From positions 248,001-312,000 of the forward strand of contig JAHBXQ010000003.1 in NCBI GenBank assembly GCA_019636345.1: a DNA stretch of 64,000 nt, read 5' to 3'. Source of the DNA: Pirellulales bacterium. Its GTDB lineage: Bacteria > Planctomycetota > Planctomycetia > Pirellulales > Lacipirellulaceae. A model generated the notes under the pieces. It ran no database searches, was not told where the DNA came from, and worked only from the letters and a program-made list of their open reading frames with translations. This document shows positions 1 through 64,000 of this stretch, one piece after another. The position numbers and the translations under genes were made by a program. The number at the start of each line of letters is the position of its first letter. The first letter of the stretch is position 1.

Positions 1-1
1 C

Positions 2-589
2 GTGCCCGCCGAGCGAATTCTCGCCGACGAACCGCCGCTGTTGGAACAAGCGATCGCGTTGATGGCTCGGTTGCCGTTCGACGCGCTCGACGTATTGGTC
101 GTCGATCGGATGGGCAAGAACATCAGCGGCACGGGACTCGACACGAACGTCGTGGGGCGCAAGTTCAACGACAATCACGCAGTCGCCGGCGAGCGGCCGG
201 CGATCGCCCGCATCGTCGCCCGGGCGCTCACCGAGGAAACGCGCGGCAACGCCCTGGGGCTGGGAATTTGCGACTTCGTCACCGAGCGCCTTGCGTCTGC
301 CGTGAACCACGAGTACACCTTCATCAACGCGGTGACCAGCAACCACATCGGCGGCTGCAAGCTTCCCCCGGTGCGGCCGACGGACGAAGCGGCGATCGCC
401 GCGGCGGTCGAATCGCTGTACGACGTCGACCCCGCGGCGATGCGGATCGTCCGCATCGCCAGCACGCTGGAATTGACGGAGTTCGAGTGCTCGGTTGCGC
501 TGGAGAGCGAGGTTCGGGGGAACCCCCGGCTCGAAATCCTCGGCCCGCCCCGCCCCTGGCCGTTCGACCAAGCCGGCGCGCTGGCGTGA
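2..589 (+). CDS. C-terminal part of a LarA-like (lactate racemase / DUF2088-type) protein, 5' truncated
   Basis: The reading frame is open to the left edge and ends with TGA, leaving about 195 residues. A GTG lies at the very start, but the N-terminal part is most likely outside the window. The conserved core reads VDRMGKNISGTGLDTNVVGR near residues 34-53, a pattern I associate with the C-terminal half of LarA-like proteins that use a nickel-pincer cofactor to racemise or epimerise hydroxyacids. The N-terminal domain and its metal and cofactor ligands are not visible, so activity and substrate cannot be judged. It converges on the helicase gene that follows with only 13 bases between the stops. 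The family assignment is from memory of the motif, so confidence is moderate. Confidence 0.55.
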   Translation: MPAERILADEPPLLEQAIALMARLPFDALDVLVVDRMGKNISGTGLDTNVVGRKFNDNHAVAGERPAIARIVARALTEETRGNALGLGICDFVTERLASAVNHEYTFINAVTSNHIGGCKLPPVRPTDEAAIAAAVESLYDVDPAAMRIVRIASTLELTEFECSVALESEVRGNPRLEILGPPRPWPFDQAGALA

Positions 590-602
590 GAACGGCAAGG
601 AG

Positions 603-1898
603 CTACAACCCGCGGCGATGGCGTCGGCGGGGGCGTTGGCCGGGGGGAGCCGGCTTCGGGGGCTGCGGCTCGGCGGGGGGCGCGTCGTCGGCGGGGACTT
701 CCTGCGGCGGAGCGGCAGTCGCGACGACCTGGAACCCGTCGATCTCGTCCCGCATCAGCAGTTTGTCGATCAGCATCTCGATCCGCGTCAGTTCGATCCC
801 CTGCTCGGGGGTGACGAACGTGAAGGCGATCCCTTCGCGTCCCATGCGACCAGTGCGCCCGACGCGGTGGACGTAGTCGTCCGACGACTGCGGCATGTCG
901 AAGTTGATGATGTGCGAGATCCCCGACACGTCGATCCCGCGCCCCACGACGTCGGTCGCCACCAGCAGCTTCGCCTCGCCGGCGCGAAACTGCTTCATGA
1001 CCCGGTCGCGGATGTTTTGGGCCATGTCGCCGTGGATGCAAGTCACCTCGGGGATCTTGTGCGAGATCTTCCGGTGGAGCTTGTCGACCCCGCGCTTGGT
1101 GCGGGCGAAGATGATCGCCTGGGCGGGCTGCTCGCGCTCGAGCAGGGCCATCAGCAGGTCGAACTTCCGCGAGTCGTCGACCGAGAAGTACCGCTGCTCG
1201 ATCGTGTCGACCGTCTTCCCCTTGGGGGAGAAGTCGAGCACCTCGGGATCGATCATGTACCGGCGGGCGAGTCGCTCGACCGGCGGGGCGACGGTGGCCG
1301 ACAACAGCAGCGTCTGCCGCTTGGCCGGACAGCGGCGCAGGATTTTTTCGATGTCGGGACGGAAGCCGATGTCGAGCATCCGGTCCGCCTCGTCGAGCAC
1401 GACGAACTCGAGCTGATCGAGAACCAGCGTTCCGCGGGCCAGATGATCGAGCACGCGGCCCGGCGTGCCGATGACGATATCGGCGCCCTTTTGCAGTCGG
1501 TCGATCTGCGCACGCAGCGGCTTGCCGCCGTAGACGGCCACGGCCCGCAGCTTGCGCCCGTGGGCGAGTCGTTGGATCTCGTCGCGGACCTGGACGGCCA
1601 GTTCGCGGGTGGGGGCGAGCACAAGCGCCCGGGGCTGATGGCCGCGGACCGGCTCGTTGAGCTTCTCCAGGATCGGGATCGCGAACGCGGCGGTCTTGCC
1701 GGTGCCGGTGCGGGCCTGCCCCAGCACGTCGCGGCCGGTGAGCGCAACTGGGATGATGCCCGCTTGGACTGGGCTGGGAGTCTCGTACGCCACGCTCTTC
1801 AGCGCGGCGAGCATGACGTCCGACAACCCGAGTTCGGTGAATTTGGCGGTGGAAGCGTGTTGAGAGGCCGCGGGCGCGGCGGCAGGATCAGGGGTCAA
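603..1898 (-). CDS. DEAD-box RNA helicase, RhlE-like
   Basis: A 431-residue ATP-dependent RNA helicase of the RhlE/DeaD group, expected to remodel RNA in the cytoplasm during ribosome assembly or mRNA decay. All superfamily 2 motifs are visible in order: an aromatic residue at 20 and the Q motif at 40-45, motif I ARTGTGKT (62-69), PTREL (96-100), TPGR (145-148), DEAD (169-172), SAT (200-202), and later IIFARTKR, VATDVVGRGID and HRVGRTGRMGREG. The C-terminal tail after the helicase core is short and basic (PGQRPRRRHRRGL), typical of RhlE-type proteins and probably an RNA-binding extension. The start is an ATG followed by an Ala/Pro-rich stretch. Function as a helicase is secure; the RNA substrate is unknown. 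Confidence 0.95.
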   Translation of the reverse strand: MTPDPAAAPAASQHASTAKFTELGLSDVMLAALKSVAYETPSPVQAGIIPVALTGRDVLGQARTGTGKTAAFAIPILEKLNEPVRGHQPRALVLAPTRELAVQVRDEIQRLAHGRKLRAVAVYGGKPLRAQIDRLQKGADIVIGTPGRVLDHLARGTLVLDQLEFVVLDEADRMLDIGFRPDIEKILRRCPAKRQTLLLSATVAPPVERLARRYMIDPEVLDFSPKGKTVDTIEQRYFSVDDSRKFDLLMALLEREQPAQAIIFARTKRGVDKLHRKISHKIPEVTCIHGDMAQNIRDRVMKQFRAGEAKLLVATDVVGRGIDVSGISHIINFDMPQSSDDYVHRVGRTGRMGREGIAFTFVTPEQGIELTRIEMLIDKLLMRDEIDGFQVVATAAPPQEVPADDAPPAEPQPPKPAPPGQRPRRRHRRGL

Positions 1899-2188
1899 CG
1901 TCGGACGACTTTCGTGACAGGAGAGCGCCGCAGCGCGGGGGCGATAGGCCGAGAGTTTGCTTACTTATTTCAGTGCAACACCTTAGCACGCGGAGAGCCG
2001 CAAGGTCAACGCTCGGAGCGGGGTGCGGGAATCCCGCGCCAAGGCGCGAGATCTCTCGGCCGCAGCGGCCCGATGCGACCTGGTCGACTTCCTGAAGGGG
2101 CGGCGGGTCGAAGGCTCCCCAATCGAGCGGTCGGCTGATAAGCTACGCGGACCGTTTTGTCCGTGTTTTCCCGCCGGAGCCCGCGTTC

Positions 2189-2638
2189 ATGGCCATCCCG
2201 TTCGGCACGACCAAGATTCGCCGCGAAGACCTGCCCCCCGGGGGGAACCTGTGCGAACATTGCACGGCCAAGTGCTGTCGGTATTTCGCGTTGCCGATCG
2301 ACGAGCCGGAGTCGTTCGAGGAGTTCGAGTACCTGCGGTGGTTCTTGCTGCACGATCGGGCGAGCGTCTTCAAGGAGGAGGACGACTGGTACCTGCTCGT
2401 GCACACGACCTGCAAGCACCTGCAAGACGACCACCGCTGCGGCATCTACGAAACCCGCCCCCAAATCTGCCGCGACTACACGACCGACAACTGCGAGTAC
2501 GACGACGAGTGGACGTACGACTTCTACCTGGAAACCCCCGAGCAGGTGTGGGAGTACGAAGAGGCGACGATCCTGCAGAAGGACAAGGGACGAAGCATCC
2601 GCAGCCGCAAACCGAACCCGCTGGCGGTGTTGGCGTGA
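2189..2638 (+). CDS. YkgJ-family cysteine-cluster protein
   Basis: A 149-residue protein with eight cysteines, seven of them in the three clusters that mark the YkgJ/UPF0153 family: CEHCTAKCC near residues 27-35, one Cys at 72 in CKHL, then CGIYETRPQIC and DNC near 81-102. The family is thought to bind iron-sulfur or zinc. The biochemical role is not known. The start is the ATG of MAIPFGTTKIRRED. The gene stands alone between the divergent helicase gene and hisS. It is full length for the family, and the cysteine spacing makes the family call firm even though the function is open. Confidence 0.85.
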   Translation: MAIPFGTTKIRREDLPPGGNLCEHCTAKCCRYFALPIDEPESFEEFEYLRWFLLHDRASVFKEEDDWYLLVHTTCKHLQDDHRCGIYETRPQICRDYTTDNCEYDDEWTYDFYLETPEQVWEYEEATILQKDKGRSIRSRKPNPLAVLA

Positions 2639-2816
2639 GGGGCTGGCGGCCGCACTCGACCAGAGGAGCGTCGACAATCCCTAGCTGCGATCCCTGGCCG
2701 CGACATCCCGCGTCGCCAGCGAGCAAGGGTGCTCGCGGCTGGGGAGCGACGAGCGAATTTGCGATCGCTTTCCCTCACAGCAGCAACCCAGCATTGCACG
2801 TCATCGATCCTGCATT

Positions 2817-4172
2817 ATGCCGATTCAACCCCGCACCTTGAAGGGTTTCCGCGATTACCTTCCCGCGCAGGCGATGCCGCGGGAGCGGATCGTCGAGACT
2901 GCGCGGCGGGTCTACCGCAGTTACGGCTTTCGTCCGATCGATACGCCGGCGCTTGAGTATCTGGAGATTCTCACCGGCAAGGGCTCCGACGAGACCGACA
3001 AGCAGCTCTACCGGTTTCAGGACCACGGCGGGCGAGACGTGGGGTTGCGGTTCGATCTCACCGTCCCCTTGGCGCGGTTCGTCGCCCAGCATTCGCAAGA
3101 ACTGGGGCTGCCGTTCAAGCGGTATCACATCGCCTCGGTCTGGCGGGGAGAAAATACCCAAGCCGGGCGGTATCGCGAGTTCATGCAGTGCGACTTCGAC
3201 ACGGTCGGCACGACGGCGCTGACGGCCGACATCGAAATGGTCCTCGTCGTGAGCGATCTGCTGACGGCGCTGGAGATCGATGCGTTCACGATTCGCGTCA
3301 ATCATCGGGCCGTGCTCAACGGGCTGCTCGCCAAGCTGGGGCTCGACGGAAAGTCGGCCGCGGTGCTGCGGGCTCTCGACAAGCTCGGCAAGATCGGCGC
3401 CGAGGGGGTGACCGCCGAACTCGGCCGGACTGCCGAGACGACTCCCGCGCAAAACGCCGCGCTCCTATCGCTTGCCGGCTTAGCGGACGAGACGCACGGC
3501 AACGACGCGGTCCTCGCCGAGTTGCACGCCCTGGTCGCCGGCAACGAGCAAGGGGAGCGCGGCGTCGCGGAGCTGCGCGAGTTGCTCGCGGCGACCGCCG
3601 CGGCCGGGGTCCCGTCGGGGCGGGTGCGAATCGACCCGTCGATCGCTCGGGGGCTCGACTACTACACAGGGATCGTCGTCGAGACGCAACTCGACGACCT
3701 GCCGGGGATCGGCAGCGTCGCCAGCGGGGGGCGGTACGACAACCTCGCGTCGACCTTCACCAAGGAACAACTGCCCGGCGTGGGGGCGTCGCTGGGGCTC
3801 GACCGGCTGCTCGCGGCGCTCGAGGAATTGGGCCGGTTGCCCGCGGTCGCGACGCCGGCCGATGCGCTGGTCTGCCTGTTCGATGCCGGGCGACGCGACA
3901 GCTACCTCGCGCTCGCCGCGCAGTTGCGGGCCTTGGGGATCGGGGTCGAGGTCTACCCCGAGGCGAAAAAACTCGGCAAGCAGCTTCAGTACGCCGACAA
4001 GCTGGGGTTCCGCGCCGCCGTGATCATCGGCGGCAGCGAATTTGAAGTGCACCAGGCGCAGGTGAAGCGGCTTGCCACGGGCGAGAGCACAACGGTTGCC
4101 TACAACAGGTGCGACGCCGGCGAAATCGCCGCGGCGATCCGGGCGTGTGAGAACAGCCGCGAGCAGACGTAA
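2817..4172 (+). CDS. hisS: Histidine--tRNA ligase
   Basis: A class II aminoacyl-tRNA synthetase of 451 residues that charges tRNA-His with histidine. Motif 1 lies in GFRDYLPAQAMPRERI (about 10-25), motif 2 in RYREFMQCDFDTVGT (about 119-133), the histidine-specific loop in RGLDYYTG (about 279-286), and motif 3 in GVGASLGLDRLL (about 321-332). A C-terminal anticodon-binding domain follows (about 345-440), with VEVYPEAKKLGKQLQYAD. The length is normal for a bacterial HisRS of the longer type. The start is the ATG of MPIQPRTLKG, which places the conserved LKGFRDY near the N-terminus as in other HisRS. There is no obvious operon partner. Confidence 0.97.
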   Translation: MPIQPRTLKGFRDYLPAQAMPRERIVETARRVYRSYGFRPIDTPALEYLEILTGKGSDETDKQLYRFQDHGGRDVGLRFDLTVPLARFVAQHSQELGLPFKRYHIASVWRGENTQAGRYREFMQCDFDTVGTTALTADIEMVLVVSDLLTALEIDAFTIRVNHRAVLNGLLAKLGLDGKSAAVLRALDKLGKIGAEGVTAELGRTAETTPAQNAALLSLAGLADETHGNDAVLAELHALVAGNEQGERGVAELRELLAATAAAGVPSGRVRIDPSIARGLDYYTGIVVETQLDDLPGIGSVASGGRYDNLASTFTKEQLPGVGASLGLDRLLAALEELGRLPAVATPADALVCLFDAGRRDSYLALAAQLRALGIGVEVYPEAKKLGKQLQYADKLGFRAAVIIGGSEFEVHQAQVKRLATGESTTVAYNRCDAGEIAAAIRACENSREQT

Positions 4173-4258
4173 GCGCTCAGAAAGCGCAACGTCTGTAGCG
4201 AACCGCGGATGACCGGCTTGGTCGCCGACGGATTTTGTCAGTGCGGGGCTGGGCGCGC

Positions 4259-4289
4259 TTGCGGCGGGGCGGCAGGTGCGGAGTAGAAT
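4259..4289 (+). promoter_or_regulatory. Candidate sigma-70-type promoter
   Basis: A TTGCGG hexamer and a TAGAAT hexamer are separated by 19 bases, about 75 bases before the ATG at 4363. The -10 is good and the spacing slightly long. Motif match only. Confidence 0.35.
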
Positions 4290-4362
4290 GCGGTATGCTG
4301 GGACGCGCCGCGGGCGAGGACGCCGCGGCTCGCCGTCATTGTCACCCCTCGCGTCTTCTCTC

Positions 4363-4893
4363 ATGCTACGCCGAAATCATTATGAGGCCGCGTTCGAAGC
4401 GTACCTGCAGGCGCAGTGTGCGCCGTACGTGGCGGTCAACGAGCAGCGGCGAAGCGTTTCGCCGTGGGGGTCGCTCAAGAGCGTCGACTTCGTCGTCACC
4501 CCGGCCGAGGGGCGGATGCTGCTGGTCGACGTGAAGGGCCGGCGATTTCCCAGCGGGGTCCGGTCGCCCCAGTATTGGCGCAACTGGTCGACTTGGGACG
4601 ATTTGCGGAGCATGGCCCGTTGGCAGGACCAGTTCGGCCCCGGGGCGCTGGCGGTGCTCGCCTTCGCCTACGAGGTGATCGGGGAGCGGTCGCCCCTGCC
4701 GGTCGACGAACTGTTCTGGTTCCGCGACCGGCGATACGCGATGCTCGCAGTGCCGGTGGCCGATTACGTGCGATTCGCCCGCACGCTATCCCCCAAGTGG
4801 CAAACCGTGGCGATGCCGACGGCCCGGTTCCGCGAGTCCGCCGCCCCGTTCGCTGCCCTGCTGCCGCTTGGCACGCCGGCGGGGGGGAATTAG
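4363..4893 (+). CDS. Conserved hypothetical protein, nuclease-fold-like
   Basis: A 176-residue protein beginning MLRRNHYEAAFEAYLQ. Residues about 35-60 read SLKSVDFVVTP followed by MLLVDVKGRRF. An aspartate in the first strand, then a D-x-K pair in the next, resembles the PD-(D/E)xK nuclease core, where such residues bind metal. A tryptophan-rich segment (YWRNWSTWDDL) follows. The upstream in-frame ATG at 4276 would add 29 residues of unlike composition, so the later ATG next to the conserved HYE motif is preferred. The nuclease idea is an inference from motif geometry only. It is not near any restriction or defence gene; it sits between hisS and a tiny membrane protein. Confidence 0.7.
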   Translation: MLRRNHYEAAFEAYLQAQCAPYVAVNEQRRSVSPWGSLKSVDFVVTPAEGRMLLVDVKGRRFPSGVRSPQYWRNWSTWDDLRSMARWQDQFGPGALAVLAFAYEVIGERSPLPVDELFWFRDRRYAMLAVPVADYVRFARTLSPKWQTVAMPTARFRESAAPFAALLPLGTPAGGN

Positions 4894-5003
4894 AGTGGTG
4901 ATTGGCGACTCGTGACGAGCGATCGGCAGGGGCGGATGTCGCCTTGCTCTCTGTCCGTCAATCACGAGTCGTCGACCCGTCACTCACTCTCACCGGCGCC
5001 GCC

Positions 5004-5102
5004 ATGCAATGGGCCATCGTTCTCTTGTGCATCATCCTCGGCTCGCTTGGAGCGCTGCGCCCCAGCGGTCGGCAGAAGGACTTTCGGAAGCCGACGGAGT
5101 AG
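5004..5102 (+). CDS. Tiny single-pass membrane protein (32 residues)
   Basis: A 32-residue ORF: a short hydrophobic helix (MQWAIVLLCIILGSLGAL), then a basic polar tail (RPSGRQKDFRKPTE). The composition is what one expects of a small inner-membrane protein, and the tail RPSGR-K-F resembles small proteins I recall in Pirellulales, though I cannot verify it. There is no strong Shine-Dalgarno sequence. It could be a chance ORF; the sharp hydrophobic/basic boundary argues against that. Confidence 0.45.
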   Translation: MQWAIVLLCIILGSLGALRPSGRQKDFRKPTE

Positions 5103-5197
5103 GGGAGAAGGCAAGGAGTTGACGCGGCGCGTTCTGAAGGGGAGGACCGGGGACTGCCGTCCGCTCCTCAATCCCTGGCGTCTTGCGCCCTGTCTCG

Positions 5198-6367
5198 TCA
5201 TGCCGCGAGTTGTCGCGCTCCGGCACAAAATTCCGCCAGTGCCGCGATGACGGCTTCCTGCTCCGCGGCGGTCATCTCGCCGTAGATCGGCAGGCTCAGC
5301 ACCTCGCGGGCCGCCCGTTCCGACTCGGGCAGGCTCCCGGGTTGATAGCCGAGCGAGCGGAAGCACTCCTGCAGATGGAGCGGGACCGGATAGTAGATCG
5401 CCGCGCCGATTTGCCGTTCGGCGAACAACTGCTGCAACTCGTCGCGACGGCGGCTGGAACCGTCGGGGCTCGTGACGCGGATCGTGAACTGGTTCCAGAC
5501 GCTGAGGCAGCGGTCGGCGACCGTCGGCAGCGCGATCTGGGGGGCGAAGGCGAACCGATCTCCCGCGGCGAGGTATCGCTCGGCGTTCGCCCGCCGGCCC
5601 AGGGCCCAGGCGTCGAGCCGCCGGAGCTTGACGCTGAGCACGGCCGCTTGGATCGAATCAAGCCGGCTGTTGACGCCCACCAGCGAATGGTGGTAGCGCG
5701 GATGCTGGCCATGATCGCGGAGGACGCGAAGCTTGGCCGCAAGATCGGCGTCGTTGGTGGTGATCATTCCCCCGTCGCCGCAGCCGCCGAGATTCTTGGT
5801 CGGGTAGAACGACAGGCAACCGCACCAGCCGATCGAGCCGGCCCGCAGGCCGCGGTGCTCGGCCCCGATGGCCTGGGCCGCGTCCTCGATCAAGGGGATC
5901 GTGCCCGCGACGTCGGCCAGGGCGTCCATGTCGGCGCACTGGCCGAACAGGTGGACGGGGATGATCGCCTTGGTGCGCGCGGTGATCTTGCGGGCCACGT
6001 CGGCCGGGTCGATGTTGAACGTGTCGGGCGTCATGTCGGCGAACACCGGCGTGGCGCCGAGTCGCGCCACGGCGCCGGCGGTCGCAAAGAAGGTGAAGCT
6101 CGGCAGGATCACCTCGTCGCCGGGGCCGATCTCCAGCGCCATGAGCGGCAACAAGAGCGCGTCGCTCCCCGAGGCGCAGCCGACGGCGTGCTCGGCGCCG
6201 CAGTAGTCGGCGATCTCGCTCTCCAACTGCCGGCACGCCGGGCCGTGGACGAACGCGCCCGAACGACAAACCTCGGCGATCGCCGCTTCCATCTCGCCCA
6301 GCAGCGGGGCGTTCTGGCGATTGACGTCCAACATGGGCACGGGGGTCGTCGCGAGGATTGCATTCAT
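5198..6367 (-). CDS. DegT/DnrJ/EryC1/StrS-family PLP-dependent aminotransferase
   Basis: A 389-residue sugar aminotransferase of the DegT family, which transfers an amino group from glutamate or glutamine to a nucleotide-linked keto-sugar for cell-surface glycans. The core motifs are present: GCASGSDALLLPLMAL (cofactor phosphate binding), SFTFFATAGAVARLGATPVFAD, the IEDAAQAIGA segment with the aspartate that contacts the pyridine nitrogen, and SFYPTKNLGGCGDGG with the Schiff-base lysine. The start is the ATG of MNAILATTPVPMLD; the frame stays open upstream for 122 codons but that part is low-complexity and unlike the family. No nucleotide-sugar genes are adjacent, so the exact sugar is unknown. 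Confidence 0.92.
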   Translation of the reverse strand: MNAILATTPVPMLDVNRQNAPLLGEMEAAIAEVCRSGAFVHGPACRQLESEIADYCGAEHAVGCASGSDALLLPLMALEIGPGDEVILPSFTFFATAGAVARLGATPVFADMTPDTFNIDPADVARKITARTKAIIPVHLFGQCADMDALADVAGTIPLIEDAAQAIGAEHRGLRAGSIGWCGCLSFYPTKNLGGCGDGGMITTNDADLAAKLRVLRDHGQHPRYHHSLVGVNSRLDSIQAAVLSVKLRRLDAWALGRRANAERYLAAGDRFAFAPQIALPTVADRCLSVWNQFTIRVTSPDGSSRRRDELQQLFAERQIGAAIYYPVPLHLQECFRSLGYQPGSLPESERAAREVLSLPIYGEMTAAEQEAVIAALAEFCAGARQLAA

Positions 6368-6554
6368 GGCAAAGGAGCGCCTTCGGCAAGCGGAACAAGG
6401 GATCAGGCGACTGCAGCGGCCGGTCGCACCGGGGCGCGGAGGGTAGGATTCGCGTCGCGGGCGGTCAAGTCCGCGCCGGTAGGGGCAAGAGCTCGGCCAA
6501 GGCGGCTCAGGAACAGGGCTCGAGACCTCCCCTGCGTGGGGGGAGTGCGGGCCG

Positions 6555-6582
6555 TTGTCCCGCGAGCCCAGCGGAGGATAAT
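6555..6582 (+). promoter_or_regulatory. Candidate sigma-70-type promoter
   Basis: TTGTCC and GATAAT are separated by 16 bases, about 70 bases before the ATG at 6654. Motif match only. Confidence 0.35.
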
Positions 6583-6653
6583 GCAGGCGTCGACGTGGCC
6601 GTCGGCCGCCCATGCTAGCATGCCCTCTGTTCCCAGAACCAAGGAGCCTCGTC

Positions 6654-7208
6654 ATGACTCGTCTTGCCGTCCGATTGCCCGCCATGCTGGCGGCCCTCGT
6701 CCCGGCGGCGCTCGCGGTCGCCCAATCGGGCATGGTCCCTGCGAGCCCGGCTCACAAACAAATGGCTCGCGACGTCGGCCAGTGGGAAGGCGAGTTCAAG
6801 ATGTGGATGGACCCCGCCGCGGATCCGATCGTGAGCAAGGCGACCGAGACCAGCAAAATGCTCGGGGACTACTGGCTGCAGACCGAGTTCAGCGGCGAGA
6901 TCGGCGATCAAAAGTTCGCGGGCCGCGGCATGCTGGGCTACGACCCCGAAAGCAAGAAGTTCGTCGGCACGTGGTGCGACACGATGACCCCCTACATGTC
7001 GATCGGCGAAGGGGAGTACGACGTCGACAAACACGCCCTGACGATGACCTACAAAGCTCGCGACCCGATGACCCGCGAGATGCAGTCGAGCAAGATGGTC
7101 ACGACCTTCGTCGACGACGACACGAAGCAGGCGGTCATGTACTCTGCGCCGGACGACGCCGGCAAGTCGTGGAAGATGATGGAGATCACCTACAAGCGGA
7201 AAAAGTGA
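6654..7208 (+). CDS. Exported DUF1579-family protein
   Basis: A 184-residue protein with an N-terminal signal peptide (hydrophobic stretch in MTRLAVRLPAMLAALVPAALAVAQ, probable cleavage after AVA). The mature part matches the DUF1579 pattern: HKQMARDVGQWEGEFKMW near the start, then EFSGEIGDQKFAGRGMLGYD, KFVGTWCDTM and MTYKARDPMT, suggesting a calycin-like beta-barrel of unknown ligand. The start is chosen because AAGGAG lies eight bases upstream of the ATG and because it begins the signal peptide. It converges on the next gene. The cellular role is unknown; the location is likely periplasmic. Confidence 0.82.
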   Translation: MTRLAVRLPAMLAALVPAALAVAQSGMVPASPAHKQMARDVGQWEGEFKMWMDPAADPIVSKATETSKMLGDYWLQTEFSGEIGDQKFAGRGMLGYDPESKKFVGTWCDTMTPYMSIGEGEYDVDKHALTMTYKARDPMTREMQSSKMVTTFVDDDTKQAVMYSAPDDAGKSWKMMEITYKRKK

Positions 7209-7297
7209 GGCGAGAGGGCGGAGGTCAGGGGCGCGGCCCAACCGCTCGCGACAGACTCGCCTGACGCCGGCGGCTTGGCGCCGAACGCTCGCCCCGT

Positions 7298-7948
7298 TCA
7301 CCGCAACGGCAGTAGCGGCACGTCGTTCTTGTTCGCCTCGATGAACTCGCTGATCGCGCGCTCCTGGTTCGCCAAGGTCTTCTCGACCGCCGCCTTGACG
7401 CGGCGGTCGGCGATGCCGTGGGCGAACCAGGGGGCGTCGGTCACGATTTTCTGCTTGAGCGACAGCTCGATTTCGGTCTTTCCCTCTTCGCTGCGACGGA
7501 ACTGGGTCCGCATCGCGTACCCGGCCAGCCGCTCGCTCCCCTCTTTGAGCTCGACTTTCGAGTCGAGCTCGTCGACCGTGATCGTCACGTCCTGCGCCAG
7601 GGCGACGACCTGCTCCCCGACGTAGTCGTCGAGCGTCTTCACCTTGAGCGTGCCGTGCAACTCGAGCCGCCAATCGGGCTCCAGAAGTTTGAGCGACTCG
7701 ACGTCGCCGCCGATGGCGCTCCATTTCTGCTCGACGAACTCGCTGTCGCCCCCCATCGCGATGATTTGCTTCGCGCCGTCCTTGCGGACGAGCACCTTGC
7801 GGACCGTCGTGAAATCGACCGGCAGCGTGAACGAGCGCGTCGAACTTTGTTCGGTCGGGTACTCGCCGCGGAAGATCAGACTGCCTGCGAGGACGACTGC
7901 GAAGCAGACTGCCGCGGCGACCGCGAGTTTCTTGGGGCTGGGTTTCAT
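7298..7948 (-). CDS. Membrane-anchored hypothetical protein
   Basis: A 216-residue protein with an N-terminal signal anchor (KKLAVAAAVCFAVVLAGSLIF) and a hydrophilic remainder rich in alternating polar and hydrophobic residues. Its strands (VRKVLVRKDGAKQIIAMG, WRLELHGTLKVKTLDD, ITVDELDSKVELKEG) look like a beta-rich domain on the outer side of the membrane. The C-terminal helix VKAAVEKTLANQERAISEFIEANKN resembles the end of a START/SRPBCC-type fold, but this is speculative. An alternative ATG lies 12 bases upstream (MPRSMKP). I do not recognise the family. Confidence 0.65.
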   Translation of the reverse strand: MKPSPKKLAVAAAVCFAVVLAGSLIFRGEYPTEQSSTRSFTLPVDFTTVRKVLVRKDGAKQIIAMGGDSEFVEQKWSAIGGDVESLKLLEPDWRLELHGTLKVKTLDDYVGEQVVALAQDVTITVDELDSKVELKEGSERLAGYAMRTQFRRSEEGKTEIELSLKQKIVTDAPWFAHGIADRRVKAAVEKTLANQERAISEFIEANKNDVPLLPLR

Positions 7949-8119
7949 CGATCTCGGCAAACAGGAGGGCAGGGGGGCAAGCGGCCGAAACGACCGGCCG
8001 CCTCAAGCGGCAACGCGCCAGTGTAACCCGCCGCAGCGAGTCCCGGCGACCGGCAAAGTCCTCGGGGCGTGGCGCCGGCGCTCGCTTGGTCGAGCAATCG
8101 GGAATGCTGCGTCAGGCTT

Positions 8120-8250
8120 GGTAGTGATACCATTTGCGCACTTGGAAGGGTGGCTGGGGTCGAACGAAATGAGCCCCCAGGGGGATCCTGGGGGCTTCGC
8201 TGCGCTGCGACCCCAGCCACCCTTCAATTTGGCAAATGGCATCACTACCT
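8120..8250. repeat. Long imperfect palindrome (dispersed repeat, full copy)
   Basis: The arms at 8120-8162 and 8209-8250 are inverted copies, both containing AGGGTGGCTGGGGTCG on one or the other strand. Inside them is a second perfect 10-base stem (8172-8181 with 8187-8196). The whole could fold into one hairpin of about 130 bases. Bases 8186-8223 recur at 30633-30670 with one mismatch, so this is a dispersed element rather than a local accident. There is no ORF or recognisable transposase; it may be a miniature mobile element or a transcript-processing signal. Confidence 0.85.
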
Positions 8251-8358
8251 CAGGTTTCGGCGCGTTGCCGGCCCCCTGCCGCTCTGCGTACACTACAGGA
8301 CTTGTCCGGGAGCGCGGCGGCTCCCAGGCGCCATGACGATTTCTCCGAGGTCCCGACC

Positions 8359-9543
8359 GTGACGATCCCTGGCCTGCCGTATGCTCTTGTCCTGAGCGCT
8401 CTGCTCTGTTCGTCGCTCCCCCTCGGCAGCGGCGCGGAAGCCTTCGCGGCCGATCTTGCGGCGCGGGTCGCCGAACTCCGCGGCCGGATGACCGCCGACG
8501 CCGCCGGGGCCGTCGTGGACGTCAACTTCATGGACGCCGAGGCGACCGCCGCCGACGTGGCGCTCGCGGTCGCCCAGCCGCAACTCAAGTCGCTGACCCT
8601 GTGGGGCGCCCAGATCGACGACGCGGTCGTCGCCCTGTTGCCGCAGGCGAAGAACCTGCAGTCGCTCGTCCTGGAGAACACCTCGGTCACCGACGCGGGT
8701 CTTGCGCCGCTCGCAGAACTCCCGCAGTTGCGGCAGCTCAATCTGCACCGCTCGGCCCAGCTCACCAGCGCCGGCGCGGACCAGATCGCCAAGCTCGCCG
8801 ACTTGACTCATCTCATGGCCCCGTACACGAAATTCAACGACGACGCGGTCGCCAAGCTGACCTCGCTGAAGAAGCTGCGCCTGTTGGACTTGCGGGGATG
8901 CACGCTGTCGGACGGCGCGATGAGCGTGGTGGACGACTTGCCGCTGCTTGTCAGTTTGAAGCTGCGCAGCCCGTCGATCAGCGACAAAGGGCTCGCGACG
9001 ATCGCCACCCGACGCGGACTTCGCGGACTCCATCTCGAAGACGCGCGGCTCACCAACGACGGCATGCAGCAGCTCGCCGAGCTGACGGAACTCGACGACC
9101 TCAACCTGCTGCGCGTCCCCATCGACAACGACGGCTTGGCGCCGCTCGCCAAGCTCTCCAAGATGCGGCAGCTCAACCTCCGCGGCACGTTCGTCTCCGA
9201 CGACGGGCTCGAGAACTTGGCCGGCATGTCTCAGTTGTTCAAACTCGACCTCAGCGAAACCGAGGTCGAAGGGCCGGGGCTCGCGCACTTGGCCAAGCTC
9301 CCTCAACTGCGGTGGCTGAACTTGTGGGCGACCTATGCCGACGACGATGCGCTCGATCATGTCGCCCAGATGGAGGCGCTTGAGCATCTGAATCTCGACA
9401 ACACGATGGTCGGCGACGCCGGCGTCGCGAAACTCGCGGGTCTCAAGAAGCTCAAGACGCTCGGACTGTCGCAAACGTCAGTCTCGGCCGGGGCGATCGA
9501 CAAACTCAAAGCGGCGATCCCGGGGCTCAAGATCCAGCGTTAG
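8359..9543 (+). CDS. Exported leucine-rich-repeat protein
   Basis: A 394-residue protein from a GTG start (VTIPGLPYALVLSALLC...), chosen because it begins a signal peptide; the in-frame ATG 123 bases earlier overlaps the palindromic repeat and adds unlike sequence. After a short alpha segment the rest is about a dozen LRR units of 22-25 residues with the pattern LxxLxLxxTxVxDxGLAxLAxL, for example LQSLVLENTSVTDAGLAPLAEL. This is the cysteine-poor, GALA/RI-like class common in Planctomycetes. LRRs mediate protein-protein contacts; the partner is unknown. The location is probably periplasmic or surface. Confidence 0.85.
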   Translation: MTIPGLPYALVLSALLCSSLPLGSGAEAFAADLAARVAELRGRMTADAAGAVVDVNFMDAEATAADVALAVAQPQLKSLTLWGAQIDDAVVALLPQAKNLQSLVLENTSVTDAGLAPLAELPQLRQLNLHRSAQLTSAGADQIAKLADLTHLMAPYTKFNDDAVAKLTSLKKLRLLDLRGCTLSDGAMSVVDDLPLLVSLKLRSPSISDKGLATIATRRGLRGLHLEDARLTNDGMQQLAELTELDDLNLLRVPIDNDGLAPLAKLSKMRQLNLRGTFVSDDGLENLAGMSQLFKLDLSETEVEGPGLAHLAKLPQLRWLNLWATYADDDALDHVAQMEALEHLNLDNTMVGDAGVAKLAGLKKLKTLGLSQTSVSAGAIDKLKAAIPGLKIQR

Positions 9544-9663
9544 CGGATTGCGCTTGATTGCGCCTCGCGTCTTTGCACGCAAGCTTCTTGAAGGCGAGTC
9601 GCGCTCTGCGCTGCGGGTCGAGAGAGTCGCTGTCGATTCGCCCCCCCCCGATCGCGGCGGAGG

Positions 9664-10140
9664 TCACAGCACGCTGAAGCGGAGGTCGTAGAAGCCGACC
9701 CCTTTGACGGCGTCGGTGTTGAGCGACGAATTGACGACCTTGGCGATCTTTTCGCGGAGGTTGGTCAGTTCGGGGTCCTCGACGTCGGCATGCGTAAGCG
9801 TCCGGACGGCGATCAGCATTCGATTGCGGAGCACCGCGTCCCCTTGCTTGATTTCTTTCTCGACCGCCTTGCGATTGCGGTTGGGGACTTGGCCGAAGGC
9901 GTGGAAGTCGACGACTCCCCCGACCGGTGCATGGGGGAGCTTGGGGAGCGTGATCCGGTACTTGCCCAGGTCGACGTCTTCGAGCCGCATCCGCTCGGCT
10001 TGTTCGCGCTTCGCCTGGGTCAAGGCCTGAGCGTCGTAGCACCCCGCGGCAAGTCCGACCAGCAGGACGCAGGCGACCGCGGTCCGTGGACTGCGGGTCC
10101 GGGCGTCGTCGGGCGTCGCTGGGGTGTCGATCATCGCCAT
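9664..10140 (-). CDS. Putative lipoprotein, FliL-fold-like paralogue 1
   Basis: A 158-residue protein with a lipoprotein signal: RTAVACVLLVGLAAGC with the lipobox cysteine near residue 34. The C-terminal part follows the plan of the FliL C-terminal domain: a strand, a long helix ending in RNRMLIAVRTLTHADVEDPELTNLREKI, then a closing strand VGFYDLRFSVL. FliL binds the flagellar motor or stator-like complexes, but no flagellar gene is near, so that role is not implied. The start is the ATG of MAMIDTPATP; a further ATG lies 6 bases inside. It is divergent from two related genes. Confidence 0.6.
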   Translation of the reverse strand: MAMIDTPATPDDARTRSPRTAVACVLLVGLAAGCYDAQALTQAKREQAERMRLEDVDLGKYRITLPKLPHAPVGGVVDFHAFGQVPNRNRKAVEKEIKQGDAVLRNRMLIAVRTLTHADVEDPELTNLREKIAKVVNSSLNTDAVKGVGFYDLRFSVL

Positions 10141-10336
10141 AACCGGTGCGGACGGTACGAATGGTACGAGCGCGGTTGCAGGGGGCGCAGCATCCGCTCG
10201 CGGTCGCCCCTCCGGCGCCATCGCCCCGCAGAGAAAACCTAGCTTGCCCGTCGCGGGGTCTGGCCGCGACCTATGATTTCCCTGTCGGCGAAAGCCGCGT
10301 TCCGCTCCGTACAATCGCGACAAACGGCGCCTTGCC

Positions 10337-10846
10337 ATGACGACCTCCGCGACTGTTCGTTCCGCAGCGACGTCGTCCGGCCTTCGCGCCGTGCGGTTCG
10401 GGCTGGTCCTCGCGTGCCTGTCGGCCGTGAGCGGCTGCGGGGGATCGCATGAGACGGTGCTGGGCGACTACCTGCGCGAGCTGGAGTTCGAGGCGCCGCT
10501 CGAGTCGGTCGCCCTCGTGCCGCTCGGCCAGTTTCGCGTTCCGATTGCGATCCGGGTCGGCGAATCGGCGCTCGGCGATCCCCCCGTCTGGATGCGCGTG
10601 CAGTTCGAGCTGTTCGCCGAGACCAGTCCCGAGAACGAATCCGCCCTTCGCGATGCGCTCGACCGCTACGACGGCCCGTTCCGCGATTCGGTGATCCGCA
10701 TTTGCCGAATGACGACTCACGAAGAGCTCGCCGACCCGCGACTCTCGGCCCTGAAGTCGCGACTGATGGACATGGCACGGCCGCTGTTGGGCGAGAATCG
10801 GGTGCGCGGATTGATCGTCGACAAGTACAAAGAAGACGTGCTGTGA
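10337..10846 (+). CDS. Putative lipoprotein, FliL-fold-like paralogue 2
   Basis: A 169-residue protein with a clear lipoprotein signal peptide: a hydrophobic run then AVSGC, with Cys34 as the probable acylation site. The mature region has the same arrangement as its neighbours: a beta stretch (VALVPLGQFRVPIAIR), a helix FRDSVIRICRMTTHEELADPRLSALK and a closing segment VRGLIVDKYKEDV. The resemblance to FliL-type domains is by pattern only. It lies 50 bases before the third member of the set on the same strand, so the two are probably co-transcribed. Function unknown. Confidence 0.62.
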   Translation: MTTSATVRSAATSSGLRAVRFGLVLACLSAVSGCGGSHETVLGDYLRELEFEAPLESVALVPLGQFRVPIAIRVGESALGDPPVWMRVQFELFAETSPENESALRDALDRYDGPFRDSVIRICRMTTHEELADPRLSALKSRLMDMARPLLGENRVRGLIVDKYKEDVL

Positions 10847-10896
10847 CGTCGTCCGGCGGTGCCGGCTTCCAGCGATCTCTAGCCCGCCCAAGACGA

Positions 10897-11382
10897 ATGA
10901 CACGATCTGTTTGCCCGGCGAATTTGTTGCGGACCTTGCTGCTGGCGACGTTCGCCTGCGCGGCGACGTTCGGCGGGGGAGATCGCTGCGCGGCGGCGCA
11001 AACGGCGGCGTCGAACAAACAACAGGGCGCCGGCGAGCAGAACTCCGCTGAAAACCGGCCCAAGCCGTTTACGCTCGACCTGGGGGACTTCCATGTGCGC
11101 GATTGGCGCCCGACGCGCAACGAGACGCCCGACCTGCGGTTCTCCGTGGCGGTCGTGTTCGCCCCCGAGACGAGCGAGCTGACCCGCGAGCGGTTGCGGC
11201 ACTGGACGAACCGGCTTCGCGATCAGGCGATCATCGCCGTCCGGCTCGCCGAAAGCAAAGACTTCGTCGAGCCGACCCTCGATCAGTTGCAGCGTCTGAT
11301 CCGGGGCCGCATCCGGCGCACGCTTCCCGGCGTCCCGGTGAGCGAGGTGCTGATGACCGACTTCTCGCTCGGCGACGACTGA
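10897..11382 (+). CDS. Exported FliL-fold-like paralogue 3
   Basis: A 161-residue protein with an N-terminal signal peptide (NLLRTLLLATFACAATF, then CAAAQ). The mature domain reads FTLDLGDFHVRDW...LRFSVAVVFAPET, then LRDQAIIAVRLAESKDFVEP, a helix, and VSEVLMTDFSL. The order strand, helix with I-I-A-V-R, D/E-P, helix, closing strand with T-D-F is close to FliL C-terminal domains. The start is the ATG at the signal peptide. It converges on the giant heme-binding gene with 37 bases between stops. Which process this trio serves is unknown. Confidence 0.62.
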   Translation: MTRSVCPANLLRTLLLATFACAATFGGGDRCAAAQTAASNKQQGAGEQNSAENRPKPFTLDLGDFHVRDWRPTRNETPDLRFSVAVVFAPETSELTRERLRHWTNRLRDQAIIAVRLAESKDFVEPTLDQLQRLIRGRIRRTLPGVPVSEVLMTDFSLGDD

Positions 11383-11419
11383 GCGGGCGGTTCCATGGGC
11401 TGCGGTGCGACGAGCGTCG

Positions 11420-14400
11420 CTACCGCGTCGCCCCGCCGGCACGCTCGGCCAAATTCGGTTCGCCCCCTGCCGCGAGGTAGGCGAACAGGTCGGCGACCTC
11501 TTCCAGCGTCAGTGCGTTGAGCAGCCCCGTCGGCATCGCCGAGAGATTGCTCGGCTGGACGTCGTCGATTTCGTCGTGCGGGATCGTCGTTTGCTGGCCG
11601 TTGGACAGCAGCACCTTCACTCCTGCGGCGCCAAGGGGCACGACCATCCCCGCGTAGCTCTTGCCGTTGGCGATGACGACTTTGCTGGCGTATTGGTCCG
11701 AGATGACGTGCGACGGGTAGACGATCGACTGCAGAATCTCCTTCTGTTGGAACCGACGGGCGACGGCGGTCAGGTCGGGTCCGATCGTCTCGCCCCTTGC
11801 CCCGCAGCGGTGACAGCTTGCGCACTGGGCTTTGACGAACGCCGCGGCGCCCCGCTCGGCGCTGCCGGTTTTCCCGGCGTCGCTGGCGAGGAACATCGCC
11901 AGTTCGTCGAAGCTCCATTTGTCGCGGCCCGCGTCGGCGGGGAGTTCGGCCGGCGGGGCGTCGGGAAACCGCTTTGCGTACCACTGCTGCCAGGCGACCA
12001 AGGCCCGCGCGGGATCCGCCGCGCTCGCCGTGACAACCTGCCCCGCCCAGTGCGCCAACAGCGAATCGGCCGCGGCGGCCGCGTTCCCCTGCAGTCGCAT
12101 GCCCGTGAGGATCGCGTCACGGTACGGCGGCGCTTCCGTGGGCCGCTCGTCGACCCCGACGAGCGCCTCCATGATCGCTTCGGCCGCGGGACTCTCGGCC
12201 GTACGAAGCGACTCGACCAACAGCGGCCAGCTCTCCCCCTGCGGGTGCTGGGTGAGGCTCATTGCCGCGGCGTCGCGATACTCGGGCTCGTCGCGGAAAA
12301 TACGCCGCAAGTGGGCCAGCGAAGTCGCATCGTCGGCTCCTCCCAGAACGGCGATGATCGCCACCCGCAACCGGCGGTGGGCGTTGCTCTCCGCACAGCG
12401 CGGGGCGACCCGGCCGTCGAGCGCCCGGACCTCGGCCAGCACGTCGTCGCCCGGATGCTCGGGCAGGCTGGCCAGGGCCGAGAGCGCCGAGGCGGGCCAT
12501 TGCTCGCCCTGGGCGATGATCTGCCGCCGCTCGGGCAGGGTGAGCTTGTCGAAAAACTCGCGGGCGAACAGTTCGACGTATGCCGAAACGCTGTAGCCGG
12601 CCTCGACCGTGCGCGCCTCCTCCAGACCTCGCATCAGGGCCAGCTTCGACGCGGTGGTCCAGCCGACCGCCAATCGCGGGGCGTAGGCGAGGATCTGCAG
12701 CTTGTCCTCGTACGGCTGATCGGGTTGTTCAAGCTGTGCAGCGAACTTGGCCGCGGCCTGCGGCGCCTGCACGTGAACCAATAGCCGCACTAGCTCGCGG
12801 TTCGCCCGGACGTCGCTCGTCGGGTACAAGGGCGCGAGCGTCGCGGCGACTTGCTGCGCTTCGCTCGACTCGGGGACGAACTGGCCGAACTCCAGCGCGA
12901 TTTCGATCAGCCGCAGCACGTTGAGCCGCTGGTCGTCGGTGAGTCGCGAGCCGCGGGTCGAGGGTTCCAGCAGCGGCAGCGCCCGCTGCAACGCCGCCTT
13001 GCACGTGGCCGGCGGGTGATCCACGGCCAACAGCGCCGCCACGCCGTAGCAGAACGGCGTCGGTTCGGTTTGCTTGAGCGCCGCGGCGGCCCAGTCCCGG
13101 ACCGGCATCTGCTGCAGGGCCCGCATCGCGGCGAACCGGACAAACCGATCCTCGTCGGCCAGCAGCGGCAGGACCAGGTCCGGTTGCGCACCGTCCCAAC
13201 GGGCGATCGCCTCGCACGCGGCCCGCCGGACCAGCGCATCGCGGTCGGAGGCAAGCTGCGCAAGCAGTTGGAAGTCGGCGTTCGCGGCGGCTCCGCTCTG
13301 CCGAAACGGCACGCCTTCGCGCACGGTTCGTCGAGCAAGGGCGCTTGCGGAAATGTTCGCCCCCGCGACATGTCGCGCCGCGCGAGCGCGGAGTTCCGGC
13401 TCCTGGTCGTGAACCAGCGCGACGAGCAGGTCCTCGTTCGGCTTCGGGCCGAAGAACACCATCAGGTCGATCGCGCGCAGGCGATCGGTCGTTTTGCGAC
13501 GAGCGTCTCCGGCGACCGCCGCGAGCCCCGGGCCCCACGTGTCGCCGGCGGCGTGCTTGAACCGGGCGATGGCCGCCCGGGCCCAGTCGGCGTCAAGCTG
13601 CGGCTGGGCGATCGCCTGCTCGACCGGCGAATCGGAGCCGAGCGCGACGCCCCCGTTCGGGCCCTTGTAACGAACGCGGTACACCCCGCCGTCGGTGCCG
13701 CGGCCTCCCGTGCAGAAGTACAGCGCTCCGTCCGGCCCCACGGCGCAGTCGGTTGCGTTCAGCGGCCGGCCTTCGAGGAACTCGACCCCCTCGGCTTCGT
13801 ACGTCGCCCCTTGGCGTTCCAAGGTCACCGCGTAGATCCGCCCCGTCGCCCAGTCGCAGGCGAACATCACGCCGCGGAACGCCTCGGGATAGGCCGTATG
13901 GTCGTAGAATTCGACGCCGGTCGGCGAACCGACCCCCACCTCCCAAGCGGCGGGCAGGCTGTCGAAGTGGTACTCGGGCCACTTCGACCAACCGCTGCGC
14001 CAGCCCATCTCGGCGCCCATCGTCACATGGTTGACCCGCGTGGGGCGATACCACGGCGCCCCGCGGTCCCATTCCATGTCGGCGTCGTAGGTGAACAGCT
14101 CGCCTGCCGGATTGAACGCGAAGTCGTAGGAGTTGCGCAAGCCCCCGGCCACGGTCTCGACGAAACTCCCCTCGGCGTCGGTGCGGATCACCGTGCCGCC
14201 GGGCGCCGGGATGCCGACCGCGTGCCCGCGCGGATCCTCGTGCTTGGGCCGAATCAAATCCCCTTCGTACCAGTTGCGGTAGGGACTGCGCTCGCCGGGG
14301 GTCCCCGCGGCGCGAACGAAGTTGCCCAAGAGGACGTAGATCAACCCGTCGGGACCCAGCCGCACCGCGTGGGCGCCATGCTCGCCTCGACTGCCGGCGA

Positions 14401-15307
14401 AGTCGATCAGCTTGACGATCTCGTCCGCTTTGCCGTCGCGATTGGCGTCGCGCAAGCGGTAGAGCGCCGGGCCCTCCGGCCCCGTGCCGGTGACGAACAC
14501 CCGCGAGCCAAGGGCGAGGATTCCCTGCACGTTCTCGATCTTGTCGCAGTAGGTGGTCACCTCCTCGGGGACGCCGTTGCCGTCGCGGTCGGCCAGCCGC
14601 AGCAGATGGCCCCCTTCGCGCGACACGAGCATCGCCCCCTGGGCGTCGAAGGTCATCGCGATCAGCGAGCCGACCTCTTCGTCGCGGGCGATCCGCTCGA
14701 TCTCGAACTCTTCGGACAGGATGAACCGGGCGCCCCGTTCGGCGGAGACGACCTCGTTCCCCCAGGGGAGAGTCGCCCCCAGCCGGCCGAAGCTGCGTGC
14801 GGAGAGCCAGTCGCGGTCCGGGAACTCGGGGAGGGTCCAATTGGCGAACTCGCGCACACTGGTTCGCCAGGAGCCGTCGGTGGGGAGCGATTCCCACGAT
14901 CCGCCGAGGTCCTTCACGACCAACTGTCCGGCGAGCCCCGCAGCGCCGGGTTCAAGATTGGACACCCGCACGGCGATGACGTTCATCCCGGGGCGGAGCA
15001 GTTTGGCGACGTCCCACTGCTGCATCCGCCGCCAGTCGCTCGACTTGCCGACCAGCCGGCCGTTGACGTAGGCCTCGAGGACGTTGTCGCCGGTCAGTGC
15101 GAGCAACGCCCCCTCGGGGGCTTGCACGCGAAACGACTTGCGGAAAAAGCAATCGGACTGCGGGACTTTGTCCTTCTCGTGCGCGGGGGACCAGATCCAC
15201 TGCGCCTCCGCGGCGTGCAGGACGCCTGCGCCGAGGATCGAGAACACGACGATCGCCGTCGCCAGCGCGCACCATGCCCGCTGTGCACGAAAGACAAGAA
15301 CCGACAT
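11420..15307 (-). CDS. PVC-type heme-binding dehydrogenase-like protein with HEAT repeats and C-terminal cytochrome c
   Basis: A 1,295-residue exported protein. In order it has: a signal peptide (MSVLVFRAQRAWCALATAIV...), a galactose-binding-like region (about 30-190, WIWSPAHEKDK and FFRKSFRVQAPEG), a GDL/sorbosone-dehydrogenase-like beta-propeller (about 200-570, with DRDGNGVPEEVTTY and GPDGLIYVLLGN), an alpha-helical HEAT-like stretch (about 600-1100), and a cytochrome c-like module with CASCH about 1215, then GPDLTAVARRF. This layout is typical of the planctomycete membrane-bound dehydrogenase/heme-binding family, probably oxidising sugars or alcohols in the periplasm. The start is the ATG at the signal peptide; the frame is open 52 codons further upstream without such a signal. 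Substrate unknown. Confidence 0.88.
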   Translation of the reverse strand: MSVLVFRAQRAWCALATAIVVFSILGAGVLHAAEAQWIWSPAHEKDKVPQSDCFFRKSFRVQAPEGALLALTGDNVLEAYVNGRLVGKSSDWRRMQQWDVAKLLRPGMNVIAVRVSNLEPGAAGLAGQLVVKDLGGSWESLPTDGSWRTSVREFANWTLPEFPDRDWLSARSFGRLGATLPWGNEVVSAERGARFILSEEFEIERIARDEEVGSLIAMTFDAQGAMLVSREGGHLLRLADRDGNGVPEEVTTYCDKIENVQGILALGSRVFVTGTGPEGPALYRLRDANRDGKADEIVKLIDFAGSRGEHGAHAVRLGPDGLIYVLLGNFVRAAGTPGERSPYRNWYEGDLIRPKHEDPRGHAVGIPAPGGTVIRTDAEGSFVETVAGGLRNSYDFAFNPAGELFTYDADMEWDRGAPWYRPTRVNHVTMGAEMGWRSGWSKWPEYHFDSLPAAWEVGVGSPTGVEFYDHTAYPEAFRGVMFACDWATGRIYAVTLERQGATYEAEGVEFLEGRPLNATDCAVGPDGALYFCTGGRGTDGGVYRVRYKGPNGGVALGSDSPVEQAIAQPQLDADWARAAIARFKHAAGDTWGPGLAAVAGDARRKTTDRLRAIDLMVFFGPKPNEDLLVALVHDQEPELRARAARHVAGANISASALARRTVREGVPFRQSGAAANADFQLLAQLASDRDALVRRAACEAIARWDGAQPDLVLPLLADEDRFVRFAAMRALQQMPVRDWAAAALKQTEPTPFCYGVAALLAVDHPPATCKAALQRALPLLEPSTRGSRLTDDQRLNVLRLIEIALEFGQFVPESSEAQQVAATLAPLYPTSDVRANRELVRLLVHVQAPQAAAKFAAQLEQPDQPYEDKLQILAYAPRLAVGWTTASKLALMRGLEEARTVEAGYSVSAYVELFAREFFDKLTLPERRQIIAQGEQWPASALSALASLPEHPGDDVLAEVRALDGRVAPRCAESNAHRRLRVAIIAVLGGADDATSLAHLRRIFRDEPEYRDAAAMSLTQHPQGESWPLLVESLRTAESPAAEAIMEALVGVDERPTEAPPYRDAILTGMRLQGNAAAAADSLLAHWAGQVVTASAADPARALVAWQQWYAKRFPDAPPAELPADAGRDKWSFDELAMFLASDAGKTGSAERGAAAFVKAQCASCHRCGARGETIGPDLTAVARRFQQKEILQSIVYPSHVISDQYASKVVIANGKSYAGMVVPLGAAGVKVLLSNGQQTTIPHDEIDDVQPSNLSAMPTGLLNALTLEEVADLFAYLAAGGEPNLAERAGGATR

Positions 15308-15430
15308 GACGCGCACCGTTGAACCTTCCCTGGAAACGAGCCGAAATCGAGCCCGCCAGCATACCAGCCGCCGCCCGCAACGACCAAGGCGAGGTTCGCA
15401 GCCCCTCGCAGGACGCCCCCTCCACTGGAA

Positions 15431-15460
15431 TTGACCCTCCTCGCACGACTGGGATAGGAT
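15431..15460 (+). promoter_or_regulatory. Candidate promoter of the peptide ABC transporter operon
   Basis: TTGACC and TAGGAT are 18 bases apart, ending 115 bases before the first gene of the transporter operon. Of the hexamer pairs I looked at by eye it is one of the closest to the sigma-70 consensus. It lies in the divergent gap shared with the heme-binding gene. Confidence 0.5.
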
Positions 15461-15574
15461 CACCTGCTTGGGCGGGTCACTTTGCCCAATCGTTTTCCTT
15501 TGCCAACTTCGCCGGCTTGACCGCGCCTCTGCCGCAGGAGGCCCCGGGACGTCGGCGACTCGCCCCGCGATTGC

Positions 15575-17662
15575 ATGATGAAGGTTCTCTCTCCCGGCGG
15601 CTGGCGCGTGCTAGCTGCCGTCGCTTTACTGGTTTCGACGACGTTGGTCGGCGGCTGCTCCTCGAAGGCGCTCCCGGAAAGCAAAGACCCCCCGAAGACC
15701 TCCGCTGACGCTGCTCCCTCCGACGAAGAGCAAGCGGACGGCGCGTCCGAGGGGGATTCCGCGAGCTTCGGCGCCAACGCGGCGGCGGACTTGGCGCAAG
15801 CGACGAAAGCCTCAGTCTCGTCGGCCGACGAGAGCATGCCTTGGAACTTGGGCAATGCGCTGGAACCGTTCGATCCGCCGTCGCGGGAGGAACTCGAGAA
15901 CGTCGAGTGGGTCGAGCATCCCGTCGTCGACCCCGACGCGGCGTTGCGGGCCGCGAAGCAAGAGCAAGGGGCGCCGCTCGTCTCCGCCGCCGAGGCGCTC
16001 AAGCTCCGCAACGACTCGCCGGAGAACAATCGAAAGATCCTCGGCGCCCTGAGCCAACTCGCTCCCGAGGACGGGACCGGCGTCGACTACGCCGCCAAGG
16101 TGGTGCGGCACGTATCGGGAGACTTGGGGAGCACCAACCCGCTGTTCGCCAGCAGCGTCACCGAAGCCGAGTTCGGCGACTTGACGGGCTTCAGCCCCTT
16201 GAACTTCGATCACCAGCTCGAGTTTTTCGCCTCGAAGCACTCGCTCGCGTCGTGGCGCTCCAGCGCCGACGGCATGATGGAAATGATCGTGCTCCGCGAC
16301 GACCTGACGTGGTCGGACGGCCAGCCGCTCACGGCGCACGACCTCGAGTTCTCGTTCAAGGTGATCATGACCGATCATCCGCTGTTGGTGATCCCCGCGA
16401 TTCGCCAGGGAGTCGACCAGCTGAGGGCGGTCGTCGCCTACGACGATCGCACGCTGGTCTATTTTCACAAGAACCGCTCGGCGATCGCCTACAAGAACAT
16501 TCTTTTCCCGGCGCTCCCGAAACATTTGTACGAAGAGTCGTTGAAGGAAGACCCGTCGATGAAGCGGAGCCGGCGCCACTCTGAGCTGGAGGACCGGCCG
16601 GTGACGTGCGGCCCCTACGAGTTCGCCAGCCGCCGCAAGGCGCAGGAGTTCGTCGTCCGTCGGCGCGAGAGCTATTACATGCACAACGGCCAGCAGGTGC
16701 GGCCCAAGCCTCACTTTGCCGAAGTGCGGGTCAAGGTGATCGAGGATCTCAATACGGCCCTGCTCGCCCTCCGCGAAGGGGACATCCACTCGATGGAATT
16801 GCGTCCTGAGCAATGGTCGACGCAAACGACCGACGATCGGTTTTACGCCAAGAACACCAAGATTTACGACACTGAGTGGACCGAGTTCCATTTCATGTGG
16901 AATCAGAAGACCCCGTATTTCAACGACCCCCGCGTCCGCTGGGCGATGACGTACGCGGTTGATTACGACGAGCTGCTGAACGTCATTTGTCGCGGCCTGT
17001 ACGAGCAAAGTCGCGGCAATTACCACCCGTCCTCGTGGATGTTTCCGCAGGACGGCCCCGACCCGGTCGAACAGGATCTTGTGAAGGCGGAGGAGCTGCT
17101 CGACGAAGCCGGCTGGATCGATCACGACGGAGACGGCTTTCGCGACAAGATGATCGACGGCAAGCTGGTGCGGTTCGAGTTCGTCCTGATGACCTACACG
17201 ACCGAAACGGGTCTGCAGGCCGCGACGCTCATGAAGGATTGCCTCGATCAGATCGGCGTCGTCTGCCATGTCAAGCCGACCGAGTTCGCAGCGATGGTCG
17301 ACGCCACCCAGAACAAAAAGTTCGACGCCTGCATGGGAGGCTGGGGCACGGGAGCCGATCCCGACTCGAACGAGAACATCTTCGCCACAGACCAGCCCCG
17401 CAATTACACGAGCTACTCGAATTCCGAGGTCGACGAGCTGTTCAAGCAAGGCCGGATGGAGTTCGATCGCGAGAAACGTGCGGCGATTTACGGACGGATC
17501 CACAATCTTCTGTGGGAGGATCAGCCCTATACGTGGCTGTTCTACCGGTCGGGGTTCTTCGCGTTCAACAAGCGCTTGCGCGGCTACAACTTCAGCCCCC
17601 GGGGACCGTTCAATTACAGCCCCGGGTTTGACGCGATCTACGCGACGCAAGCGGTTCCGTAA
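15575..17662 (+). CDS. Peptide ABC transporter substrate-binding lipoprotein (SBP_bac_5 family)
   Basis: A 695-residue periplasmic binding lipoprotein. The signal ends in LVGGC with Cys28, followed by a long acidic, low-complexity linker (about 30-115). The SBP_bac_5 fold covers about 150-690, with LTWSDGQPLTAHDLEFSFK near residues 245-263, the DPRVRWAMTYAVDYDELL signature near 451-468 and KEAVNNW-like helices later. The family binds oligopeptides, nickel or similar cargo. It is first in an operon with two permeases and a fused double ATPase, so it should deliver ligand to that complex. Either of two adjacent Met codons may start it. Cargo cannot be read from sequence; a YejA-like role in peptide uptake is an inference from the operon. 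Confidence 0.9.
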   Translation: MMKVLSPGGWRVLAAVALLVSTTLVGGCSSKALPESKDPPKTSADAAPSDEEQADGASEGDSASFGANAAADLAQATKASVSSADESMPWNLGNALEPFDPPSREELENVEWVEHPVVDPDAALRAAKQEQGAPLVSAAEALKLRNDSPENNRKILGALSQLAPEDGTGVDYAAKVVRHVSGDLGSTNPLFASSVTEAEFGDLTGFSPLNFDHQLEFFASKHSLASWRSSADGMMEMIVLRDDLTWSDGQPLTAHDLEFSFKVIMTDHPLLVIPAIRQGVDQLRAVVAYDDRTLVYFHKNRSAIAYKNILFPALPKHLYEESLKEDPSMKRSRRHSELEDRPVTCGPYEFASRRKAQEFVVRRRESYYMHNGQQVRPKPHFAEVRVKVIEDLNTALLALREGDIHSMELRPEQWSTQTTDDRFYAKNTKIYDTEWTEFHFMWNQKTPYFNDPRVRWAMTYAVDYDELLNVICRGLYEQSRGNYHPSSWMFPQDGPDPVEQDLVKAEELLDEAGWIDHDGDGFRDKMIDGKLVRFEFVLMTYTTETGLQAATLMKDCLDQIGVVCHVKPTEFAAMVDATQNKKFDACMGGWGTGADPDSNENIFATDQPRNYTSYSNSEVDELFKQGRMEFDREKRAAIYGRIHNLLWEDQPYTWLFYRSGFFAFNKRLRGYNFSPRGPFNYSPGFDAIYATQAVP

Positions 17663-17790
17663 CGCGGGCTCGTCGTCCTCGCGGCGAGTGCTTGAGCGCA
17701 GCCAAAAAAATTGAACTGACAAAGCACGAGGCTTTCTCCGACGGCGAATCTGGCCGACGGTTGTTTCCCGATCGCTGAGAACGCTCCGGC

Positions 17791-18777
17791 ATGACCGCAT
17801 ACTTGATCCGCCGCATCGGCATCGGGCTGATCACGCTGGTGCTCATCACGGCGCTCATCTACGGGCTGCTCCGGGCGATGCCCGGGTCGCCGATCACGGC
17901 CGACCCCGCGAATCTCAACCCGAGCAAGCAGATCACCGAAGAGGCGCGCAAGCTGTACGAAAAACAGTACCACCTCGACAAAGAGTGGTACGTCGCCTAC
18001 GTCCTGTGGCTGAAGGACCTCGTTCTCCACGGCGATTTGGGGATCTCGTTCAAAAACAACAATCGCGGCGTCACGTCGCTGATCGTCGATCGCATGCCGG
18101 CGACCTTGCTGCTGTCGGTCACGTCGCTTGTGCTGGCTTACGGGCTGTCGATTCCGCTGGGGCTATGGGCCACGGCCAAGGACGGCACGCTCGCCGAGCG
18201 GAGCGTCAGCGTCGTGTTGTACATGCTCTACTCGCTGCCGGCGTTCGTCGCGGCGCTTTATTTGCAACTGTTGTTTTACGTCAAGCTCGGCTGGCTGCCG
18301 CTGTTCGGCATGACGTCCGACAACTACGCCGATCTGTCGACGCTCGGCAAGGCGTTCGACGTGATGCAACACGCCGCGCTGCCCATCGTCTGTTTTACGT
18401 ACGGGGCGCTCGCGTACGATTCGCGCTTCATTCGCGCGAACATGCAGGAAGTGGTCCGCCAGGACTACATCCGTACGGCCAAGGCCAAGGGGGTCGGGCC
18501 CCGGGCCGTGCTGTGGCGCCACGCGTTCCGCAACACGCTCATTCCCCTGGTGACCATGCTGGGAATGACGTTGCCGACCCTGCTGAGCGGGGCGGTCATC
18601 CTCGAGCAGGTCTTCGCGTGGCCCGGAATGGGCCAGCTCTACTTCGACGCGATCAAACAGCACGACTACAACGTCGTGATGGGCCTGACGCTCATGTTCA
18701 GCGTACTCACGCTCGTCGGGCAACTTCTGGCCGACGTGTTGTACGCCGTCGTCGATCCGCGCGTCAGTTATCAATAA
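17791..18777 (+). CDS. ABC transporter permease, DppB/OppB/YejB type
   Basis: A 328-residue inner-membrane permease with six predicted helices. It begins MTAYLIRRIGIGLITLVL, the classic first helix of OppB-type permeases, and has a long periplasmic loop after it (about 30-90). The EAA loop that contacts the ATPase is RQDYIRTAKAKGVGPRAVLWRHAFRN, near residues 222-247. It ends in DPRVSYQ, the usual C-terminus of this family. It lies 128 bases after the binding-protein gene and 18 before the second permease, so the genes are one transcription unit. It forms the membrane channel with its partner. Confidence 0.93.
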   Translation: MTAYLIRRIGIGLITLVLITALIYGLLRAMPGSPITADPANLNPSKQITEEARKLYEKQYHLDKEWYVAYVLWLKDLVLHGDLGISFKNNNRGVTSLIVDRMPATLLLSVTSLVLAYGLSIPLGLWATAKDGTLAERSVSVVLYMLYSLPAFVAALYLQLLFYVKLGWLPLFGMTSDNYADLSTLGKAFDVMQHAALPIVCFTYGALAYDSRFIRANMQEVVRQDYIRTAKAKGVGPRAVLWRHAFRNTLIPLVTMLGMTLPTLLSGAVILEQVFAWPGMGQLYFDAIKQHDYNVVMGLTLMFSVLTLVGQLLADVLYAVVDPRVSYQ

Positions 18778-18795
18778 CGACATTCGCCCTCGCCC

Positions 18796-19884
18796 ATGAG
18801 CAGCCCGACGCATCAGCCGCCGAAGTCGCCCGGTTTTTGGCGCGAGACGTGGTCCCGGTTTCGCCGCCGGCGGCTGAGCATGCTCGCGTTGGGATTCGTC
18901 GCCCTGTTGGTGCTGGTTGCGGCCGCGGCCCCGCTGATCGTCGGGACCAAGCCGATCGTCTGTCGGTACAAGGGCGAGCTCTACTTCCCGTTTTTCGGCT
19001 ACTACGTCGATTCGTGGGAGAACCCCGTCTTTCGCAAGGACCGCGTCTATCCCGTCTATGCCAGCAATTTGCCGCGGCGCGACAAGGAGAGCTGGGCCGT
19101 GTGGCCGCTGGTGTATCAGGACCCCTACCGACGGGTCCGCAAGGGAGATTGGCCCGATCACCCGGGCAACCCCTTTGGCGCCGACGGGGCGCCCAGCCGG
19201 CTCAACTGGTTCGGCACGACCCGCGAGGGGTACGATGTGTTCGCCCAGATGATCCACGGCACGCAGATCGCCGTGAGCGTCGGGTTCGTCTCGATGGGCA
19301 TCGCCGCGGCGGTCGGCATCACGCTCGGGGCGCTGGGAGGTTATCTGGGCGGGTGGGTCGACATGCTCGTCAGCCGGCTCACCGAGGTGGTCATGTGCAT
19401 CCCGACCTTGGTGCTCATCCTAGTGCTGGTGGCGTTTCTCGACAACGTGACGAACTGGCACCTGATGGCGGTCATCGGCTCGGTGAGCTGGACCGGCATC
19501 GCCCGACTCACCCGGGCCGAATTTCTCAAACTCAAACAAATGGAGTTCGTCTCGGCCGCGCGGGCGCTGGGCGCCTCGCCGCTGCGGATCATGTTCCTGC
19601 ACCTGTTGCGCAACGCGCTGGCCCCGGTGCTCGTGCCGATCAGCTTCGGCATCGCCTCGGCGATCCTGCTCGAGTCGAGTCTGAGCTTCCTGGGGTTCGG
19701 CGCCTCGCCCCCGAACCCCAGTTGGGGAACGCTGCTGCAGTCGGGCCGCGCCGACATCGAAAAAATGTGGTGGTTGATCGTCTACCCCGGCGTCGCGATC
19801 TTCCTGACCGTGCTGGCCTACAACCTCATCGGCGAAGGCCTCCAAGAAGCCACCGACCCCCGCTTGCGGCAAGACAGCCACTGA
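18796..19884 (+). CDS. ABC transporter permease, OppC/YejE type
   Basis: A 362-residue permease. It starts with a short cytoplasmic helix and one membrane segment, then an unusually long periplasmic loop (about 55-145) rich in Tyr and Phe (KGELYFPFFGYYVDSW), as I recall for YejE rather than plain OppC. The EAA motif is EFVSAARALGASPLRIMFLHLLRN, near 250-275, and the family signature SLSFLGFGASPPNPSWG follows. It pairs with the preceding permease. The YejE-like loop and the fused ATPase downstream together point to a YejABEF-type uptake system (peptides, microcin-like compounds, or cell-wall fragments). Confidence 0.93.
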   Translation: MSSPTHQPPKSPGFWRETWSRFRRRRLSMLALGFVALLVLVAAAAPLIVGTKPIVCRYKGELYFPFFGYYVDSWENPVFRKDRVYPVYASNLPRRDKESWAVWPLVYQDPYRRVRKGDWPDHPGNPFGADGAPSRLNWFGTTREGYDVFAQMIHGTQIAVSVGFVSMGIAAAVGITLGALGGYLGGWVDMLVSRLTEVVMCIPTLVLILVLVAFLDNVTNWHLMAVIGSVSWTGIARLTRAEFLKLKQMEFVSAARALGASPLRIMFLHLLRNALAPVLVPISFGIASAILLESSLSFLGFGASPPNPSWGTLLQSGRADIEKMWWLIVYPGVAIFLTVLAYNLIGEGLQEATDPRLRQDSH

Positions 19885-20076
19885 CGCTTCCACGAAGACA
19901 TCGCCAAGGCGAACATCAGCGCCTGGCGGCGAAACGTACGCTGACGCTCGATCGCCCCCTCCGCGAAACCCAGTCCTCCGTGGTTCTTGCTTCTGGAGTC
20001 CTTCGTCAAACGACGTCCTGCCTTTGCGGTCGAAAATTCCGAGCCCTTTGCCGCCAAACCTTTCGTGATTTCCATA

Positions 20077-21939
20077 ATGCCTGCCGTACTTGACGTCGCC
20101 GATCTGCGGACCCACTTTCACACCGACGAGGGGATCGTCCGCGCGGTCGACGGGGTGACGTTTCGCATCGACCCCGGGCGCACTCTGGGGATCGTCGGCG
20201 AGAGCGGCTCGGGCAAGAGCGTCACCTCGCTGTCGATCATGCAACTGCTCTCCTCCTCGGCGAAAGTCGAGCCCGGCAGCAAGATCGCCCTGCTGGGTCG
20301 CGAGCTTGTCGGCCTCCCCGAACCCGCCATGCGCGGCATCCGGGGCAAGGACGTCAGCATGATCTTTCAGGAGCCGATGACCTCGCTCAACCCGGTGTTC
20401 ACCGTGGGAAGCCAAGTCGCCGAGGCGATCATCCTGCATCAAAAGACGACCAAGTCCGAGGCCCGGGTCAAGACGATCCAGCTCTTCCGCGAGGTGGGCA
20501 TCCCCGACCCCGAAGAACGCGTCGACGCCTATCCCCATCAGATGTCGGGAGGGCAGAAGCAGCGCGTGATGATCGCGATGGCCCTCTCCTGCAATCCCAA
20601 GCTGCTGATCGCCGACGAGCCGACCACGGCCCTCGACGTGACGATCCAGGCGCAGATTCTCGACATCCTCCGCAACCTGCGCGACCAGCGCGGCATGGCG
20701 ATCTTGTTCATCACGCACGACCTGGGGGTCATCGCCGAGATCGCCGACGACGTGTTGGTGATGTTCCGCGGCGAGGAGGTCGAGTACGGCCCCGTGCTCG
20801 AAATCTTCGAGAACCCCAAGCACCCCTACACCAAGGGCCTGCTCGCCTGCCGGCCGCGGCTCGACACCCCCTACAAGCTGCTGCCGACCGTGTCCGACTT
20901 TATGGACGTGGCGACTGTCGACGGCAAGCCGGTCGTCACCGAGAAGCAACTCACGGCGGAGCGGCTCGAACAACTCCGCACGCAAGGTCGCGGTCGGTTG
21001 CTTCATCCGCTGAGCGAACTGACGGCCATGGGGCATCCCTGGGAGGACGCAGGGCATCCCCCCGACGCGACCGCCGTGGCCGAGGGGACGACGCCGATCC
21101 TGGAAGTCGAGAACCTGGAGGTCCACTTCCCTGTGCGCCGCGGGGTGTTCTCGCGCGTCGTCCGGCACATTAAGGCGGTCGACGGGGTCAGCTTTCGCGT
21201 CTATCCCGGGCAGACCCTCGGGCTCGTCGGCGAAAGCGGCTGCGGCAAGACGACCACTGGTCGGGCGATTCTGCGACTCATCGACCCGACTGGCGGAGCC
21301 GTGCGCTACCACGGCGTCGACCTCGCCAAGCTCTCCCGCAGCGAGATGCGCACGATGCGCAGCAGGTTGCAGATCATCTTCCAGGACCCGTACGGGTCGC
21401 TCAACCCGCGGATGACGGTCGAGGCGGCGGTCACCGAGCCGATGGTCATCCTCGGACTGGGCGCCGGCCGGGCCGACCGACGAGCCAAGGCGGCCGCCCT
21501 GCTTGATGAGGTCGGGCTGAGCCCCGACTACCTGCGCCGCTATCCGCACGAGTTTTCCGGCGGCCAGCGGCAACGAATCTGCATCGCCCGGGCCCTGGCC
21601 GTCGAGCCGGAGTTCATCGTCTGCGACGAATCGGTCTCGGCCCTCGACGTGTCGGTGCAGGCCCAGGTGCTCAACCTGCTGAAGAAGCTGCAGGAGACCC
21701 GCAAGCTGACCTACATCTTCATCAGCCACGATCTGAGCGTCGTGAAGTTCATGGCCGACATGATGGCCGTGATGAACGAAGGCAAGATCGTCGAGTTCGG
21801 CCCGAGCGAATCGATCTACGCGGCCCCCCGCGAGGAGTACACTCGCAAGCTGATCAGCGCGACCCCGAACGACGACCTGGAGCACATCCGCAAGCTGGCG
21901 AAGGCGCGCGAAGCGATGCGACAAGTGCAAGCGACGTGA
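20077..21939 (+). CDS. Fused double ABC ATPase, YejF/DppDF type
   Basis: A 620-residue cytoplasmic protein with two complete nucleotide-binding domains. The first has Walker A GESGSGKS (about 40-47), signature MSGGQKQR and Walker [13 protein letters not shown]. The second has GESGCGKTT (about 385), signature FSGGQRQR and Walker [13 protein letters not shown]. In the second Walker B the usual D-E-P is D-E-S, a known variant that keeps the catalytic Glu. Single-chain fusion of the two Opp/Dpp ATPases is characteristic of YejF. The start is the ATG at [14 protein letters not shown]; the frame is open 30 codons upstream but unlike the family. It energises the two permeases in front of it. Confidence 0.95.
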
Positions 21940-21994
21940 AGCGGAGCGCGCTGCCGGCGACATGACGTCGGCAGCGGGACCTGCGTGAGCGGGA

Positions 21995-22528
21995 GTGGAC
22001 GCCGCCGTGACGACTCAACCCTATTCCGACGATCGATCGCGCAGATTGTTCGCCGCGCTGATCGCGGCGGCGGCGGTTCTGCTGATCTCGGCCGGATCGT
22101 ACAGCGTGCTCCGGCTCTATGTCGCGTATCACCGCTGGCAGATGGGCCGCGCCTTTCTTGTCGACCACGATCAATCGCAAGCGCATCTCGCTCGCCTGGT
22201 TCAAGTCGGGGCGCTCGTCCACTATCGTCGCGAGTTTGCGGCGATCGATTCCGCTTCTCCCGCGGCGGATTTCGTCCGTAGCCGATTCCGCGCCCGGACG
22301 ACCCCTCCTGCCGAGATCACTTCGGACAGCGCCGCTGAGCACGGCAAACCGCTCGTCATCGCCGCCTGGTGCGAGCCTCAGGACGAAGCCGCTTGGCTGG
22401 AATTTGAAGCAGAACTCGAACGCGAGATCGCGGCCAAGTCGCTCGCGCCGAGCCCGCCGAACGTCGGCAAGTCGCCCCCCTCGCCGGTCGGCGACCCGCA
22501 GACGCAGGAACCAGAGCACGACCCGTGA
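21995..22528 (+). CDS. Single-pass membrane hypothetical protein
   Basis: A 177-residue protein with a GTG start (a second GTG is 12 bases inside). One membrane helix (LFAALIAAAAVLLISAGSYSVL) near residues 18-39 is followed by a soluble region containing HRWQMGRAFLVDHDQSQAHLARLVQVGALVHYRREF and a Pro/Ser-rich tail. It follows the ABC ATPase by 55 bases on the same strand, so it may be the last gene of that operon, though the family is not recognised. The role is unknown. Confidence 0.5.
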   Translation: MDAAVTTQPYSDDRSRRLFAALIAAAAVLLISAGSYSVLRLYVAYHRWQMGRAFLVDHDQSQAHLARLVQVGALVHYRREFAAIDSASPAADFVRSRFRARTTPPAEITSDSAAEHGKPLVIAAWCEPQDEAAWLEFEAELEREIAAKSLAPSPPNVGKSPPSPVGDPQTQEPEHDP

Positions 22529-22632
22529 CCGCCCCGTGCGATCCGTACCGGTCGGCGCCCTCGCCGGGGTAGCCGGCCAAGTCCGCTACGCGCCGCCGTT
22601 CGGGATCGAGGCGTAAGGCCGGACAAAGAAAA

Positions 22633-22665
22633 ACGGGCCGCCGATCACAGCGATCAGCGGCCCGT
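22633..22665 (-). terminator. Rho-independent terminator
   Basis: A perfect 9-base stem (22633-22641 with 22657-22665) is followed, reading on the minus strand, by TTTTTCTTTG. It lies just after the stop of the PEP-CTERM gene and is positioned to end that transcript. It could also end the plus-strand operon, but the T-run is on the minus side. Confidence 0.75.
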
Positions 22666-22707
22666 CGTCAGTTTCTGTTCGTCTCGGACTTCGTCGCCGG
22701 AAGGGCC

Positions 22708-24399
22708 TTATGCCCCGCGACGCCGCGCGGCCGCGACGACCAGCGCCCCGGCCAACAGGGCCAAGCCCGCGGTCGCCGGTTCGGGTACCGCCGCAACGAC
22801 GGCAGTTGCCTGAGGCTGACCGTAGTTGCTCGTCCACGCGGCCAGGTCGTCGGCGTCGACGTCCCCGTCGAGGTCGGCGTCCCCTTGCGAGTTCGTGGCG
22901 CCGCTGGTCGTGCCGTTGTTGCGCTGCCAGATCAGGAAATCGGAGCCGTCGACGAGGGTGCTGTCGTCGAAGTCGGCGTCGAGAGGAGGTGCGGCGGGGA
23001 CGAGGTCGAAGATCGGCGGGCCTGCGGCGGCGTTGTTGGCCCCCGGGACGCCGGTCAGCCCTTCACGGTAGCCCACGTAGAACGTCGCCGCCAGATCGGC
23101 GTCGGTCGTGAATGCGTAAGGGTTGTCGCCGAAGCGCGCCGATACGTTGCCGGTCGCGGCGTCGTAGTCGATGCTCAATCGGAACCACCCGGAGGCGAGT
23201 CCGGAGACGTCAATCTCTTCGATAATGTTCCATTCGCCCGCCGCGGGTTTGCTGTTCCCGCCGTCGCCGAAGTCGACCAGCATGAGCTTCTGAAAGTTGT
23301 TCACTCCCGTCGGCTCTTCGTACCGCTGATAGAGCCAGCCGATCCCCGTGCTGGAATTTCCCGTCACGGTCGTCGGAGCCAGAACTAGATTAGTCGGGTC
23401 GGGGGTGACGAAAAACGCGTCGGTCGTGCCGATGCCATAGACGGTCGTTTCAAACTCGGCCGCGTTGGTGATGCCGGTGATGCCGATCGGGGCCGTATCA
23501 AAATAGGCCCACAAGTCGAATTTCGAGACGAGTTCCTTCGAGTAAATCGAATTGCCGCCCCCCGTTTCGTCCCATGCGATGATCGCGTTCCCTCCTTGCG
23601 GCGAAGCGGGAATCGCGCTGAAGTGAAACGCGTTCGTGGCGGTCGGGTCGACGACCCGCGGCAGCACGAACGAAGCGTGGTATTGAGTCGAGAGTTCCGT
23701 CCCCACGCTCATTGCGTCGACGTCGGGAATGTTATGGACTGGAACCAACGGCAGGTTGTTGCTGGCTCCCGGAGTGAGCGGCAGAATGCCGAAGTCGCGA
23801 CCGTTGCTGTTCGAATCATGTCCGTCGCGGTATCGGCTCCAGCCTTGCGGCACGTTCGGAGTGAGCGCGTTCATTGAAATCAACTGGCCCTGAAACCCGC
23901 TTCCGATCTGCGCCAGTTGGTCGGCGGTGGCGCCCGTCAAGCCCGTGGCGCCGAGGCGGAACACCTCGTAGGCCACGGCGTCGACCATGTCCCCGTTGTT
24001 GTCGCGCAGCTCGATTGCATTGGCAGCGACATCGGGATACAGCTCGATGCCGGTCGTGCCGGGGGGCGTGTAATTGACGTTGGGCACACCGGCGGCGCCG
24101 ATCACAAAGTAACCTCCCGGGGCCAGCATCGTGCCTGTGGGAATCACGTCGGAAACCAGCGGCGCGCCCCCTTCCAGGCTGGCGACGACAAGCGACCAGT
24201 CGCCGATGTCCACCGCAGTCGGTCCGGGGTTGTACAACTCCACGAATTCACGGTCGTCGGGATTGAACGCCCCGGACCCCGCGGTCCGTTGCTCTTTGAC
24301 AATTTCGTTGATGACTACCGCCTGCGCGGAGGCGGTGGTCACGACGGCGACCACGGTCAGGATCGCGCACGCGCGATACAAAGGACGGCTGACTCTCAT
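22708..24399 (-). CDS. Exported lamin-tail-domain protein with dockerin-like repeat and PEP-CTERM anchor
   Basis: A 563-residue secreted protein. A signal peptide (ILTVVAVVTTASAQA) is followed by a lamin-tail (LTD) domain at about 25-205 with VVINEIVKEQ, EFVELYNPG and GGYFVIGAAG. A beta-rich domain with a DYDAATGNVSARFGD motif follows. Next are two calcium-loop-like units, DADFDDSTLVDGSDFLIWQ and GDADLDGDVDADDLAAW, which resemble dockerin type I repeats. The end is VPEPATAGLALLAGALVV plus AARRR, a PEP-CTERM sorting signal. The protein is therefore expected to be exported, processed and held at the surface. The start is backed by AAGGAG ten bases upstream of the ATG. Biochemical role not known. 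Confidence 0.9.
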   Translation of the reverse strand: MRVSRPLYRACAILTVVAVVTTASAQAVVINEIVKEQRTAGSGAFNPDDREFVELYNPGPTAVDIGDWSLVVASLEGGAPLVSDVIPTGTMLAPGGYFVIGAAGVPNVNYTPPGTTGIELYPDVAANAIELRDNNGDMVDAVAYEVFRLGATGLTGATADQLAQIGSGFQGQLISMNALTPNVPQGWSRYRDGHDSNSNGRDFGILPLTPGASNNLPLVPVHNIPDVDAMSVGTELSTQYHASFVLPRVVDPTATNAFHFSAIPASPQGGNAIIAWDETGGGNSIYSKELVSKFDLWAYFDTAPIGITGITNAAEFETTVYGIGTTDAFFVTPDPTNLVLAPTTVTGNSSTGIGWLYQRYEEPTGVNNFQKLMLVDFGDGGNSKPAAGEWNIIEEIDVSGLASGWFRLSIDYDAATGNVSARFGDNPYAFTTDADLAATFYVGYREGLTGVPGANNAAAGPPIFDLVPAAPPLDADFDDSTLVDGSDFLIWQRNNGTTSGATNSQGDADLDGDVDADDLAAWTSNYGQPQATAVVAAVPEPATAGLALLAGALVVAAARRRGA

Positions 24400-24758
24400 C
24401 TGCTGATGCTCCTTGGAAGTGGATACGTCGTCGCGACGAACCGGCCGGCGCGATCGCCGAATCCAGCACAGTCCCGAATCGTAGCAGGCGCCAGTCCGCC
24501 GCCTCTCATGCGACTGGCTTGAACGCCCCTCATCGTAGCTGGGGGCCGATCCAGAAAAGAACCAAATCCTGCGCAGCAGGTCCTTGATTTCGCGCAGGCG
24601 GACACGACGCATCGTACGGGCGCTCCCGACGGCGCGTGCCGCTGGCTCTGCCACGACAAGCGCGAGCTGTCGTTCACCACTGGCATGGCAGCGGAGCCCG
24701 GCAACTGGCAATGCCCGAGAGCGTCGTCCTCAACTCGACGAAGCACGACGAGCCCGGG
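24400..24758. other. Gap between the anti-sigma-like gene and the PEP-CTERM gene
   Basis: About 360 bases with no convincing gene. It should hold the promoter and 5' leader of the PEP-CTERM gene on the minus strand, but no pair of hexamers with proper spacing stands out. The frame of the PEP-CTERM gene stays open through it, which reflects high GC, not coding. Confidence 0.5.
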
Positions 24759-25766
24759 TCACTCGTCCCCGACCGGAAAGATCGTTCCCAACGGCTCGAA
24801 CTCGCTGCGCCCCAGCACAAGATCGTCGCGGTTCAGCCCCGCGGCGTGCTGGCCGGCCAGGTTGAGAAACAGTTCGTCGCCGTTCGGGGCCTGGCACCCC
24901 GCGACGAACCGCACCGACATGCTTTGGTACAGCACGTTCTGCCCGCAGGGGCCGTGCGGCGTGCTGCGGAAGGCCTGCGTGACGGCGGGGGCGTCGGCCA
25001 GCACCGGCATCGAGTCGCTGCCGACGAATCGCACATGGTGCAAGTCGCCCTGCGGGTCGAAATACCCGAAGCGATAGGCGTAGCTCCCTCCCATTCGCTG
25101 CCGCAAGGCGATCAGCACCGGACCGTGCGCCCTCCGCAGGTCGGCTTGCGTGGGGACGCGCAGTCGCACGCGACCATTGGCGACGTCTTCGCCCAATTGC
25201 GTCGCGGGACAGGAGAGGAGTTCGGCGAACAACTCGCGGTCCATCCCGCATTGGTCGGCCAAGGCGACGGCGTACATCCCGGCGTTTTGGCCCAAGGCGA
25301 TCGGGGGCAATTGGCGATTGTTTCGCTCGGCGTAAGCGACGAACTCAGCTCCCAAGGCCCGCAGTTTGTTGGCGCAGATCGCGCGTCGCGAGGCTTCGCG
25401 ACTTTGCAACAGCCCTGGCGACGTGACTGCCGCGATCGCCAGAAAGACCCCGGCCGCGACGGCGAAATCCGCCAGCCGCCAGCGGTGGCCGGTGCGGGGC
25501 GGGTCGCACATTAACTCTCGGAGCGAGAACTCGCCGCTCTCGACCAATGAGCAGGTTCGCTGAACGAGATCGACGGGGGGCTCCGGCTCGGCGGTCGCGA
25601 GCTTCGCACAGCCGCAATCCTCGGGATCGTTGCCGCCGGAGAAGCACTCCCGCAGCCGCTCGAACTCCTGCCGCCACGCCGGGTCGGTCTCGAGCCGGGT
25701 CTCGACCGTCGCGCGGTCGGCCGGCGACAAGTCGTCAAGCAGGTAGGCGAGAAGTTGCTCGGTCAT
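24759..25766 (-). CDS. Anti-sigma-like membrane protein with DUF1559-like segment
   Basis: A 335-residue protein. The N-terminus (MTEQLLAYLLDDLSPADRATVETRLETDPAWRQEFERLR) is the helical repeat pattern of cytoplasmic anti-sigma domains, without a visible zinc-binding His-Cys-Cys set. One membrane helix follows (about 100-120). Immediately after it, ASRRAICANKLRALGAEFVAY and NNRQLPP strongly resemble the segment after the pilin-like helix of DUF1559 proteins, which normally reads AARRxQCxNNLKQLG. The rest is a soluble domain on the outer side. It follows an ECF sigma gene on the same strand, so it probably inhibits that factor. The start is the ATG of MTEQ. The pairing with a DUF1559-like outer part is unusual. 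Confidence 0.75.
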   Translation of the reverse strand: MTEQLLAYLLDDLSPADRATVETRLETDPAWRQEFERLRECFSGGNDPEDCGCAKLATAEPEPPVDLVQRTCSLVESGEFSLRELMCDPPRTGHRWRLADFAVAAGVFLAIAAVTSPGLLQSREASRRAICANKLRALGAEFVAYAERNNRQLPPIALGQNAGMYAVALADQCGMDRELFAELLSCPATQLGEDVANGRVRLRVPTQADLRRAHGPVLIALRQRMGGSYAYRFGYFDPQGDLHHVRFVGSDSMPVLADAPAVTQAFRSTPHGPCGQNVLYQSMSVRFVAGCQAPNGDELFLNLAGQHAAGLNRDDLVLGRSEFEPLGTIFPVGDE

Positions 25767-25990
25767 CGCTGCCAGTGGCCGTGCCAATCCCGTCAGGGAG
25801 ACGCACGCGGTAGCCGGACAGGGTCGGTGGGCGTCGGCGGAAGGGGGGGCCGAGGAATCGCGGCCCCGCTTCCTTCTGTACGCACCTCGATCCGAAACCG
25901 TTCAACCGCTTTCAGTCGCGTCAGACAAGTCGTGCCGGTCGTGCCGGCGGGCGGGGCGTCCCCCCGTACAGCTTATCTTAAATGAAACGA

Positions 25991-26015
25991 GCCTGCCGCG
26001 CTGGGCGCGGCAGGC
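25991..26015. terminator. Strong hairpin between sigma and anti-sigma genes
   Basis: A perfect 10-base stem (GCCTGCCGCG with its complement) has a 5-base loop. On the minus strand it is followed by TCGTTTCATTT. It lies in a 307-base gap that otherwise holds no gene, between the end of the sigma gene and the start of the anti-sigma-like gene. It may end or attenuate transcription between them. The T-run is weak, so termination may be partial. Confidence 0.6.
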
Positions 26016-26073
26016 TCGGGGGTTTACCTAATTGTCGGAAACCGGGACAGGTCGGCCTTCGACCGAGCGAGCG

Positions 26074-26715
26074 TTAGAGGCGGGCCGCCGGCTGGGCGTC
26101 TTGCCAGGCTTGCCCCAGCCGCTGGAGCGCGGCATGCATCCGGCTCTTGACCGTGCCGACGGGCACCGACATGACCTTGGCCGCGTCGCCATATTTCATC
26201 CCGCGGAAATAGACGAGGTTGACCGCCCGCCGCAGGGGCTCGGGCAGGGCGTCGACGGCCCCCCGGACCCACTCGGCCTGTTCGCCGTGCTCGGCGACGT
26301 GGGCCGGGTCGAACTCGCCCCCCTCGACGAAGTCGCGGAGGGTGGCCCCCTGGTCGCCGGGCTGCATGGCCTGTTCGAGGCTCATCCGCCGGTGACGCTT
26401 CGTCCGCCGCTGGGAGTCGATCGCTTGGTTCGTGGCGATCGTGTACAGCCAGGGCCGGAACCGGCGTCCCGCTTCGAACGAGCCTCGCTTGACGTGCACC
26501 TGGAGAAAGGTCGCTTGGAAGACGTCTTCCGCCTGGGCCGCGTCGCCGAGGTAGCGACGCAAGTAATTGTAGAGCTCGCGCTCGTACCGGGCGACCAGCT
26601 CGGTGAAGACCGCGGAATCTTCGCTTTCGCGGTACGACAACAACAGCTGCTCGTCCGATTGCTCGGCGAGAGTGGCGATGGTCGACAGTTCGTCCTTGGG
26701 TCGGCTAGTCGTCAT
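26074..26715 (-). CDS. ECF RNA polymerase sigma factor
   Basis: A 213-residue sigma-70 family factor with regions 2 and 4 only. Region 2 covers about 30-110, with FTELVARYERELYNYLRRYL, the core-binding stretch AEDVFQATFLQVH and RPWLYTIATNQAIDSQRR. Region 4 covers about 150-205, with LPEPLRRAVNLVYFRGMKYGD and the helix-turn-helix VPVGTVKSRMHAALQRL. It should recruit RNA polymerase to a small regulon. Its likely partner is the anti-sigma-like gene downstream on the same strand, although a hairpin separates them. Length is normal. No autoregulatory promoter could be picked out. Confidence 0.92.
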   Translation of the reverse strand: MTTSRPKDELSTIATLAEQSDEQLLLSYRESEDSAVFTELVARYERELYNYLRRYLGDAAQAEDVFQATFLQVHVKRGSFEAGRRFRPWLYTIATNQAIDSQRRTKRHRRMSLEQAMQPGDQGATLRDFVEGGEFDPAHVAEHGEQAEWVRGAVDALPEPLRRAVNLVYFRGMKYGDAAKVMSVPVGTVKSRMHAALQRLGQAWQDAQPAARL

Positions 26716-27182
26716 GTTACGAACTCCTCGCTGGCGAGAGGTTCGACGTCATGCTCGGGCCAGCCTGATGAGGCAGCGGCCAAAGCATGCATTTACCGGG
26801 GAATATCCTACTTCCCGGCCGTCATGGTTACCTTTCGCGACCCCCGCCCCAATCACAAGGGCATTTCCATGGGTCGCGAAATATCGCTTGGCCGCGGTCC
26901 GGCGAGCTCATCGGCCCGCCGAGTCGAGGCCAAGCCCCCCTTCCGTGTCTGGGGCGGCTGTGTTGGCAGATGCCGCTTTATTTTAACCGTGCGACATCTG
27001 CGGGCCATAACAGTGGCAATTGTCGTACCAAGCCCCCCTCGGAACCGTGCTAGCGAAGCTAGAAATCGCCGTAAGTCGAAGAGAAGCCGGCTGTTAAAGC
27101 ATAGCCCGGCTTCCCCGATCCTGGGCCGCACAATCCCCCGGGTCTGCCAAAATTGCATTCCGATTCAATGGCGCACCCCTGG

Positions 27183-27230
27183 CAAGTGTCCCGAAAGGAG
27201 ACTTTCGCGCGTTCAATTGTGAGACACTTG
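27183..27230 (+). other. Nested inverted repeat, possible structured RNA
   Basis: The outer arms are CAAGTGTC (27183-27190) and GACACTTG (27223-27230). The inner arms CGAAAG (27192-27197) and CTTTCG (27202-27207) enclose a GAGA loop. The GNRA tetraloop suggests RNA. No neighbouring gene claims it. Confidence 0.45.
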
Positions 27231-27300
27231 AGCCGTTCTGCAGGATCGGGGGTACTTCGCCCCGTGGAAGCCAATCTTGCCCGAACTGCCAGGAAGGCGC

Positions 27301-27366
27301 CTCGTGCAAGCCGAGCAAAAAGGACACGAGAAAAGGTGCAAAAAGCGACGCGGCGCCCCGCGTATT
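27301..27366. repeat. Structured direct repeat, copy A
   Basis: Copy A contains, in order, CTCGTG, AGCAAAAAGGACACGAG, AGGTGCAAAA and a hairpin ACGCGG-CGCC-CCGCGT. CTCGTG can pair with CACGAG to form a first stem. Copy B about 97-100 bases later has the same blocks in the same order. Orientation of any transcript is not known. Confidence 0.6.
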
Positions 27367-27395
27367 CCTCGGCAAACACAGTCTTTTGGGAAGAA

Positions 27396-27460
27396 CCGTG
27401 TGCGAATATTGCTAGCAAAAAGTCACGGGCAGGTGCAAAACTCGCCACGGCGCCCCGTGC
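27396..27460. repeat. Structured direct repeat, copy B
   Basis: Copy B contains CCGTG, AGCAAAAAGTCACGGG, AGGTGCAAAA and a hairpin CCACGG-CGCC-CCGTGC (with the outermost pair not formed). Both the first stem and the hairpin stem differ from copy A yet remain paired, while the loops and spacers are the same. That pattern is expected if the folded shape is what matters. Confidence 0.6.
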
Positions 27461-27629
27461 CAACGGTTCGGGAGTACTGCGAGGTCGGCTTTGCCGTAAG
27501 TCGGCCAAAAAGGCAGGCGGTCTCAGGGCCCCGGGACGCGACTCTCAGAACGAGCGAGACGCTCCCTGGGAGTCTTTTTAGGCCTCTTGGCGGCCAATTC
27601 CTAGCTCTGGCAGCCGGGGCTTTCAGGGT

Positions 27630-28757
27630 TCAAAACCGCACGACCCGGTTGCCTCCCACTTTGCGGACCAGCCGGCGGGCTTCCAGGACGCTCGCCGTCG
27701 CCAGCACGCGGTGGATCGGCAGGCCGCATTTCTGGGCGACTTCGTCCAGGGACGAGCCGGTCGGGTCGATCGCCTGCAGGACCTGCTGCTCCTGCTCGCT
27801 GAGTTTCAGTTCGGCGACCGAGCGGATCGTCTCCCCCGTGGCGCCCTTGGGGGTCGGTTCGGCCAGCGGGCCCAACTCCTCGAGCACGTCGTCGACGCAA
27901 GCGACCAGTTTGGCCCCGTCGCGGATGAGCCGGTTCGGGCCGGCCGACAGGGGACTGTCGATCGGCCCCGGCACGGCGAAGACCTCGCGCCCTTGCTCCA
28001 TGGCGTGCCGAGCGGTGATCAGGGCCCCCGAGCGATCGCTCGCCTCGACGACGATCACCCCCAGGGCCAGCCCGCTGATGATCCGATTTCGCTGGGGGAA
28101 CATCCCGGCGAGCGGGGGCATCGTCGGGGCCGCCTCGCTGAGGACGCACCCCGCGGCGGCGATCCGTTCGCACAATTTGACGTTCTCGGGGGGGAAGGGA
28201 TTCAGCACGCCGCTGGCCAGCACGGCGATCGTTCGCCCGTCGGCCCCCAGGGCGCCTTCATGGGCCGCCGTATCGACCCCCCGGGCCATCCCGCTCACAA
28301 TCGCCAACCCCGCGCGGGCCAGTCCCGCGGCCAAGCGGCGCGTCTGCTCCGTGCCGTAGCGTGACGACCGGCGGGTCCCCACGATCGCCACGGCGAGCCC
28401 GTCGGTCGGTTCCAAGGCGCCGCGCGTGAAGAGCACCCCCGGAGGGTCGGGGATCTCGTGGAGCCCGCGCGGGTACGCCGGCATCGACGGCAGCAGGATT
28501 CCCAGACCATGCTCCGCGGCGAGCGCGAGCTGCGCCTCAAGTTGCACCTCGTGCCGAGCGCCGAGGATGCGGCGCGAGATCTTCGGGCCGATCCCCGGCA
28601 CCTCCTGCAGCGCGGCTTCGCTGGCGGCGAACACCTCGGCCGCGGCGCCGAACCGCTCCAACAGACGAGCGCGGAGCAGGGGCCCCACGTCGGGCGTGAG
28701 CGCGAGCAACACCTCGGCGCGGGCCGCCTCGTCGAGAGTCGCGGGGCTCGTCGTCAT
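27630..28757 (-). CDS. dprA: DNA-processing protein DprA
   Basis: A 375-residue DprA/Smf protein, which in transformable bacteria loads RecA on incoming single-stranded DNA. An N-terminal helical region has the helix-hairpin-helix VPGIGPKISRRIL (about 50-62). The Rossmann-like core has AIVGTRRSSRYG, SGMARGVDTAAHEGAL, LASGVLNPFPPEN and PQRNRIISGLALGVIVVEA (about 120-270). A C-terminal winged-helix-like domain (LDEVAQKCGLPIHRVLATASVLE) ends the protein. The start is the ATG of MTTSPATLDEAAR; the frame is open 54 codons further but unlike the family. topA, often next to dprA, is not here. Confidence 0.95.
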   Translation of the reverse strand: MTTSPATLDEAARAEVLLALTPDVGPLLRARLLERFGAAAEVFAASEAALQEVPGIGPKISRRILGARHEVQLEAQLALAAEHGLGILLPSMPAYPRGLHEIPDPPGVLFTRGALEPTDGLAVAIVGTRRSSRYGTEQTRRLAAGLARAGLAIVSGMARGVDTAAHEGALGADGRTIAVLASGVLNPFPPENVKLCERIAAAGCVLSEAAPTMPPLAGMFPQRNRIISGLALGVIVVEASDRSGALITARHAMEQGREVFAVPGPIDSPLSAGPNRLIRDGAKLVACVDDVLEELGPLAEPTPKGATGETIRSVAELKLSEQEQQVLQAIDPTGSSLDEVAQKCGLPIHRVLATASVLEARRLVRKVGGNRVVRF

Positions 28758-28948
28758 CGCAGGAGGTTCTCCGCGCAGCAGAGCGGGGCGTCGCCCCTGA
28801 CGTGCCAGGGAGGGCAGAGGGGTGAAAGACCCGTCGCCTGATCTTGCGCCAAGGACCCCGCCGGGGCAAGTTGTTCCCGTTGCATGCCCAACGCCCCGAG
28901 CCGCTTGGCGGGTTGCCAAGGACTGCGGGGCGGCCGGAGAGCCCGGCT

Positions 28949-28970
28949 GGCGACTAGCGCCGTCCGTTCA
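28949..28970. repeat. Dispersed GCTAGC-centred repeat, diverged copy
   Basis: GGCGACTAGCGCCGTCCGTT differs at two bases from the 20-base core shared by the other two copies (28990-29009 and 49726-49745). It lies 39 bases before the second copy in the gap between dprA and aroB. Confidence 0.7.
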
Positions 28971-28985
28971 TGCTTGAACTTGCTT

Positions 28986-29010
28986 CATCGGCGGCTAGCG
29001 CCGTCCGCTC
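28986..29010. repeat. Dispersed GCTAGC-centred repeat, copy 2
   Basis: This 25-base stretch, with core GGCGGCTAGCGCCGTCCGCT, is identical to 49722-49746 more than 20 kb away. Its centre CGGC-G-GCTAGC-GCCG is an imperfect palindrome. It is intergenic, between dprA and aroB. Confidence 0.8.
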
Positions 29011-29044
29011 AGGGGCGGGGGGCTGCACCGGCGGCTTGGGGCGT

Positions 29045-30145
29045 TTACTTCGCCAAGTCCTGCAGCACGGCGATCACGTCCGCGTCGCTGACGCCGCCGA
29101 CCAGTTCCACATGCCCGATCCGCGTGGGAAGGACGAACCGCAGTTCCCCCTGGGCGACCTTCTTGTCGTGATACATCAGCTCGACGATTTCTTCGTGATC
29201 GTACGAGGGGAGATCGAACACGAGCTCGAGCGCCTCCAGCAGCCGATCTTGCCGGGCGACGAACCCCTCGTCGACGCGGCCCAGTCGCCGGGCGAGGCGG
29301 GCGGCGCACCGCATGCCGACGGCGACCGCCTCGCCATGGAGCAGGTCGCCGTACTCGCCGGCCGCCTCGAAGGCGTGGGCGAAGGTGTGGCCGTAGTTGA
29401 GCACGGCCCGCAGGCCCGTCGTTTCGCGCTCGTCCGCCTCGACGACGTCGGCCTTGAGCCGGCAGCAGCGCTCGACGACGGCGGTCAGCACGTCGGCGTC
29501 GCGGTCGTTGATTGCGTCGGCGTTCCGCTCCAAGGAGGCGAAGAACTCCTCGTCGAGGATCACGCCGTACTTGACGACCTCGGCCAGCCCCGCGCGGTAC
29601 TCGCGCTCGGGAAGCGCATCGAGCACGTCGACGTCGACCAGCACGCCCGCGGGCTGCCAGAACGCGCCGACCATGTTCTTGGCCTCGGGCAGGTTGACCC
29701 CGACCTTGCCGCCGACCGAGCTGTCGACCTGGGCCAGCAGGGTCGTCGGCACTTGGAAGAACCGCAAGCCCCGGGCGAAGCAGGCGGCGACGAACCCGGC
29801 CAGGTCGCCGACGACCCCGCCGCCGACGGCGACGACGATCGACGTTCGATCGGCGCCCTCGTCGAGCATCGTGTTCCACAGGTCCTCGGCGATGCCGACC
29901 GACTTGCTCGCTTCGCCCGCCTCGACGATCAGGACGTGCACCTCCCAGCCGTCGTCGACCAGGGCGTCCCCCAGGGCGTCGGCGAACAGGCCGTCGACGT
30001 TCGAGTCGGTGACGAGCACCGCATGGTCGGCGTCGCACCGCTCGCGCAGAAACGCCGACAACCCTGCGAGCGTGCCGCTGCCGATGACGATGTCATAGCC
30101 CCGCTCGGCCAGCGCGACGCGAAGAGTCTTGGGGGAAGCGGTCAC
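29045..30145 (-). CDS. aroB: 3-dehydroquinate synthase
   Basis: A 366-residue enzyme that makes 3-dehydroquinate from DAHP with NAD and a metal ion, the second step of the shikimate pathway in the cytoplasm. The NAD-binding loop VAVGGGVVGDLAGF is near residues 98-111, the substrate loop VPTTLLAQVDSSVGGKVGVN near 124-143, and the metal ligands in AEVVKYG, NYGHTFAHAFE and LLHGEAVAVGM. The GTG start gives VTASPKTLRVAL and has GAGGA six bases before it; the frame stays open 281 codons upstream over unrelated sequence. It follows a 76-residue ORF on the same strand by 110 bases. Confidence 0.96.
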   Translation of the reverse strand: MTASPKTLRVALAERGYDIVIGSGTLAGLSAFLRERCDADHAVLVTDSNVDGLFADALGDALVDDGWEVHVLIVEAGEASKSVGIAEDLWNTMLDEGADRTSIVVAVGGGVVGDLAGFVAACFARGLRFFQVPTTLLAQVDSSVGGKVGVNLPEAKNMVGAFWQPAGVLVDVDVLDALPEREYRAGLAEVVKYGVILDEEFFASLERNADAINDRDADVLTAVVERCCRLKADVVEADERETTGLRAVLNYGHTFAHAFEAAGEYGDLLHGEAVAVGMRCAARLARRLGRVDEGFVARQDRLLEALELVFDLPSYDHEEIVELMYHDKKVAQGELRFVLPTRIGHVELVGGVSDADVIAVLQDLAK

Positions 30146-30255
30146 GCAGGTCCTCGGTCGTGTGGAAGCCAATCCCGCAGGCACGACGAACGCGGAGCGA
30201 TTGGCTTCGGCTTGCTCGGCGTTCTCGGCGGCGAACAACTCCTCGCCGCCGGCGG

Positions 30256-30486
30256 TCAGCCCTTGGCCATGACCCGTTCCAGGTCGGCGGGGGTGACGAC
30301 AATGCGGCGGCAAAAGCCGGTGTGGGTCCGGACGTACTCGACGTGAGCGGCTTCGTCCGGGGCGGCGTGAAGCAGGGCCTCGAGCCGAATCCGCTCGGCC
30401 GGCGGCAGGTCGTCCTGCTCGGCGGGCCACTCGGTCTCGGTTTCCATGACGAGCGCTTCGCGGTAAGGATCGAACTTGTCCGCCAT
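30256..30486 (-). CDS. Small acidic hypothetical protein
   Basis: A 76-residue soluble protein beginning MADKFDPYREALVMETETEW. It contains the helix ERIRLEALLHAAPDEAAHVEYVRTHTGFCRRIVVTPADLERV and has one Cys. It precedes aroB on the same strand and has a promoter-like pair 43 bases upstream of the start codon. I recognise no family, but its length, charge pattern and start are those of a real gene. Confidence 0.6.
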   Translation of the reverse strand: MADKFDPYREALVMETETEWPAEQDDLPPAERIRLEALLHAAPDEAAHVEYVRTHTGFCRRIVVTPADLERVMAKG

Positions 30487-30528
30487 GTCGACGCCGGGGC
30501 TGGGGGGGAGATTGCGGGCGAAACCGGC

Positions 30529-30557
30529 AGTATACTGCCCCCCTGCCGGAGCGATAA
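30529..30557 (-). promoter_or_regulatory. Candidate promoter within a perfect palindrome
   Basis: Reading on the minus strand, TTATCG and TATACT are 17 bases apart, and the small protein-aroB genes follow. The -10 sits in a 14-base perfect palindrome GGCAGTATACTGCC (30526-30539), which could also bind a dimeric regulator. Confidence 0.45.
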
Positions 30558-30632
30558 GTGCCGCGAATTGCCCTTCGCCGCGACGACGCGGAGGATGGCG
30601 GGGGGCGTAGCGGTGAGAGTCCCCGGCCGAGT

Positions 30633-30670
30633 TCCTGGGGGCTTCGCTGCGCTACGACCCCAGCCACCCT
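30633..30670. repeat. Dispersed palindrome, partial copy
   Basis: These 38 bases match 8186-8223 with a single mismatch (30654). Only the inner and right arms of the longer element at 8120-8250 are kept; the rest of the flanking sequence does not match. It sits in the gap between the minus-strand small gene and the plus-strand gene at 30728. Confidence 0.75.
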
Positions 30671-30727
30671 CGGCGGCGGATCGCTTGCTTCAGGCGTCGA
30701 CCTCCTTCCCATTAGTAAAGCCCCCCG

Positions 30728-31288
30728 ATGCAGCTCTCTGGAAAGCACGTCGTTGTTTCGATCTTTGCCTTGGCCTTGGCGATGTCGGGGTGGGCGTGGA
30801 TGCACCACTACAACGCCACGCGGCGGATGGCCGGGTTCTGGGGGCCGGGGTCGGCCAACCTGCTGGTCCGCGGGGACGAGGTCGACGCCTACCGGCTCGA
30901 GTCCGGCGCGGCGTCGCCGGCCGAGGGGGCCTATCCCCATTGGCCCCCGGCCTTCGGCGGGCTTCTCGAGGGAGACGCCGTCGACCATGTCGACCTAGCC
31001 GAGGCGAAGGGGCTGATCCATCTCCGGCATGCGCTGACGCAGGACAGCAACTACGACTGGGATGCGCCGGCGGTCGACGGAGCGCCTCGGTGGGGGCTCG
31101 CGCTGCGGTTCAGCAACTTTGAGGCGGTCGTGTGGGTCCTGTTGTCGGACGACCTCGCCGTGCTCGGCAAACCGGCCGCCGACGGGTTGAGCGTCTCGAC
31201 GCTTCCCTGCCCGAAGATGGCTCCCGTCCTTCGCGAATACTTCGAGGACGTCGGCGTCCTCCCCGCGGCGGCCGCCGACGCCGACTGA
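30728..31288 (+). CDS. Membrane-anchored hypothetical protein
   Basis: A 186-residue protein with an N-terminal membrane helix or signal anchor (KHVVVSIFALALAMSGWAWMHH). The soluble part contains LLVRGDEVDAYRLESG, IHLRHALTQDSNYDWDA and LRFSNFEAVVWVLLSDDLAVLGKPAADG, an alpha/beta pattern of unknown fold. It ends in an Ala-rich tail. It is 140 bases before the ParA gene on the same strand; a shared promoter is possible but a TATACT hexamer at 31378 suggests ParA has its own. Family not recognised. Confidence 0.6.
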   Translation: MQLSGKHVVVSIFALALAMSGWAWMHHYNATRRMAGFWGPGSANLLVRGDEVDAYRLESGAASPAEGAYPHWPPAFGGLLEGDAVDHVDLAEAKGLIHLRHALTQDSNYDWDAPAVDGAPRWGLALRFSNFEAVVWVLLSDDLAVLGKPAADGLSVSTLPCPKMAPVLREYFEDVGVLPAAAADAD

Positions 31289-31428
31289 AACTTGCGCCGT
31301 CGCGCGAGATTGTTTCCGCGGCCGGGTCTGCTAGCACGGCCGGGGGACTTGGTCTGTCGACGCGCCGACGGGGGTCCTATACTCCGCGGCCCGTTTTGGC
31401 ACCCGAGACAGCGAGGTTCCCCGCCGCC

Positions 31429-32247
31429 ATGCGATCGATCGCCATCATCAATCAAAAAGGGGGCGTCGGCAAAACGACGACCGCGGTCAATCTCTGCTCC
31501 GCCTTGGCCGCCAGCGGGCAGCGGGTGGGACTCGTGGATCTCGACCCGCAGGCGCATGCGTCGCTCCACTTGGGACTCGGGCCGCAGCGGCAGGCGCCGA
31601 CCACCTACGACGTGCTGTCGGGCGACCGCCGGCTCGAGGAGATCTGGCAGGCGGCCGCCGAGAACCTGTGGGTCGCCCCGGCCCATATCGACCTGGCCGC
31701 GGCCGAGGTCGAGCTGGCCGGCGTCGTGGGGCGCGAGGTGATCCTCCGCGACGAGCTGGCCGTGTGCCGCGAGCGGTTCGATTTGCTGCTGGTCGACTGC
31801 CCCCCGTCGCTGGGAATCTTGACGCTCAACGCCCTGTCGGCGGTCGACGACGTGTTCCTGCCGCTGCAGCCCCATTTCCTGGCGCTGCACGGGCTGAGCA
31901 AACTGCTGCAGACGATCGAGCTGGTGCGGCGGCGGCTCAACGAGCGGTTGCGGCTGGCCGGGGTCGTGCTCTGCCTGTACGAGTCGGGGACGCGCTTGGC
32001 GGCCGAGGTGGCCGGCGACGTCGCCGAGTATTTCCGCACCGGGGCGGCCGCCGAACTGTGGCCGGGGGCGCGGATCTTTGAGACGCACATCCGGCGCAAT
32101 ATCCGGCTGGCCGAGGCCCCGAGCTTCGAGCAGTCGATCTTCGAATATGCTCCCGCGTCGGCCGGCGCCGAGGACTACCGCCGGCTGGCCGACGAGGTGC
32201 TGGCATTCTACGGCCTGCAAGCGTCGGCGAACCTCGCCGCGGCCTGA
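31429..32247 (+). CDS. ParA-family ATPase, orphan
   Basis: A 272-residue ParA/Soj-type ATPase that would form ATP-dependent gradients on the nucleoid to position DNA or protein cargo. Walker A is KGGVGKTT at residues 10-17, with the signature lysine as the first K; Walker A' is LVDLDPQAHAS, and the Walker B region is LLLVDCPPSLGILTLNAL. No ParB gene lies in the window, so it may act on non-plasmid cargo. The start is the ATG of MRSIAIINQ; a TATACT -10-like hexamer lies 46 bases upstream. Length is full. Confidence 0.9.
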   Translation: MRSIAIINQKGGVGKTTTAVNLCSALAASGQRVGLVDLDPQAHASLHLGLGPQRQAPTTYDVLSGDRRLEEIWQAAAENLWVAPAHIDLAAAEVELAGVVGREVILRDELAVCRERFDLLLVDCPPSLGILTLNALSAVDDVFLPLQPHFLALHGLSKLLQTIELVRRRLNERLRLAGVVLCLYESGTRLAAEVAGDVAEYFRTGAAAELWPGARIFETHIRRNIRLAEAPSFEQSIFEYAPASAGAEDYRRLADEVLAFYGLQASANLAAA

Positions 32248-32607
32248 GCCCGTGGCGCCGCCGCGGGAGCTGCGCCCCCCGCTCGCCGGGGGTGTTGTCG
32301 CGCGCAGATCGGGCAGTTTGGCGAGACTCTGCGGTCTGCGAAGCCGCTGCGCGTGAAGATTTGCCGGTTGTTCTCACGGCGCCGGTTGCGCCGCAAAGAA
32401 CTTTTCTCCGGGCTGCGTCTAGGCCCGAACCGTGCGGGTCGTACTGGTCGATCGGTTTAGCAGGGCGAATTTGCGCCCCGACCGAGATCGCACAGAGAGT
32501 CTTGCCAGGGCGACTTCTCGCCGTGCCGGCCCCGCCTTGATCCGGCCCGTCGCCCGAACCGCCCCGCATGGATGCGCGTGGCACGAACCATAAAGAGAGG
32601 GAGCGAA
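32248..32607. other. Gap before the BBP7 gene
   Basis: About 360 bases that hold no convincing gene. They contain the leader of the BBP7 gene, with an AGAGAGGGAG ribosome-binding site just before the ATG. I see no clear -35/-10 pair and no terminator with a T-run for parA. Confidence 0.5.
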
Positions 32608-34455
32608 ATGGGAATTCATCGGCACATTCAGGGGCTGCTGGCCGCTGCGGCCGTGCTGCCCTGGGGGGCGCAGGTTCACGGTCAGTTCATCCCGTACAAC
32701 CAACCGCAGCAGACCGCGCCGCAGGCGCAGTCGAGCTACTCGACCCCGTACCCGGCGTATCAAGCCCCGGCGGCTCAGGTCCCGCAAGCGCCGCACTACG
32801 GCTACGGTCAACAAGCGACGAGCTACGGCCAGCAGCCGCAGTCCGGCCAGCCCGTTGCGCAGGTCGCGATGCGCCCCGGCCAGCCGCGCTACGCGATGGC
32901 GATGCAAAACGGCGCGACCAACGGCGGGCTGTCGTTGACTCCCCCCGCTGAGAGCGTGGCGCCCGGCACGCCGCAACAAGCCGCGCCGATGCACCAGGGC
33001 ATGCCGATGCAGCAGACCTATCCCCCGAGCCCGGCGATGCAGCCGACCCCGATGGCGGCCGAAACGTACGGCGGGTACGCCCCCCAAGGAGGGCAGCCGG
33101 GCTGCAACTGCAACGGGTCGAGCGTTTACGAAGGCTACCACGACGGCGGATACGCCGGGTACGGAGGCTGCAGCGTCGACGGCTACGGCGCATGCACCGG
33201 GTACTCGACTTACGGCGGCGGCTACGGCCCGAGCGGCCATGCCGGCGCCTTGATTCGTCCGCGCGGATGCAACTACTGGTTCGGCGGCGTGTACGGCCTG
33301 CTGATGGAGCGCGACAGCTCCGACAAACGACCGCTGGTGTTCGCCGCCAGCGGCCTGACGGCCGGCGACTACCCCGCGTCCAATCAGGTCGTCCTGACGA
33401 CCCGCAACGTCGATATCGGATACCAAGGGGGCGTCGAATTCCGCTTGGGCCGGACGTTCGGCGGTTACGGCGATCCGTGCAGCGGCTGCTGCTCGCCACC
33501 GTGCTGGGGTCTCGAGGCGGTCTACTGGACCTTGTTCGAGGACGACGCCTACGCCCAATACGTGCAGAGCGGCACGCTGCGCGTGTACTCGATGATCGAC
33601 CCCCGCGGGTTGGAGTACAACCCGGGCTTGGGCTACCGACCGCTGCGGCACTACTTCGACTACGCCCCGCCGGTGGACGATTACACGAACGGGGCCACCC
33701 TCGACGAAATTCGCGTCGACTTGGCCCGGGTTCGCAGCACGTTCGAGGTGCAGAACCTGGAGATCAACCTGCTGCGGCTCCCCGTCGGATGCGGCGGGCC
33801 GGTCGTCGCCGGCGTCGCGGCAGCCGGATGCACCGGTTGCGACGCGGGGGGGTGTCAGCCGTGCGGTTCGTGCGACGCCCCGTGCGCCGGCGGCTGCGGG
33901 TCGCGGTTTTCGTGCGTCACGCTGTGCGGCTTCCGTTACATGCAGTTCGACGAGAGCTTCATGTACGGCGTGAACTTCACCAACGTCACCGCCATGCCCA
34001 ACACGACCGGGTTCATGAACTACAACGCCCGGACGACCAACGACCTGTACGGGTTCCAGATCGGCTCGAACGGCATGTACCGCATCGGCTGCAAGTGGGG
34101 CATCCACCTGGGCTCGGCCTTTGGGCTGTACGGCAACGACATCGACGTCCGGCAGTATTTCGATTCGCCTACCGGGCAGGTTCGCTTCATCCAGTCGGGC
34201 GACAATTTCGACGTCTACGCCTCGAAGACCGACGTCAGCATGATCGGCGAACTGCGGCTGGGCGCCAGCTATCAGTACTCCTGCAACTGCCGGCTGTACG
34301 GCGGGTGGCGGGCGATCGGCGTGACCGGCATCGCCCTGGCGACCGATCAGATCCCCGTCGCGTTCATCGACGCGGCCCAAATGAACAACTACGTCAACTC
34401 GAACGGCTCGCTGATCCTGCACGGTCTGCAAGCCGGCGTCGAATGGAATTACTAA
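32608..34455 (+). CDS. BBP7-family outer-membrane beta-barrel protein
   Basis: A 615-residue protein. A signal peptide (IQGLLAAAAVLPWGAQVHG) is followed by a Gln/Pro-rich low-complexity segment (about 25-160), with repeated GYGQQ and PYP-like blocks, and a Gly/Tyr/Cys-rich segment. From about 220 the sequence CNYWFGGVYGLLMERDSSDK starts the BBP7-type domain of planctomycetes, ending in a long amphipathic beta region (about 440-615) with LHGLQAGVEWNY at the end. The terminal aromatic residue fits an outer-membrane barrel. Seventeen or more Cys residues, several in CxGC clusters, suggest disulfides. The start has AGAGAGGGAG upstream. Function is not known. Confidence 0.82.
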   Translation: MGIHRHIQGLLAAAAVLPWGAQVHGQFIPYNQPQQTAPQAQSSYSTPYPAYQAPAAQVPQAPHYGYGQQATSYGQQPQSGQPVAQVAMRPGQPRYAMAMQNGATNGGLSLTPPAESVAPGTPQQAAPMHQGMPMQQTYPPSPAMQPTPMAAETYGGYAPQGGQPGCNCNGSSVYEGYHDGGYAGYGGCSVDGYGACTGYSTYGGGYGPSGHAGALIRPRGCNYWFGGVYGLLMERDSSDKRPLVFAASGLTAGDYPASNQVVLTTRNVDIGYQGGVEFRLGRTFGGYGDPCSGCCSPPCWGLEAVYWTLFEDDAYAQYVQSGTLRVYSMIDPRGLEYNPGLGYRPLRHYFDYAPPVDDYTNGATLDEIRVDLARVRSTFEVQNLEINLLRLPVGCGGPVVAGVAAAGCTGCDAGGCQPCGSCDAPCAGGCGSRFSCVTLCGFRYMQFDESFMYGVNFTNVTAMPNTTGFMNYNARTTNDLYGFQIGSNGMYRIGCKWGIHLGSAFGLYGNDIDVRQYFDSPTGQVRFIQSGDNFDVYASKTDVSMIGELRLGASYQYSCNCRLYGGWRAIGVTGIALATDQIPVAFIDAAQMNNYVNSNGSLILHGLQAGVEWNY

Positions 34456-34533
34456 GTCGCGGCCCGCAGGGCTGACGCGGCTCGCTCCGCGGCGGTTCGG
34501 CCAAGCGACTTGAAAGCGACCCCATTCCCCCGA

Positions 34534-34567
34534 CCCGATCGGCGCTTCGGCGCCGGTCGGGTTTTTT
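34534..34567 (+). terminator. Rho-independent terminator of the BBP7 gene
   Basis: A 12-base stem (34534-34545 with 34550-34561, one G-T pair) with a TTCG loop is followed by TTTTTT. It lies 80 bases after the stop codon. Confidence 0.9.
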
Positions 34568-34600
34568 CGTGCGCAAACGGGGGGCGTCGAAGCGGCGGCG

Positions 34601-35122
34601 CTACGTCTGCGACGGCCACGCCGTCAGGCACTGGAACAGCGGGTCGGCGCGCATCGGGTCGAAGTCGGGTTCGCTGCAGACGAAGTCCCGGAAGTTGCCG
34701 TCGATTTCCAGCGCGGCGGCAAGGTGTTGCAGCGTGCGGCGGCGATCGCGGGCGAGGCTCCAGTAGCACGCCATGTTGTAGTGGAGGATCGCCGATCCCG
34801 GCTCGATCTCCAGCGCGTGCTCGAGCGTCTCGATCGCCTGATCGAGCCGCCCGATCCGTTTGCAGCACCAAGCGAGCGCGACGTGGACGTCGACGTCGTC
34901 GGGGATCAGATCCAAGCTCCGCCGGAGCGGGTAGATCGCATGCCGGTAGCGGTGCAGCTCGCGCAGCGCTTCGCCCATGAGGTAACATCCGCGGGCGTCG
35001 CCGTGGACGAGCTTCCCCTGCCGTTGCAGCGCAGCCAGCGCGTGCCGGGGCATGCCGAGTTCGAGATACCCTTCCGCTTCGCAGCGGGTGCGCATCAAGC
35101 GCTGGCGGAGTTGAGGGAGCAT
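34601..35122 (-). CDS. Tetratricopeptide-repeat protein
   Basis: A 173-residue cytoplasmic protein made of about four TPR-like helical pairs. Typical units are EGYLELGMPRHALAALQRQGK, HVALAWCCKRIGRLDQAIETL and HYNMACYWSLARDRRRTLQHL. TPRs act as protein-protein scaffolds; the partner is unknown. The C-terminal FRDFVCSEPDFDPMRADPLF is a motif often seen at the end of such planctomycete proteins, as I recall. The start is uncertain: ATG at 35122 (MLPQLRQRL) or 27 bases inside at 35095 (MRTRCEAEGY). It converges on the BBP7 gene. Confidence 0.75.
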   Translation of the reverse strand: MLPQLRQRLMRTRCEAEGYLELGMPRHALAALQRQGKLVHGDARGCYLMGEALRELHRYRHAIYPLRRSLDLIPDDVDVHVALAWCCKRIGRLDQAIETLEHALEIEPGSAILHYNMACYWSLARDRRRTLQHLAAALEIDGNFRDFVCSEPDFDPMRADPLFQCLTAWPSQT

Positions 35123-35687
35123 GGGAGCGACGGGGGAGGAGTCGCACGGATCGATGCGGCGCACCTGTCCGCAGGCGCCCGGCAGCCGGTCATGCGAGGA
35201 TCGCGCGGAATCGCGCTGGTGGTCCCGGCTCCGCCAGGACGGACAAGCTACTGGAATTCTACACGCTGATTTCGGCGCGGTCGAAAACCGCGCGCGGATT
35301 GCGGCGGTTCGCGCCCCGCGACGGAGCGTGGCGCCGACGACGCGAAGTTGTGCGAACTCGTCGATCGCTCCGTCGAGGCAAACTCTGCCGCCGCACCGCG
35401 CAGTTCCGCGCCCGCTCGGCTGACTTGGGGCGTTCGGGCTGACGCTCGTTCGCGGACGAGCTCGGGTTGCGTTTTCGCCACGCGCCGCGCCGTTCGAGGT
35501 CGCGGCAACGCCACGTCGGACGGGGCCGGCTCCACCCTCTACGGACGAAAACCTCGGGAAAATCAGGCTTTCCCCGCGTGCTCCTCTCGGCGGGCGCGGT
35601 GGTTGCCTTGAGTTCGGGCATCCGCTCGCGGCGTCGGATGACGGCCGCGGGCCCTTGTCTCGCCCCCCTCGTCCGAGCCCTTCTCGC
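35123..35687. other. Gene-free gap of about 565 bases
   Basis: No open frame here has plausible coding composition, and no strong terminator was found. It separates the minus-strand TPR gene from the plus-strand gene at 35688 and should contain both promoters. Nothing else was seen. Confidence 0.45.
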
Positions 35688-35990
35688 GTGAGCCGCCCCG
35701 TGAGCCGCATCGTCGCCATCCTGCTGCTGGTTGCGGGGCTTGCCGCGGCGATCTCGCGGGTCGAGCAGGTCCATGGCCGACGCTCGGCCGGCCTCGGCGT
35801 CAACGTCGGCGAGGCCGGTTGGGTGCGGACCGCCGACGGCTGGGAGCCTCGCGAGGCGCTCAGCGTGCCGACCCCGGCGCAGCCCGCGCGACTCCACCCC
35901 TGGGTCGTCGCGGCGTTTCTGGGGCTCCTCTCGGCGTTTTTTCTGGTCGCCTTCTCCAGCGACGGGCCCTCGGCGACCGAACGCAAGTAG
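35688..35990 (+). CDS. Small two-helix membrane protein
   Basis: A 100-residue protein from a GTG start, with a second GTG 12 bases inside. Two membrane helices are visible (IVAILLLVAGLAAAI and PWVVAAFLGLLSAFFLVAF) joined by a loop with WVRTADGWEPREAL. The W-x-R-T-x-D-G-W-E pattern is notable and suggests a conserved family, though I cannot name it. It comes before the large anti-sigma-like membrane gene by 148 bases on the same strand. Confidence 0.55.
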   Translation: MSRPVSRIVAILLLVAGLAAAISRVEQVHGRRSAGLGVNVGEAGWVRTADGWEPREALSVPTPAQPARLHPWVVAAFLGLLSAFFLVAFSSDGPSATERK

Positions 35991-36138
35991 CTCCGCCGGA
36001 GCGAGTTGCGCCGTTTCCGCGGAATTCTGTACGAATCTCGCCGCGCCGCGCCACTATTGCTTGTAGAGAGCGGCTCCGTGCGATTGGCCTGCTCGGCGCT
36101 TGCGTTTCCCTCCCCGGCGATACGAAGGTACTTTCCCC

Positions 36139-38550
36139 ATGCGACTCACGCTCCGCACGCTGCTGGCGTACATGGACGACATTCTCGACCCCACGGATCA
36201 CGAAGAGCTGGGGCGAAAGATCGAGGCGAGCGATTTTGCGACCGAGCTGATCCACCGTTCGCGGGACGCTTCGCGCCGGCTGCGGCTGGGAGCGCCGCCG
36301 GTGCTGGCCGACGATGACGACATTCACGGCGGCGGCAGAGAGCTCGACCCCAATACGATGGCCGAGTACCTCGACAACGTCCTGCCGCCGGACGACGTCG
36401 CCGAGTTCGAGCGGGCGTGTCTTGCCCCGGGGAATCAAGGGGACATGCTGCTGGCCGAGGCGGTGTCGTGCCACCACGTCCTGACGATGGTGCTGGGCGA
36501 GCCGGCCGAGGTCGACGTCGATCTGCGGCGGCGGGTGTACGAGTTGGGCGCCGCGCCGAACCGCCCGGCCCAGTCGCTGCGGATCGAGCCGGCGCGCGTC
36601 CCGCGGACGACGATGCCGGAGGCTCCGGCCGCGACGCCCGCGCCGACCCCCGCAGCGGCGGCGGCGAGCCTGGCGCCGGATCACGTACCCGAATACCTGC
36701 GCGTGGCCGCGGAGATGCGCCGACGGAAGCGTCGCTTGGCGACGATGACCGCCGCCGCCGTGGTCGCGGGCGCCGTCGTGTGGTGGGCTTGGCCGACCGA
36801 GGTGGAGCTCCCCTCGGAAATGGCAGGGCTCGACACCGAGGAGTTTCTCGCGGGGGTGGACGTCGGCCCGGGCGATTCGTCGCCAGCGCCGGTCGCCCCC
36901 TCCGGGACTCCCCCCGCTTGGTCCCCTGAGAACGCGACCCCTGCGGCGGACGACGTCGAACCGGCCGCCGAGCCGGAACAGGCCCCCATGACGGCGGACT
37001 CGGTCGACCCGACGACTCGAGCGCCCGAGGCGGAGGACGACGCGCCTTTGCGCGCCCCCGGCGCCCCTGAGGACTCGGCCGAGGGCCCGTCGCTCGCCCC
37101 GGCGCCGAACGGCGTTCCCTCGATGCCGGACATCCCGCTCGGCCCGACCGAGGAAGTTGCTGACGAGCTTGCGGACGCGCCTGCCGACGCCGAACCCACG
37201 ATGCCAGCGACTGATCCCGCGACGGCTTCGGCGTCGTCGACCTCTCCCCCGCGACTTGGGAGCGATCTGCCGCCAGTCCCGCCGACCGAGACCGACGAGG
37301 AGCCGCTCACCGGGCTGGAGCCGATGACCGAGGACCGGCCGGCCCCCTCCGCCGACGAAGCGACCCGCGTCGCCGGTCCGCGCCCCACCGGGACCTACCT
37401 GGGGATGATGGGCGCCTACGACATGCTGTTGGGATACGACGCTGACGGCCGGAAGTGGCGTCGGCTGGCGCCGCGCACGCCGTACGGCGACGGCTCGCGC
37501 CTGCTGACGCTGCCGACGTTCCGCACGATGACGAGCCTGCGCGACGCGAACGTCTACCTTGGCGGGGGCGCCGAACTTGAGCTGATCCCCGCAGGGGCGC
37601 TGCCGGGGTCGTCTCGGGGCGACTTCGCCGTAAGCGTCCCGCGCGGACGACTGATCATCAACTCGGGAATCAACGGCAATCGGTTCGATTTGGTCGTCGA
37701 CGATCAGCCGCGGCGGGTCGAGCTCAATCCCTCCTCGACGCTGGCGATCGAGGTGCGGGGCGTATTCGTTCCGGGGCGGGATCCGGCCGACGGGCTGCCG
37801 CCGCGGACCATCCGCTGGCTGCTGACGACCGGCGGGGGGACGATCGCCGACGACCAAGGCGAGCAGAAGCTCGTCGCTCCGGTCGAGTGGATTTCCGCTC
37901 CTGGCGACTTCTCGGCGCCGCGGCCCATCGGCGAGCTGCCGGAATGGGTCGACCACGAACCGTTGACCGACGTCCAACGCCGCGCTCAGAAGAGCGTCGT
38001 CCAGGCGCTGGCGCCCGGAGCGCCGGTGGAGATCAAGCTGTTGGAGCTGACCGACCCCGCAGGCGCCGGACGGTTGCGCGAGGATCGCACCCTGGCCGCC
38101 GAGTGTGCGGCCCACGTCGGCTTGTACGAGCCGCTGATCAAGGCGCTCGGCGACGCCGATCAGAAAGCCTATTGGCGGCGGCTGCTGGACGTCATGCGGC
38201 AAATGCTGGCCACGGACTCCCAGGCGGCCGAGGCGCTTCGCGCCGACCTTGTCGGCCTGCGGGGCGAACGGGACGCGGCGCTGTTGTTCGAGATGATCCT
38301 CGGCTACGACCCGGCGGTCGTCGCCGCGACCCGGGAGGACTTCGAGTCCGGGGTTCTGGCTCGATTGATTCGCCGGCTCGACGGCAAGGACCTCGACGTC
38401 CGCGTGCTGGCGCTGGCCAATCTGAACGAGCTGACCGGCACCAACGGCCTGGGGGGGTATCAACCGTGGCAAACCGCATCGCAACGGGCCCGGGCGCTGC
38501 GGATCTACGACGACCGGCTCCGCAAGGGGGAACTGGCCCCGGTCGAGTAG
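36139..38550 (+). CDS. Large membrane protein with two N-terminal anti-sigma-like helical units
   Basis: An 803-residue protein. The first unit MRLTLRTLLAYMDDILDPTDHEELGRKI (1-28) and a second at about 74-95, MAEYLDNVLPPDDVAEFERACL, have the same shape as the N-terminal helices of anti-sigma domains but lack a visible His-Cys-Cys zinc motif. An Ala/Pro stretch follows, then one membrane helix at about 195-218 (LATMTAAAVVAGAVVWWAW). A long acidic Pro/Ala/Asp linker follows (about 220-415). The C-terminal half (about 420-800) is folded, with GTYLGMMGAYDMLLGYD and a helical end. There is no sigma gene next to it. Function unknown; the start is the ATG of MRLTLRTLL. Confidence 0.7.
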   Translation: MRLTLRTLLAYMDDILDPTDHEELGRKIEASDFATELIHRSRDASRRLRLGAPPVLADDDDIHGGGRELDPNTMAEYLDNVLPPDDVAEFERACLAPGNQGDMLLAEAVSCHHVLTMVLGEPAEVDVDLRRRVYELGAAPNRPAQSLRIEPARVPRTTMPEAPAATPAPTPAAAAASLAPDHVPEYLRVAAEMRRRKRRLATMTAAAVVAGAVVWWAWPTEVELPSEMAGLDTEEFLAGVDVGPGDSSPAPVAPSGTPPAWSPENATPAADDVEPAAEPEQAPMTADSVDPTTRAPEAEDDAPLRAPGAPEDSAEGPSLAPAPNGVPSMPDIPLGPTEEVADELADAPADAEPTMPATDPATASASSTSPPRLGSDLPPVPPTETDEEPLTGLEPMTEDRPAPSADEATRVAGPRPTGTYLGMMGAYDMLLGYDADGRKWRRLAPRTPYGDGSRLLTLPTFRTMTSLRDANVYLGGGAELELIPAGALPGSSRGDFAVSVPRGRLIINSGINGNRFDLVVDDQPRRVELNPSSTLAIEVRGVFVPGRDPADGLPPRTIRWLLTTGGGTIADDQGEQKLVAPVEWISAPGDFSAPRPIGELPEWVDHEPLTDVQRRAQKSVVQALAPGAPVEIKLLELTDPAGAGRLREDRTLAAECAAHVGLYEPLIKALGDADQKAYWRRLLDVMRQMLATDSQAAEALRADLVGLRGERDAALLFEMILGYDPAVVAATREDFESGVLARLIRRLDGKDLDVRVLALANLNELTGTNGLGGYQPWQTASQRARALRIYDDRLRKGELAPVE

Positions 38551-38692
38551 CCCGGGGGGCAACTTGTCGTTCCCCCGTGGGAGATTACAGAGACCGCCGA
38601 GGCCGAAAGGGGCTCCGGGAACGGTCCGATTCCGCCTGAACGGGGCTTTGGTTCACCCTGAGCAATCTCTCGGGCGGGGGACCTTCCCCCGT

Positions 38693-38721
38693 TTGTGGCG
38701 ATTCCGGCGAATCGCTAGAAT
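38693..38721 (+). promoter_or_regulatory. Candidate promoter of the hpf gene
   Basis: TTGTGG and TAGAAT are 17 bases apart and end 94 bases before the GTG start of hpf. It may drive hpf and perhaps the following PTS genes. Confidence 0.45.
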
Positions 38722-38815
38722 GCGAATTCTGGTTCGGTTCCCGTGGGGCCGTCCCCCGCCGGCGTCCCCGCTCGGCGAGACGTGCATCGACGATTGACGC
38801 ATTTCGGAGGCATCC

Positions 38816-39181
38816 GTGCAGATCAGCATCTCGACCCGACATGGCAGCCTCAGCGAGGCGTCCCGCGAGAAACTTGCGGCCAAGGCGGAGAAGCTGACGC
38901 GGTTCTTCGATCGGGTGACCGCGATCGAGATGACGGTCGATCTCAAGGACCAGCAGAAGCCGAAGGTCGATTTGCTGGTTTCGGTCGAGCATTTGCAGGA
39001 CTTGGTCGCGCACGAGCAGGCGGAGAACCTGTTGTCGGCGGTCGAGTCGGCCGTGCAGAAGATCGAGCAGCAGCTTCGCAAGCACAAGGAACGAATCCAC
39101 GAGCGCAGTCGCGACCCGGACGCGCGCCGGCACGAGCCGCCGATCGCGGTCGATGACAATGCAGACGAGAACGAGGAGTAG
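38816..39181 (+). CDS. hpf: Ribosome hibernation-promoting factor, short form
   Basis: A 121-residue HPF/YfiA-type protein that binds the decoding region of idle 30S subunits. MQISISTRHGSLSEASREKLAAKAEKLTRFF and the helix NLLSAVESAVQKIEQQLRKHKER match the family; strands alternate with two helices. It lacks the C-terminal dimerisation domain of long HPF and ends with an acidic tail (DDNADENEE). The start is GTG with CGGAGG six bases upstream. It is followed 156 bases later by the EIIA gene, a hpf-ptsN arrangement also seen downstream of rpoN in Proteobacteria; rpoN is not here. Confidence 0.88.
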   Translation: MQISISTRHGSLSEASREKLAAKAEKLTRFFDRVTAIEMTVDLKDQQKPKVDLLVSVEHLQDLVAHEQAENLLSAVESAVQKIEQQLRKHKERIHERSRDPDARRHEPPIAVDDNADENEE

Positions 39182-39337
39182 TCGCCCCCGCCGCGAGGCG
39201 ACCCGCGGGCTGGCCCGGCCGGCAGCCGCGCACCGGTCGGACGCCGCGAATTCAATCACCAGGGGGCGGAGGCCCCCGCTCGCTGAGCCGGGATCTCCGG
39301 ACTCATGGCAGATCGTTGAAACAAGGTACCCCCAGAC

Positions 39338-39814
39338 ATGAAGTTCGTTGACTTTATTTGCCGCGAGGCCATCCGCACGAATATCGAGGCCGATGCGAAG
39401 GAGGACGTCATTCGCCAAATGGCCGCGTCGCTCCTGGAAGCCAAGAAGATTTCTCAGGATCAGTTCGAGGGGATCGTCGAAGCGATCCTCAAGCGCGAGG
39501 AGTTGGGCAGCACCGGCATCGGCCGGGGCGTGGCCGTCCCCCACACCAAGCATCCCAGCGTCGGGGAGCTGGTCGGCGCCGTGGCGGTGAGCGACGAGGG
39601 GGTCGACTTCGACAGCCTCGACGGCGAGAAGGTGCATCTGCTGTTCATGCTGGTTTCGCCCCCCGATCGTCCCGGCGATCACCTGCGTGCGCTGGAGAAC
39701 ATTTCGCGTCAGTTGCGCGACGACACGTTTTGCCGATTCCTGCAGCAGACGAAGGACCCGGCCGACGTGTGGCAACTGTTGGAAGAAGCCGACAACAACC
39801 AATTTGGCAAGTGA
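39338..39814 (+). CDS. ptsN: PTS EIIA protein, PtsN/fructose type
   Basis: A 158-residue PTS IIA protein that accepts a phosphate from HPr on a histidine. The active-site block is GSTGIGRGVAVPHTKHPS with His69. The fold matches the mannitol/fructose IIA family, with LLFMLVSPPDRPGDHLRALENISRQL later, seen in both PtsN and FruA-type domains. It is a single domain with no IIB or IIC attached, and no PTS permease is in the window, so it is more likely a regulator than a sugar transporter part. It lies after hpf and before HPr. The symbol is given by type. Confidence 0.88.
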   Translation: MKFVDFICREAIRTNIEADAKEDVIRQMAASLLEAKKISQDQFEGIVEAILKREELGSTGIGRGVAVPHTKHPSVGELVGAVAVSDEGVDFDSLDGEKVHLLFMLVSPPDRPGDHLRALENISRQLRDDTFCRFLQQTKDPADVWQLLEEADNNQFGK

Positions 39815-39898
39815 GAATCGACTTGGCAGGCGTCTCGCCCCGAGCAGGATTCGCGTCAGCGAGGCCTTCCGGCGGTCGTCGCCTGTCGCCGCCGTATC

Positions 39899-40216
39899 AT
39901 GTCAACGTCCGTAGCCGAGCAATGCGTGACCATCAAAGGGAAGGAAGGCCTGCACTTCCGCCCCGCGCAACTGCTGGTGCAACTGGCGTTGACGTTTGAA
40001 TCAGAGATCGAAGTCGCGTACGAAGAGATGCGCGTCGACGGCAAGAGCATCATGCACCTGTTGACCTTGGGCGCCGGCCCGGGGGCCAACGTGCGGCTCA
40101 TCGCCCGCGGCGCCGACGCCGTCGAGGCGATCGATGCGTTGTCGCGGCTCGTGGAAAGCGACTTCGATCAGCAGCAAGTCACCAGTCGCGACGGCGCGGC
40201 GGACGGTTCGTCCTGA
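39899..40216 (+). CDS. ptsH: PTS phosphocarrier protein HPr
   Basis: A 105-residue HPr. The active-site block is KEGLHFRPAQ with His19; the usual sequence is GLHARPA, so here Ala is replaced by Phe next to the phosphorylated His. The regulatory serine region is VDGKSIMHLLTLG with Ser50, the equivalent of the HPr kinase site. It has an acidic/Gln-rich C-terminal extension (ESDFDQQQVTSRDGAADGSS). It passes phosphate from EI to EIIA and follows the EIIA gene by 84 bases. The Phe substitution may alter EI or EIIA docking. Confidence 0.92.
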   Translation: MSTSVAEQCVTIKGKEGLHFRPAQLLVQLALTFESEIEVAYEEMRVDGKSIMHLLTLGAGPGANVRLIARGADAVEAIDALSRLVESDFDQQQVTSRDGAADGSS

Positions 40217-40539
40217 TTCGCAGGACGATTTCCTCCTCACAAGCCGGCGCCGACGAAACCGTAATCCGTGGAGCAAGCCGCGCCGCCATCCGTGCGACGA
40301 TGCGGCGGACGCCACGCGCAAAAAAGCCCGTTCTGGAGTCGCCCGCTCGGAGATCCCCCCGGGGTTCCCGCGGACGCCGAGAATCGCATGACCGCCCGCA
40401 AGCGCCGCAGACGCCGAGTCGTCGGCTCCCGCGCGGCTCAGGTCGGCATGCGAGGCGCGACCCCGATTCGCGACGCTTCTTCGCGTGGCTCGCCGCCCCC
40501 GTGCCGGCGACGCGTTTGCGCCACCCGCGCGAGCGCATC
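40217..40539. other. Gap between HPr and EI genes
   Basis: About 320 bases with no convincing gene. The frame of EI is open through most of it, but the translated sequence is Arg/Pro-rich and unlike any EI. No terminator with a T-run and no clear promoter was found, so read-through from HPr is possible. Confidence 0.45.
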
Positions 40540-42282
40540 ATGCAATCACTCCAGGGCATCGCCGTTTCGCCGGGGGTCGCGATCGGCGAAGCGCTTGTCC
40601 TCGACAACGAGGGCTTTCGCATCCCGCGTCGCTTCTTGCCCCGCGACGCCGTGGCTTCGGAGCTCGAGCGGCTCGACCATGCGCTCACAGCGTCCGCCGC
40701 CGAGGTCGAGCGCAATCGCGACCGCGTCCAGAGCCAACTCGGCGACGAGTACGCCGCCATCTTTTCCGCTCACCTGCAGATGCTCACCGATCGCCGGCTG
40801 CGGCAGGAGATCGACGAGCTGATCCGCACGCGCCACTACTCGCCCGAGTACGCGGTGAGCCGCTCGCTGCGCAAGTACGCCAAGGTCTTTCAGGAGATCA
40901 AAGGCGAGTACATGAGCGAGCGGGCGAACGACATTTTCGACATCGAGAAGCGAATCCTGCGCAACCTGCTGGGGATGCGCCGCGAGGAGCTGTCGCAGAT
41001 CACCTCGCCGGTGCTGGTGCTGGCGCGGAATCTGACCCCCAGCGAGACGGCCAATCTCAACCCGCAGTTCGTCCTGGGATTGGTCACCGAGACCGGCGGT
41101 CCCGGCAGCCACACGGCGATCGTCGCCGAGGGGCTCGGCATCCCCGCCGTCGTGGGAGTGGGGGCGTTTCTCACCGACGTCTCGGGGGGCGACACGGTGA
41201 TCGTCGACGGCGATCAGGGGCTCATCATCCTCGACCCCGACGAGGAGACGCTCGCCCGCTATCGCCACGAGGTCGAGGAGCAGCGGCATCTCGCCGAGAA
41301 GCTGGAGCAGCTCCGCGAGCTTCCCGCGGTGACGCTCGACGAGGTCGACGTGCAGTTGCTGGGAAACATCGAGTTTCCCGGCGAGGTGCAGCAGTGTCTC
41401 GACCGCGGCGCCGACGGCATCGGACTGTATCGCACCGAGTTTTTGTACCTGGGACGGGACGACGACCCCAGCGAACAGGCCCACTACGAGGCGTACCGCG
41501 AGGTCGCCGAGGCGATGGGGGATCGACCGGTCGTCATCCGGTCGCTCGACCTGGGGGCCGACAAGATGCGGACCCTGCCCGATCCCGAGGACGAACGGAA
41601 TCCGTTCTTGGGCCTGCGCAGCATTCGATTGGCGTTGAAGAACCGCGACCTGTTTCGCACGCAGTTGCGGGCCATCCTGCGCGCCAGTTCGCACGGCGAC
41701 ATCAAGCTGATGTTCCCGCTGATCGGGACGCTGATGGAACTGCGGCAGGCGAAGATGGTGCTCGCCGACGCGATGGAGGATTTGGAGGAGGACGGCATCG
41801 CGTTCGATCGCGAGATGAAGGTGGGGATGATGGTCGAGGTCCCCGCCGCCGTGATGATGATGGACATGTTCGTGCACGAGGTCGATTTCTTCAGCATCGG
41901 CACGAACGACCTCATCCAGTACTGCCTGGCGGTCGACCGCAGCAACAAGGACGTGGCCGCGCTCTACACGGCGGCCGATCCCGCGGTGCTGCGGATGATT
42001 CACATGGCGATTACGACCGCCGACAAGCACGGCGTCCCGATCAGCATGTGCGGCCAGATGTGCGGCAGCCCCATGTACACGATGCTGCTGTTGGGGATGG
42101 GGTTGCGCACGATGAGCGTCACCCCCTCGGCCGTGCCGGAAATCAAGCGGGTTTGCCGCAGCGTGTCGATCGACCAGTGCAAGCGGGTCGCCAAGCACGC
42201 GTTGAAGCTGGACAACGCCCGCGACATCAAGACGTTTTTGAAAGAAGAGTTGATGAAAGTGTTCCCCGAGTTCCCGGTCTGA
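40540..42282 (+). CDS. ptsI: PTS enzyme I (phosphoenolpyruvate-protein phosphotransferase)
   Basis: A 580-residue enzyme that takes phosphate from PEP and gives it to HPr. Its domains are an N-terminal HPr-binding domain (about 1-150, MQSLQGIAVSPGVAIG), the phosphohistidine swivel TGGPGSHTAIVAEGLGIPAVVG with His191, and the PEP-binding barrel with LYRTEFLYLGRDDDPSE, RSLDLGADKM, RSIRLALKNRDLFRTQLRAILRAS, IGTNDLIQYCLAVDR and the CGQMCGSP active-site segment. The usual swivel is GGRTSHxAI; here RT is replaced by PG. The start is the ATG at the conserved MQSLQGIAVSPG. It is the last of the PTS group. Confidence 0.95.
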   Translation: MQSLQGIAVSPGVAIGEALVLDNEGFRIPRRFLPRDAVASELERLDHALTASAAEVERNRDRVQSQLGDEYAAIFSAHLQMLTDRRLRQEIDELIRTRHYSPEYAVSRSLRKYAKVFQEIKGEYMSERANDIFDIEKRILRNLLGMRREELSQITSPVLVLARNLTPSETANLNPQFVLGLVTETGGPGSHTAIVAEGLGIPAVVGVGAFLTDVSGGDTVIVDGDQGLIILDPDEETLARYRHEVEEQRHLAEKLEQLRELPAVTLDEVDVQLLGNIEFPGEVQQCLDRGADGIGLYRTEFLYLGRDDDPSEQAHYEAYREVAEAMGDRPVVIRSLDLGADKMRTLPDPEDERNPFLGLRSIRLALKNRDLFRTQLRAILRASSHGDIKLMFPLIGTLMELRQAKMVLADAMEDLEEDGIAFDREMKVGMMVEVPAAVMMMDMFVHEVDFFSIGTNDLIQYCLAVDRSNKDVAALYTAADPAVLRMIHMAITTADKHGVPISMCGQMCGSPMYTMLLLGMGLRTMSVTPSAVPEIKRVCRSVSIDQCKRVAKHALKLDNARDIKTFLKEELMKVFPEFPV

Positions 42283-42562
42283 CGCGACCGGCGAACTCGC
42301 GGCAATTGCAATTCAGAACGTTTCGCCACGGAGAAGAGCGAAGAAGGGCGGAGAAGAGCGGCGAACCATGCTTGGCCATGACGATTGAGCACGCACGGTC
42401 AACGGCAATTCGTCGTTCGCGTCGGCCAATTTGCGTCTGGCGTCGTTCCTGCGAGTCCTCCGCGCCTCCGTGACGAATCGAAAACCACAAGCTCGCCGAC
42501 GCTTGGCCGGCTCCTGCGCCGCCGTCGGCTGAAGCCCTCATTCACAGAAAGACATCGTTTCT

Positions 42563-44215
42563 ATGAAGCAAGAAATGTTGATCAACGTCGCGCAGCCGGA
42601 GGAATGCCGGATTGCGATCGTCGAGGACGGCTTGCTGGAAGAGCTGTACGTCGAACGGAGCAGCCAGAACAACTTCGTCGGCAACATCTATAAGGGCAAG
42701 ATCGTCAATCTCGAACCGAGCATCCAGGCGGCGTTCGTCGATTTCGGCGTCGGACGCAACGGGTTTTTGCACATCAGCGACGTCGAGTCGCAGTACTTTC
42801 GCCAAGGGGGCTACGACCCCGACAAGGAAATCTCGCGCGGCGGCGGGCGGAGCCATGCCGACGAGGACGACGGGGGGGACGAGGACGAGCTCGACGAGGT
42901 CGGCGAGAACGGCCGCAGCAGCTCGCGCAACGGCCACGGCAAGCGGATGCGCCCCGGCGTGCGTCCGCGCGTGAAGCCGCCCATTCAGGAGATCTTTCGC
43001 CGCGGCGACGAAGTGCTCGTGCAGGTCATCAAGGAAGGGATCGGCACCAAGGGGCCGACGTTGTCCACCTACATCAGCATCCCGGGGCGGTATCTGGTGC
43101 TGATGCCCGCCTTGGGGCGGATCGGCGTGTCGCGCAAGATCGAGGACGAGGACGCCCGCCGCCGGTTGCGCGACATCCTCCGCGAACTGAACCCCCCCAA
43201 GGGACTGGGCTTCATCGTCCGCACCGCCGGAACCGACCGCACCAAGCGCGAGCTGTCGCGCGACTTGGCGTACTTGGTGCGGCTGTGGAAGGTGATCGTT
43301 CGCCGGATCAAGAAGACCCCGGCGCCGTGCGACGTGTACGAAGAAAGCGACATGATCATCCGCACGATCCGCGACATCTTCACCGCGGACGTCGACTCGA
43401 TCCAAATCGACCAACCCGAGGCGTTCGAGCGGGCCAAGGAATTTCTCCAGTTCGTCATGCCGCGCTACACCAACCGGCTGCAACTGTACGAAGGTAAGGA
43501 GCCGATCTTCCATCGCTATCGGCTTGACGAGGAGATCGCGCTGATCAACCAGCGCAAGGTGCCGCTCAAGAACGGCGGTTCGCTGGTCATCGACCAGACC
43601 GAGGCCTTGGTGGCGATCGACGTCAACAGCGGCAACTTCCGCACCGACGGATCGGCCGAGGACAGTGCGTTTCAGCTCAACATGATCGCCGCCCGCGAGA
43701 TCGCCCGGCAACTGCGGCTGCGCGACCTGGGGGGGGTGGTCGTCAACGACTTCATCGACATGCGCAAGGAACGCCACCGCCGGACGGTCGAGCGGACGTT
43801 GCGCGAGGCGGTCAAGCGCGACCGGGCCCGCACGAAGATCCTCCGCACGAGCCCGTTCGGTTTGATCGAGATGACTCGGCAGCGGATTCGCCCCAGCCTG
43901 AAGCGCAGCGTCTACAAAGAATGTCCGGCGTGCAACGGCTCGGGGCTCGTGAAGAGCGCCGAAAGCATGGCGATCGAGGTGATTCGCAAGCTGATCATGT
44001 GCGCCCATCACGAACGCGTCGCGCGGATCGCGGTGACCGTCGAGGAAGAGGTGGCCAGCTACATCAACAACCGCAAACGCCGCGAGCTGACCCGGCTGGA
44101 GGACGAGCACAACGTCCAGGTCCTGGTCCTGAGCCGCGAAGACCTCAGCCCCGAGTTCCTCAAAATCGAATGCGAGGACGCCGCGGGCCGGGAGGTGAAG
44201 GTGGAGGGGATGTAG
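42563..44215 (+). CDS. rng: Ribonuclease E/G family endoribonuclease
   Basis: A 550-residue RNase E/G that cuts AU-rich RNA and matures rRNA. An S1 domain (about 35-185) is interrupted by a 45-residue acidic/basic insert at about 92-138 (many D, E, then R, K, G). The RNase H-like and DNase I-like core follows, with the DVNSG metal site at 353-357, VVVNDFIDM near 395, and a zinc-link CPACNGSG near 454. A short C-terminal domain ends the protein; the long RNase E tail is absent. The gene comes before rplU, a common arrangement. It is RNase G-like in size; the symbol is by type. Confidence 0.92.
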   Translation: MKQEMLINVAQPEECRIAIVEDGLLEELYVERSSQNNFVGNIYKGKIVNLEPSIQAAFVDFGVGRNGFLHISDVESQYFRQGGYDPDKEISRGGGRSHADEDDGGDEDELDEVGENGRSSSRNGHGKRMRPGVRPRVKPPIQEIFRRGDEVLVQVIKEGIGTKGPTLSTYISIPGRYLVLMPALGRIGVSRKIEDEDARRRLRDILRELNPPKGLGFIVRTAGTDRTKRELSRDLAYLVRLWKVIVRRIKKTPAPCDVYEESDMIIRTIRDIFTADVDSIQIDQPEAFERAKEFLQFVMPRYTNRLQLYEGKEPIFHRYRLDEEIALINQRKVPLKNGGSLVIDQTEALVAIDVNSGNFRTDGSAEDSAFQLNMIAAREIARQLRLRDLGGVVVNDFIDMRKERHRRTVERTLREAVKRDRARTKILRTSPFGLIEMTRQRIRPSLKRSVYKECPACNGSGLVKSAESMAIEVIRKLIMCAHHERVARIAVTVEEEVASYINNRKRRELTRLEDEHNVQVLVLSREDLSPEFLKIECEDAAGREVKVEGM

Positions 44216-44390
44216 ACCTGCTGGGGAACCTGCTGTCTCGGGGGAAGCGGCTCAGCGGTCCGACTTGCCCCCCCCTCGACGGGGCTCGAAAACCTGCTAA
44301 ACTGCGTGGCTCGCGCAAGCTCCGGGGCTCTTTCTGCAGGGTCTTTTGCTTCGCAAGTCCTTTGACGACAAGATTTTGGGATATTTAGCG

Positions 44391-44711
44391 ATGTACGCGA
44401 TCATTTCCGACGGCGGGCGGCAGTTTAAGGTGGAAGAAGGTCAGGAGCTGACCATCGATTACCGGGCCGACGCCGCCGCGGGGGAGAAACTTACCTTTGA
44501 TCAGGTCCTGGCCGTGAGCGACGGCGCCGGGTCCGTGAAGCTCGGTTCCCCCGCGCTGGCCGGGGCGAGCGTGACGGCCGAAGTGATCGGCCCCGCCAAG
44601 GGCCCCAAGCTGGTCATCCAGAAACTGCGTCGCCGCAAGAACCACCGCCGCAAGACGGGGCATCGCTCGGTGTTGACCAAGGTGCGGATCAGCGCGATCG
44701 CCGGGGGCTGA
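44391..44711 (+). CDS. rplU: 50S ribosomal protein L21
   Basis: A 106-residue L21, which binds 23S rRNA in the large subunit. It starts MYAIISDGGRQFKVEEGQELTIDY and ends in KLRRRKNHRRKTGHRSVLTKVRISAI, the basic RNA-binding end. The start is the ATG at the conserved MYAII. rpmA (L27), which almost always follows rplU, does not follow here; a terminator and then a mechanosensitive channel do. So L27 must be encoded elsewhere. Confidence 0.96.
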   Translation: MYAIISDGGRQFKVEEGQELTIDYRADAAAGEKLTFDQVLAVSDGAGSVKLGSPALAGASVTAEVIGPAKGPKLVIQKLRRRKNHRRKTGHRSVLTKVRISAIAGG

Positions 44712-44746
44712 GTTTCCCTGAACGGCGTCGAGGAACGAATCACTTC

Positions 44747-44787
44747 CCGCGGCCGCGTCGCACGTGCGATGCGGCCGCGGTTTTTTT
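44747..44787 (+). terminator. Rho-independent terminator after rplU
   Basis: A 15-base stem with one G-T pair (44747-44761 with 44766-44780) and an ACGT loop is followed by seven T residues. It ends the rng-rplU transcript. Confidence 0.93.
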
Positions 44788-44881
44788 GGCGCGATTGCTA
44801 GCGGCATGGCGTCGGCGGGACGAGCGCGCCAGAATGAGCGGAGGTCGCCCGCCGCGTCGAGTCCTCTCCCCCCAATTGTCC

Positions 44882-47800
44882 ATGTGCTGTTCGCCACGCT
44901 CGTTGCGGATCTTGATGCTTGCCGCCGCGTGGCTGGCCGCGGGGACTGCAGCTTGGGCGCAACCGACGCCGGCGCCGCCGGCGGGCGCGATCGCGCAGCC
45001 GTCGACGACTCCGGCGGCAGGTTCCGTCGAGGTCCCCGCGAACGGGACTCCTCCCGCGCCGCCGACCGAGGGCGAGGCCGACGAGGCCGGCGCCGCGCTT
45101 TGGGAACCGCACAACAAGGCGTGGCTCGCCGAGCGGATTGCGCGGCTCGAAACGTTGGGACTCGCCGAGGAGGACAAGAAGGCCGCGCTGGCGAGCTATC
45201 AGGAAGCGCTTGAGTCCCGCGCGACGACGTTCCGCTTTCGCGACCAGATCAAGGCGTATCGCAAGGAGCTTGAGGAGCGAGACGGGCTGCTGGAGAAGGG
45301 CAAGGCGCAGTTTGCGGCGCCGCTGCCGTCGCCCTCGCCGTTGCCGACGACCTTGCCCGAGCTGGAAGCGCGGGTGTTGGAGCTGGAGCAGCAGTCGCGC
45401 GATCTGGCGGCTCGTCGCGACGAGGCGGCGGCGAAGTTGAAGGCGCGCGGGGCGATGATCGGGTCGATCCCCAAGCAGATCACCGACACCCAGACGCAAC
45501 TGCGCAAGCTCGAGGAGCAGATCGCGGGCCTGGCCTCAGGACCAGTCGAGGGGGAGGTCGAAGCGGCGGCGATCGTCGCCTTGGTCAATCGACGGCAGGC
45601 GCTGCAGGAGACGATCCTCAAGCTGCAACAGGAGCAACTGGTCGTCGCGAACAGCGAACTGGTCCAACTGGAGTTGGACATGTCGACGCGCGAGCTGGCG
45701 GCGCTCGACAAGCAGCTGACGCAGGCCCGGACCGAAAGGAATCGCCTGCAGCAGGCCGAGGCCGATCGCCAAGCCCGCGAGGCGGCGCAGGCGGCCGAGG
45801 TCGAGCGTCCCAAGCCGATCGCCGCCTTGGCCGACCGCAACGCGGCGCTGGCGGCTCAGCGGAAAGAGCTGACGGCGAAGCTGACCGCGCTCGCCACGGA
45901 GCGGGGACTGCGCGAGTCGCAGCGTGCGGCTTTGCAAAAGGACTACGACAACACTCGGGCGCGGATCGACGCGTCGGGGTTGGGGATCAGCGCCGGCAAT
46001 CTGCTCTTGCGACAGAAGAACGAGTTGCCGAACGTACGGGATTTGAGGAATTCCGCGGCCGATCGGCTCGACGAGGTCGCGCGGTTGACGTTCGAGAACT
46101 ACGGGCTGGTCGACGAGCAGGCGGCGCTGGCCAACGTCGACGGGAAGGTCGAATCGCTTCTGGCGGCCCTTGAGGGTCAGCGAGTTCAGGAGGCCGAGGT
46201 GCGGCGGCTGCTGGACGATCAGCGAAAGTTCCTGAACGACCTTGTCGAGGACACGAAAAAATACGGCTTCCTTCTCAACACGGTCGCGGCTGAAGAAGAG
46301 GCCCTGGCCGCATTGGCCACGGAGTACGGAGAGTACATCGCCCAACGAGTGCTGTGGATTCGCAACGCCCCGGCGATGAATCCGTGGGAGGAGTTGCCGT
46401 TGGCGGCGGACGCGGCGCGGTGGAGCCTGGATCCGCGGAAGTGGCGCGAGGCGGGCGACGAGATCGCGGGGTCGTTTCAGCGCCACCCGACGGTCTCGGC
46501 CTTGGCGATTCTGGCGATTCTCGTGGTGATGTTTCTCCAGCGTCGCGCCCGGCGCGGGTTGCGCGAAGCGGGAGCCGTCGCCGCCAAGCGGACCTGCGCC
46601 GAGTTTCAACCCACGTTGCGGGCCCTGGCTTACACGGTGCTGATCGCGTTGCCTTGGCCCGCGCTGCTGTGGTTCGTCGGGTGGTCGCTGGACAATCCCG
46701 GGGGACACTCCGACTTCGTCCAATCGCTGTCGGGTTCAACGCGGATCGTCGCCTGGTGCCTGTTGCTGTTGGAGGTGCTGCGGGCGCTGTGCCGCGGGGC
46801 GGGGCTGGCCGACGCCCATTTCGAGTGGCCCGAGCCGTGCCTGGCGCAAATCCGCCGGCATGCGCGGTGGCTGACCGCCGCGGGGCTGCCGCTGGTGCTG
46901 TGGACCGCCGGGCTCGATCTGCAGCAGACCGAGCCGCTGTACAGCAGTTCGCTGGGGCGGATGTGCTTCATTGCGCTCATGCTGCTGTTGGCGTATTTGT
47001 TGGAACGGATGCTCATGGGCCGCAAGAGCCCGTTTCGGCAACTCCTGAGCGGCGATCGGGGCTGGCTGGCCCCGCTGGAGCATGTGTGGCGCCCGGCGAC
47101 GGTGCTGCTGCCCGCGGCGCTGGCGGTGCTCGCGGCGACGGGATACTACTTCTCGGCTCAACAGGCGGCGGTACGGTTGGTGCAATCGGTCGTGCTGATG
47201 CTGGCGGTGCTCGCAGCCGGGGGGCTCACGCGTCGGCTGTTGCTGGTCAACCGGCGCAGTCTGGCCCGCGAACAAGCCAAACAGCGGCGCGCACAACTCG
47301 CGGCGGCGGCCGCCGCGGCCGCCGCGAGCGCGGCCGGCGAGGGGGAATCGTCGTCGCCGGTCGCCCTCGAGCTGCCGACGGCGGATCTCGTCGAGGAGAC
47401 CGTCGACCTTGCGGCGCTCAGCGAGCAGACCCAGAAGCTCGTTCGCACGTGCCTGGCGCTCGCCACGGCGGCGGGGCTGTATCTCATTTGGCGCGAGCTG
47501 TTGCCGGCGGTGGCCTATCTGAGCGAACGATCGCTGCTGCCGGGGTTCGCCCTCACCTGGGCTCAGGCGCTGCAGTGCGCCGTCGTGCTGGCGATTACCT
47601 ACGTCGCGGTGCGCGACATCCCCGCGCTGTTGGAACTGGCGATCCTGCAGCGGTTGCCGCTCGACAGCGGTTCGCGCTACGCCCTGACGTCGATCACCCG
47701 ATACTTGCTGTGCTCGATGGGGATCGTCATGGCGTACAAGTCGCTCGGCTACACGGGGGAGAACATCCAGTGGCTGGTCGCCGCGATGGGCGTCGGCCTG

Positions 47801-48478
47801 GGCTTCGGTCTGCAGGAGATCTTCGCCAACTTCGTCTCGGGCATCATTCTGTTGTTCGAGCGCCCGATTCGCGTGGGGGACGTCATCACCCTGGGCGACA
47901 AGACCGGCGCGGTGACGCGCATCCGCATGCGGGCCACTACGATCGTCGATTGGGATCGCAAGGAGTACATCGTCCCCAACAAGCATTTGGTGACGGAGAA
48001 GTTGTTGAACTGGACGCTCAGCGACCAAACGAACCGGCTGATGGTGAACGTGGGGGTCGCCTACGGCAGCGACACGGAGCTTGCGTGCCGGCTGCTGGTC
48101 GAGGCGGCCCGCGAACAGCCCGCCGTGCTGGTCGAGCCCGCCCCCGTCGCCGCGTTCGAGGGGTTCGGCGACAGCTCGCTCAACCTGTCGTTGCGGGCCT
48201 ATCTGCCGTCGCTGGAGAACCGACTGGCGACGATCCACGGCCTGCACACGACGATCGATCGCAAGTTCCGCGCGGCGGGCCTGGAAATCCCCTTCCCGCA
48301 ACGGGATCTGAACTTGCGACACGTCCCCCCGGGCTGGCTGGCGGCCGCTGATCGCGAAGCCCCCGGGCTGGGGCGCGAGCCCGTCGCCGGCCTCGGCAAC
48401 GGGCTTCCTGCCCAGGGGGGGAACGGCCCAGGCCGCGACTCGGCGTCCGTTTCGGGGGCCTCCGGGAGCGAAAAATAA
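44882..48478 (+). CDS. Large MscS-family mechanosensitive channel with periplasmic coiled coil
   Basis: A 1,198-residue MscK-like channel that releases solutes when membrane tension rises. The order is a signal peptide (LRILMLAAAWLAAGTAAWA), a Pro-rich stretch, a long alpha-helical coiled coil in the periplasm (about 75-480, Gln/Glu/Ala-rich), about ten membrane helices (about 535-945), and the MscS core. The pore-lining helix is VAAMGVGLGFGLQEIFANFVSG, near 1000; the beta domain is RPIRVGDVITLGDKTGAV, and the C-terminal alpha/beta domain ends near 1160. A tail rich in Gly/Pro/Ser follows. An alternative ATG lies 48 bases upstream (MSGGRPP). The coiled-coil N-domain resembles MscK/MscM. Confidence 0.88.
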   Translation: MCCSPRSLRILMLAAAWLAAGTAAWAQPTPAPPAGAIAQPSTTPAAGSVEVPANGTPPAPPTEGEADEAGAALWEPHNKAWLAERIARLETLGLAEEDKKAALASYQEALESRATTFRFRDQIKAYRKELEERDGLLEKGKAQFAAPLPSPSPLPTTLPELEARVLELEQQSRDLAARRDEAAAKLKARGAMIGSIPKQITDTQTQLRKLEEQIAGLASGPVEGEVEAAAIVALVNRRQALQETILKLQQEQLVVANSELVQLELDMSTRELAALDKQLTQARTERNRLQQAEADRQAREAAQAAEVERPKPIAALADRNAALAAQRKELTAKLTALATERGLRESQRAALQKDYDNTRARIDASGLGISAGNLLLRQKNELPNVRDLRNSAADRLDEVARLTFENYGLVDEQAALANVDGKVESLLAALEGQRVQEAEVRRLLDDQRKFLNDLVEDTKKYGFLLNTVAAEEEALAALATEYGEYIAQRVLWIRNAPAMNPWEELPLAADAARWSLDPRKWREAGDEIAGSFQRHPTVSALAILAILVVMFLQRRARRGLREAGAVAAKRTCAEFQPTLRALAYTVLIALPWPALLWFVGWSLDNPGGHSDFVQSLSGSTRIVAWCLLLLEVLRALCRGAGLADAHFEWPEPCLAQIRRHARWLTAAGLPLVLWTAGLDLQQTEPLYSSSLGRMCFIALMLLLAYLLERMLMGRKSPFRQLLSGDRGWLAPLEHVWRPATVLLPAALAVLAATGYYFSAQQAAVRLVQSVVLMLAVLAAGGLTRRLLLVNRRSLAREQAKQRRAQLAAAAAAAAASAAGEGESSSPVALELPTADLVEETVDLAALSEQTQKLVRTCLALATAAGLYLIWRELLPAVAYLSERSLLPGFALTWAQALQCAVVLAITYVAVRDIPALLELAILQRLPLDSGSRYALTSITRYLLCSMGIVMAYKSLGYTGENIQWLVAAMGVGLGFGLQEIFANFVSGIILLFERPIRVGDVITLGDKTGAVTRIRMRATTIVDWDRKEYIVPNKHLVTEKLLNWTLSDQTNRLMVNVGVAYGSDTELACRLLVEAAREQPAVLVEPAPVAAFEGFGDSSLNLSLRAYLPSLENRLATIHGLHTTIDRKFRAAGLEIPFPQRDLNLRHVPPGWLAAADREAPGLGREPVAGLGNGLPAQGGNGPGRDSASVSGASGSEK

Positions 48479-48609
48479 TTTTCGGCAGCGTGACGCAGCC
48501 CGCGGAGAGAGTATGGTGAAGGTTCTTCCGCCGGGGGGTCGGACGCCTCGGGGAGAGCGACCCGTTTGAGTGCGCGACGACGCGCCGTTCCCTCCGAACA
48601 GAGCAGGCC

Positions 48610-49488
48610 ATGAAGCGACGTGATTTTCTCCGTTGGTCGGCGGCGGCCGCGTGCTCGAGCGCCGGCGCCGCGGCCATCGCCGCCTCGGCCTCCGAAACGA
48701 ACGAGGCGCCCGCGGCCGACAAGTCGGCCGCGCAGGACGCAGCCGCTGAGCAGCCGAAACCGACGGAGACGCCCCAGGCCGAGCCGCCCGCCGCGTCGTC
48801 GCCGCAAACGCTGCTGGAGTGGCGCACCTATCAGGTGAGCGACGAAAAGCAGCAGTCCGTCGTGGCCAAGCACTTGGTCGAGGCGGCTCTCCCCGCGTGG
48901 GAGCGGCTGGGAATCGGGCCGGTGGGGGCGTTCACCGAGGTGGGCGACGATGCGCAGCCGTGCCTCCACTTGCTGCTGACGTACGTCGACGCCGCCCAAT
49001 TCGCGGCGGCCCGCGCCGAGCTTGAGGCCGACGAGAAATACCGAGCCGCCGCGGCCGAGTACTTGGCGTCGGCGAAGGACGCGCCGGCGTTCGTGCGAAT
49101 CGAGAGCGAGTTGATGCTCAGCTTTGCCGGCATGCCCAAGCCCGAGGCGCCGAAGAAGAAGCCCCGGCTGTACGAGATGCGGACCTACGAGAGCCACAGC
49201 GAAACGAAGGCGCGCCGCAAGATCGAGATGTTCAACGACGGCGAAATTGCGATCTTCCGCGATTGCGGGTTCGAGCCGGTGTTTTTCGGCGAAACGCTGG
49301 TCGGACCCCGGCTGCCGAATTTGAAGTACATGCTTGCCGCGGCCGACGTCGAGGCGAACAAGATCGGGTGGGAGAAGTTCCAGAAGCACCCCGAGTGGGT
49401 CAAGATGCGCGACCTGCCGAAGTACGCCGACACGGTCTCGCAGATCGAGAAAAAGTTCCTGGTGCCGACCGACTTCTCCCAATTGTAG
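48610..49488 (+). CDS. Tat-exported NIPSNAP-family protein
   Basis: A 292-residue protein. The N-terminus MKRRDFLRWSAAAACSSAGAAAI carries a twin-arginine (Tat) signal, and an Ala/Pro-rich linker follows (about 25-68). The first NIPSNAP domain begins LEWRTYQVSDEKQ at about 70 and a second at about 190, LYEMRTYESHSETKARRKIEMFNDGE. NIPSNAP domains are dimeric ferredoxin-like folds (alpha-beta barrel); catalytic activity has not been shown for bacterial members I know. The start is the ATG at the Tat motif. The Tat signal implies it is exported folded, perhaps with a cofactor. Confidence 0.85.
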   Translation: MKRRDFLRWSAAAACSSAGAAAIAASASETNEAPAADKSAAQDAAAEQPKPTETPQAEPPAASSPQTLLEWRTYQVSDEKQQSVVAKHLVEAALPAWERLGIGPVGAFTEVGDDAQPCLHLLLTYVDAAQFAAARAELEADEKYRAAAAEYLASAKDAPAFVRIESELMLSFAGMPKPEAPKKKPRLYEMRTYESHSETKARRKIEMFNDGEIAIFRDCGFEPVFFGETLVGPRLPNLKYMLAAADVEANKIGWEKFQKHPEWVKMRDLPKYADTVSQIEKKFLVPTDFSQL

Positions 49489-49721
49489 CGACCGCCGAAG
49501 CCGAACCGCCGTTTCGATCCGGGTGTGCCGTTTCGCACGCGCCGGCGATCGGGCGGCTGTTTGCAACTCGGAACTCGGGCGAAACGACCGTCTCGTTGCT
49601 CGGCACGCGGCTTGCAATCCAAGTCCTGTGCGCAGGTTTCGTTTCAAGAGTCGACCGCCAGCGGCGGGCGCTGATTCCCGGCGAATGACGAAGGGGGCTT
49701 TTCGAGGCCTGCCGCGTGCTG

Positions 49722-49746
49722 CATCGGCGGCTAGCGCCGTCCGCTC
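49722..49746. repeat. Dispersed GCTAGC-centred repeat, copy 3
   Basis: Identical over 25 bases to 28986-29010, core GGCGGCTAGCGCCGTCCGCT. It lies in the 314-base gap before the cytidylate-kinase-like gene; the rest of that gap holds no gene. The flanks of the two copies differ except for a few bases. Confidence 0.8.
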
Positions 49747-49802
49747 GTGGTTTGGGGCAAAGCACTCGTGACTCTGCACACCGCAGAGAAAGGAGAGACG
49801 TC

Positions 49803-50510
49803 ATGTCCGTCAGCCATTCACCGGCCGCTGGAATCGCCCTGGAACGAGCCCTAAGGCATTGGCGCGAACGGGGCGTCCTGCTCGAACGCGAATTGGCCGA
49901 AGCCGAGCCCGAGCCGCTGACGATCGCCATCAGCCGGCAATGCGGCGCCGGGGCCTTGGCGGTCGGCAACGCCATTGGCGAGCGGCTCGACTGGCCGGTG
50001 TACGACCGGCAGCTCGTCGATCGCATCGCCGAAGATGCGGGGGTCCGGGCGACGCTTCTCGGTTGTCTCGACGAGAAGCGGCCCAACTGGTTCGTCACGG
50101 GCATCTCGTCGTTCAACCTCGACAAGACGATGTCGCCGGTGGGCTACGCGATGCGGATGCGCGACGTGCTGTTGGGGCTGGCCGGTCACGGACGGTGCGT
50201 CGTCATCGGCCGCGGGGCCGCCCAGTTGCTCCCTCCGGCGACGACATTGCGACTGCGGCTGATCGCCCCCCGGGCCTACCGAGTCGCACACGTCGCGGCG
50301 CAGTTGTCGCTCGACTCCGCGGCGGCGGGCCGCTACGTCGACGACATGGATCAGGGTCGCGACTCGTTCGTCAGGACCCACTTCCGCCGCGACCCGTGCG
50401 ACGTCGCCGGTTACGACCTGACGATCGACACCTCGCGGATCGACGTCGCCACGTGCGCCGAACTTGCGATCACTGCGATGGAATCGCTGAGGCGGGCGAA
50501 ACGCGATTGA
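49803..50510 (+). CDS. Cytidylate-kinase-like protein
   Basis: A 235-residue P-loop protein related to cytidylate kinase (Cmk), which phosphorylates CMP. The nucleotide-binding loop is degenerate: ISRQCGAGALAVGNAIGERLDWPVYDRQLVDRIA replaces the Cmk pattern GxxGxGKS, so the canonical lysine of Walker A is missing. Other family blocks remain: GRCVVIGRGAAQLLP and LRLRLIAPRAYRVAHVA, then DMDQGRDSFVRTHFRRDP. The start is the ATG with AAGGAGAG upstream. It fits a cytidylate-kinase-like family seen in many bacteria. CMP kinase activity is doubtful given the loop. Confidence 0.75.
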   Translation: MSVSHSPAAGIALERALRHWRERGVLLERELAEAEPEPLTIAISRQCGAGALAVGNAIGERLDWPVYDRQLVDRIAEDAGVRATLLGCLDEKRPNWFVTGISSFNLDKTMSPVGYAMRMRDVLLGLAGHGRCVVIGRGAAQLLPPATTLRLRLIAPRAYRVAHVAAQLSLDSAAAGRYVDDMDQGRDSFVRTHFRRDPCDVAGYDLTIDTSRIDVATCAELAITAMESLRRAKRD

Positions 50511-51437
50511 CGCCGCGCTCTCCGCTTCGAGCTCCGCCGGATTGCCGAACGAGGCTGCGTTGGTCGCTGCTACGTTGGTCGTCGCTGTGCCGATCGCCGT
50601 GCATGTCGCGAACGTTCGCGGCGAGTTGAAAACGCCGCACGCGAACTCGCGCCAAGCGTGCGCGCCAGAGCCGAACGAGTCAGAGCCGAACGAGTCAGTT
50701 CGGCCGCGCGCGAAGCGAAAAAGCGGGGAGGACATCCGAGTCGCGAGTTTCCTCGCCGACTGTCGATCCAGTCAGTCATCGCCCCCCGATAGCGCTTCGG
50801 CCCGCATGATTCGGACCGCTTGTACCGGCGTTTGCGAGCACGGTCGGCTCGCGTTGGAGGACGAATCGGCGCAACGGCGGCGCGAAAGTTTCATCGCAGC
50901 GTGCAGCGAAGGAGGGTGCATCGACTGATGCAAGCGCCCCGGCAGCTCGACCAACGTCCGCTCGCAAGACTTCGAGAGTCGAGCCGTTTCCAACGGCGTG
51001 CGCTCGCTCTGCCCTGCGACGCTGAAGAAAATCACAACGGCGACGGCTGCCGCGGTTGTGCAAAAGTAGTTACGCGAATCATCTGTTTCCAACTGGCGTC
51101 ATTTTGCGGAGTTGGCAGGAACTGTCAAGCAACTTTTTTCAAACGAGATGCGTTCCCCAATTGTTCTGGGGATTGCTGAAGCAGCACGACGAACGGCGTC
51201 GATTTTTCGCAAGAGAATTGCGCGGTTTTCGACGCGGCGGAAACCGCAGAGGATCACGGATTGCGCGGCGTCGATATGCGCCCGTCGACGTTCGTCCGCA
51301 GGGGGTCTCGCGGGGCGTTTGCGCGGTTATCATAAGGTTCCTCCCCGCCGCGGGGTCGTCGATACGGCGCTGCTAGCATGCGGCGTACCGATCGGAGTTC
51401 GCGTTGCCCCGTCGCTTTCGTCGCCGTCGATTCGCGC
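50511..51437. other. Gene-free gap of about 930 bases with a tandem repeat
   Basis: No convincing gene. It contains a 15-base unit CAGAGCCGAACGAGT exactly repeated twice (50666-50680 and 50681-50695) and two copies of CGTTGGTCG near 50559 and 50575. Plus-strand frames exist (one starts at 50542) but lack a credible ribosome-binding site or recognised sequence. The region looks like decayed or non-coding DNA. Confidence 0.5.
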
Positions 51438-53381
51438 ATGACTGCACTTCCGACTGATTCGTCGTTCGCTGGGTTGGCCGTTGCCGCATTCGAGAGTCGC
51501 CGCGCCGCCGATACGACCGGCATGATCGAGCGCTTCGGGGGTCGGGCGTTCGTCAGCCCGTCGATGCGCGAGCTGCCGTTGCCCGACGTCCGGCCGGTGG
51601 TCGAGTTCGCCCATCGATTGTTGGCGGGGCAGATCGACGCGGTCGTCTTTCTGACAGGCGTCGGCGCCCGGCAGATGATCGACGTCGTCGCCAAGCATGT
51701 CGGCCGACAGCGATTTCTCGACACCCTGTCGGACGTGAAGACGATCGTTCGCGGCCCGAAGCCGCTTGCAGCGCTCAAGGAGTGGGGGATCAAGCCGTCG
51801 GTCGTCGTCCCCGAACCGAACACCTGGCGCGAGGTGTTGGCGACGCTCGACGCCGAGCCGAGCCTGTCGCTGGCCAATATGCGGATTGCCGTGCAGGAAT
51901 ACGGCGTTCCGAACGTCAGCCTTGTCGCCGGCTTGGAAGCGCGCGGCGCCATCGTCGAATCGTTCCAAGTGTACATGTGGGACTTGCCCGAGGACGTCGA
52001 GCCGTTGCGCGCCAACGTGCGGCGGATCATCGCCGGGGAAATCGACGTCGCGATGTTCACCTCGGCGCAACAGGTGAAGCATCTGCTGCAGGCGGCCGGG
52101 GAGTCGGGATTGGAGGCGTCTCTGCGCGCGGCGCTCGCGCGCGTCGTCGTCGCCTCGGTGGGACCGACCACCAGCGAGATGCTCGCCGCGTGCAATCTGC
52201 CGGTCGACTTCGCCCCGTCGCATCCGAAGCTGGGCCATCTCGTCGCGGAGACCGCCCAGCGCGCCGAGGAGCTCGTGCGGCGCAAGCGGGCCCTGGCCGC
52301 GGTCGCCGTTCGTCCTGTCGCGGCGTCCTCCGCCGCCGGACCTGCGCCGGCGTGGCGCGACAGCCCGTTCCTGCGGGCGTGCCGCCGCGAACCGGTTCCG
52401 TACACCCCCGTCTGGCTCATGCGCCAAGCGGGCCGCTACATGGCCGAGTACCGCGCGGTCCGCGCGGGGCAGTCGTTCCTCGAACTCTGCAAGAACCCGC
52501 AGTTGTGCAGCGAGGTGATGTGCACCGCGGTCGAGAAGCTGGGGGTCGACGCGGCGATCATTTTCTCGGACTTGTTGCCGATCCTGGAGCCGATGGGATT
52601 GGACCTGGAGTTCGCCCCCGGCGACGGACCGCAAATACACAACCCCGTGCGCGAGTCGGCCGACGTCGATCGGTTCATGGAGTTGGAGAGCGTCGATGCG
52701 CTCCATTACGTGTTCGAGACCGTGGCGCAGACTCGCCGCGACTTGCCGGAGCAGATCCCGCTGATCGGCTTCGCGGGGGCGCCGTTCACGCTGGCCAGCT
52801 ACGCGATCGAAGGCGCCGGCAGCCGAAACTATCTCCATACCAAGACGCTCATGTACCGCGCGCCCGAGGCGTGGCGCGAACTGATGGGACGGCTGGCGCG
52901 ATCGATTGCTCGGTACCTCAACGCCCAGATCGCCGCCGGGGCGCAAGCCGTGCAGTTGTTCGACAGTTGGGTCGGCTGTCTGGGTCCCGACGACTATCGT
53001 ACGTACGTGCTGCCCCACGTGCGCGAGCTGGTGGCGCTGCTGACGCCCGGGACGCCGCTGATCCATTTCGGCACGGGCAACCCCGCGCTGTTGCCGCTGC
53101 AGGCCGAGGCGGGGGGCGACGTCGTGGGGCTCGACTGGCGCGTCGACTTAGCCGCGGGATGGGACGCCGTCGGCTGCGATCGGGCCGTGCAGGGGAATCT
53201 CGACCCGACGGTGCTCTTGGCCGACCGAGCGACGATCCGCACGCGCGTTCAACGCATCCTCGCCGCCGCGGCCGGCCGCCCGGGGCATATTTTCAACCTC
53301 GGCCACGGCGTGCTGCAGCAGACGCCTGTGGAGAACGCCCAAGCGGTGGTCGAGTTGGTGCATGAGTTGAGCGCACGGTGA
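51438..53381 (+). CDS. HemD-HemE fusion: uroporphyrinogen-III synthase plus uroporphyrinogen decarboxylase
   Basis: A 647-residue two-domain enzyme for consecutive steps of heme and siroheme synthesis. Residues about 10-265 match HemD (uroporphyrinogen-III synthase): AFESRRAADTTGMIERFGG, DAVVFLTGVGAR, and ASVGPTTSEMLAACNLPVDF at the end. A short Ala/Pro linker follows. Residues about 300-647 match HemE (uroporphyrinogen decarboxylase): WLMRQAGRYMAEYRAVR, AAIIFSDLLPILEPMG with the catalytic Asp region, FAGAPFTLASYAIEG, QLFDSWVG and FNLGHGVLQQTPVEN. There is no in-frame stop between them. The start is the ATG of MTALPTDSSF. The TGA overlaps the beginning of the folK reading region, so both are translated from one message. 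Confidence 0.92.
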   Translation: MTALPTDSSFAGLAVAAFESRRAADTTGMIERFGGRAFVSPSMRELPLPDVRPVVEFAHRLLAGQIDAVVFLTGVGARQMIDVVAKHVGRQRFLDTLSDVKTIVRGPKPLAALKEWGIKPSVVVPEPNTWREVLATLDAEPSLSLANMRIAVQEYGVPNVSLVAGLEARGAIVESFQVYMWDLPEDVEPLRANVRRIIAGEIDVAMFTSAQQVKHLLQAAGESGLEASLRAALARVVVASVGPTTSEMLAACNLPVDFAPSHPKLGHLVAETAQRAEELVRRKRALAAVAVRPVAASSAAGPAPAWRDSPFLRACRREPVPYTPVWLMRQAGRYMAEYRAVRAGQSFLELCKNPQLCSEVMCTAVEKLGVDAAIIFSDLLPILEPMGLDLEFAPGDGPQIHNPVRESADVDRFMELESVDALHYVFETVAQTRRDLPEQIPLIGFAGAPFTLASYAIEGAGSRNYLHTKTLMYRAPEAWRELMGRLARSIARYLNAQIAAGAQAVQLFDSWVGCLGPDDYRTYVLPHVRELVALLTPGTPLIHFGTGNPALLPLQAEAGGDVVGLDWRVDLAAGWDAVGCDRAVQGNLDPTVLLADRATIRTRVQRILAAAAGRPGHIFNLGHGVLQQTPVENAQAVVELVHELSAR

Positions 53382-53386
53382 GGACC

Positions 53387-53848
53387 ATGGCTCACGCGCT
53401 GGTCGCCCTCGGCTCGAATCTCGGCGATCGTCGGGGGACGCTCGACGAGGCGCTTGCGGCGTTGGCGGCGCTGCCGGGAACGCGGCTCCTGCGACGAAGT
53501 CGGTGGCACGAGACGGCGCCGGTCGGGGGGCCGCCGGGGCAGGGGGAGTTCCTCAACGGGGCGGCGCTCCTGGAGACCCCCCTTTCGCCGCACGACCTGC
53601 TGGCGGCGATGACGCAGATCGAGGCCGCGGCCGGCCGGACGCGCGAGACGCCTTGGGGGCCGCGGACTCTCGATCTCGATTTGCTGCTGTACGACGCCCT
53701 GGTCAGCGACGACCCGGCGCTGGCGCTGCCGCATCCGCATATGCACCAGCGGCGGTTCGTTTTGGATCCGGCCTGCGAGGTCGCCCCCGGGATGCTCCAC
53801 CCGAGGAGCGGCTGGACCGTCGGCGCCTTGCGGCGACGGCTTGCGTAG
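53387..53848 (+). CDS. folK: 2-amino-4-hydroxy-6-hydroxymethyldihydropteridine pyrophosphokinase
   Basis: A 153-residue enzyme that transfers pyrophosphate from ATP to the hydroxymethyl group of the pterin in folate synthesis. Motifs visible are MAHALVALGSNLGDRRGTL, RSRWHETAPVGGPPGQGEFLNGA, WGPRTLDLDLLLYD with the magnesium-binding D-x-D pair, and PHPHMHQRRFVLDP. The start chosen is the ATG of MAHALVAL. A GTG at 53378 would overlap the stop of the previous gene; either way translation is likely coupled. Its partner folate genes are not adjacent; panC follows 107 bases later. Confidence 0.93.
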   Translation: MAHALVALGSNLGDRRGTLDEALAALAALPGTRLLRRSRWHETAPVGGPPGQGEFLNGAALLETPLSPHDLLAAMTQIEAAAGRTRETPWGPRTLDLDLLLYDALVSDDPALALPHPHMHQRRFVLDPACEVAPGMLHPRSGWTVGALRRRLA

Positions 53849-53954
53849 CCGCCCCGCGGGGCGCCATTCCCTCGATCCGGCAAAGGGGCTATCCTCGCCG
53901 GGGTGCGCCGCGCTGCGCTTCACGCGTCTTGCGATCCCCGCCCGTCACGCTTGC

Positions 53955-54794
53955 ATGCTTATCGTCGCCGATCCCGCCGAGACCCGCGCCGCCGTCGTCG
54001 CCGAGATTGCCGCGGGAAAGACCGTCGGCTTCGTGCCGACGATGGGGGCCCTGCACGCGGGCCACCTCAGTCTGATCGACGCCGCGCGGGCCGAGTGCGA
54101 TCTGGTCGCCGCGAGCGTGTTCGTGAATCCGACGCAGTTCGCGCCCAGCGAGGACTTCGCCGCCTATCCGCGCCCGGTGGAGCAAGACCTGCAGCTCTTG
54201 CAGCAGCGCGGGTGCTGGCTGGCGTTCACTCCGACGGCCGAGGCGATGTATCCGCCGGGAAGCACGACCTCGATCGACGTCGGTCCGGTGGCGCGGCCAT
54301 GGGAGGGGGCCGAACGGCCGTCCCACTTCGCGGGGGTCGCCACCGTGGTGATGAAGCTGCTGCAGATCGTGCCGGCGACCCGCGCGTACTTCGGCCAGAA
54401 GGACTACCAGCAGACGTTGGTCGTGCGGCGGATGGTCGAGGACCTGAACGTGCCGGTCGAGTTGCGAGTTTGCCCGATCGTCCGCGAGCCCGATGGCTTG
54501 GCCCTCAGTTCGCGCAACGCCTATCTCAGCGTGGCCGAGCGGACGAAGGCTGCTGCCTTGTCGCAGTCGTTGGAGTCGGCTCGGCAAGCCTGCGCGGCGG
54601 GCGAGACCGACGCCGAGCGGCTTCGCGCGCTGATCCGGGATCGTTTGAAGGAGTCGGCCCTGGAGCCCGATTACGTGGCGATCGTCGCCGACGGCACGGT
54701 CGAGCCGATCGAAAGAATCGTCGGTCCGGCGGTCGTCGCGATCGCGGTGCGAGTAGGCAGGACGCGACTCATCGACAACTGCCGCATCGGCTGA
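53955..54794 (+). CDS. panC: Pantoate--beta-alanine ligase
   Basis: A 279-residue enzyme that joins pantoate and beta-alanine with ATP to make pantothenate, a precursor of coenzyme A. The nucleotide-binding HIGH-like block is FVPTMGALHAGHLSLIDAAR, the active site NPTQFAPSEDF, then FGQKDYQQTLVVRRMVEDL, LALSSRNAYL and a C-terminal small domain with PDYVAIVADG. The start is the ATG of MLIVADPAE; the reading frame stays open 38 codons upstream over unrelated sequence. It follows folK. panB and panD are not in the window. Confidence 0.95.
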   Translation: MLIVADPAETRAAVVAEIAAGKTVGFVPTMGALHAGHLSLIDAARAECDLVAASVFVNPTQFAPSEDFAAYPRPVEQDLQLLQQRGCWLAFTPTAEAMYPPGSTTSIDVGPVARPWEGAERPSHFAGVATVVMKLLQIVPATRAYFGQKDYQQTLVVRRMVEDLNVPVELRVCPIVREPDGLALSSRNAYLSVAERTKAAALSQSLESARQACAAGETDAERLRALIRDRLKESALEPDYVAIVADGTVEPIERIVGPAVVAIAVRVGRTRLIDNCRIG

Positions 54795-54945
54795 CGCGGC
54801 GGCGTTCGGCAACTGCGGATGAGACGGAAGAGAATCGCCGCCGGCGCCAGCGACCAGATCGTGCCGAGCAGATGAAGTCACAAAAAATGGTTGAGTCCCG
54901 CATCGTGACAGCACCCAGCACGGGCTGTCAGCGACCGGTCAAATC

Positions 54946-55035
54946 ATGCGAATCGTCGTCGGCCGCGCGATCATCGGCCTCCTGATCCTGTTGCTCTGTC
55001 GTCCCATCGTTCCCTTGTCTCCCGCTTGCCGCTGA
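54946..55035 (+). CDS. 29-residue hydrophobic ORF overlapping the lgt start
   Basis: A short ORF, ATG to TGA, reading MRIVVGRAIIGLLILLLCRP then IVPLSPACR: one hydrophobic helix with flanking Arg residues. Its stop TGA (55033-55035) overlaps the lgt start ATG (55035-55037) in TGATG, the standard arrangement for translational coupling. It could be a leader peptide or tiny membrane protein, or a chance ORF. No Shine-Dalgarno sequence stands out. Confidence 0.35.
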   Translation: MRIVVGRAIIGLLILLLCRPIVPLSPACR

Positions 55036-56366
55036 TGTGCTCCGAGTTGTTCCGCATTCCGCTGTCCGTCAACGGCATGCCGCTGTTCGGCGTCGGCGTG
55101 TTTTTGTTGTTGTGGCTCGCTGCGACGGGGTGGTCGGCGTGGGGGGCGGTGCGGCAGTTCGGCGCCGGCGCGGGTCTCAAGGCCCACTTGCCGACGATGG
55201 CGCTGGGGGCCGCAGTGCTTGTCGGTCTGCCGCGGCTGTTTCCCGACGGGGTCCCGCTGCGCGGCTACGGCCTGCTGGTGGTGACGGGGATGGCCGCGGG
55301 GGTGTGGCTCGCCGTGCGTCGCGCCCGGCAGTGCGGACTTGACCCCGAGGAGATCTACGCCCTGGCGATGGTCATGTTCGTGGCGGGGATCGTCGGCGCG
55401 AGGCTGTTCTTTCTCATCGAGTACTGGAACGAGTCGATTCATCAACGCACCGCGACCGGCGCGACCGATTGGGGCGGCACGCTCAAAGCGGCCCTCAGCT
55501 TCACCGAGGGGGGGCTCGTGGTGTACGGCGCCCTGATCGGGGCGATGCTGGCGTTCGCGTGGCAGATGCGGCGCCGCAAGCTCCCCCTGCTGGCCATGGC
55601 CGATCTGATCGCCCCGGGGATGGCGATCGGGCTGGCGCTGGGGCGGATCGGTTGCTTGCTCAACGGCTGCTGTTACGGGGGCGAGTCGACCCTTCCCTGG
55701 GCGGTCACGTTTCCGCGCGAAAATGCGCCCCAACGGCTAAGTCCCCCGTACGCCGACCAGGCGCATCGCGGGCGGCTGTTCGGGTTGCGGCTTGAGGCGA
55801 CAGCCAAGTCGCCCGCCGGCGAGGACGCGACCGGGGCGCCGCGGGTTGCGCAGGTCGACGCCGACTCGCCGGCGGCGCATGCCGGGGTCAAGATCGGCGA
55901 CGAGTTGGCGATGGTCAACGACGAGCGCGTCGAGTCGCTCGCCGATGCGTGGGACGAGTTCTATCTGGCGATCATGGAGCGTCGGCCCGTCGAGCTGCGC
56001 ACCCGCGCGGGAGAGGTCCGGACGATCGCCGCGCTCGATCCCCCGCCGGCCCGCAGTCGGCCGATGCATCCCGTTCAGGTCTACAGCGCGATCAACGCGG
56101 CGCTCTTGGCTTGGGCGCTCTGGACCCACTTCCCGGTACGGCGCCGCGATGGCGAGACGATCGCGCTGACGATCACGCTCTACCCGATCGCTCGGTTCTG
56201 CGAGGAGGTCATTCGCATTGACGAGTCGGCCGTGTTCGGCACGGGGCTCAGCATCTCGCAGAACATCAGCCTGGGGATGCTGGTGCTGGCGGCCCTGCTG
56301 TGGCGCTGGCTCGATCGGCAGCCGGCGGGGCAGTGGGGCTTGAGAGTGCGGGAGGAGCAGGTCTGA
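55035..56366 (+). CDS. lgt: Prolipoprotein diacylglyceryl transferase with a PDZ-like insertion
   Basis: A 443-residue inner-membrane enzyme that moves a diacylglyceryl group from phosphatidylglycerol to the lipobox cysteine of prolipoproteins. Membrane helices cover about 17-215. The signature loop GRIGCLLNGCCYG is at 203-215, and MHPVQVYSAINA at 344-355 begins the last part. Between them, from about 250 to 335, is a soluble insert with AQVDADSPAAHAGVKIGDELAMVNDERV, the profile of a PDZ domain (carboxylate-binding region and G-D core). Normal Lgt is about 260-300 residues with a short loop here. The ATG start is preferred over a TTG nine bases earlier. It serves the window's lipoproteins. 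Confidence 0.9.
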   Translation: MCSELFRIPLSVNGMPLFGVGVFLLLWLAATGWSAWGAVRQFGAGAGLKAHLPTMALGAAVLVGLPRLFPDGVPLRGYGLLVVTGMAAGVWLAVRRARQCGLDPEEIYALAMVMFVAGIVGARLFFLIEYWNESIHQRTATGATDWGGTLKAALSFTEGGLVVYGALIGAMLAFAWQMRRRKLPLLAMADLIAPGMAIGLALGRIGCLLNGCCYGGESTLPWAVTFPRENAPQRLSPPYADQAHRGRLFGLRLEATAKSPAGEDATGAPRVAQVDADSPAAHAGVKIGDELAMVNDERVESLADAWDEFYLAIMERRPVELRTRAGEVRTIAALDPPPARSRPMHPVQVYSAINAALLAWALWTHFPVRRRDGETIALTITLYPIARFCEEVIRIDESAVFGTGLSISQNISLGMLVLAALLWRWLDRQPAGQWGLRVREEQV

Positions 56367-56545
56367 CCGGCGGAGGGGACCACGGGACATCCGGACGTTT
56401 GGACCCTAGGATATCGGGGGGGAGGCGAACCTCTGCCGGTGCTGCGGTCCCAGGCCCCGCGGTCCGCTTGTCTGCCAGAAGCGGGCAAAATCAGAAAAAA
56501 AACCGCAAGACCCGTCCCGCAGCGGCAACTTTCTTCCCGTGCCGC

Positions 56546-57124
56546 ATGAATCGCGAAGCTTCCCAGGCTGACGCCAGCACGACTCCGGACGACTGCCGGA
56601 CGCAGGTCGCCACTGCGCTGATCGAGCACGGCCGCTGGATCCGCACGGTGTTGGCGGCCCGGGGAGTCGAGCGGCAGGAGTTGGACGACCTGAGTGGCCG
56701 CGTCGCTGCTGCGGCGTTGGCCGGGGCCGATCGGCTGCAGGAGCCCGGCAAAGCAGGGCCGTGGCTCTATCGGATCGCGGTAGGGCAGGCCCTCGAGCAC
56801 CGTCGCCGGACGGGGCGCCGGCGCAAACTGCACGAACGATACGCGGCCAGCGGGCTGGCGGGAGAGGCGGCGCCCGATCCTGATCCGCTCGAGTGGCTGC
56901 TCGCCGCGGAACAGCGGCAATTGGTTCGCCGCGCGGTGGCAACCCTCGGCGGCCAGGACGCCGAGATGCTGCTGCTCAAGTACACCGAAGATTGGAGCTA
57001 TCGCGAGATTGCCGACCGCCTGGGACTGTCGGTCGCGGCGGTCGAGTCGCGGCTCCACCGAGCCCGCGGCCGGTTGCGCACGGCGTTGGCCCGCGTCGCC
57101 CCGGCGCTGGTTGCGCGCGAATGA
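56546..57124 (+). CDS. ECF-type RNA polymerase sigma factor
   Basis: A 192-residue sigma factor. Region 2 is shorter and more diverged than usual: RWIRTVLAARGVERQELDDLSGRVAAAALAGADRL, PGKAGPWLYRIAVGQALEHRRRTGRRRK. Region 4 is clear: RRAVATLGGQDAEMLLLKYTEDWSYREIADRLGLSVAAVESRLHRARGRLRTAL. The start is the ATG of MNREASQADAST. The stop overlaps the following gene by ATGA, so it is translated with its anti-sigma partner. The target promoters are not known. Confidence 0.88.
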   Translation: MNREASQADASTTPDDCRTQVATALIEHGRWIRTVLAARGVERQELDDLSGRVAAAALAGADRLQEPGKAGPWLYRIAVGQALEHRRRTGRRRKLHERYAASGLAGEAAPDPDPLEWLLAAEQRQLVRRAVATLGGQDAEMLLLKYTEDWSYREIADRLGLSVAAVESRLHRARGRLRTALARVAPALVARE

Positions 57125-57891
57125 GAGAGCCCCCCGCGCCGACGCCGGCGCAACCCCCAACGTCACGACCCCCCAACCCCTGCCGATTCCCGATGTCCTC
57201 CGCTTGCAACACCCCTGACGACGCCGTGTGGGATCGTCTCGTCGACGGCGAACTGCCGGACGACGAGCGGCGCGCCCTGATCGCCTCGCTCGACGATCGG
57301 CCCGACGGGTGGCGACGGTGTGCGATTGCGTTTCTGGAATCGCAAGCGCTGCGCGAAGGCCTCCGGGCGTACGTCGCCGTGCCGGCGACGGCGTTGGCCC
57401 CGGCGACGATTCCCCCGCCGGCGATCGACAAGCAACCCGCGGAACCCGCGGCGCCGAGCGAGTCCGTGCCGCGGCACGCGCTCAACTGGCTTGCCGTCGC
57501 GGCGACGGTGGCCGTGGCATTCGGGTTGGGCCGATTCGCCGGGCGGCCGGCGACCGAGGCGCCGAGCGAGCGGCTGGTCGCGATCCAGGAACCGGCTCCG
57601 AAGGTTGCGCCCGGCGTTGCGACGCCGCTCAATCCGCGCGACGCGGTGACGCTGGTGGTTCGCGACGCGTCGGGAACTCCGCAGCGGCTGCAAATTCCGC
57701 TGGTCGACGCCCCGGGCGCCCAGTGGCGTCCCGCCGGGGCGATGCGCGAGCAGCTTCACGATCACGGGCTCGACATGCAGGTGCGGCGGCGTTACGCCCC
57801 CCTGTTTTTTGAGAGCGGCGACCAGCTCGCTCCGATGGTCGTCCCGATCGACGACGCCGTCGTGACGCCGGTCCGTCGGGAGATCTACTGA
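57121..57891 (+). CDS. Anti-sigma factor-like membrane protein
   Basis: A 256-residue protein. The ATG overlaps the sigma stop in ATGA; a later ATG at 57193 (MSSACNTPDDAVW) is an alternative. A helical cytoplasmic part (WDRLVDGELPDDERRALIASLDDRPDGWRRCAIAFLE) has the spacing of a short anti-sigma domain without visible zinc ligands. A Pro/Ala linker and one membrane helix at about 120-140 (NWLAVAATVAVAFGLGRF) follow. The outer part has VTLVVRDASGTPQRLQIPL and ends RRRYAPLFFESGDQLAPMVVPIDDAVVTPV. It should hold the sigma factor at the membrane. Confidence 0.8.
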   Translation: MREPPAPTPAQPPTSRPPNPCRFPMSSACNTPDDAVWDRLVDGELPDDERRALIASLDDRPDGWRRCAIAFLESQALREGLRAYVAVPATALAPATIPPPAIDKQPAEPAAPSESVPRHALNWLAVAATVAVAFGLGRFAGRPATEAPSERLVAIQEPAPKVAPGVATPLNPRDAVTLVVRDASGTPQRLQIPLVDAPGAQWRPAGAMREQLHDHGLDMQVRRRYAPLFFESGDQLAPMVVPIDDAVVTPVRREIY

Positions 57892-58036
57892 GGCGAGATG
57901 CGAGGCGTAGATGTTCGATTGACGATGCGATTCAGCGAAGAGGCGGCGGCAATCTCGCGGACAATCGAACGTCGCGAGCCGACGGCGCTGTTCGCGACTC
58001 GTTCCCAGTTAAGTTTTCAAGAGCAGGAGGACTTCG

Positions 58037-59224
58037 ATGTTACGTTCCTGGTTTGCCCGCGGCGTGGATCAGATGTTGATTGTCGCGATGGTGTGCGGGT
58101 CGGGACTGTTGTTTCAGATGCAGCAGTCCGCGCTGGCTGACGAGGGCGAGTCGGTCGAGGGGCGGATCGTCGAGATCGCCCCGACCGATGCGGCGGCCCC
58201 CGCGAAACCCGCTCCTCCTGCGCCCCCGGCCGCGCCGACGGCTCCCGCACCGCCGCCGACCTATTGGATCGGCGTCGGCGGCGTTCCGATCACCGACGAA
58301 GCGCTCCGCACCCATCTGCAACTGGCGGCCGACACCGGCGCCGTGGTCGAGCAGATCATGCCCGGCAGTCCTGCCGAGAAGGCGGGACTGCGGAAGCACG
58401 ACGTCATCATCGCGGTGAACGGTCAGGCGGCCCACGGCATGCAGGAACTGATCGAAGCGGTCCGCACTGGCGCAGGCAAGCCGGTCGAGCTCAAGATCCT
58501 GCGGCTCGCTCAGGAGGCGACGATCACCGTGGCGCCCGAACAGCGCCCGGCCGACGCGATGATTCCGGTCCAACCGGCGGTCCCCGGAATGCCGCGCATC
58601 GATGCGCCGTTCGACGCCGACCAACTCAACGCGTTGCTGCAGCAGATGCTCCAGAATCAGCAGATTCCCGGACTGCGTCGCCTGGGGCCCGGGATGGTCA
58701 TGCCGCGGCAGGCGCTGGCGCTGCCCAACGGCGTGTCGGTCTCGATCCAGCGCCAAAACGATCAGCCGGCGCAGATTACGGTGAAGCGCGGCGACGACTC
58801 CTGGACTGTTTCCGAAGGGGACGCCGAGGCGATGGATCAATTGCCCCCCGACGTTCGCGGACTCGTCGAGCGGATGCTAGGTCAAAATGGCCAAGCGGGG
58901 TGGGGGGACGTGCTCAATTTCAATTTTGACGCGGGCGACATTTTCCCCGATGCCATGCGAGGCTTCGCCGACGAGGCCGCGGCTGAGCGCGCCAAGAACT
59001 TCGAACGACTCCAGCAGCAGGCCGTCAAGGCCGCCGAGGAGGCGCGCTTGCGAGCCGAACAGGCTCGCCAGCGGGCGCGTCGGCAATTGGACGACGGACG
59101 CGAGGAGATGCTCCAGCGACTCGAGGAAATGGAGCGCAGGCTCCACGACATGCAGGAGCGGCTTGGCGCCCCGGCCGAAGGGGAAGCGCCCCCGGCCCCG
59201 CAGGCCGACGACAAGACGACCTGA
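58037..59224 (+). CDS. Exported PDZ-domain protein with C-terminal coiled coil
   Basis: A 395-residue protein. A signal peptide (MLIVAMVCGSGLLFQMQQSALA) is followed by a Pro/Ala linker. A PDZ domain is at about 75-165: YWIGVGGVPITDEAL, VVEQIMPGSPAEKAGLRKHDVIIAVNG and QELIEAVRTGAGKPVELKIL. A Gln/Pro region follows, and then a long charged coiled coil at about 310-385 (AERAKNFERLQQQAVKAAEEARLRAEQARQRARRQL). There is no serine-protease domain, unlike DegP/DegS. The ATG has CAGGAGG upstream. It is the third gene of the sigma/anti-sigma operon and probably senses or scaffolds in the envelope. A 9-base inverted repeat (57913-57921, 57962-57970) precedes it. Confidence 0.82.
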   Translation: MLRSWFARGVDQMLIVAMVCGSGLLFQMQQSALADEGESVEGRIVEIAPTDAAAPAKPAPPAPPAAPTAPAPPPTYWIGVGGVPITDEALRTHLQLAADTGAVVEQIMPGSPAEKAGLRKHDVIIAVNGQAAHGMQELIEAVRTGAGKPVELKILRLAQEATITVAPEQRPADAMIPVQPAVPGMPRIDAPFDADQLNALLQQMLQNQQIPGLRRLGPGMVMPRQALALPNGVSVSIQRQNDQPAQITVKRGDDSWTVSEGDAEAMDQLPPDVRGLVERMLGQNGQAGWGDVLNFNFDAGDIFPDAMRGFADEAAAERAKNFERLQQQAVKAAEEARLRAEQARQRARRQLDDGREEMLQRLEEMERRLHDMQERLGAPAEGEAPPAPQADDKTT

Positions 59225-59274
59225 CCGAATTTGGCTGCGAAGGGACGCAACAGGCACGAGCAAGCGGCGCCGCG

Positions 59275-59652
59275 TCACTCCCCCAGTTCGTACGGGCTGA
59301 GGCCGACGTCGACGATGCTGCACGCGACGATCGGGTTGAGTCCCGCGGCGCGGGCTTGCTCGATCAGGGCGTCGCTTTCGCTGCCCGGGTTGAGCCACAA
59401 CTCGTCGCAACCCTTGGCGACGATCTGCGGCAACAGCGCCTGGCCCACGGCCGGCGGGACGTACATGCTCACCCGGTCGAGCCGCTCGACCGGGACGTCG
59501 GCGAGTTGGGCGTACGCCGGCAGTCCCTCGATCTCCGACTCCTTGGGGTTCACGGGAAACACCGTGTACCCCTGGGCGAGGTGTGCGCGGACGCTCTTGT
59601 TGCCGTATTTGTTGCGGTCGGCGCTGGCGCCGACGATAGCGACGGTGGGCAT
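59275..59652 (-). CDS. CoA-binding-domain protein
   Basis: A 125-residue single-domain protein of the CoA_binding_2/YccU family. VAIVGASADRNKYGNKSVRAHLAQGYTVFPVNPKE is a Rossmann-like nucleotide-binding start, followed by GLPAYAQLADVPVERLDRVSMYVPPAVGQ and GCDELWLNPGSES. The fold binds CoA or a related nucleotide; the function is not known. The start is the ATG of MPTVAIVGAS; the frame is open 50 codons upstream over low-complexity sequence. It lies 61 bases after the HEAT-repeat gene on the same strand. Confidence 0.88.
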   Translation of the reverse strand: MPTVAIVGASADRNKYGNKSVRAHLAQGYTVFPVNPKESEIEGLPAYAQLADVPVERLDRVSMYVPPAVGQALLPQIVAKGCDELWLNPGSESDALIEQARAAGLNPIVACSIVDVGLSPYELGE

Positions 59653-59713
59653 GGGGGGAGGGCGATTCGTGATGGGCGATTGGCGGTTGGCGACGGGGCG
59701 GGGCGGCGATTGA

Positions 59714-60937
59714 TTACTCGTCGCGGCGAGCGCTGGCCAGGGCGCGGGCTTGTTCGTTGACGAACCAACTGCGCCAAGCGACTTCGTCGTAATCGAATTC
59801 ATGCTGGCCGGCGAGCGTCGTCAGGGCCTTGAGGACCTGGGCGTTTTGCAACGGCTGGCGAATGATCTTCGGTCCCTCGCCCCCCGCGGAGAAGCTTGCG
59901 TTGCCGTTGACCGACCCGGCGTTGATGCCGGAGCTTCCCTGCTGGACGATGAACTTGTGCTCGGTCACCAGGGCGTCGATCAGCGGGCTGACCGCCTCGG
60001 GGTCGCCGATTGCGGCCAAGGCCTTGCCGGCCCGATTGACGACCTTGTTGTCGGCGTTCTTCAGCGCCCGTACGAAGGGAAGCAGGGGAACTTGTCGGCC
60101 GTCGCGGGTGAGCAGGTCGAGCGCCAGCTCGCGATGTTCGGCACGGGCGTCGTACAGCGTCGCATTGACCAGCGTGCGGAGCGCGTCGGGATGATCGAAG
60201 CGGCTGAGCGTCTTGACGAGCAGGCTCCACGCCCAGTCGTCGGTCTCCTTGTCGAGCAGCCGCACCAGGGCCGGCACGGCGGCCGGGTCGTCGAGCGCAT
60301 CGAACAGGGCCCGCGCTTCGGCCGATTGCTGCGGCCGACGGCTGTCGAGCCAGCCGCGCCACAGGCGCAGCTTCTGGAACCAGTCGGCGTCGAGGGCGCC
60401 GGCCGCGGCGTCGCGCTGCCGCAGGGCGACGTCCTGGGGCGTACGATACTTCCCCTCGTGCAAGATCATGCCGCGCTTGGCCATGATCTCCGCGCGCGTC
60501 ATCCAGCGTCCGCCGCTCTTCTGATAGCCGAGCCCGACGCGGGCCTCTTCGTCGTCGGGGGCCAGTTGCAGCAGCCGGTCGAAGTGCAGCTCGGCCTGCT
60601 CGGCGAGGCCTCGCTCCTTGCACCAGCGGGCCAACTCGCGCTGTCCGTCGGCCGTGTCGGCGATGGAGCGCGCCCGACGACGATACTCGGCCAAGTTGTC
60701 GTCGACCTGCACGATCCGCGCGATGTCGCCTTTGGCGAGCGACACCTGGGCCCCGTCCTCGGTGCGGACGACGTAGACCCCCTCGGCGGTCCGTTCGACC
60801 AGCGAGCCGCGAACTTCGCCTCCGGCGCTCAACTCGAACACGTCGGCCGTTGCGAGACCCGCGCCAAGCGCGCAAACCGACGTCGCCAGCGCCGCAACGA
60901 CGCGAACTCGATCAGGCGCAAGCGAGCGGAGGGGCAT
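59714..60937 (-). CDS. Exported HEAT-repeat protein
   Basis: A 407-residue protein. A signal peptide (RVRVVAALATSVCALGAGLATA) is followed by a small beta domain (about 40-90, FELSAGGEVRGSLVERTAEGVYVVRTEDGAQVSLAKGDI). A tetratricopeptide-like helical stretch (CKERGLAEQAELHFDRLLQLAPDDEEARVGLGY) comes next, and then HEAT-like helical pairs at about 210-330 (DPAAVPALVRLLDKETDDWAW, DPEAVSPLIDALVTEHK). It is 61 bases upstream of the CoA-binding gene, so they may form an operon. Role unknown; probably a periplasmic scaffold. The start is the second of two close ATGs (MPLRSLAP). Confidence 0.75.
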   Translation of the reverse strand: MPLRSLAPDRVRVVAALATSVCALGAGLATADVFELSAGGEVRGSLVERTAEGVYVVRTEDGAQVSLAKGDIARIVQVDDNLAEYRRRARSIADTADGQRELARWCKERGLAEQAELHFDRLLQLAPDDEEARVGLGYQKSGGRWMTRAEIMAKRGMILHEGKYRTPQDVALRQRDAAAGALDADWFQKLRLWRGWLDSRRPQQSAEARALFDALDDPAAVPALVRLLDKETDDWAWSLLVKTLSRFDHPDALRTLVNATLYDARAEHRELALDLLTRDGRQVPLLPFVRALKNADNKVVNRAGKALAAIGDPEAVSPLIDALVTEHKFIVQQGSSGINAGSVNGNASFSAGGEGPKIIRQPLQNAQVLKALTTLAGQHEFDYDEVAWRSWFVNEQARALASARRDE

Positions 60938-61130
60938 GGCGAAGGGGGGCGCCAAAGGCGTGACGAAGAGTCAGTCGGCGGCAGCGGCGGGGATCGTTCC
61001 ATTATACCAGCTTGGCGAGCCTCCCGGGGCCAGAGGACGCGAAATGCCGACTCGCCTGGGGGATTTCGTTGGTAGAATCGATGCGAGCCGTCGTGATTCG
61101 CTCGCTCCTGATCCCTCTCTGTCGAACTCC

Positions 61131-61655
61131 ATGTCCGGATCGCCTTCTCCTGCCGACGAGCATCGCCGCGCCGCTGCAGGGAGCGTCGCCTGTGCGGTCG
61201 TCACGGTCAGCGATACGCGCACCCTGGCCGACGATCGCAGCGGCGGCGAGATTGTCGTCCAGTTGGAAGCCGCGGGACATCGCGTCGTGGCGCGCGAGAT
61301 CGTGCCCGACGATCCCGAGCAAGTCGCCGAGGCGGTCAGCCGACTGGCGGCCGACTGGCGCGTGCAGGCCGTGCTGCTCACGGGGGGGACCGGCGTCGCC
61401 CCCCGCGATCAGACTCCCGAGGCGCTCGAGGCGCTCTTCACGAAACGGCTGCCTGGTTTCGGCGAGTTGTTTCGGATGCTCAGCTTCGCCCAGATCGGGG
61501 CCGCGGCGATGCTCAGCCGCGCGACCGCCGGCATGATCGAGCGAACGGTCGTCTTCCTGATGCCGGGTTCGACGCCGGCGGTGCGGCTGGCCCTCGAAAC
61601 GCTCGTGCTCCCTGAGCTAGCACACGTCGTGAAGCTGGCGGATAAGCCCGGCTGA
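61131..61655 (+). CDS. moaB: Molybdenum cofactor biosynthesis protein MoaB-like
   Basis: A 174-residue MoaB/Mog-type protein. Motifs are VACAVVTVSDTRTLADDRSGGEIVVQLEAAGH, VLLTGGTGVAPRDQTPEALEAL, and MLSRATAGMIERTVVFLMPGSTPAVRLALETL, with the GGTG and PGSP-like nucleotide or pterin-binding loops. The family binds molybdopterin or adenylates it. The start is the ATG of MSGSPSPADE; the frame is open upstream to 60936 through a region that overlaps the divergent HEAT gene start, so the later ATG is preferred. No other molybdenum genes are in the window. Confidence 0.9.
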   Translation: MSGSPSPADEHRRAAAGSVACAVVTVSDTRTLADDRSGGEIVVQLEAAGHRVVAREIVPDDPEQVAEAVSRLAADWRVQAVLLTGGTGVAPRDQTPEALEALFTKRLPGFGELFRMLSFAQIGAAAMLSRATAGMIERTVVFLMPGSTPAVRLALETLVLPELAHVVKLADKPG

Positions 61656-61864
61656 CGATTCGGTTCGGCGCCGGCGCTGGCGCCGACTGCATCCGACCGC
61701 GCAGGGCCGCGATTCGCCCTGGCCTGCTTTCTTCGCTTGCGATACTCTCCCCGCCCCATGTCGCGATCTGCGCGGCGCCCTGCGCAGATGTTGCGCTACG
61801 CGGGTTCGCGGACGCCCTCGGTTCGACGGATCGAATTCACGCCAAGCGGGCAAGGAGTGCGCGC

Positions 61865-63037
61865 GTGCAACGGCTACTTTCGATGGCGACCCTCGCCGTG
61901 CTCGGCGGGATGGCGTTCTTGTTTCTGCGCGAGGGAGACTTTGCCCCCGGCGCGGGGCAGGGGCCGATCCCGGCGCCGACCGCGCAGCAATCGGCGCCCG
62001 GCGGCGCTCCGTTCGGCACGATCCCGGCGTCGACCAATCCGTTTGGAACGAACCCGTTCGGGACGCCTTCCGGGGCTCAGTCCGGGGGCTTCGCCGGGCA
62101 ATCGATTCCGGCGACGATCCCCGTCACGACCCCTCCGCCGGCGATCAACGCCCCCGGCGCTCAGCCGGCCAGCGTGTTCCGCCCCGTGTCGTCGACGCCG
62201 GTCGTCCCCCCGACCACGGGGCCGACGATTCGCATTGCGTCGTTCAACATCCAGGTGTTCGGCAAGACCAAGGCGTCCAAGCCGTACGTCATGTACACCT
62301 TGGCCGAGATCGTGCGGCAGTTCGACGTGGTGGCCATCCAGGAGATCCGCACGCAGGACGACTACCACATTCCCAACTTCGTGAAGTTGATCAACGAAGG
62401 AGGGGGAACGCCGCGGCGATACGATCACCTCGTCGGTCCCCGGTTGGGCAATACGACTTCGACCGAGCAATACGCGTTTCTGTACGACGCCGAGAGGATC
62501 CTGCTCGATCCCAACGGGCACTACACGGTGCGGGATCCCGACAACCTGCTCCACCGCGAGCCGCTGGTTGCCCGGTTCGCGACCCGGATGAACCCCAACG
62601 AGGCGTTCACGTTCACGCTGATCAACGTCCACACCGACCCCGACGTCGTGCCGCAGGAGATGGAGGCGTTGGCCGAAGTGTATCGGGTGGTTCGCCGCGC
62701 CGGCGGGGACGAGGACGACGTGATCATGCTGGGGGACTTCAACACCGACGACAAACGGTTGGGCCGGCTGGGCCAGTTTCCCGGGATCCAGCCGCTGATC
62801 TCGGGGGTGTTCACCAACATGCGCCAGACCAAGCTGTACGACAACATCATCGTGCATCAGCCCTCGACCAGCGAATACACCGGCCGCAGCGGCGTGTTCG
62901 ACGTGATGCGGTACTTCAACCTGACGCTGGAACAGGCCGAGCAGGTGTCGGACCACTTGCCCGTGTGGGCCGAGTTCACCGCGTACGAACGCGACTACAC
63001 CGGGCGCGTCGCGTACCGCGGGACCGTGGCGCGGTAG
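61865..63037 (+). CDS. Membrane-anchored endonuclease/exonuclease/phosphatase-fold protein
   Basis: A 390-residue protein from a GTG start with an N-terminal signal anchor (LLSMATLAVLGGMAFLFL). A Pro/Gly-rich linker follows (about 25-120) with FGTNPFGTP blocks. The DNase I-like fold is at about 120-375: TIRIASFNIQVFG, VVAIQEIRTQDD with the metal-binding Glu, LINVHTDPD, MLGDFNTDD and SDHLPVWAEF with the catalytic His. All metal and catalytic residues are present, so it is probably an active nuclease or phosphodiesterase outside the cytoplasm. Substrate unknown. The spacing of the blocks fits extracellular nucleases. Confidence 0.88.
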   Translation: MQRLLSMATLAVLGGMAFLFLREGDFAPGAGQGPIPAPTAQQSAPGGAPFGTIPASTNPFGTNPFGTPSGAQSGGFAGQSIPATIPVTTPPPAINAPGAQPASVFRPVSSTPVVPPTTGPTIRIASFNIQVFGKTKASKPYVMYTLAEIVRQFDVVAIQEIRTQDDYHIPNFVKLINEGGGTPRRYDHLVGPRLGNTTSTEQYAFLYDAERILLDPNGHYTVRDPDNLLHREPLVARFATRMNPNEAFTFTLINVHTDPDVVPQEMEALAEVYRVVRRAGGDEDDVIMLGDFNTDDKRLGRLGQFPGIQPLISGVFTNMRQTKLYDNIIVHQPSTSEYTGRSGVFDVMRYFNLTLEQAEQVSDHLPVWAEFTAYERDYTGRVAYRGTVAR

Positions 63038-63221
63038 CGATCGCCGGGTCGATTGGCCTCGCGATTTGAACAGCCCGAACGACTCGAGAGCGGACACTGC
63101 GCTCGAACGGCTGGACAGCCTTGCCGGCTGAACTGCGAAGCCCGCCCTGCTCGCCAAGGGGAGATGGCGTCAGCGGCATCTTTTGCGGATTTTCTTGTCG
63201 AAATTGGGCCACGCAGTTTTG

Positions 63222-63319
63222 TATACTACGTGAACTGTCGTCCGGTATTGCGCGGAGCCCCCTGCAGGGCGGTATCCGCAAGAGCCCGCCGCCGAATCAT
63301 TCGGCGGCGGGCTTTTTTT
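63222..63319 (+). ncRNA. Candidate small structured RNA
   Basis: A -10 hexamer TATACT is at 63222-63227 (no good -35). About 90 bases later comes a strong terminator. Between them is a stem in which 63247-63254 pairs with 63275-63281 (one bulge), capped by a 10-base palindrome CCCTGCAGGG. There is no ORF. It could be a free small RNA, or the leader or attenuator of the gene that starts at 63343. Confidence 0.4.
63283..63319 (+). terminator. Rho-independent terminator
   Basis: A perfect 14-base stem (63283-63296 with 63300-63313) with a 3-base TCA loop is followed by seven T residues. It ends only 24 bases before the next start codon, so it either ends the transcript above or attenuates the next gene. 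Confidence 0.92.
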
Positions 63320-63342
63320 GTGCGCTGGCTCCGAGGGCGTCG

Positions 63343-63921
63343 ATGCGTTGTTTCGTTTCCCTGGCCGAAGCGGCTCCGTGTGTCCGCGACGGCGATCTGC
63401 TGCTGTTTCGCGGTCGCGGGGCGATCGCGCGGATCATCTGCGTCGCGGGGCGCAGCGAATACGCCCACGCGGCCCGCGCCGTCTGGTGGGGACGAGATTT
63501 GTTCTGCTGCGAGGTCCGCGAGCTTAAAGGGGGGCGGGCGGTGACGCTCGCCAGCCAGGTGCGCCGCTTCCCCGGGGCGATCGACGTGTTCGAGACGAAT
63601 CCCGACGACCGTTGGCGACGCTACGATCGCCGCGGCGCGGTCGAGTACATGCGGCGGCTGGCCGGTTGCGACTACGGCTACCGAGGCGTCTGGCAGGCGG
63701 CGCTGCGGCATGTGCCGCTGTGGCGATTTCTGCTCACGCCCGAAAGCGATGACAACAGGACCGCAGACCAGCCGCCGTATTGTTCTCACGCCTGCGCGGC
63801 GGCCGACCGCGTCGGCGGCGGGGTCGATCCCGTGCCGCAGTTGTCGGACCGCTTGACCGAACCGGGCGACTTGGCCCGCAGCCCGTTTTACCGCTACCGC
63901 TTTACGCTCGCAGGAGAGTGA
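63343..63921 (+). CDS. Papain-like (YiiX/NlpC-P60-type) peptidase-like protein
   Basis: A 192-residue protein. RDGDLLLFRGRGAIARIICVAG followed by YAHAARAVWW resembles the permuted papain-like YiiX/NlpC group, in which the conserved His follows the G-D-x-x-x-F strand. A later block, PPYCSHACAAADRVGG, has a cysteine that may be the nucleophile. There is no signal peptide. The start is the ATG of MRCFVSLAE, preferred because it follows the terminator. A gene with an RBS (CAGGAGAG) starts two bases after its stop. Possible cell-wall or peptidase role; weak evidence. Confidence 0.6.
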   Translation: MRCFVSLAEAAPCVRDGDLLLFRGRGAIARIICVAGRSEYAHAARAVWWGRDLFCCEVRELKGGRAVTLASQVRRFPGAIDVFETNPDDRWRRYDRRGAVEYMRRLAGCDYGYRGVWQAALRHVPLWRFLLTPESDDNRTADQPPYCSHACAAADRVGGGVDPVPQLSDRLTEPGDLARSPFYRYRFTLAGE

Positions 63922-63922
63922 C

Positions 63923-64000
63923 ATGCATTCAGCGCCGATCTCGCCAGTGTTCTTCGCGAGCGACCCGCAGCGTCGCCGCGGATGCGTCTTGGTTGCTTGC
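63923..64000 (+). CDS. Start of a hypothetical gene, cut by the window edge
   Basis: The ATG has CAGGAGAG five bases upstream, in the end of the previous gene. The first 26 residues, MHSAPISPVFFASDPQRRRG and on, are open to the edge. The close spacing indicates co-transcription with the preceding peptidase-like gene. Too little is seen to name it. Confidence 0.5.
   Translation, partial: MHSAPISPVFFASDPQRRRGCVLVAC

Follow-up and report, generated by a model that had tools for sequence, protein, structure and literature searches.

The window analysed here (64,000 nucleotides, positions 248,001 to 312,000 of contig JAHBXQ010000003.1 from a member of the Pirellulales) carries a gene for a prolipoprotein diacylglyceryl transferase (Lgt), whose open reading frame starts with the ATG at 55035 and terminates with the stop codon ending at 56366, as given in the initial annotation, and encodes 443 amino acids. 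Residues are numbered from this ATG throughout; the query of the profile searches began at an upstream TTG and was three residues longer. The features of the gene are listed below, with equivalent E. coli residues taken from the alignment with the E. coli Lgt structure 5AZB.

55035..56366, + strand: lgt with PDZ insert, 443 amino acids (Pfam LGT, E 4.9e-52; AlphaFold2 model versus 5AZB, Z 21.2)
55068..55178, + strand: N-terminal TM1-like repeat, residues 12-48, in an extra transmembrane pair (HHalign versus canonical TM1, probability 95%, E 3e-08; model helices 22-42 and 44-68)
55251..55364, + strand: canonical TM1 region, residues 73-110, with Y78 corresponding to E. coli Y26 (5AZB alignment)
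55509..55529, + strand: GGLVVYG, residues 159-165, corresponding to the HGGL region, with Y164 at the position of H103 (5AZB alignment)
55641..55682, + strand: Lgt signature motif GRIGCLLNGCCYGG, residues 203-216, near-invariant in 52 relatives, with R204 = R143, C207 = N146, C212 = E151 and G215 = G154 (5AZB alignment)
55740..55772, + strand: head helix SPPYADQAHRG, residues 236-246, directly N-terminal of the insert (comparison of head segments; model helix 237-244)
55773..56048, + strand: PDZ insert, residues 247-338 (PDZ_6 and PDZ_2 above cut-off; genome-derived HMM, 37.6 bits; structural matches, Z 10-11.6)
55773..55793, + strand: putative carboxylate-binding loop RLFGLRL, residues 247-253, of X-phi-G-phi type (column conservation)
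56055..56084, + strand: SRPMHPVQVY, residues 341-350, return into the Lgt body at the start of TM5 (aligned with E. coli LPRHPSQLY)
56193..56216, + strand: R387, E391 and R394, corresponding to R239, E243 and R246 (5AZB alignment; invariant in the alignments of relatives)

The protein matched the Pfam family LGT (PF01790) over nearly its full length with 177.1 bits (cut-off 24.9); the Lgt equivalog model of NCBIfam, TIGR00544, yielded 102.1 bits versus a cut-off of 118.9, probably because the PDZ insert divides the match. The AlphaFold2 model (alignment of 52 sequences; mean pLDDT 92.6, pTM 0.87) superposed on 5AZB over 260 residues with an rmsd of 3.3 (VIA-align). The gene panC directly precedes lgt in 57 of 80 relatives, which argues for a vertically inherited, orthologous main Lgt. 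A single LspA is encoded in the genome, as is a second, short and divergent LGT-like gene (L002, contig C5, 183965-184621; GRLGCFIGGCCYG), which is devoid of the insert and adjoins a gene whose product resembles radical SAM proteins; several relatives possessed paralogues of this kind. Judged from sequence and model, the PDZ-bearing protein is the main phosphatidylglycerol:prolipoprotein diacylglyceryl transferase of this genome, an activity that we infer.

The residues Y26, R143, G154, R239, E243 and R246, documented to be essential in E. coli Lgt (PMC13251419, PMC4728403), are matched by Y78, R204, G215, R387, E391 and R394, all of which are invariant in the 52-sequence alignment. The positions of H103, N146 and E151 are occupied by Y164, C207 and C212, respectively: Substitutions of H103 by Tyr, Trp or Phe and of N146 by Cys have been reported for other Lgts, and the Leptospira enzyme with N146C works partly in E. 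coli (PMC13251419); the H103Y variant of E. coli Lgt is inactive (PMC4728403). The two cysteines in the signature motif are accompanied by a third, adjacent one, all three being invariant in the 52 aligned sequences; a disulfide or metal site is possible on the basis of this pattern.

At the N-terminus, residues 12-48 resemble the TM1 unit that follows (GMPLFGVGVFLLLW... versus GVPLRGYGLLVVTG...); none of 2,400 shuffles reached the median score of this comparison, and the model places both extra helices ahead of the canonical TM1. The N-terminus of the protein therefore looks like a duplicated TM1 unit, a feature found in Pirellulales and Planctomycetales and absent from Gemmatales.

The insert itself was located where the initial annotation had placed it, i.e. 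between the GRIGC...NGCCYG motif (residues 203-215, end of TM4) and the MHPVQVY segment (residues 344-350, with the HPxQ at the start of TM5). It takes the place of approximately 24 head residues of the E. coli enzyme (chain about 169 to about 194 of 5AZB); in the sequence alignment the swapped E. coli segment is bordered by FP after the signature motif and by LPRHPSQ. The corresponding loop of 5AZB belongs to its periplasmic head, which places the domain on the periplasmic side, in agreement with the outer-side location proposed earlier. The preceding head helix (residues 236-246) was also found in relatives without a PDZ domain.

The PDZ-like profile noted for the insert was substantiated by scores above the Pfam cut-offs for PDZ_6 (1.7e-08, 34.5 bits, cut-off 27) and PDZ_2 (3.3e-06, 27.7 bits, cut-off 27), with the classic PDZ family (PF00595) remaining narrowly below its threshold (3.1e-04, 21.5 bits, cut-off 23.2). 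An HMM constructed exclusively with further PDZ proteins encoded in this genome assigned 37.6 bits to the insert, the maximum among 3,360 shuffled segments being 10.2 bits; a chance likeness to PDZ is ruled out by this difference. In the AlphaFold2 model the insert is predicted with a pLDDT of mostly about 97 (lower in the loop around residues 261-270), and the structure prediction proposed as a check returned a PDZ fold: Residues of about 243-345 matched the PDZ domains of HtrA, DegQ, DegP and CtpB with Z values of 10-11.6. Profile and predicted fold thus confirm residues of about 247-338 as a genuine HtrA-type PDZ domain. That the segment could be a loop common to all Lgt proteins is ruled out by relatives with short heads, in which the PDZ loop pattern was absent (0 of 29).

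The distribution of the insert was followed in relatives collected by an alignment-based scan of genome contigs, with sampling within the Planctomycetota and with the order names of some genomes extended by tree position. In the family of the window, 35 of 44 genomes possessed one unbroken match across the insert, and four genomes of one genus had an open gene without it (head segment of 42-51 residues). Within the Pirellulales the insert was present in nearly all genomes sampled and ranged from a clear PDZ domain to a barely recognisable one; many inserts of Pirellulaceae were hardly recognisable as PDZ by the genome-derived HMM, and Botrimarina retains a mini-PDZ, in which the middle is gone and loop, strands and helix are kept (confidently folded in the model, with a weak match to PDZ structures, Z about 5). 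The Planctomycetales exhibited a short loop (37-residue segment, 39 from the motif), the Gemmatales a strong PDZ domain at the identical site (PDZ_6 up to 49 bits), and the Phycisphaerae an unrelated, charged and probably helical insert at the same site (head segment of about 100-165 residues in the Phycisphaerae-type Lgt of L114, L125, L132, L134 and L050). In a tree of the enzyme core calculated without the head (in which row L175, marked as short, is in fact a PDZ carrier), the short forms L167-L169, L170 and the L109-L139 clade, the last nested in Pirellulales, were placed among insert bearers. In consequence, the domain was cleanly lost at least three times within the Pirellulales; Lgt works without it, and it is dispensable and accessory.

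The Gemmatales PDZ forms stood apart from those of Pirellulales in the core tree, the deep branches of which are weakly supported; the Pirellulales HMM assigned 31-45 bits to the Gemmatales domains versus 12-42 bits to unrelated PDZ domains of the window's genome, i.e. the ranges overlap. The Gemmatales domain was perhaps gained separately. Two irregular copies were observed besides. Genome G386, from another family of the phylum (f76) whose remaining members match poorly, contains a Gemmatales-like Lgt that carries a PDZ domain (L051/L183) and may represent a transfer or a contamination. The lgt copy L171 (draft genome G024, contig C325) is interrupted within the PDZ insert, so that it occupies two frames, and it shows a repeated segment, SSTAKPSQG; this reads as a frameshift or an assembly error.

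The dN/dS ratio of the insert was mostly between 0.04 and 0.4 and below 1 wherever computable among 23 pairs of relatives (highest value 0.71, for the window and its nearest relative) and usually exceeded that of the enzyme core by a factor of 2-6; these values are rough, several of the pairs being close to saturation at synonymous positions. Where it is kept, the insert is under purifying selection. These ratios bear on the possibility that the domain is a neutral passenger, tolerated in a permissive loop, drifting and in the course of being lost: The repeated losses, the degeneration, the fast evolution and the split copy L171 would fit such a passenger, which is nevertheless very improbable in view of ratios below 1 in all measurable pairs (mostly below 0.4), the order-wide retention of the domain and the invariant loop glycine. 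The faster evolution relative to the core suggests that any ligand contact would be loosely constrained.

All 44 clear PDZ inserts possessed the glycine of the X-phi-G-phi loop, G250, and had hydrophobic residues at positions 248, 251 and 253; A280 and S278 of the structural core were the remaining highly conserved sites. Of the 93 Pirellulales inserts, among them the degenerate ones, 85 retained the loop pattern (LFGL in the window, residues 248-251). By sequence, the peptide-carboxylate loop is among the best-conserved parts of the domain; its conservation could be explained by packing, since the loop sits at the splice point between insert and enzyme. The main rival to a peptide-binding function is a steric one, according to which the PDZ domain would cover the cavity mouth as a stiff cap or spacer and either stabilise the head or keep out polypeptides that are folded or bulky, with no need for peptides to be bound sequence-specifically. 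The high evolutionary rate of the insert compared with that of the core, the many Pirellulaceae inserts that are barely PDZ and the mini-PDZ of Botrimarina are consistent with a cap, and the use of this loop for an unrelated insert in Phycisphaerae points to a possible effect of mere size. However, a spacer has no need of the X-phi-G-phi loop that persists in most degenerate inserts, and bulk alone hardly accounts for PDZ domains in Pirellulales as well as Gemmatales; we regard the cap as a possible but rather unlikely explanation.

Downstream of lgt (about 56549-59224) lie genes for an ECF-like sigma factor and a putative anti-sigma factor, together with one for a secreted PDZ protein that contains the best PDZ_6 match of the genome; the trio recurred at 4 of the 80 loci, all close to the family of the window, and the PDZ protein in 7 of 80. 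Elsewhere in the window (51378-53381), a single frame combines what we take, from reading its sequence, to be a uroporphyrinogen-III synthase-like part and a uroporphyrinogen decarboxylase (HemE), with matches at 7 of the 80 related loci. C-termini are the classic ligands of HtrA-type PDZ domains, and the domain might accordingly serve as a scaffold or regulator that binds the C-terminus of an envelope protein (translocon, chaperone or stress sensor) and either co-localises lipidation with export or couples it to envelope stress, a role with which the sigma factor, putative anti-sigma factor and secreted PDZ protein following lgt in close relatives would agree. Yet this neighbourhood was found only at loci close to the family of the window, in contrast to an Lgt insert that extends through the order, and the C-terminal tails of LspA and similar partners are thought to face the cytoplasm; such a scaffold is unlikely.

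The reading we prefer, with a probability of about 0.5, is that of a main Lgt with an HtrA-type PDZ domain in its head that docks or filters the preprolipoprotein or a partner protein. The domain would hang near the point where the active-site cavity opens to the periplasm and bind extended or unfolded polypeptide, the ligand most likely being the juxtamembrane linker of the preprolipoprotein or a partner delivering it; it would thereby raise the local substrate concentration or, as proposed for the PDZ domains of RseP, filter the polypeptides that reach the lipobox site, as an accessory to catalysis that takes no part in it. Substrate docking is suggested by two published observations: Domain swaps in E. 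coli Lgt indicated that the head contributes to function and protein-substrate specificity, whereupon the authors suggested that the preprolipoprotein linker touches the head (PMC13251419), and the periplasmic PDZ domains of RseP have been described as size-exclusion filters (PMC10024687). The selection or holding of prolipoproteins suggested in the initial annotation is a hypothesis that agrees with this role of the head and also with the near-invariant X-phi-G-phi loop and the purifying selection on the insert. A further-reaching version, in which Pirellulales and Gemmatales independently made Lgt a selective lipidation gate, so that the PDZ domain and not the lipobox alone would pick the lipoproteins by recognising certain tails or linkers of the substrates, or else a partner in stress signalling, is speculative and rather improbable.

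The committed step of lipoprotein synthesis is the reaction performed by Lgt, which has been proposed as a target for antibiotics. Natural insertion, trimming and deletion of a PDZ domain in the very head implicated by the swaps open a direct route to testing the role of the head, and close relatives with and without the domain are available for comparing head function. A description of an Lgt-PDZ protein or of a planctomycete Lgt was not found in the literature searched, and subscription journals or domain databases could hold one; neither PDZ domains nor planctomycetes are mentioned in a study on the diversity of Lgt from 2026 (PMC13251419).

Compared with E. coli Lgt (5AZB/5AZC), the catalytic body superposes, the counterparts of Y26, R143, G154, R239, E243 and R246 are conserved and the head site is the same periplasmic one; the window Lgt differs by a PDZ domain of about 90 residues in place of a head segment of about 24, by the extra N-terminal transmembrane pair, by Tyr at H103 and by Cys at N146 and E151. 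The other Lgt proteins of Planctomycetota are orthologous and linked to panC, but those of Planctomycetales have a short loop and those of Phycisphaerae a different insert; Gemmatales Lgt shares the PDZ domain at the same site without the TM1 duplication. With the PDZ domains of HtrA, DegP, DegQ, DegS and CtpB the predicted domain shares the fold (residues 243-345), the GLGF-like carboxylate loop and the core motif SPA..AG..GD..ING; theirs are attached to proteases, in contrast to the domain predicted here inside a multi-pass lipid transferase. A parallel in plan is provided by RseP and other site-2 proteases, membrane enzymes with periplasmic-side PDZ domains described as substrate filters (PMC10024687), domains that also match the family profile by sequence; the catalytic fold and chemistry of these proteases are unrelated and their PDZ domains arranged in tandem, so that the likeness concerns the plan and not the ancestry. 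In a published catalogue, 7,852 microbial PDZ proteins, drawn from only five genomes as far as planctomycetes are concerned, were assigned to 12 families, mostly of proteases, with 7% of the proteins unclassified and no LGT named in its text (PMC6411480); with the protein described here, a lipid transferase would join this mostly protease-linked assembly.
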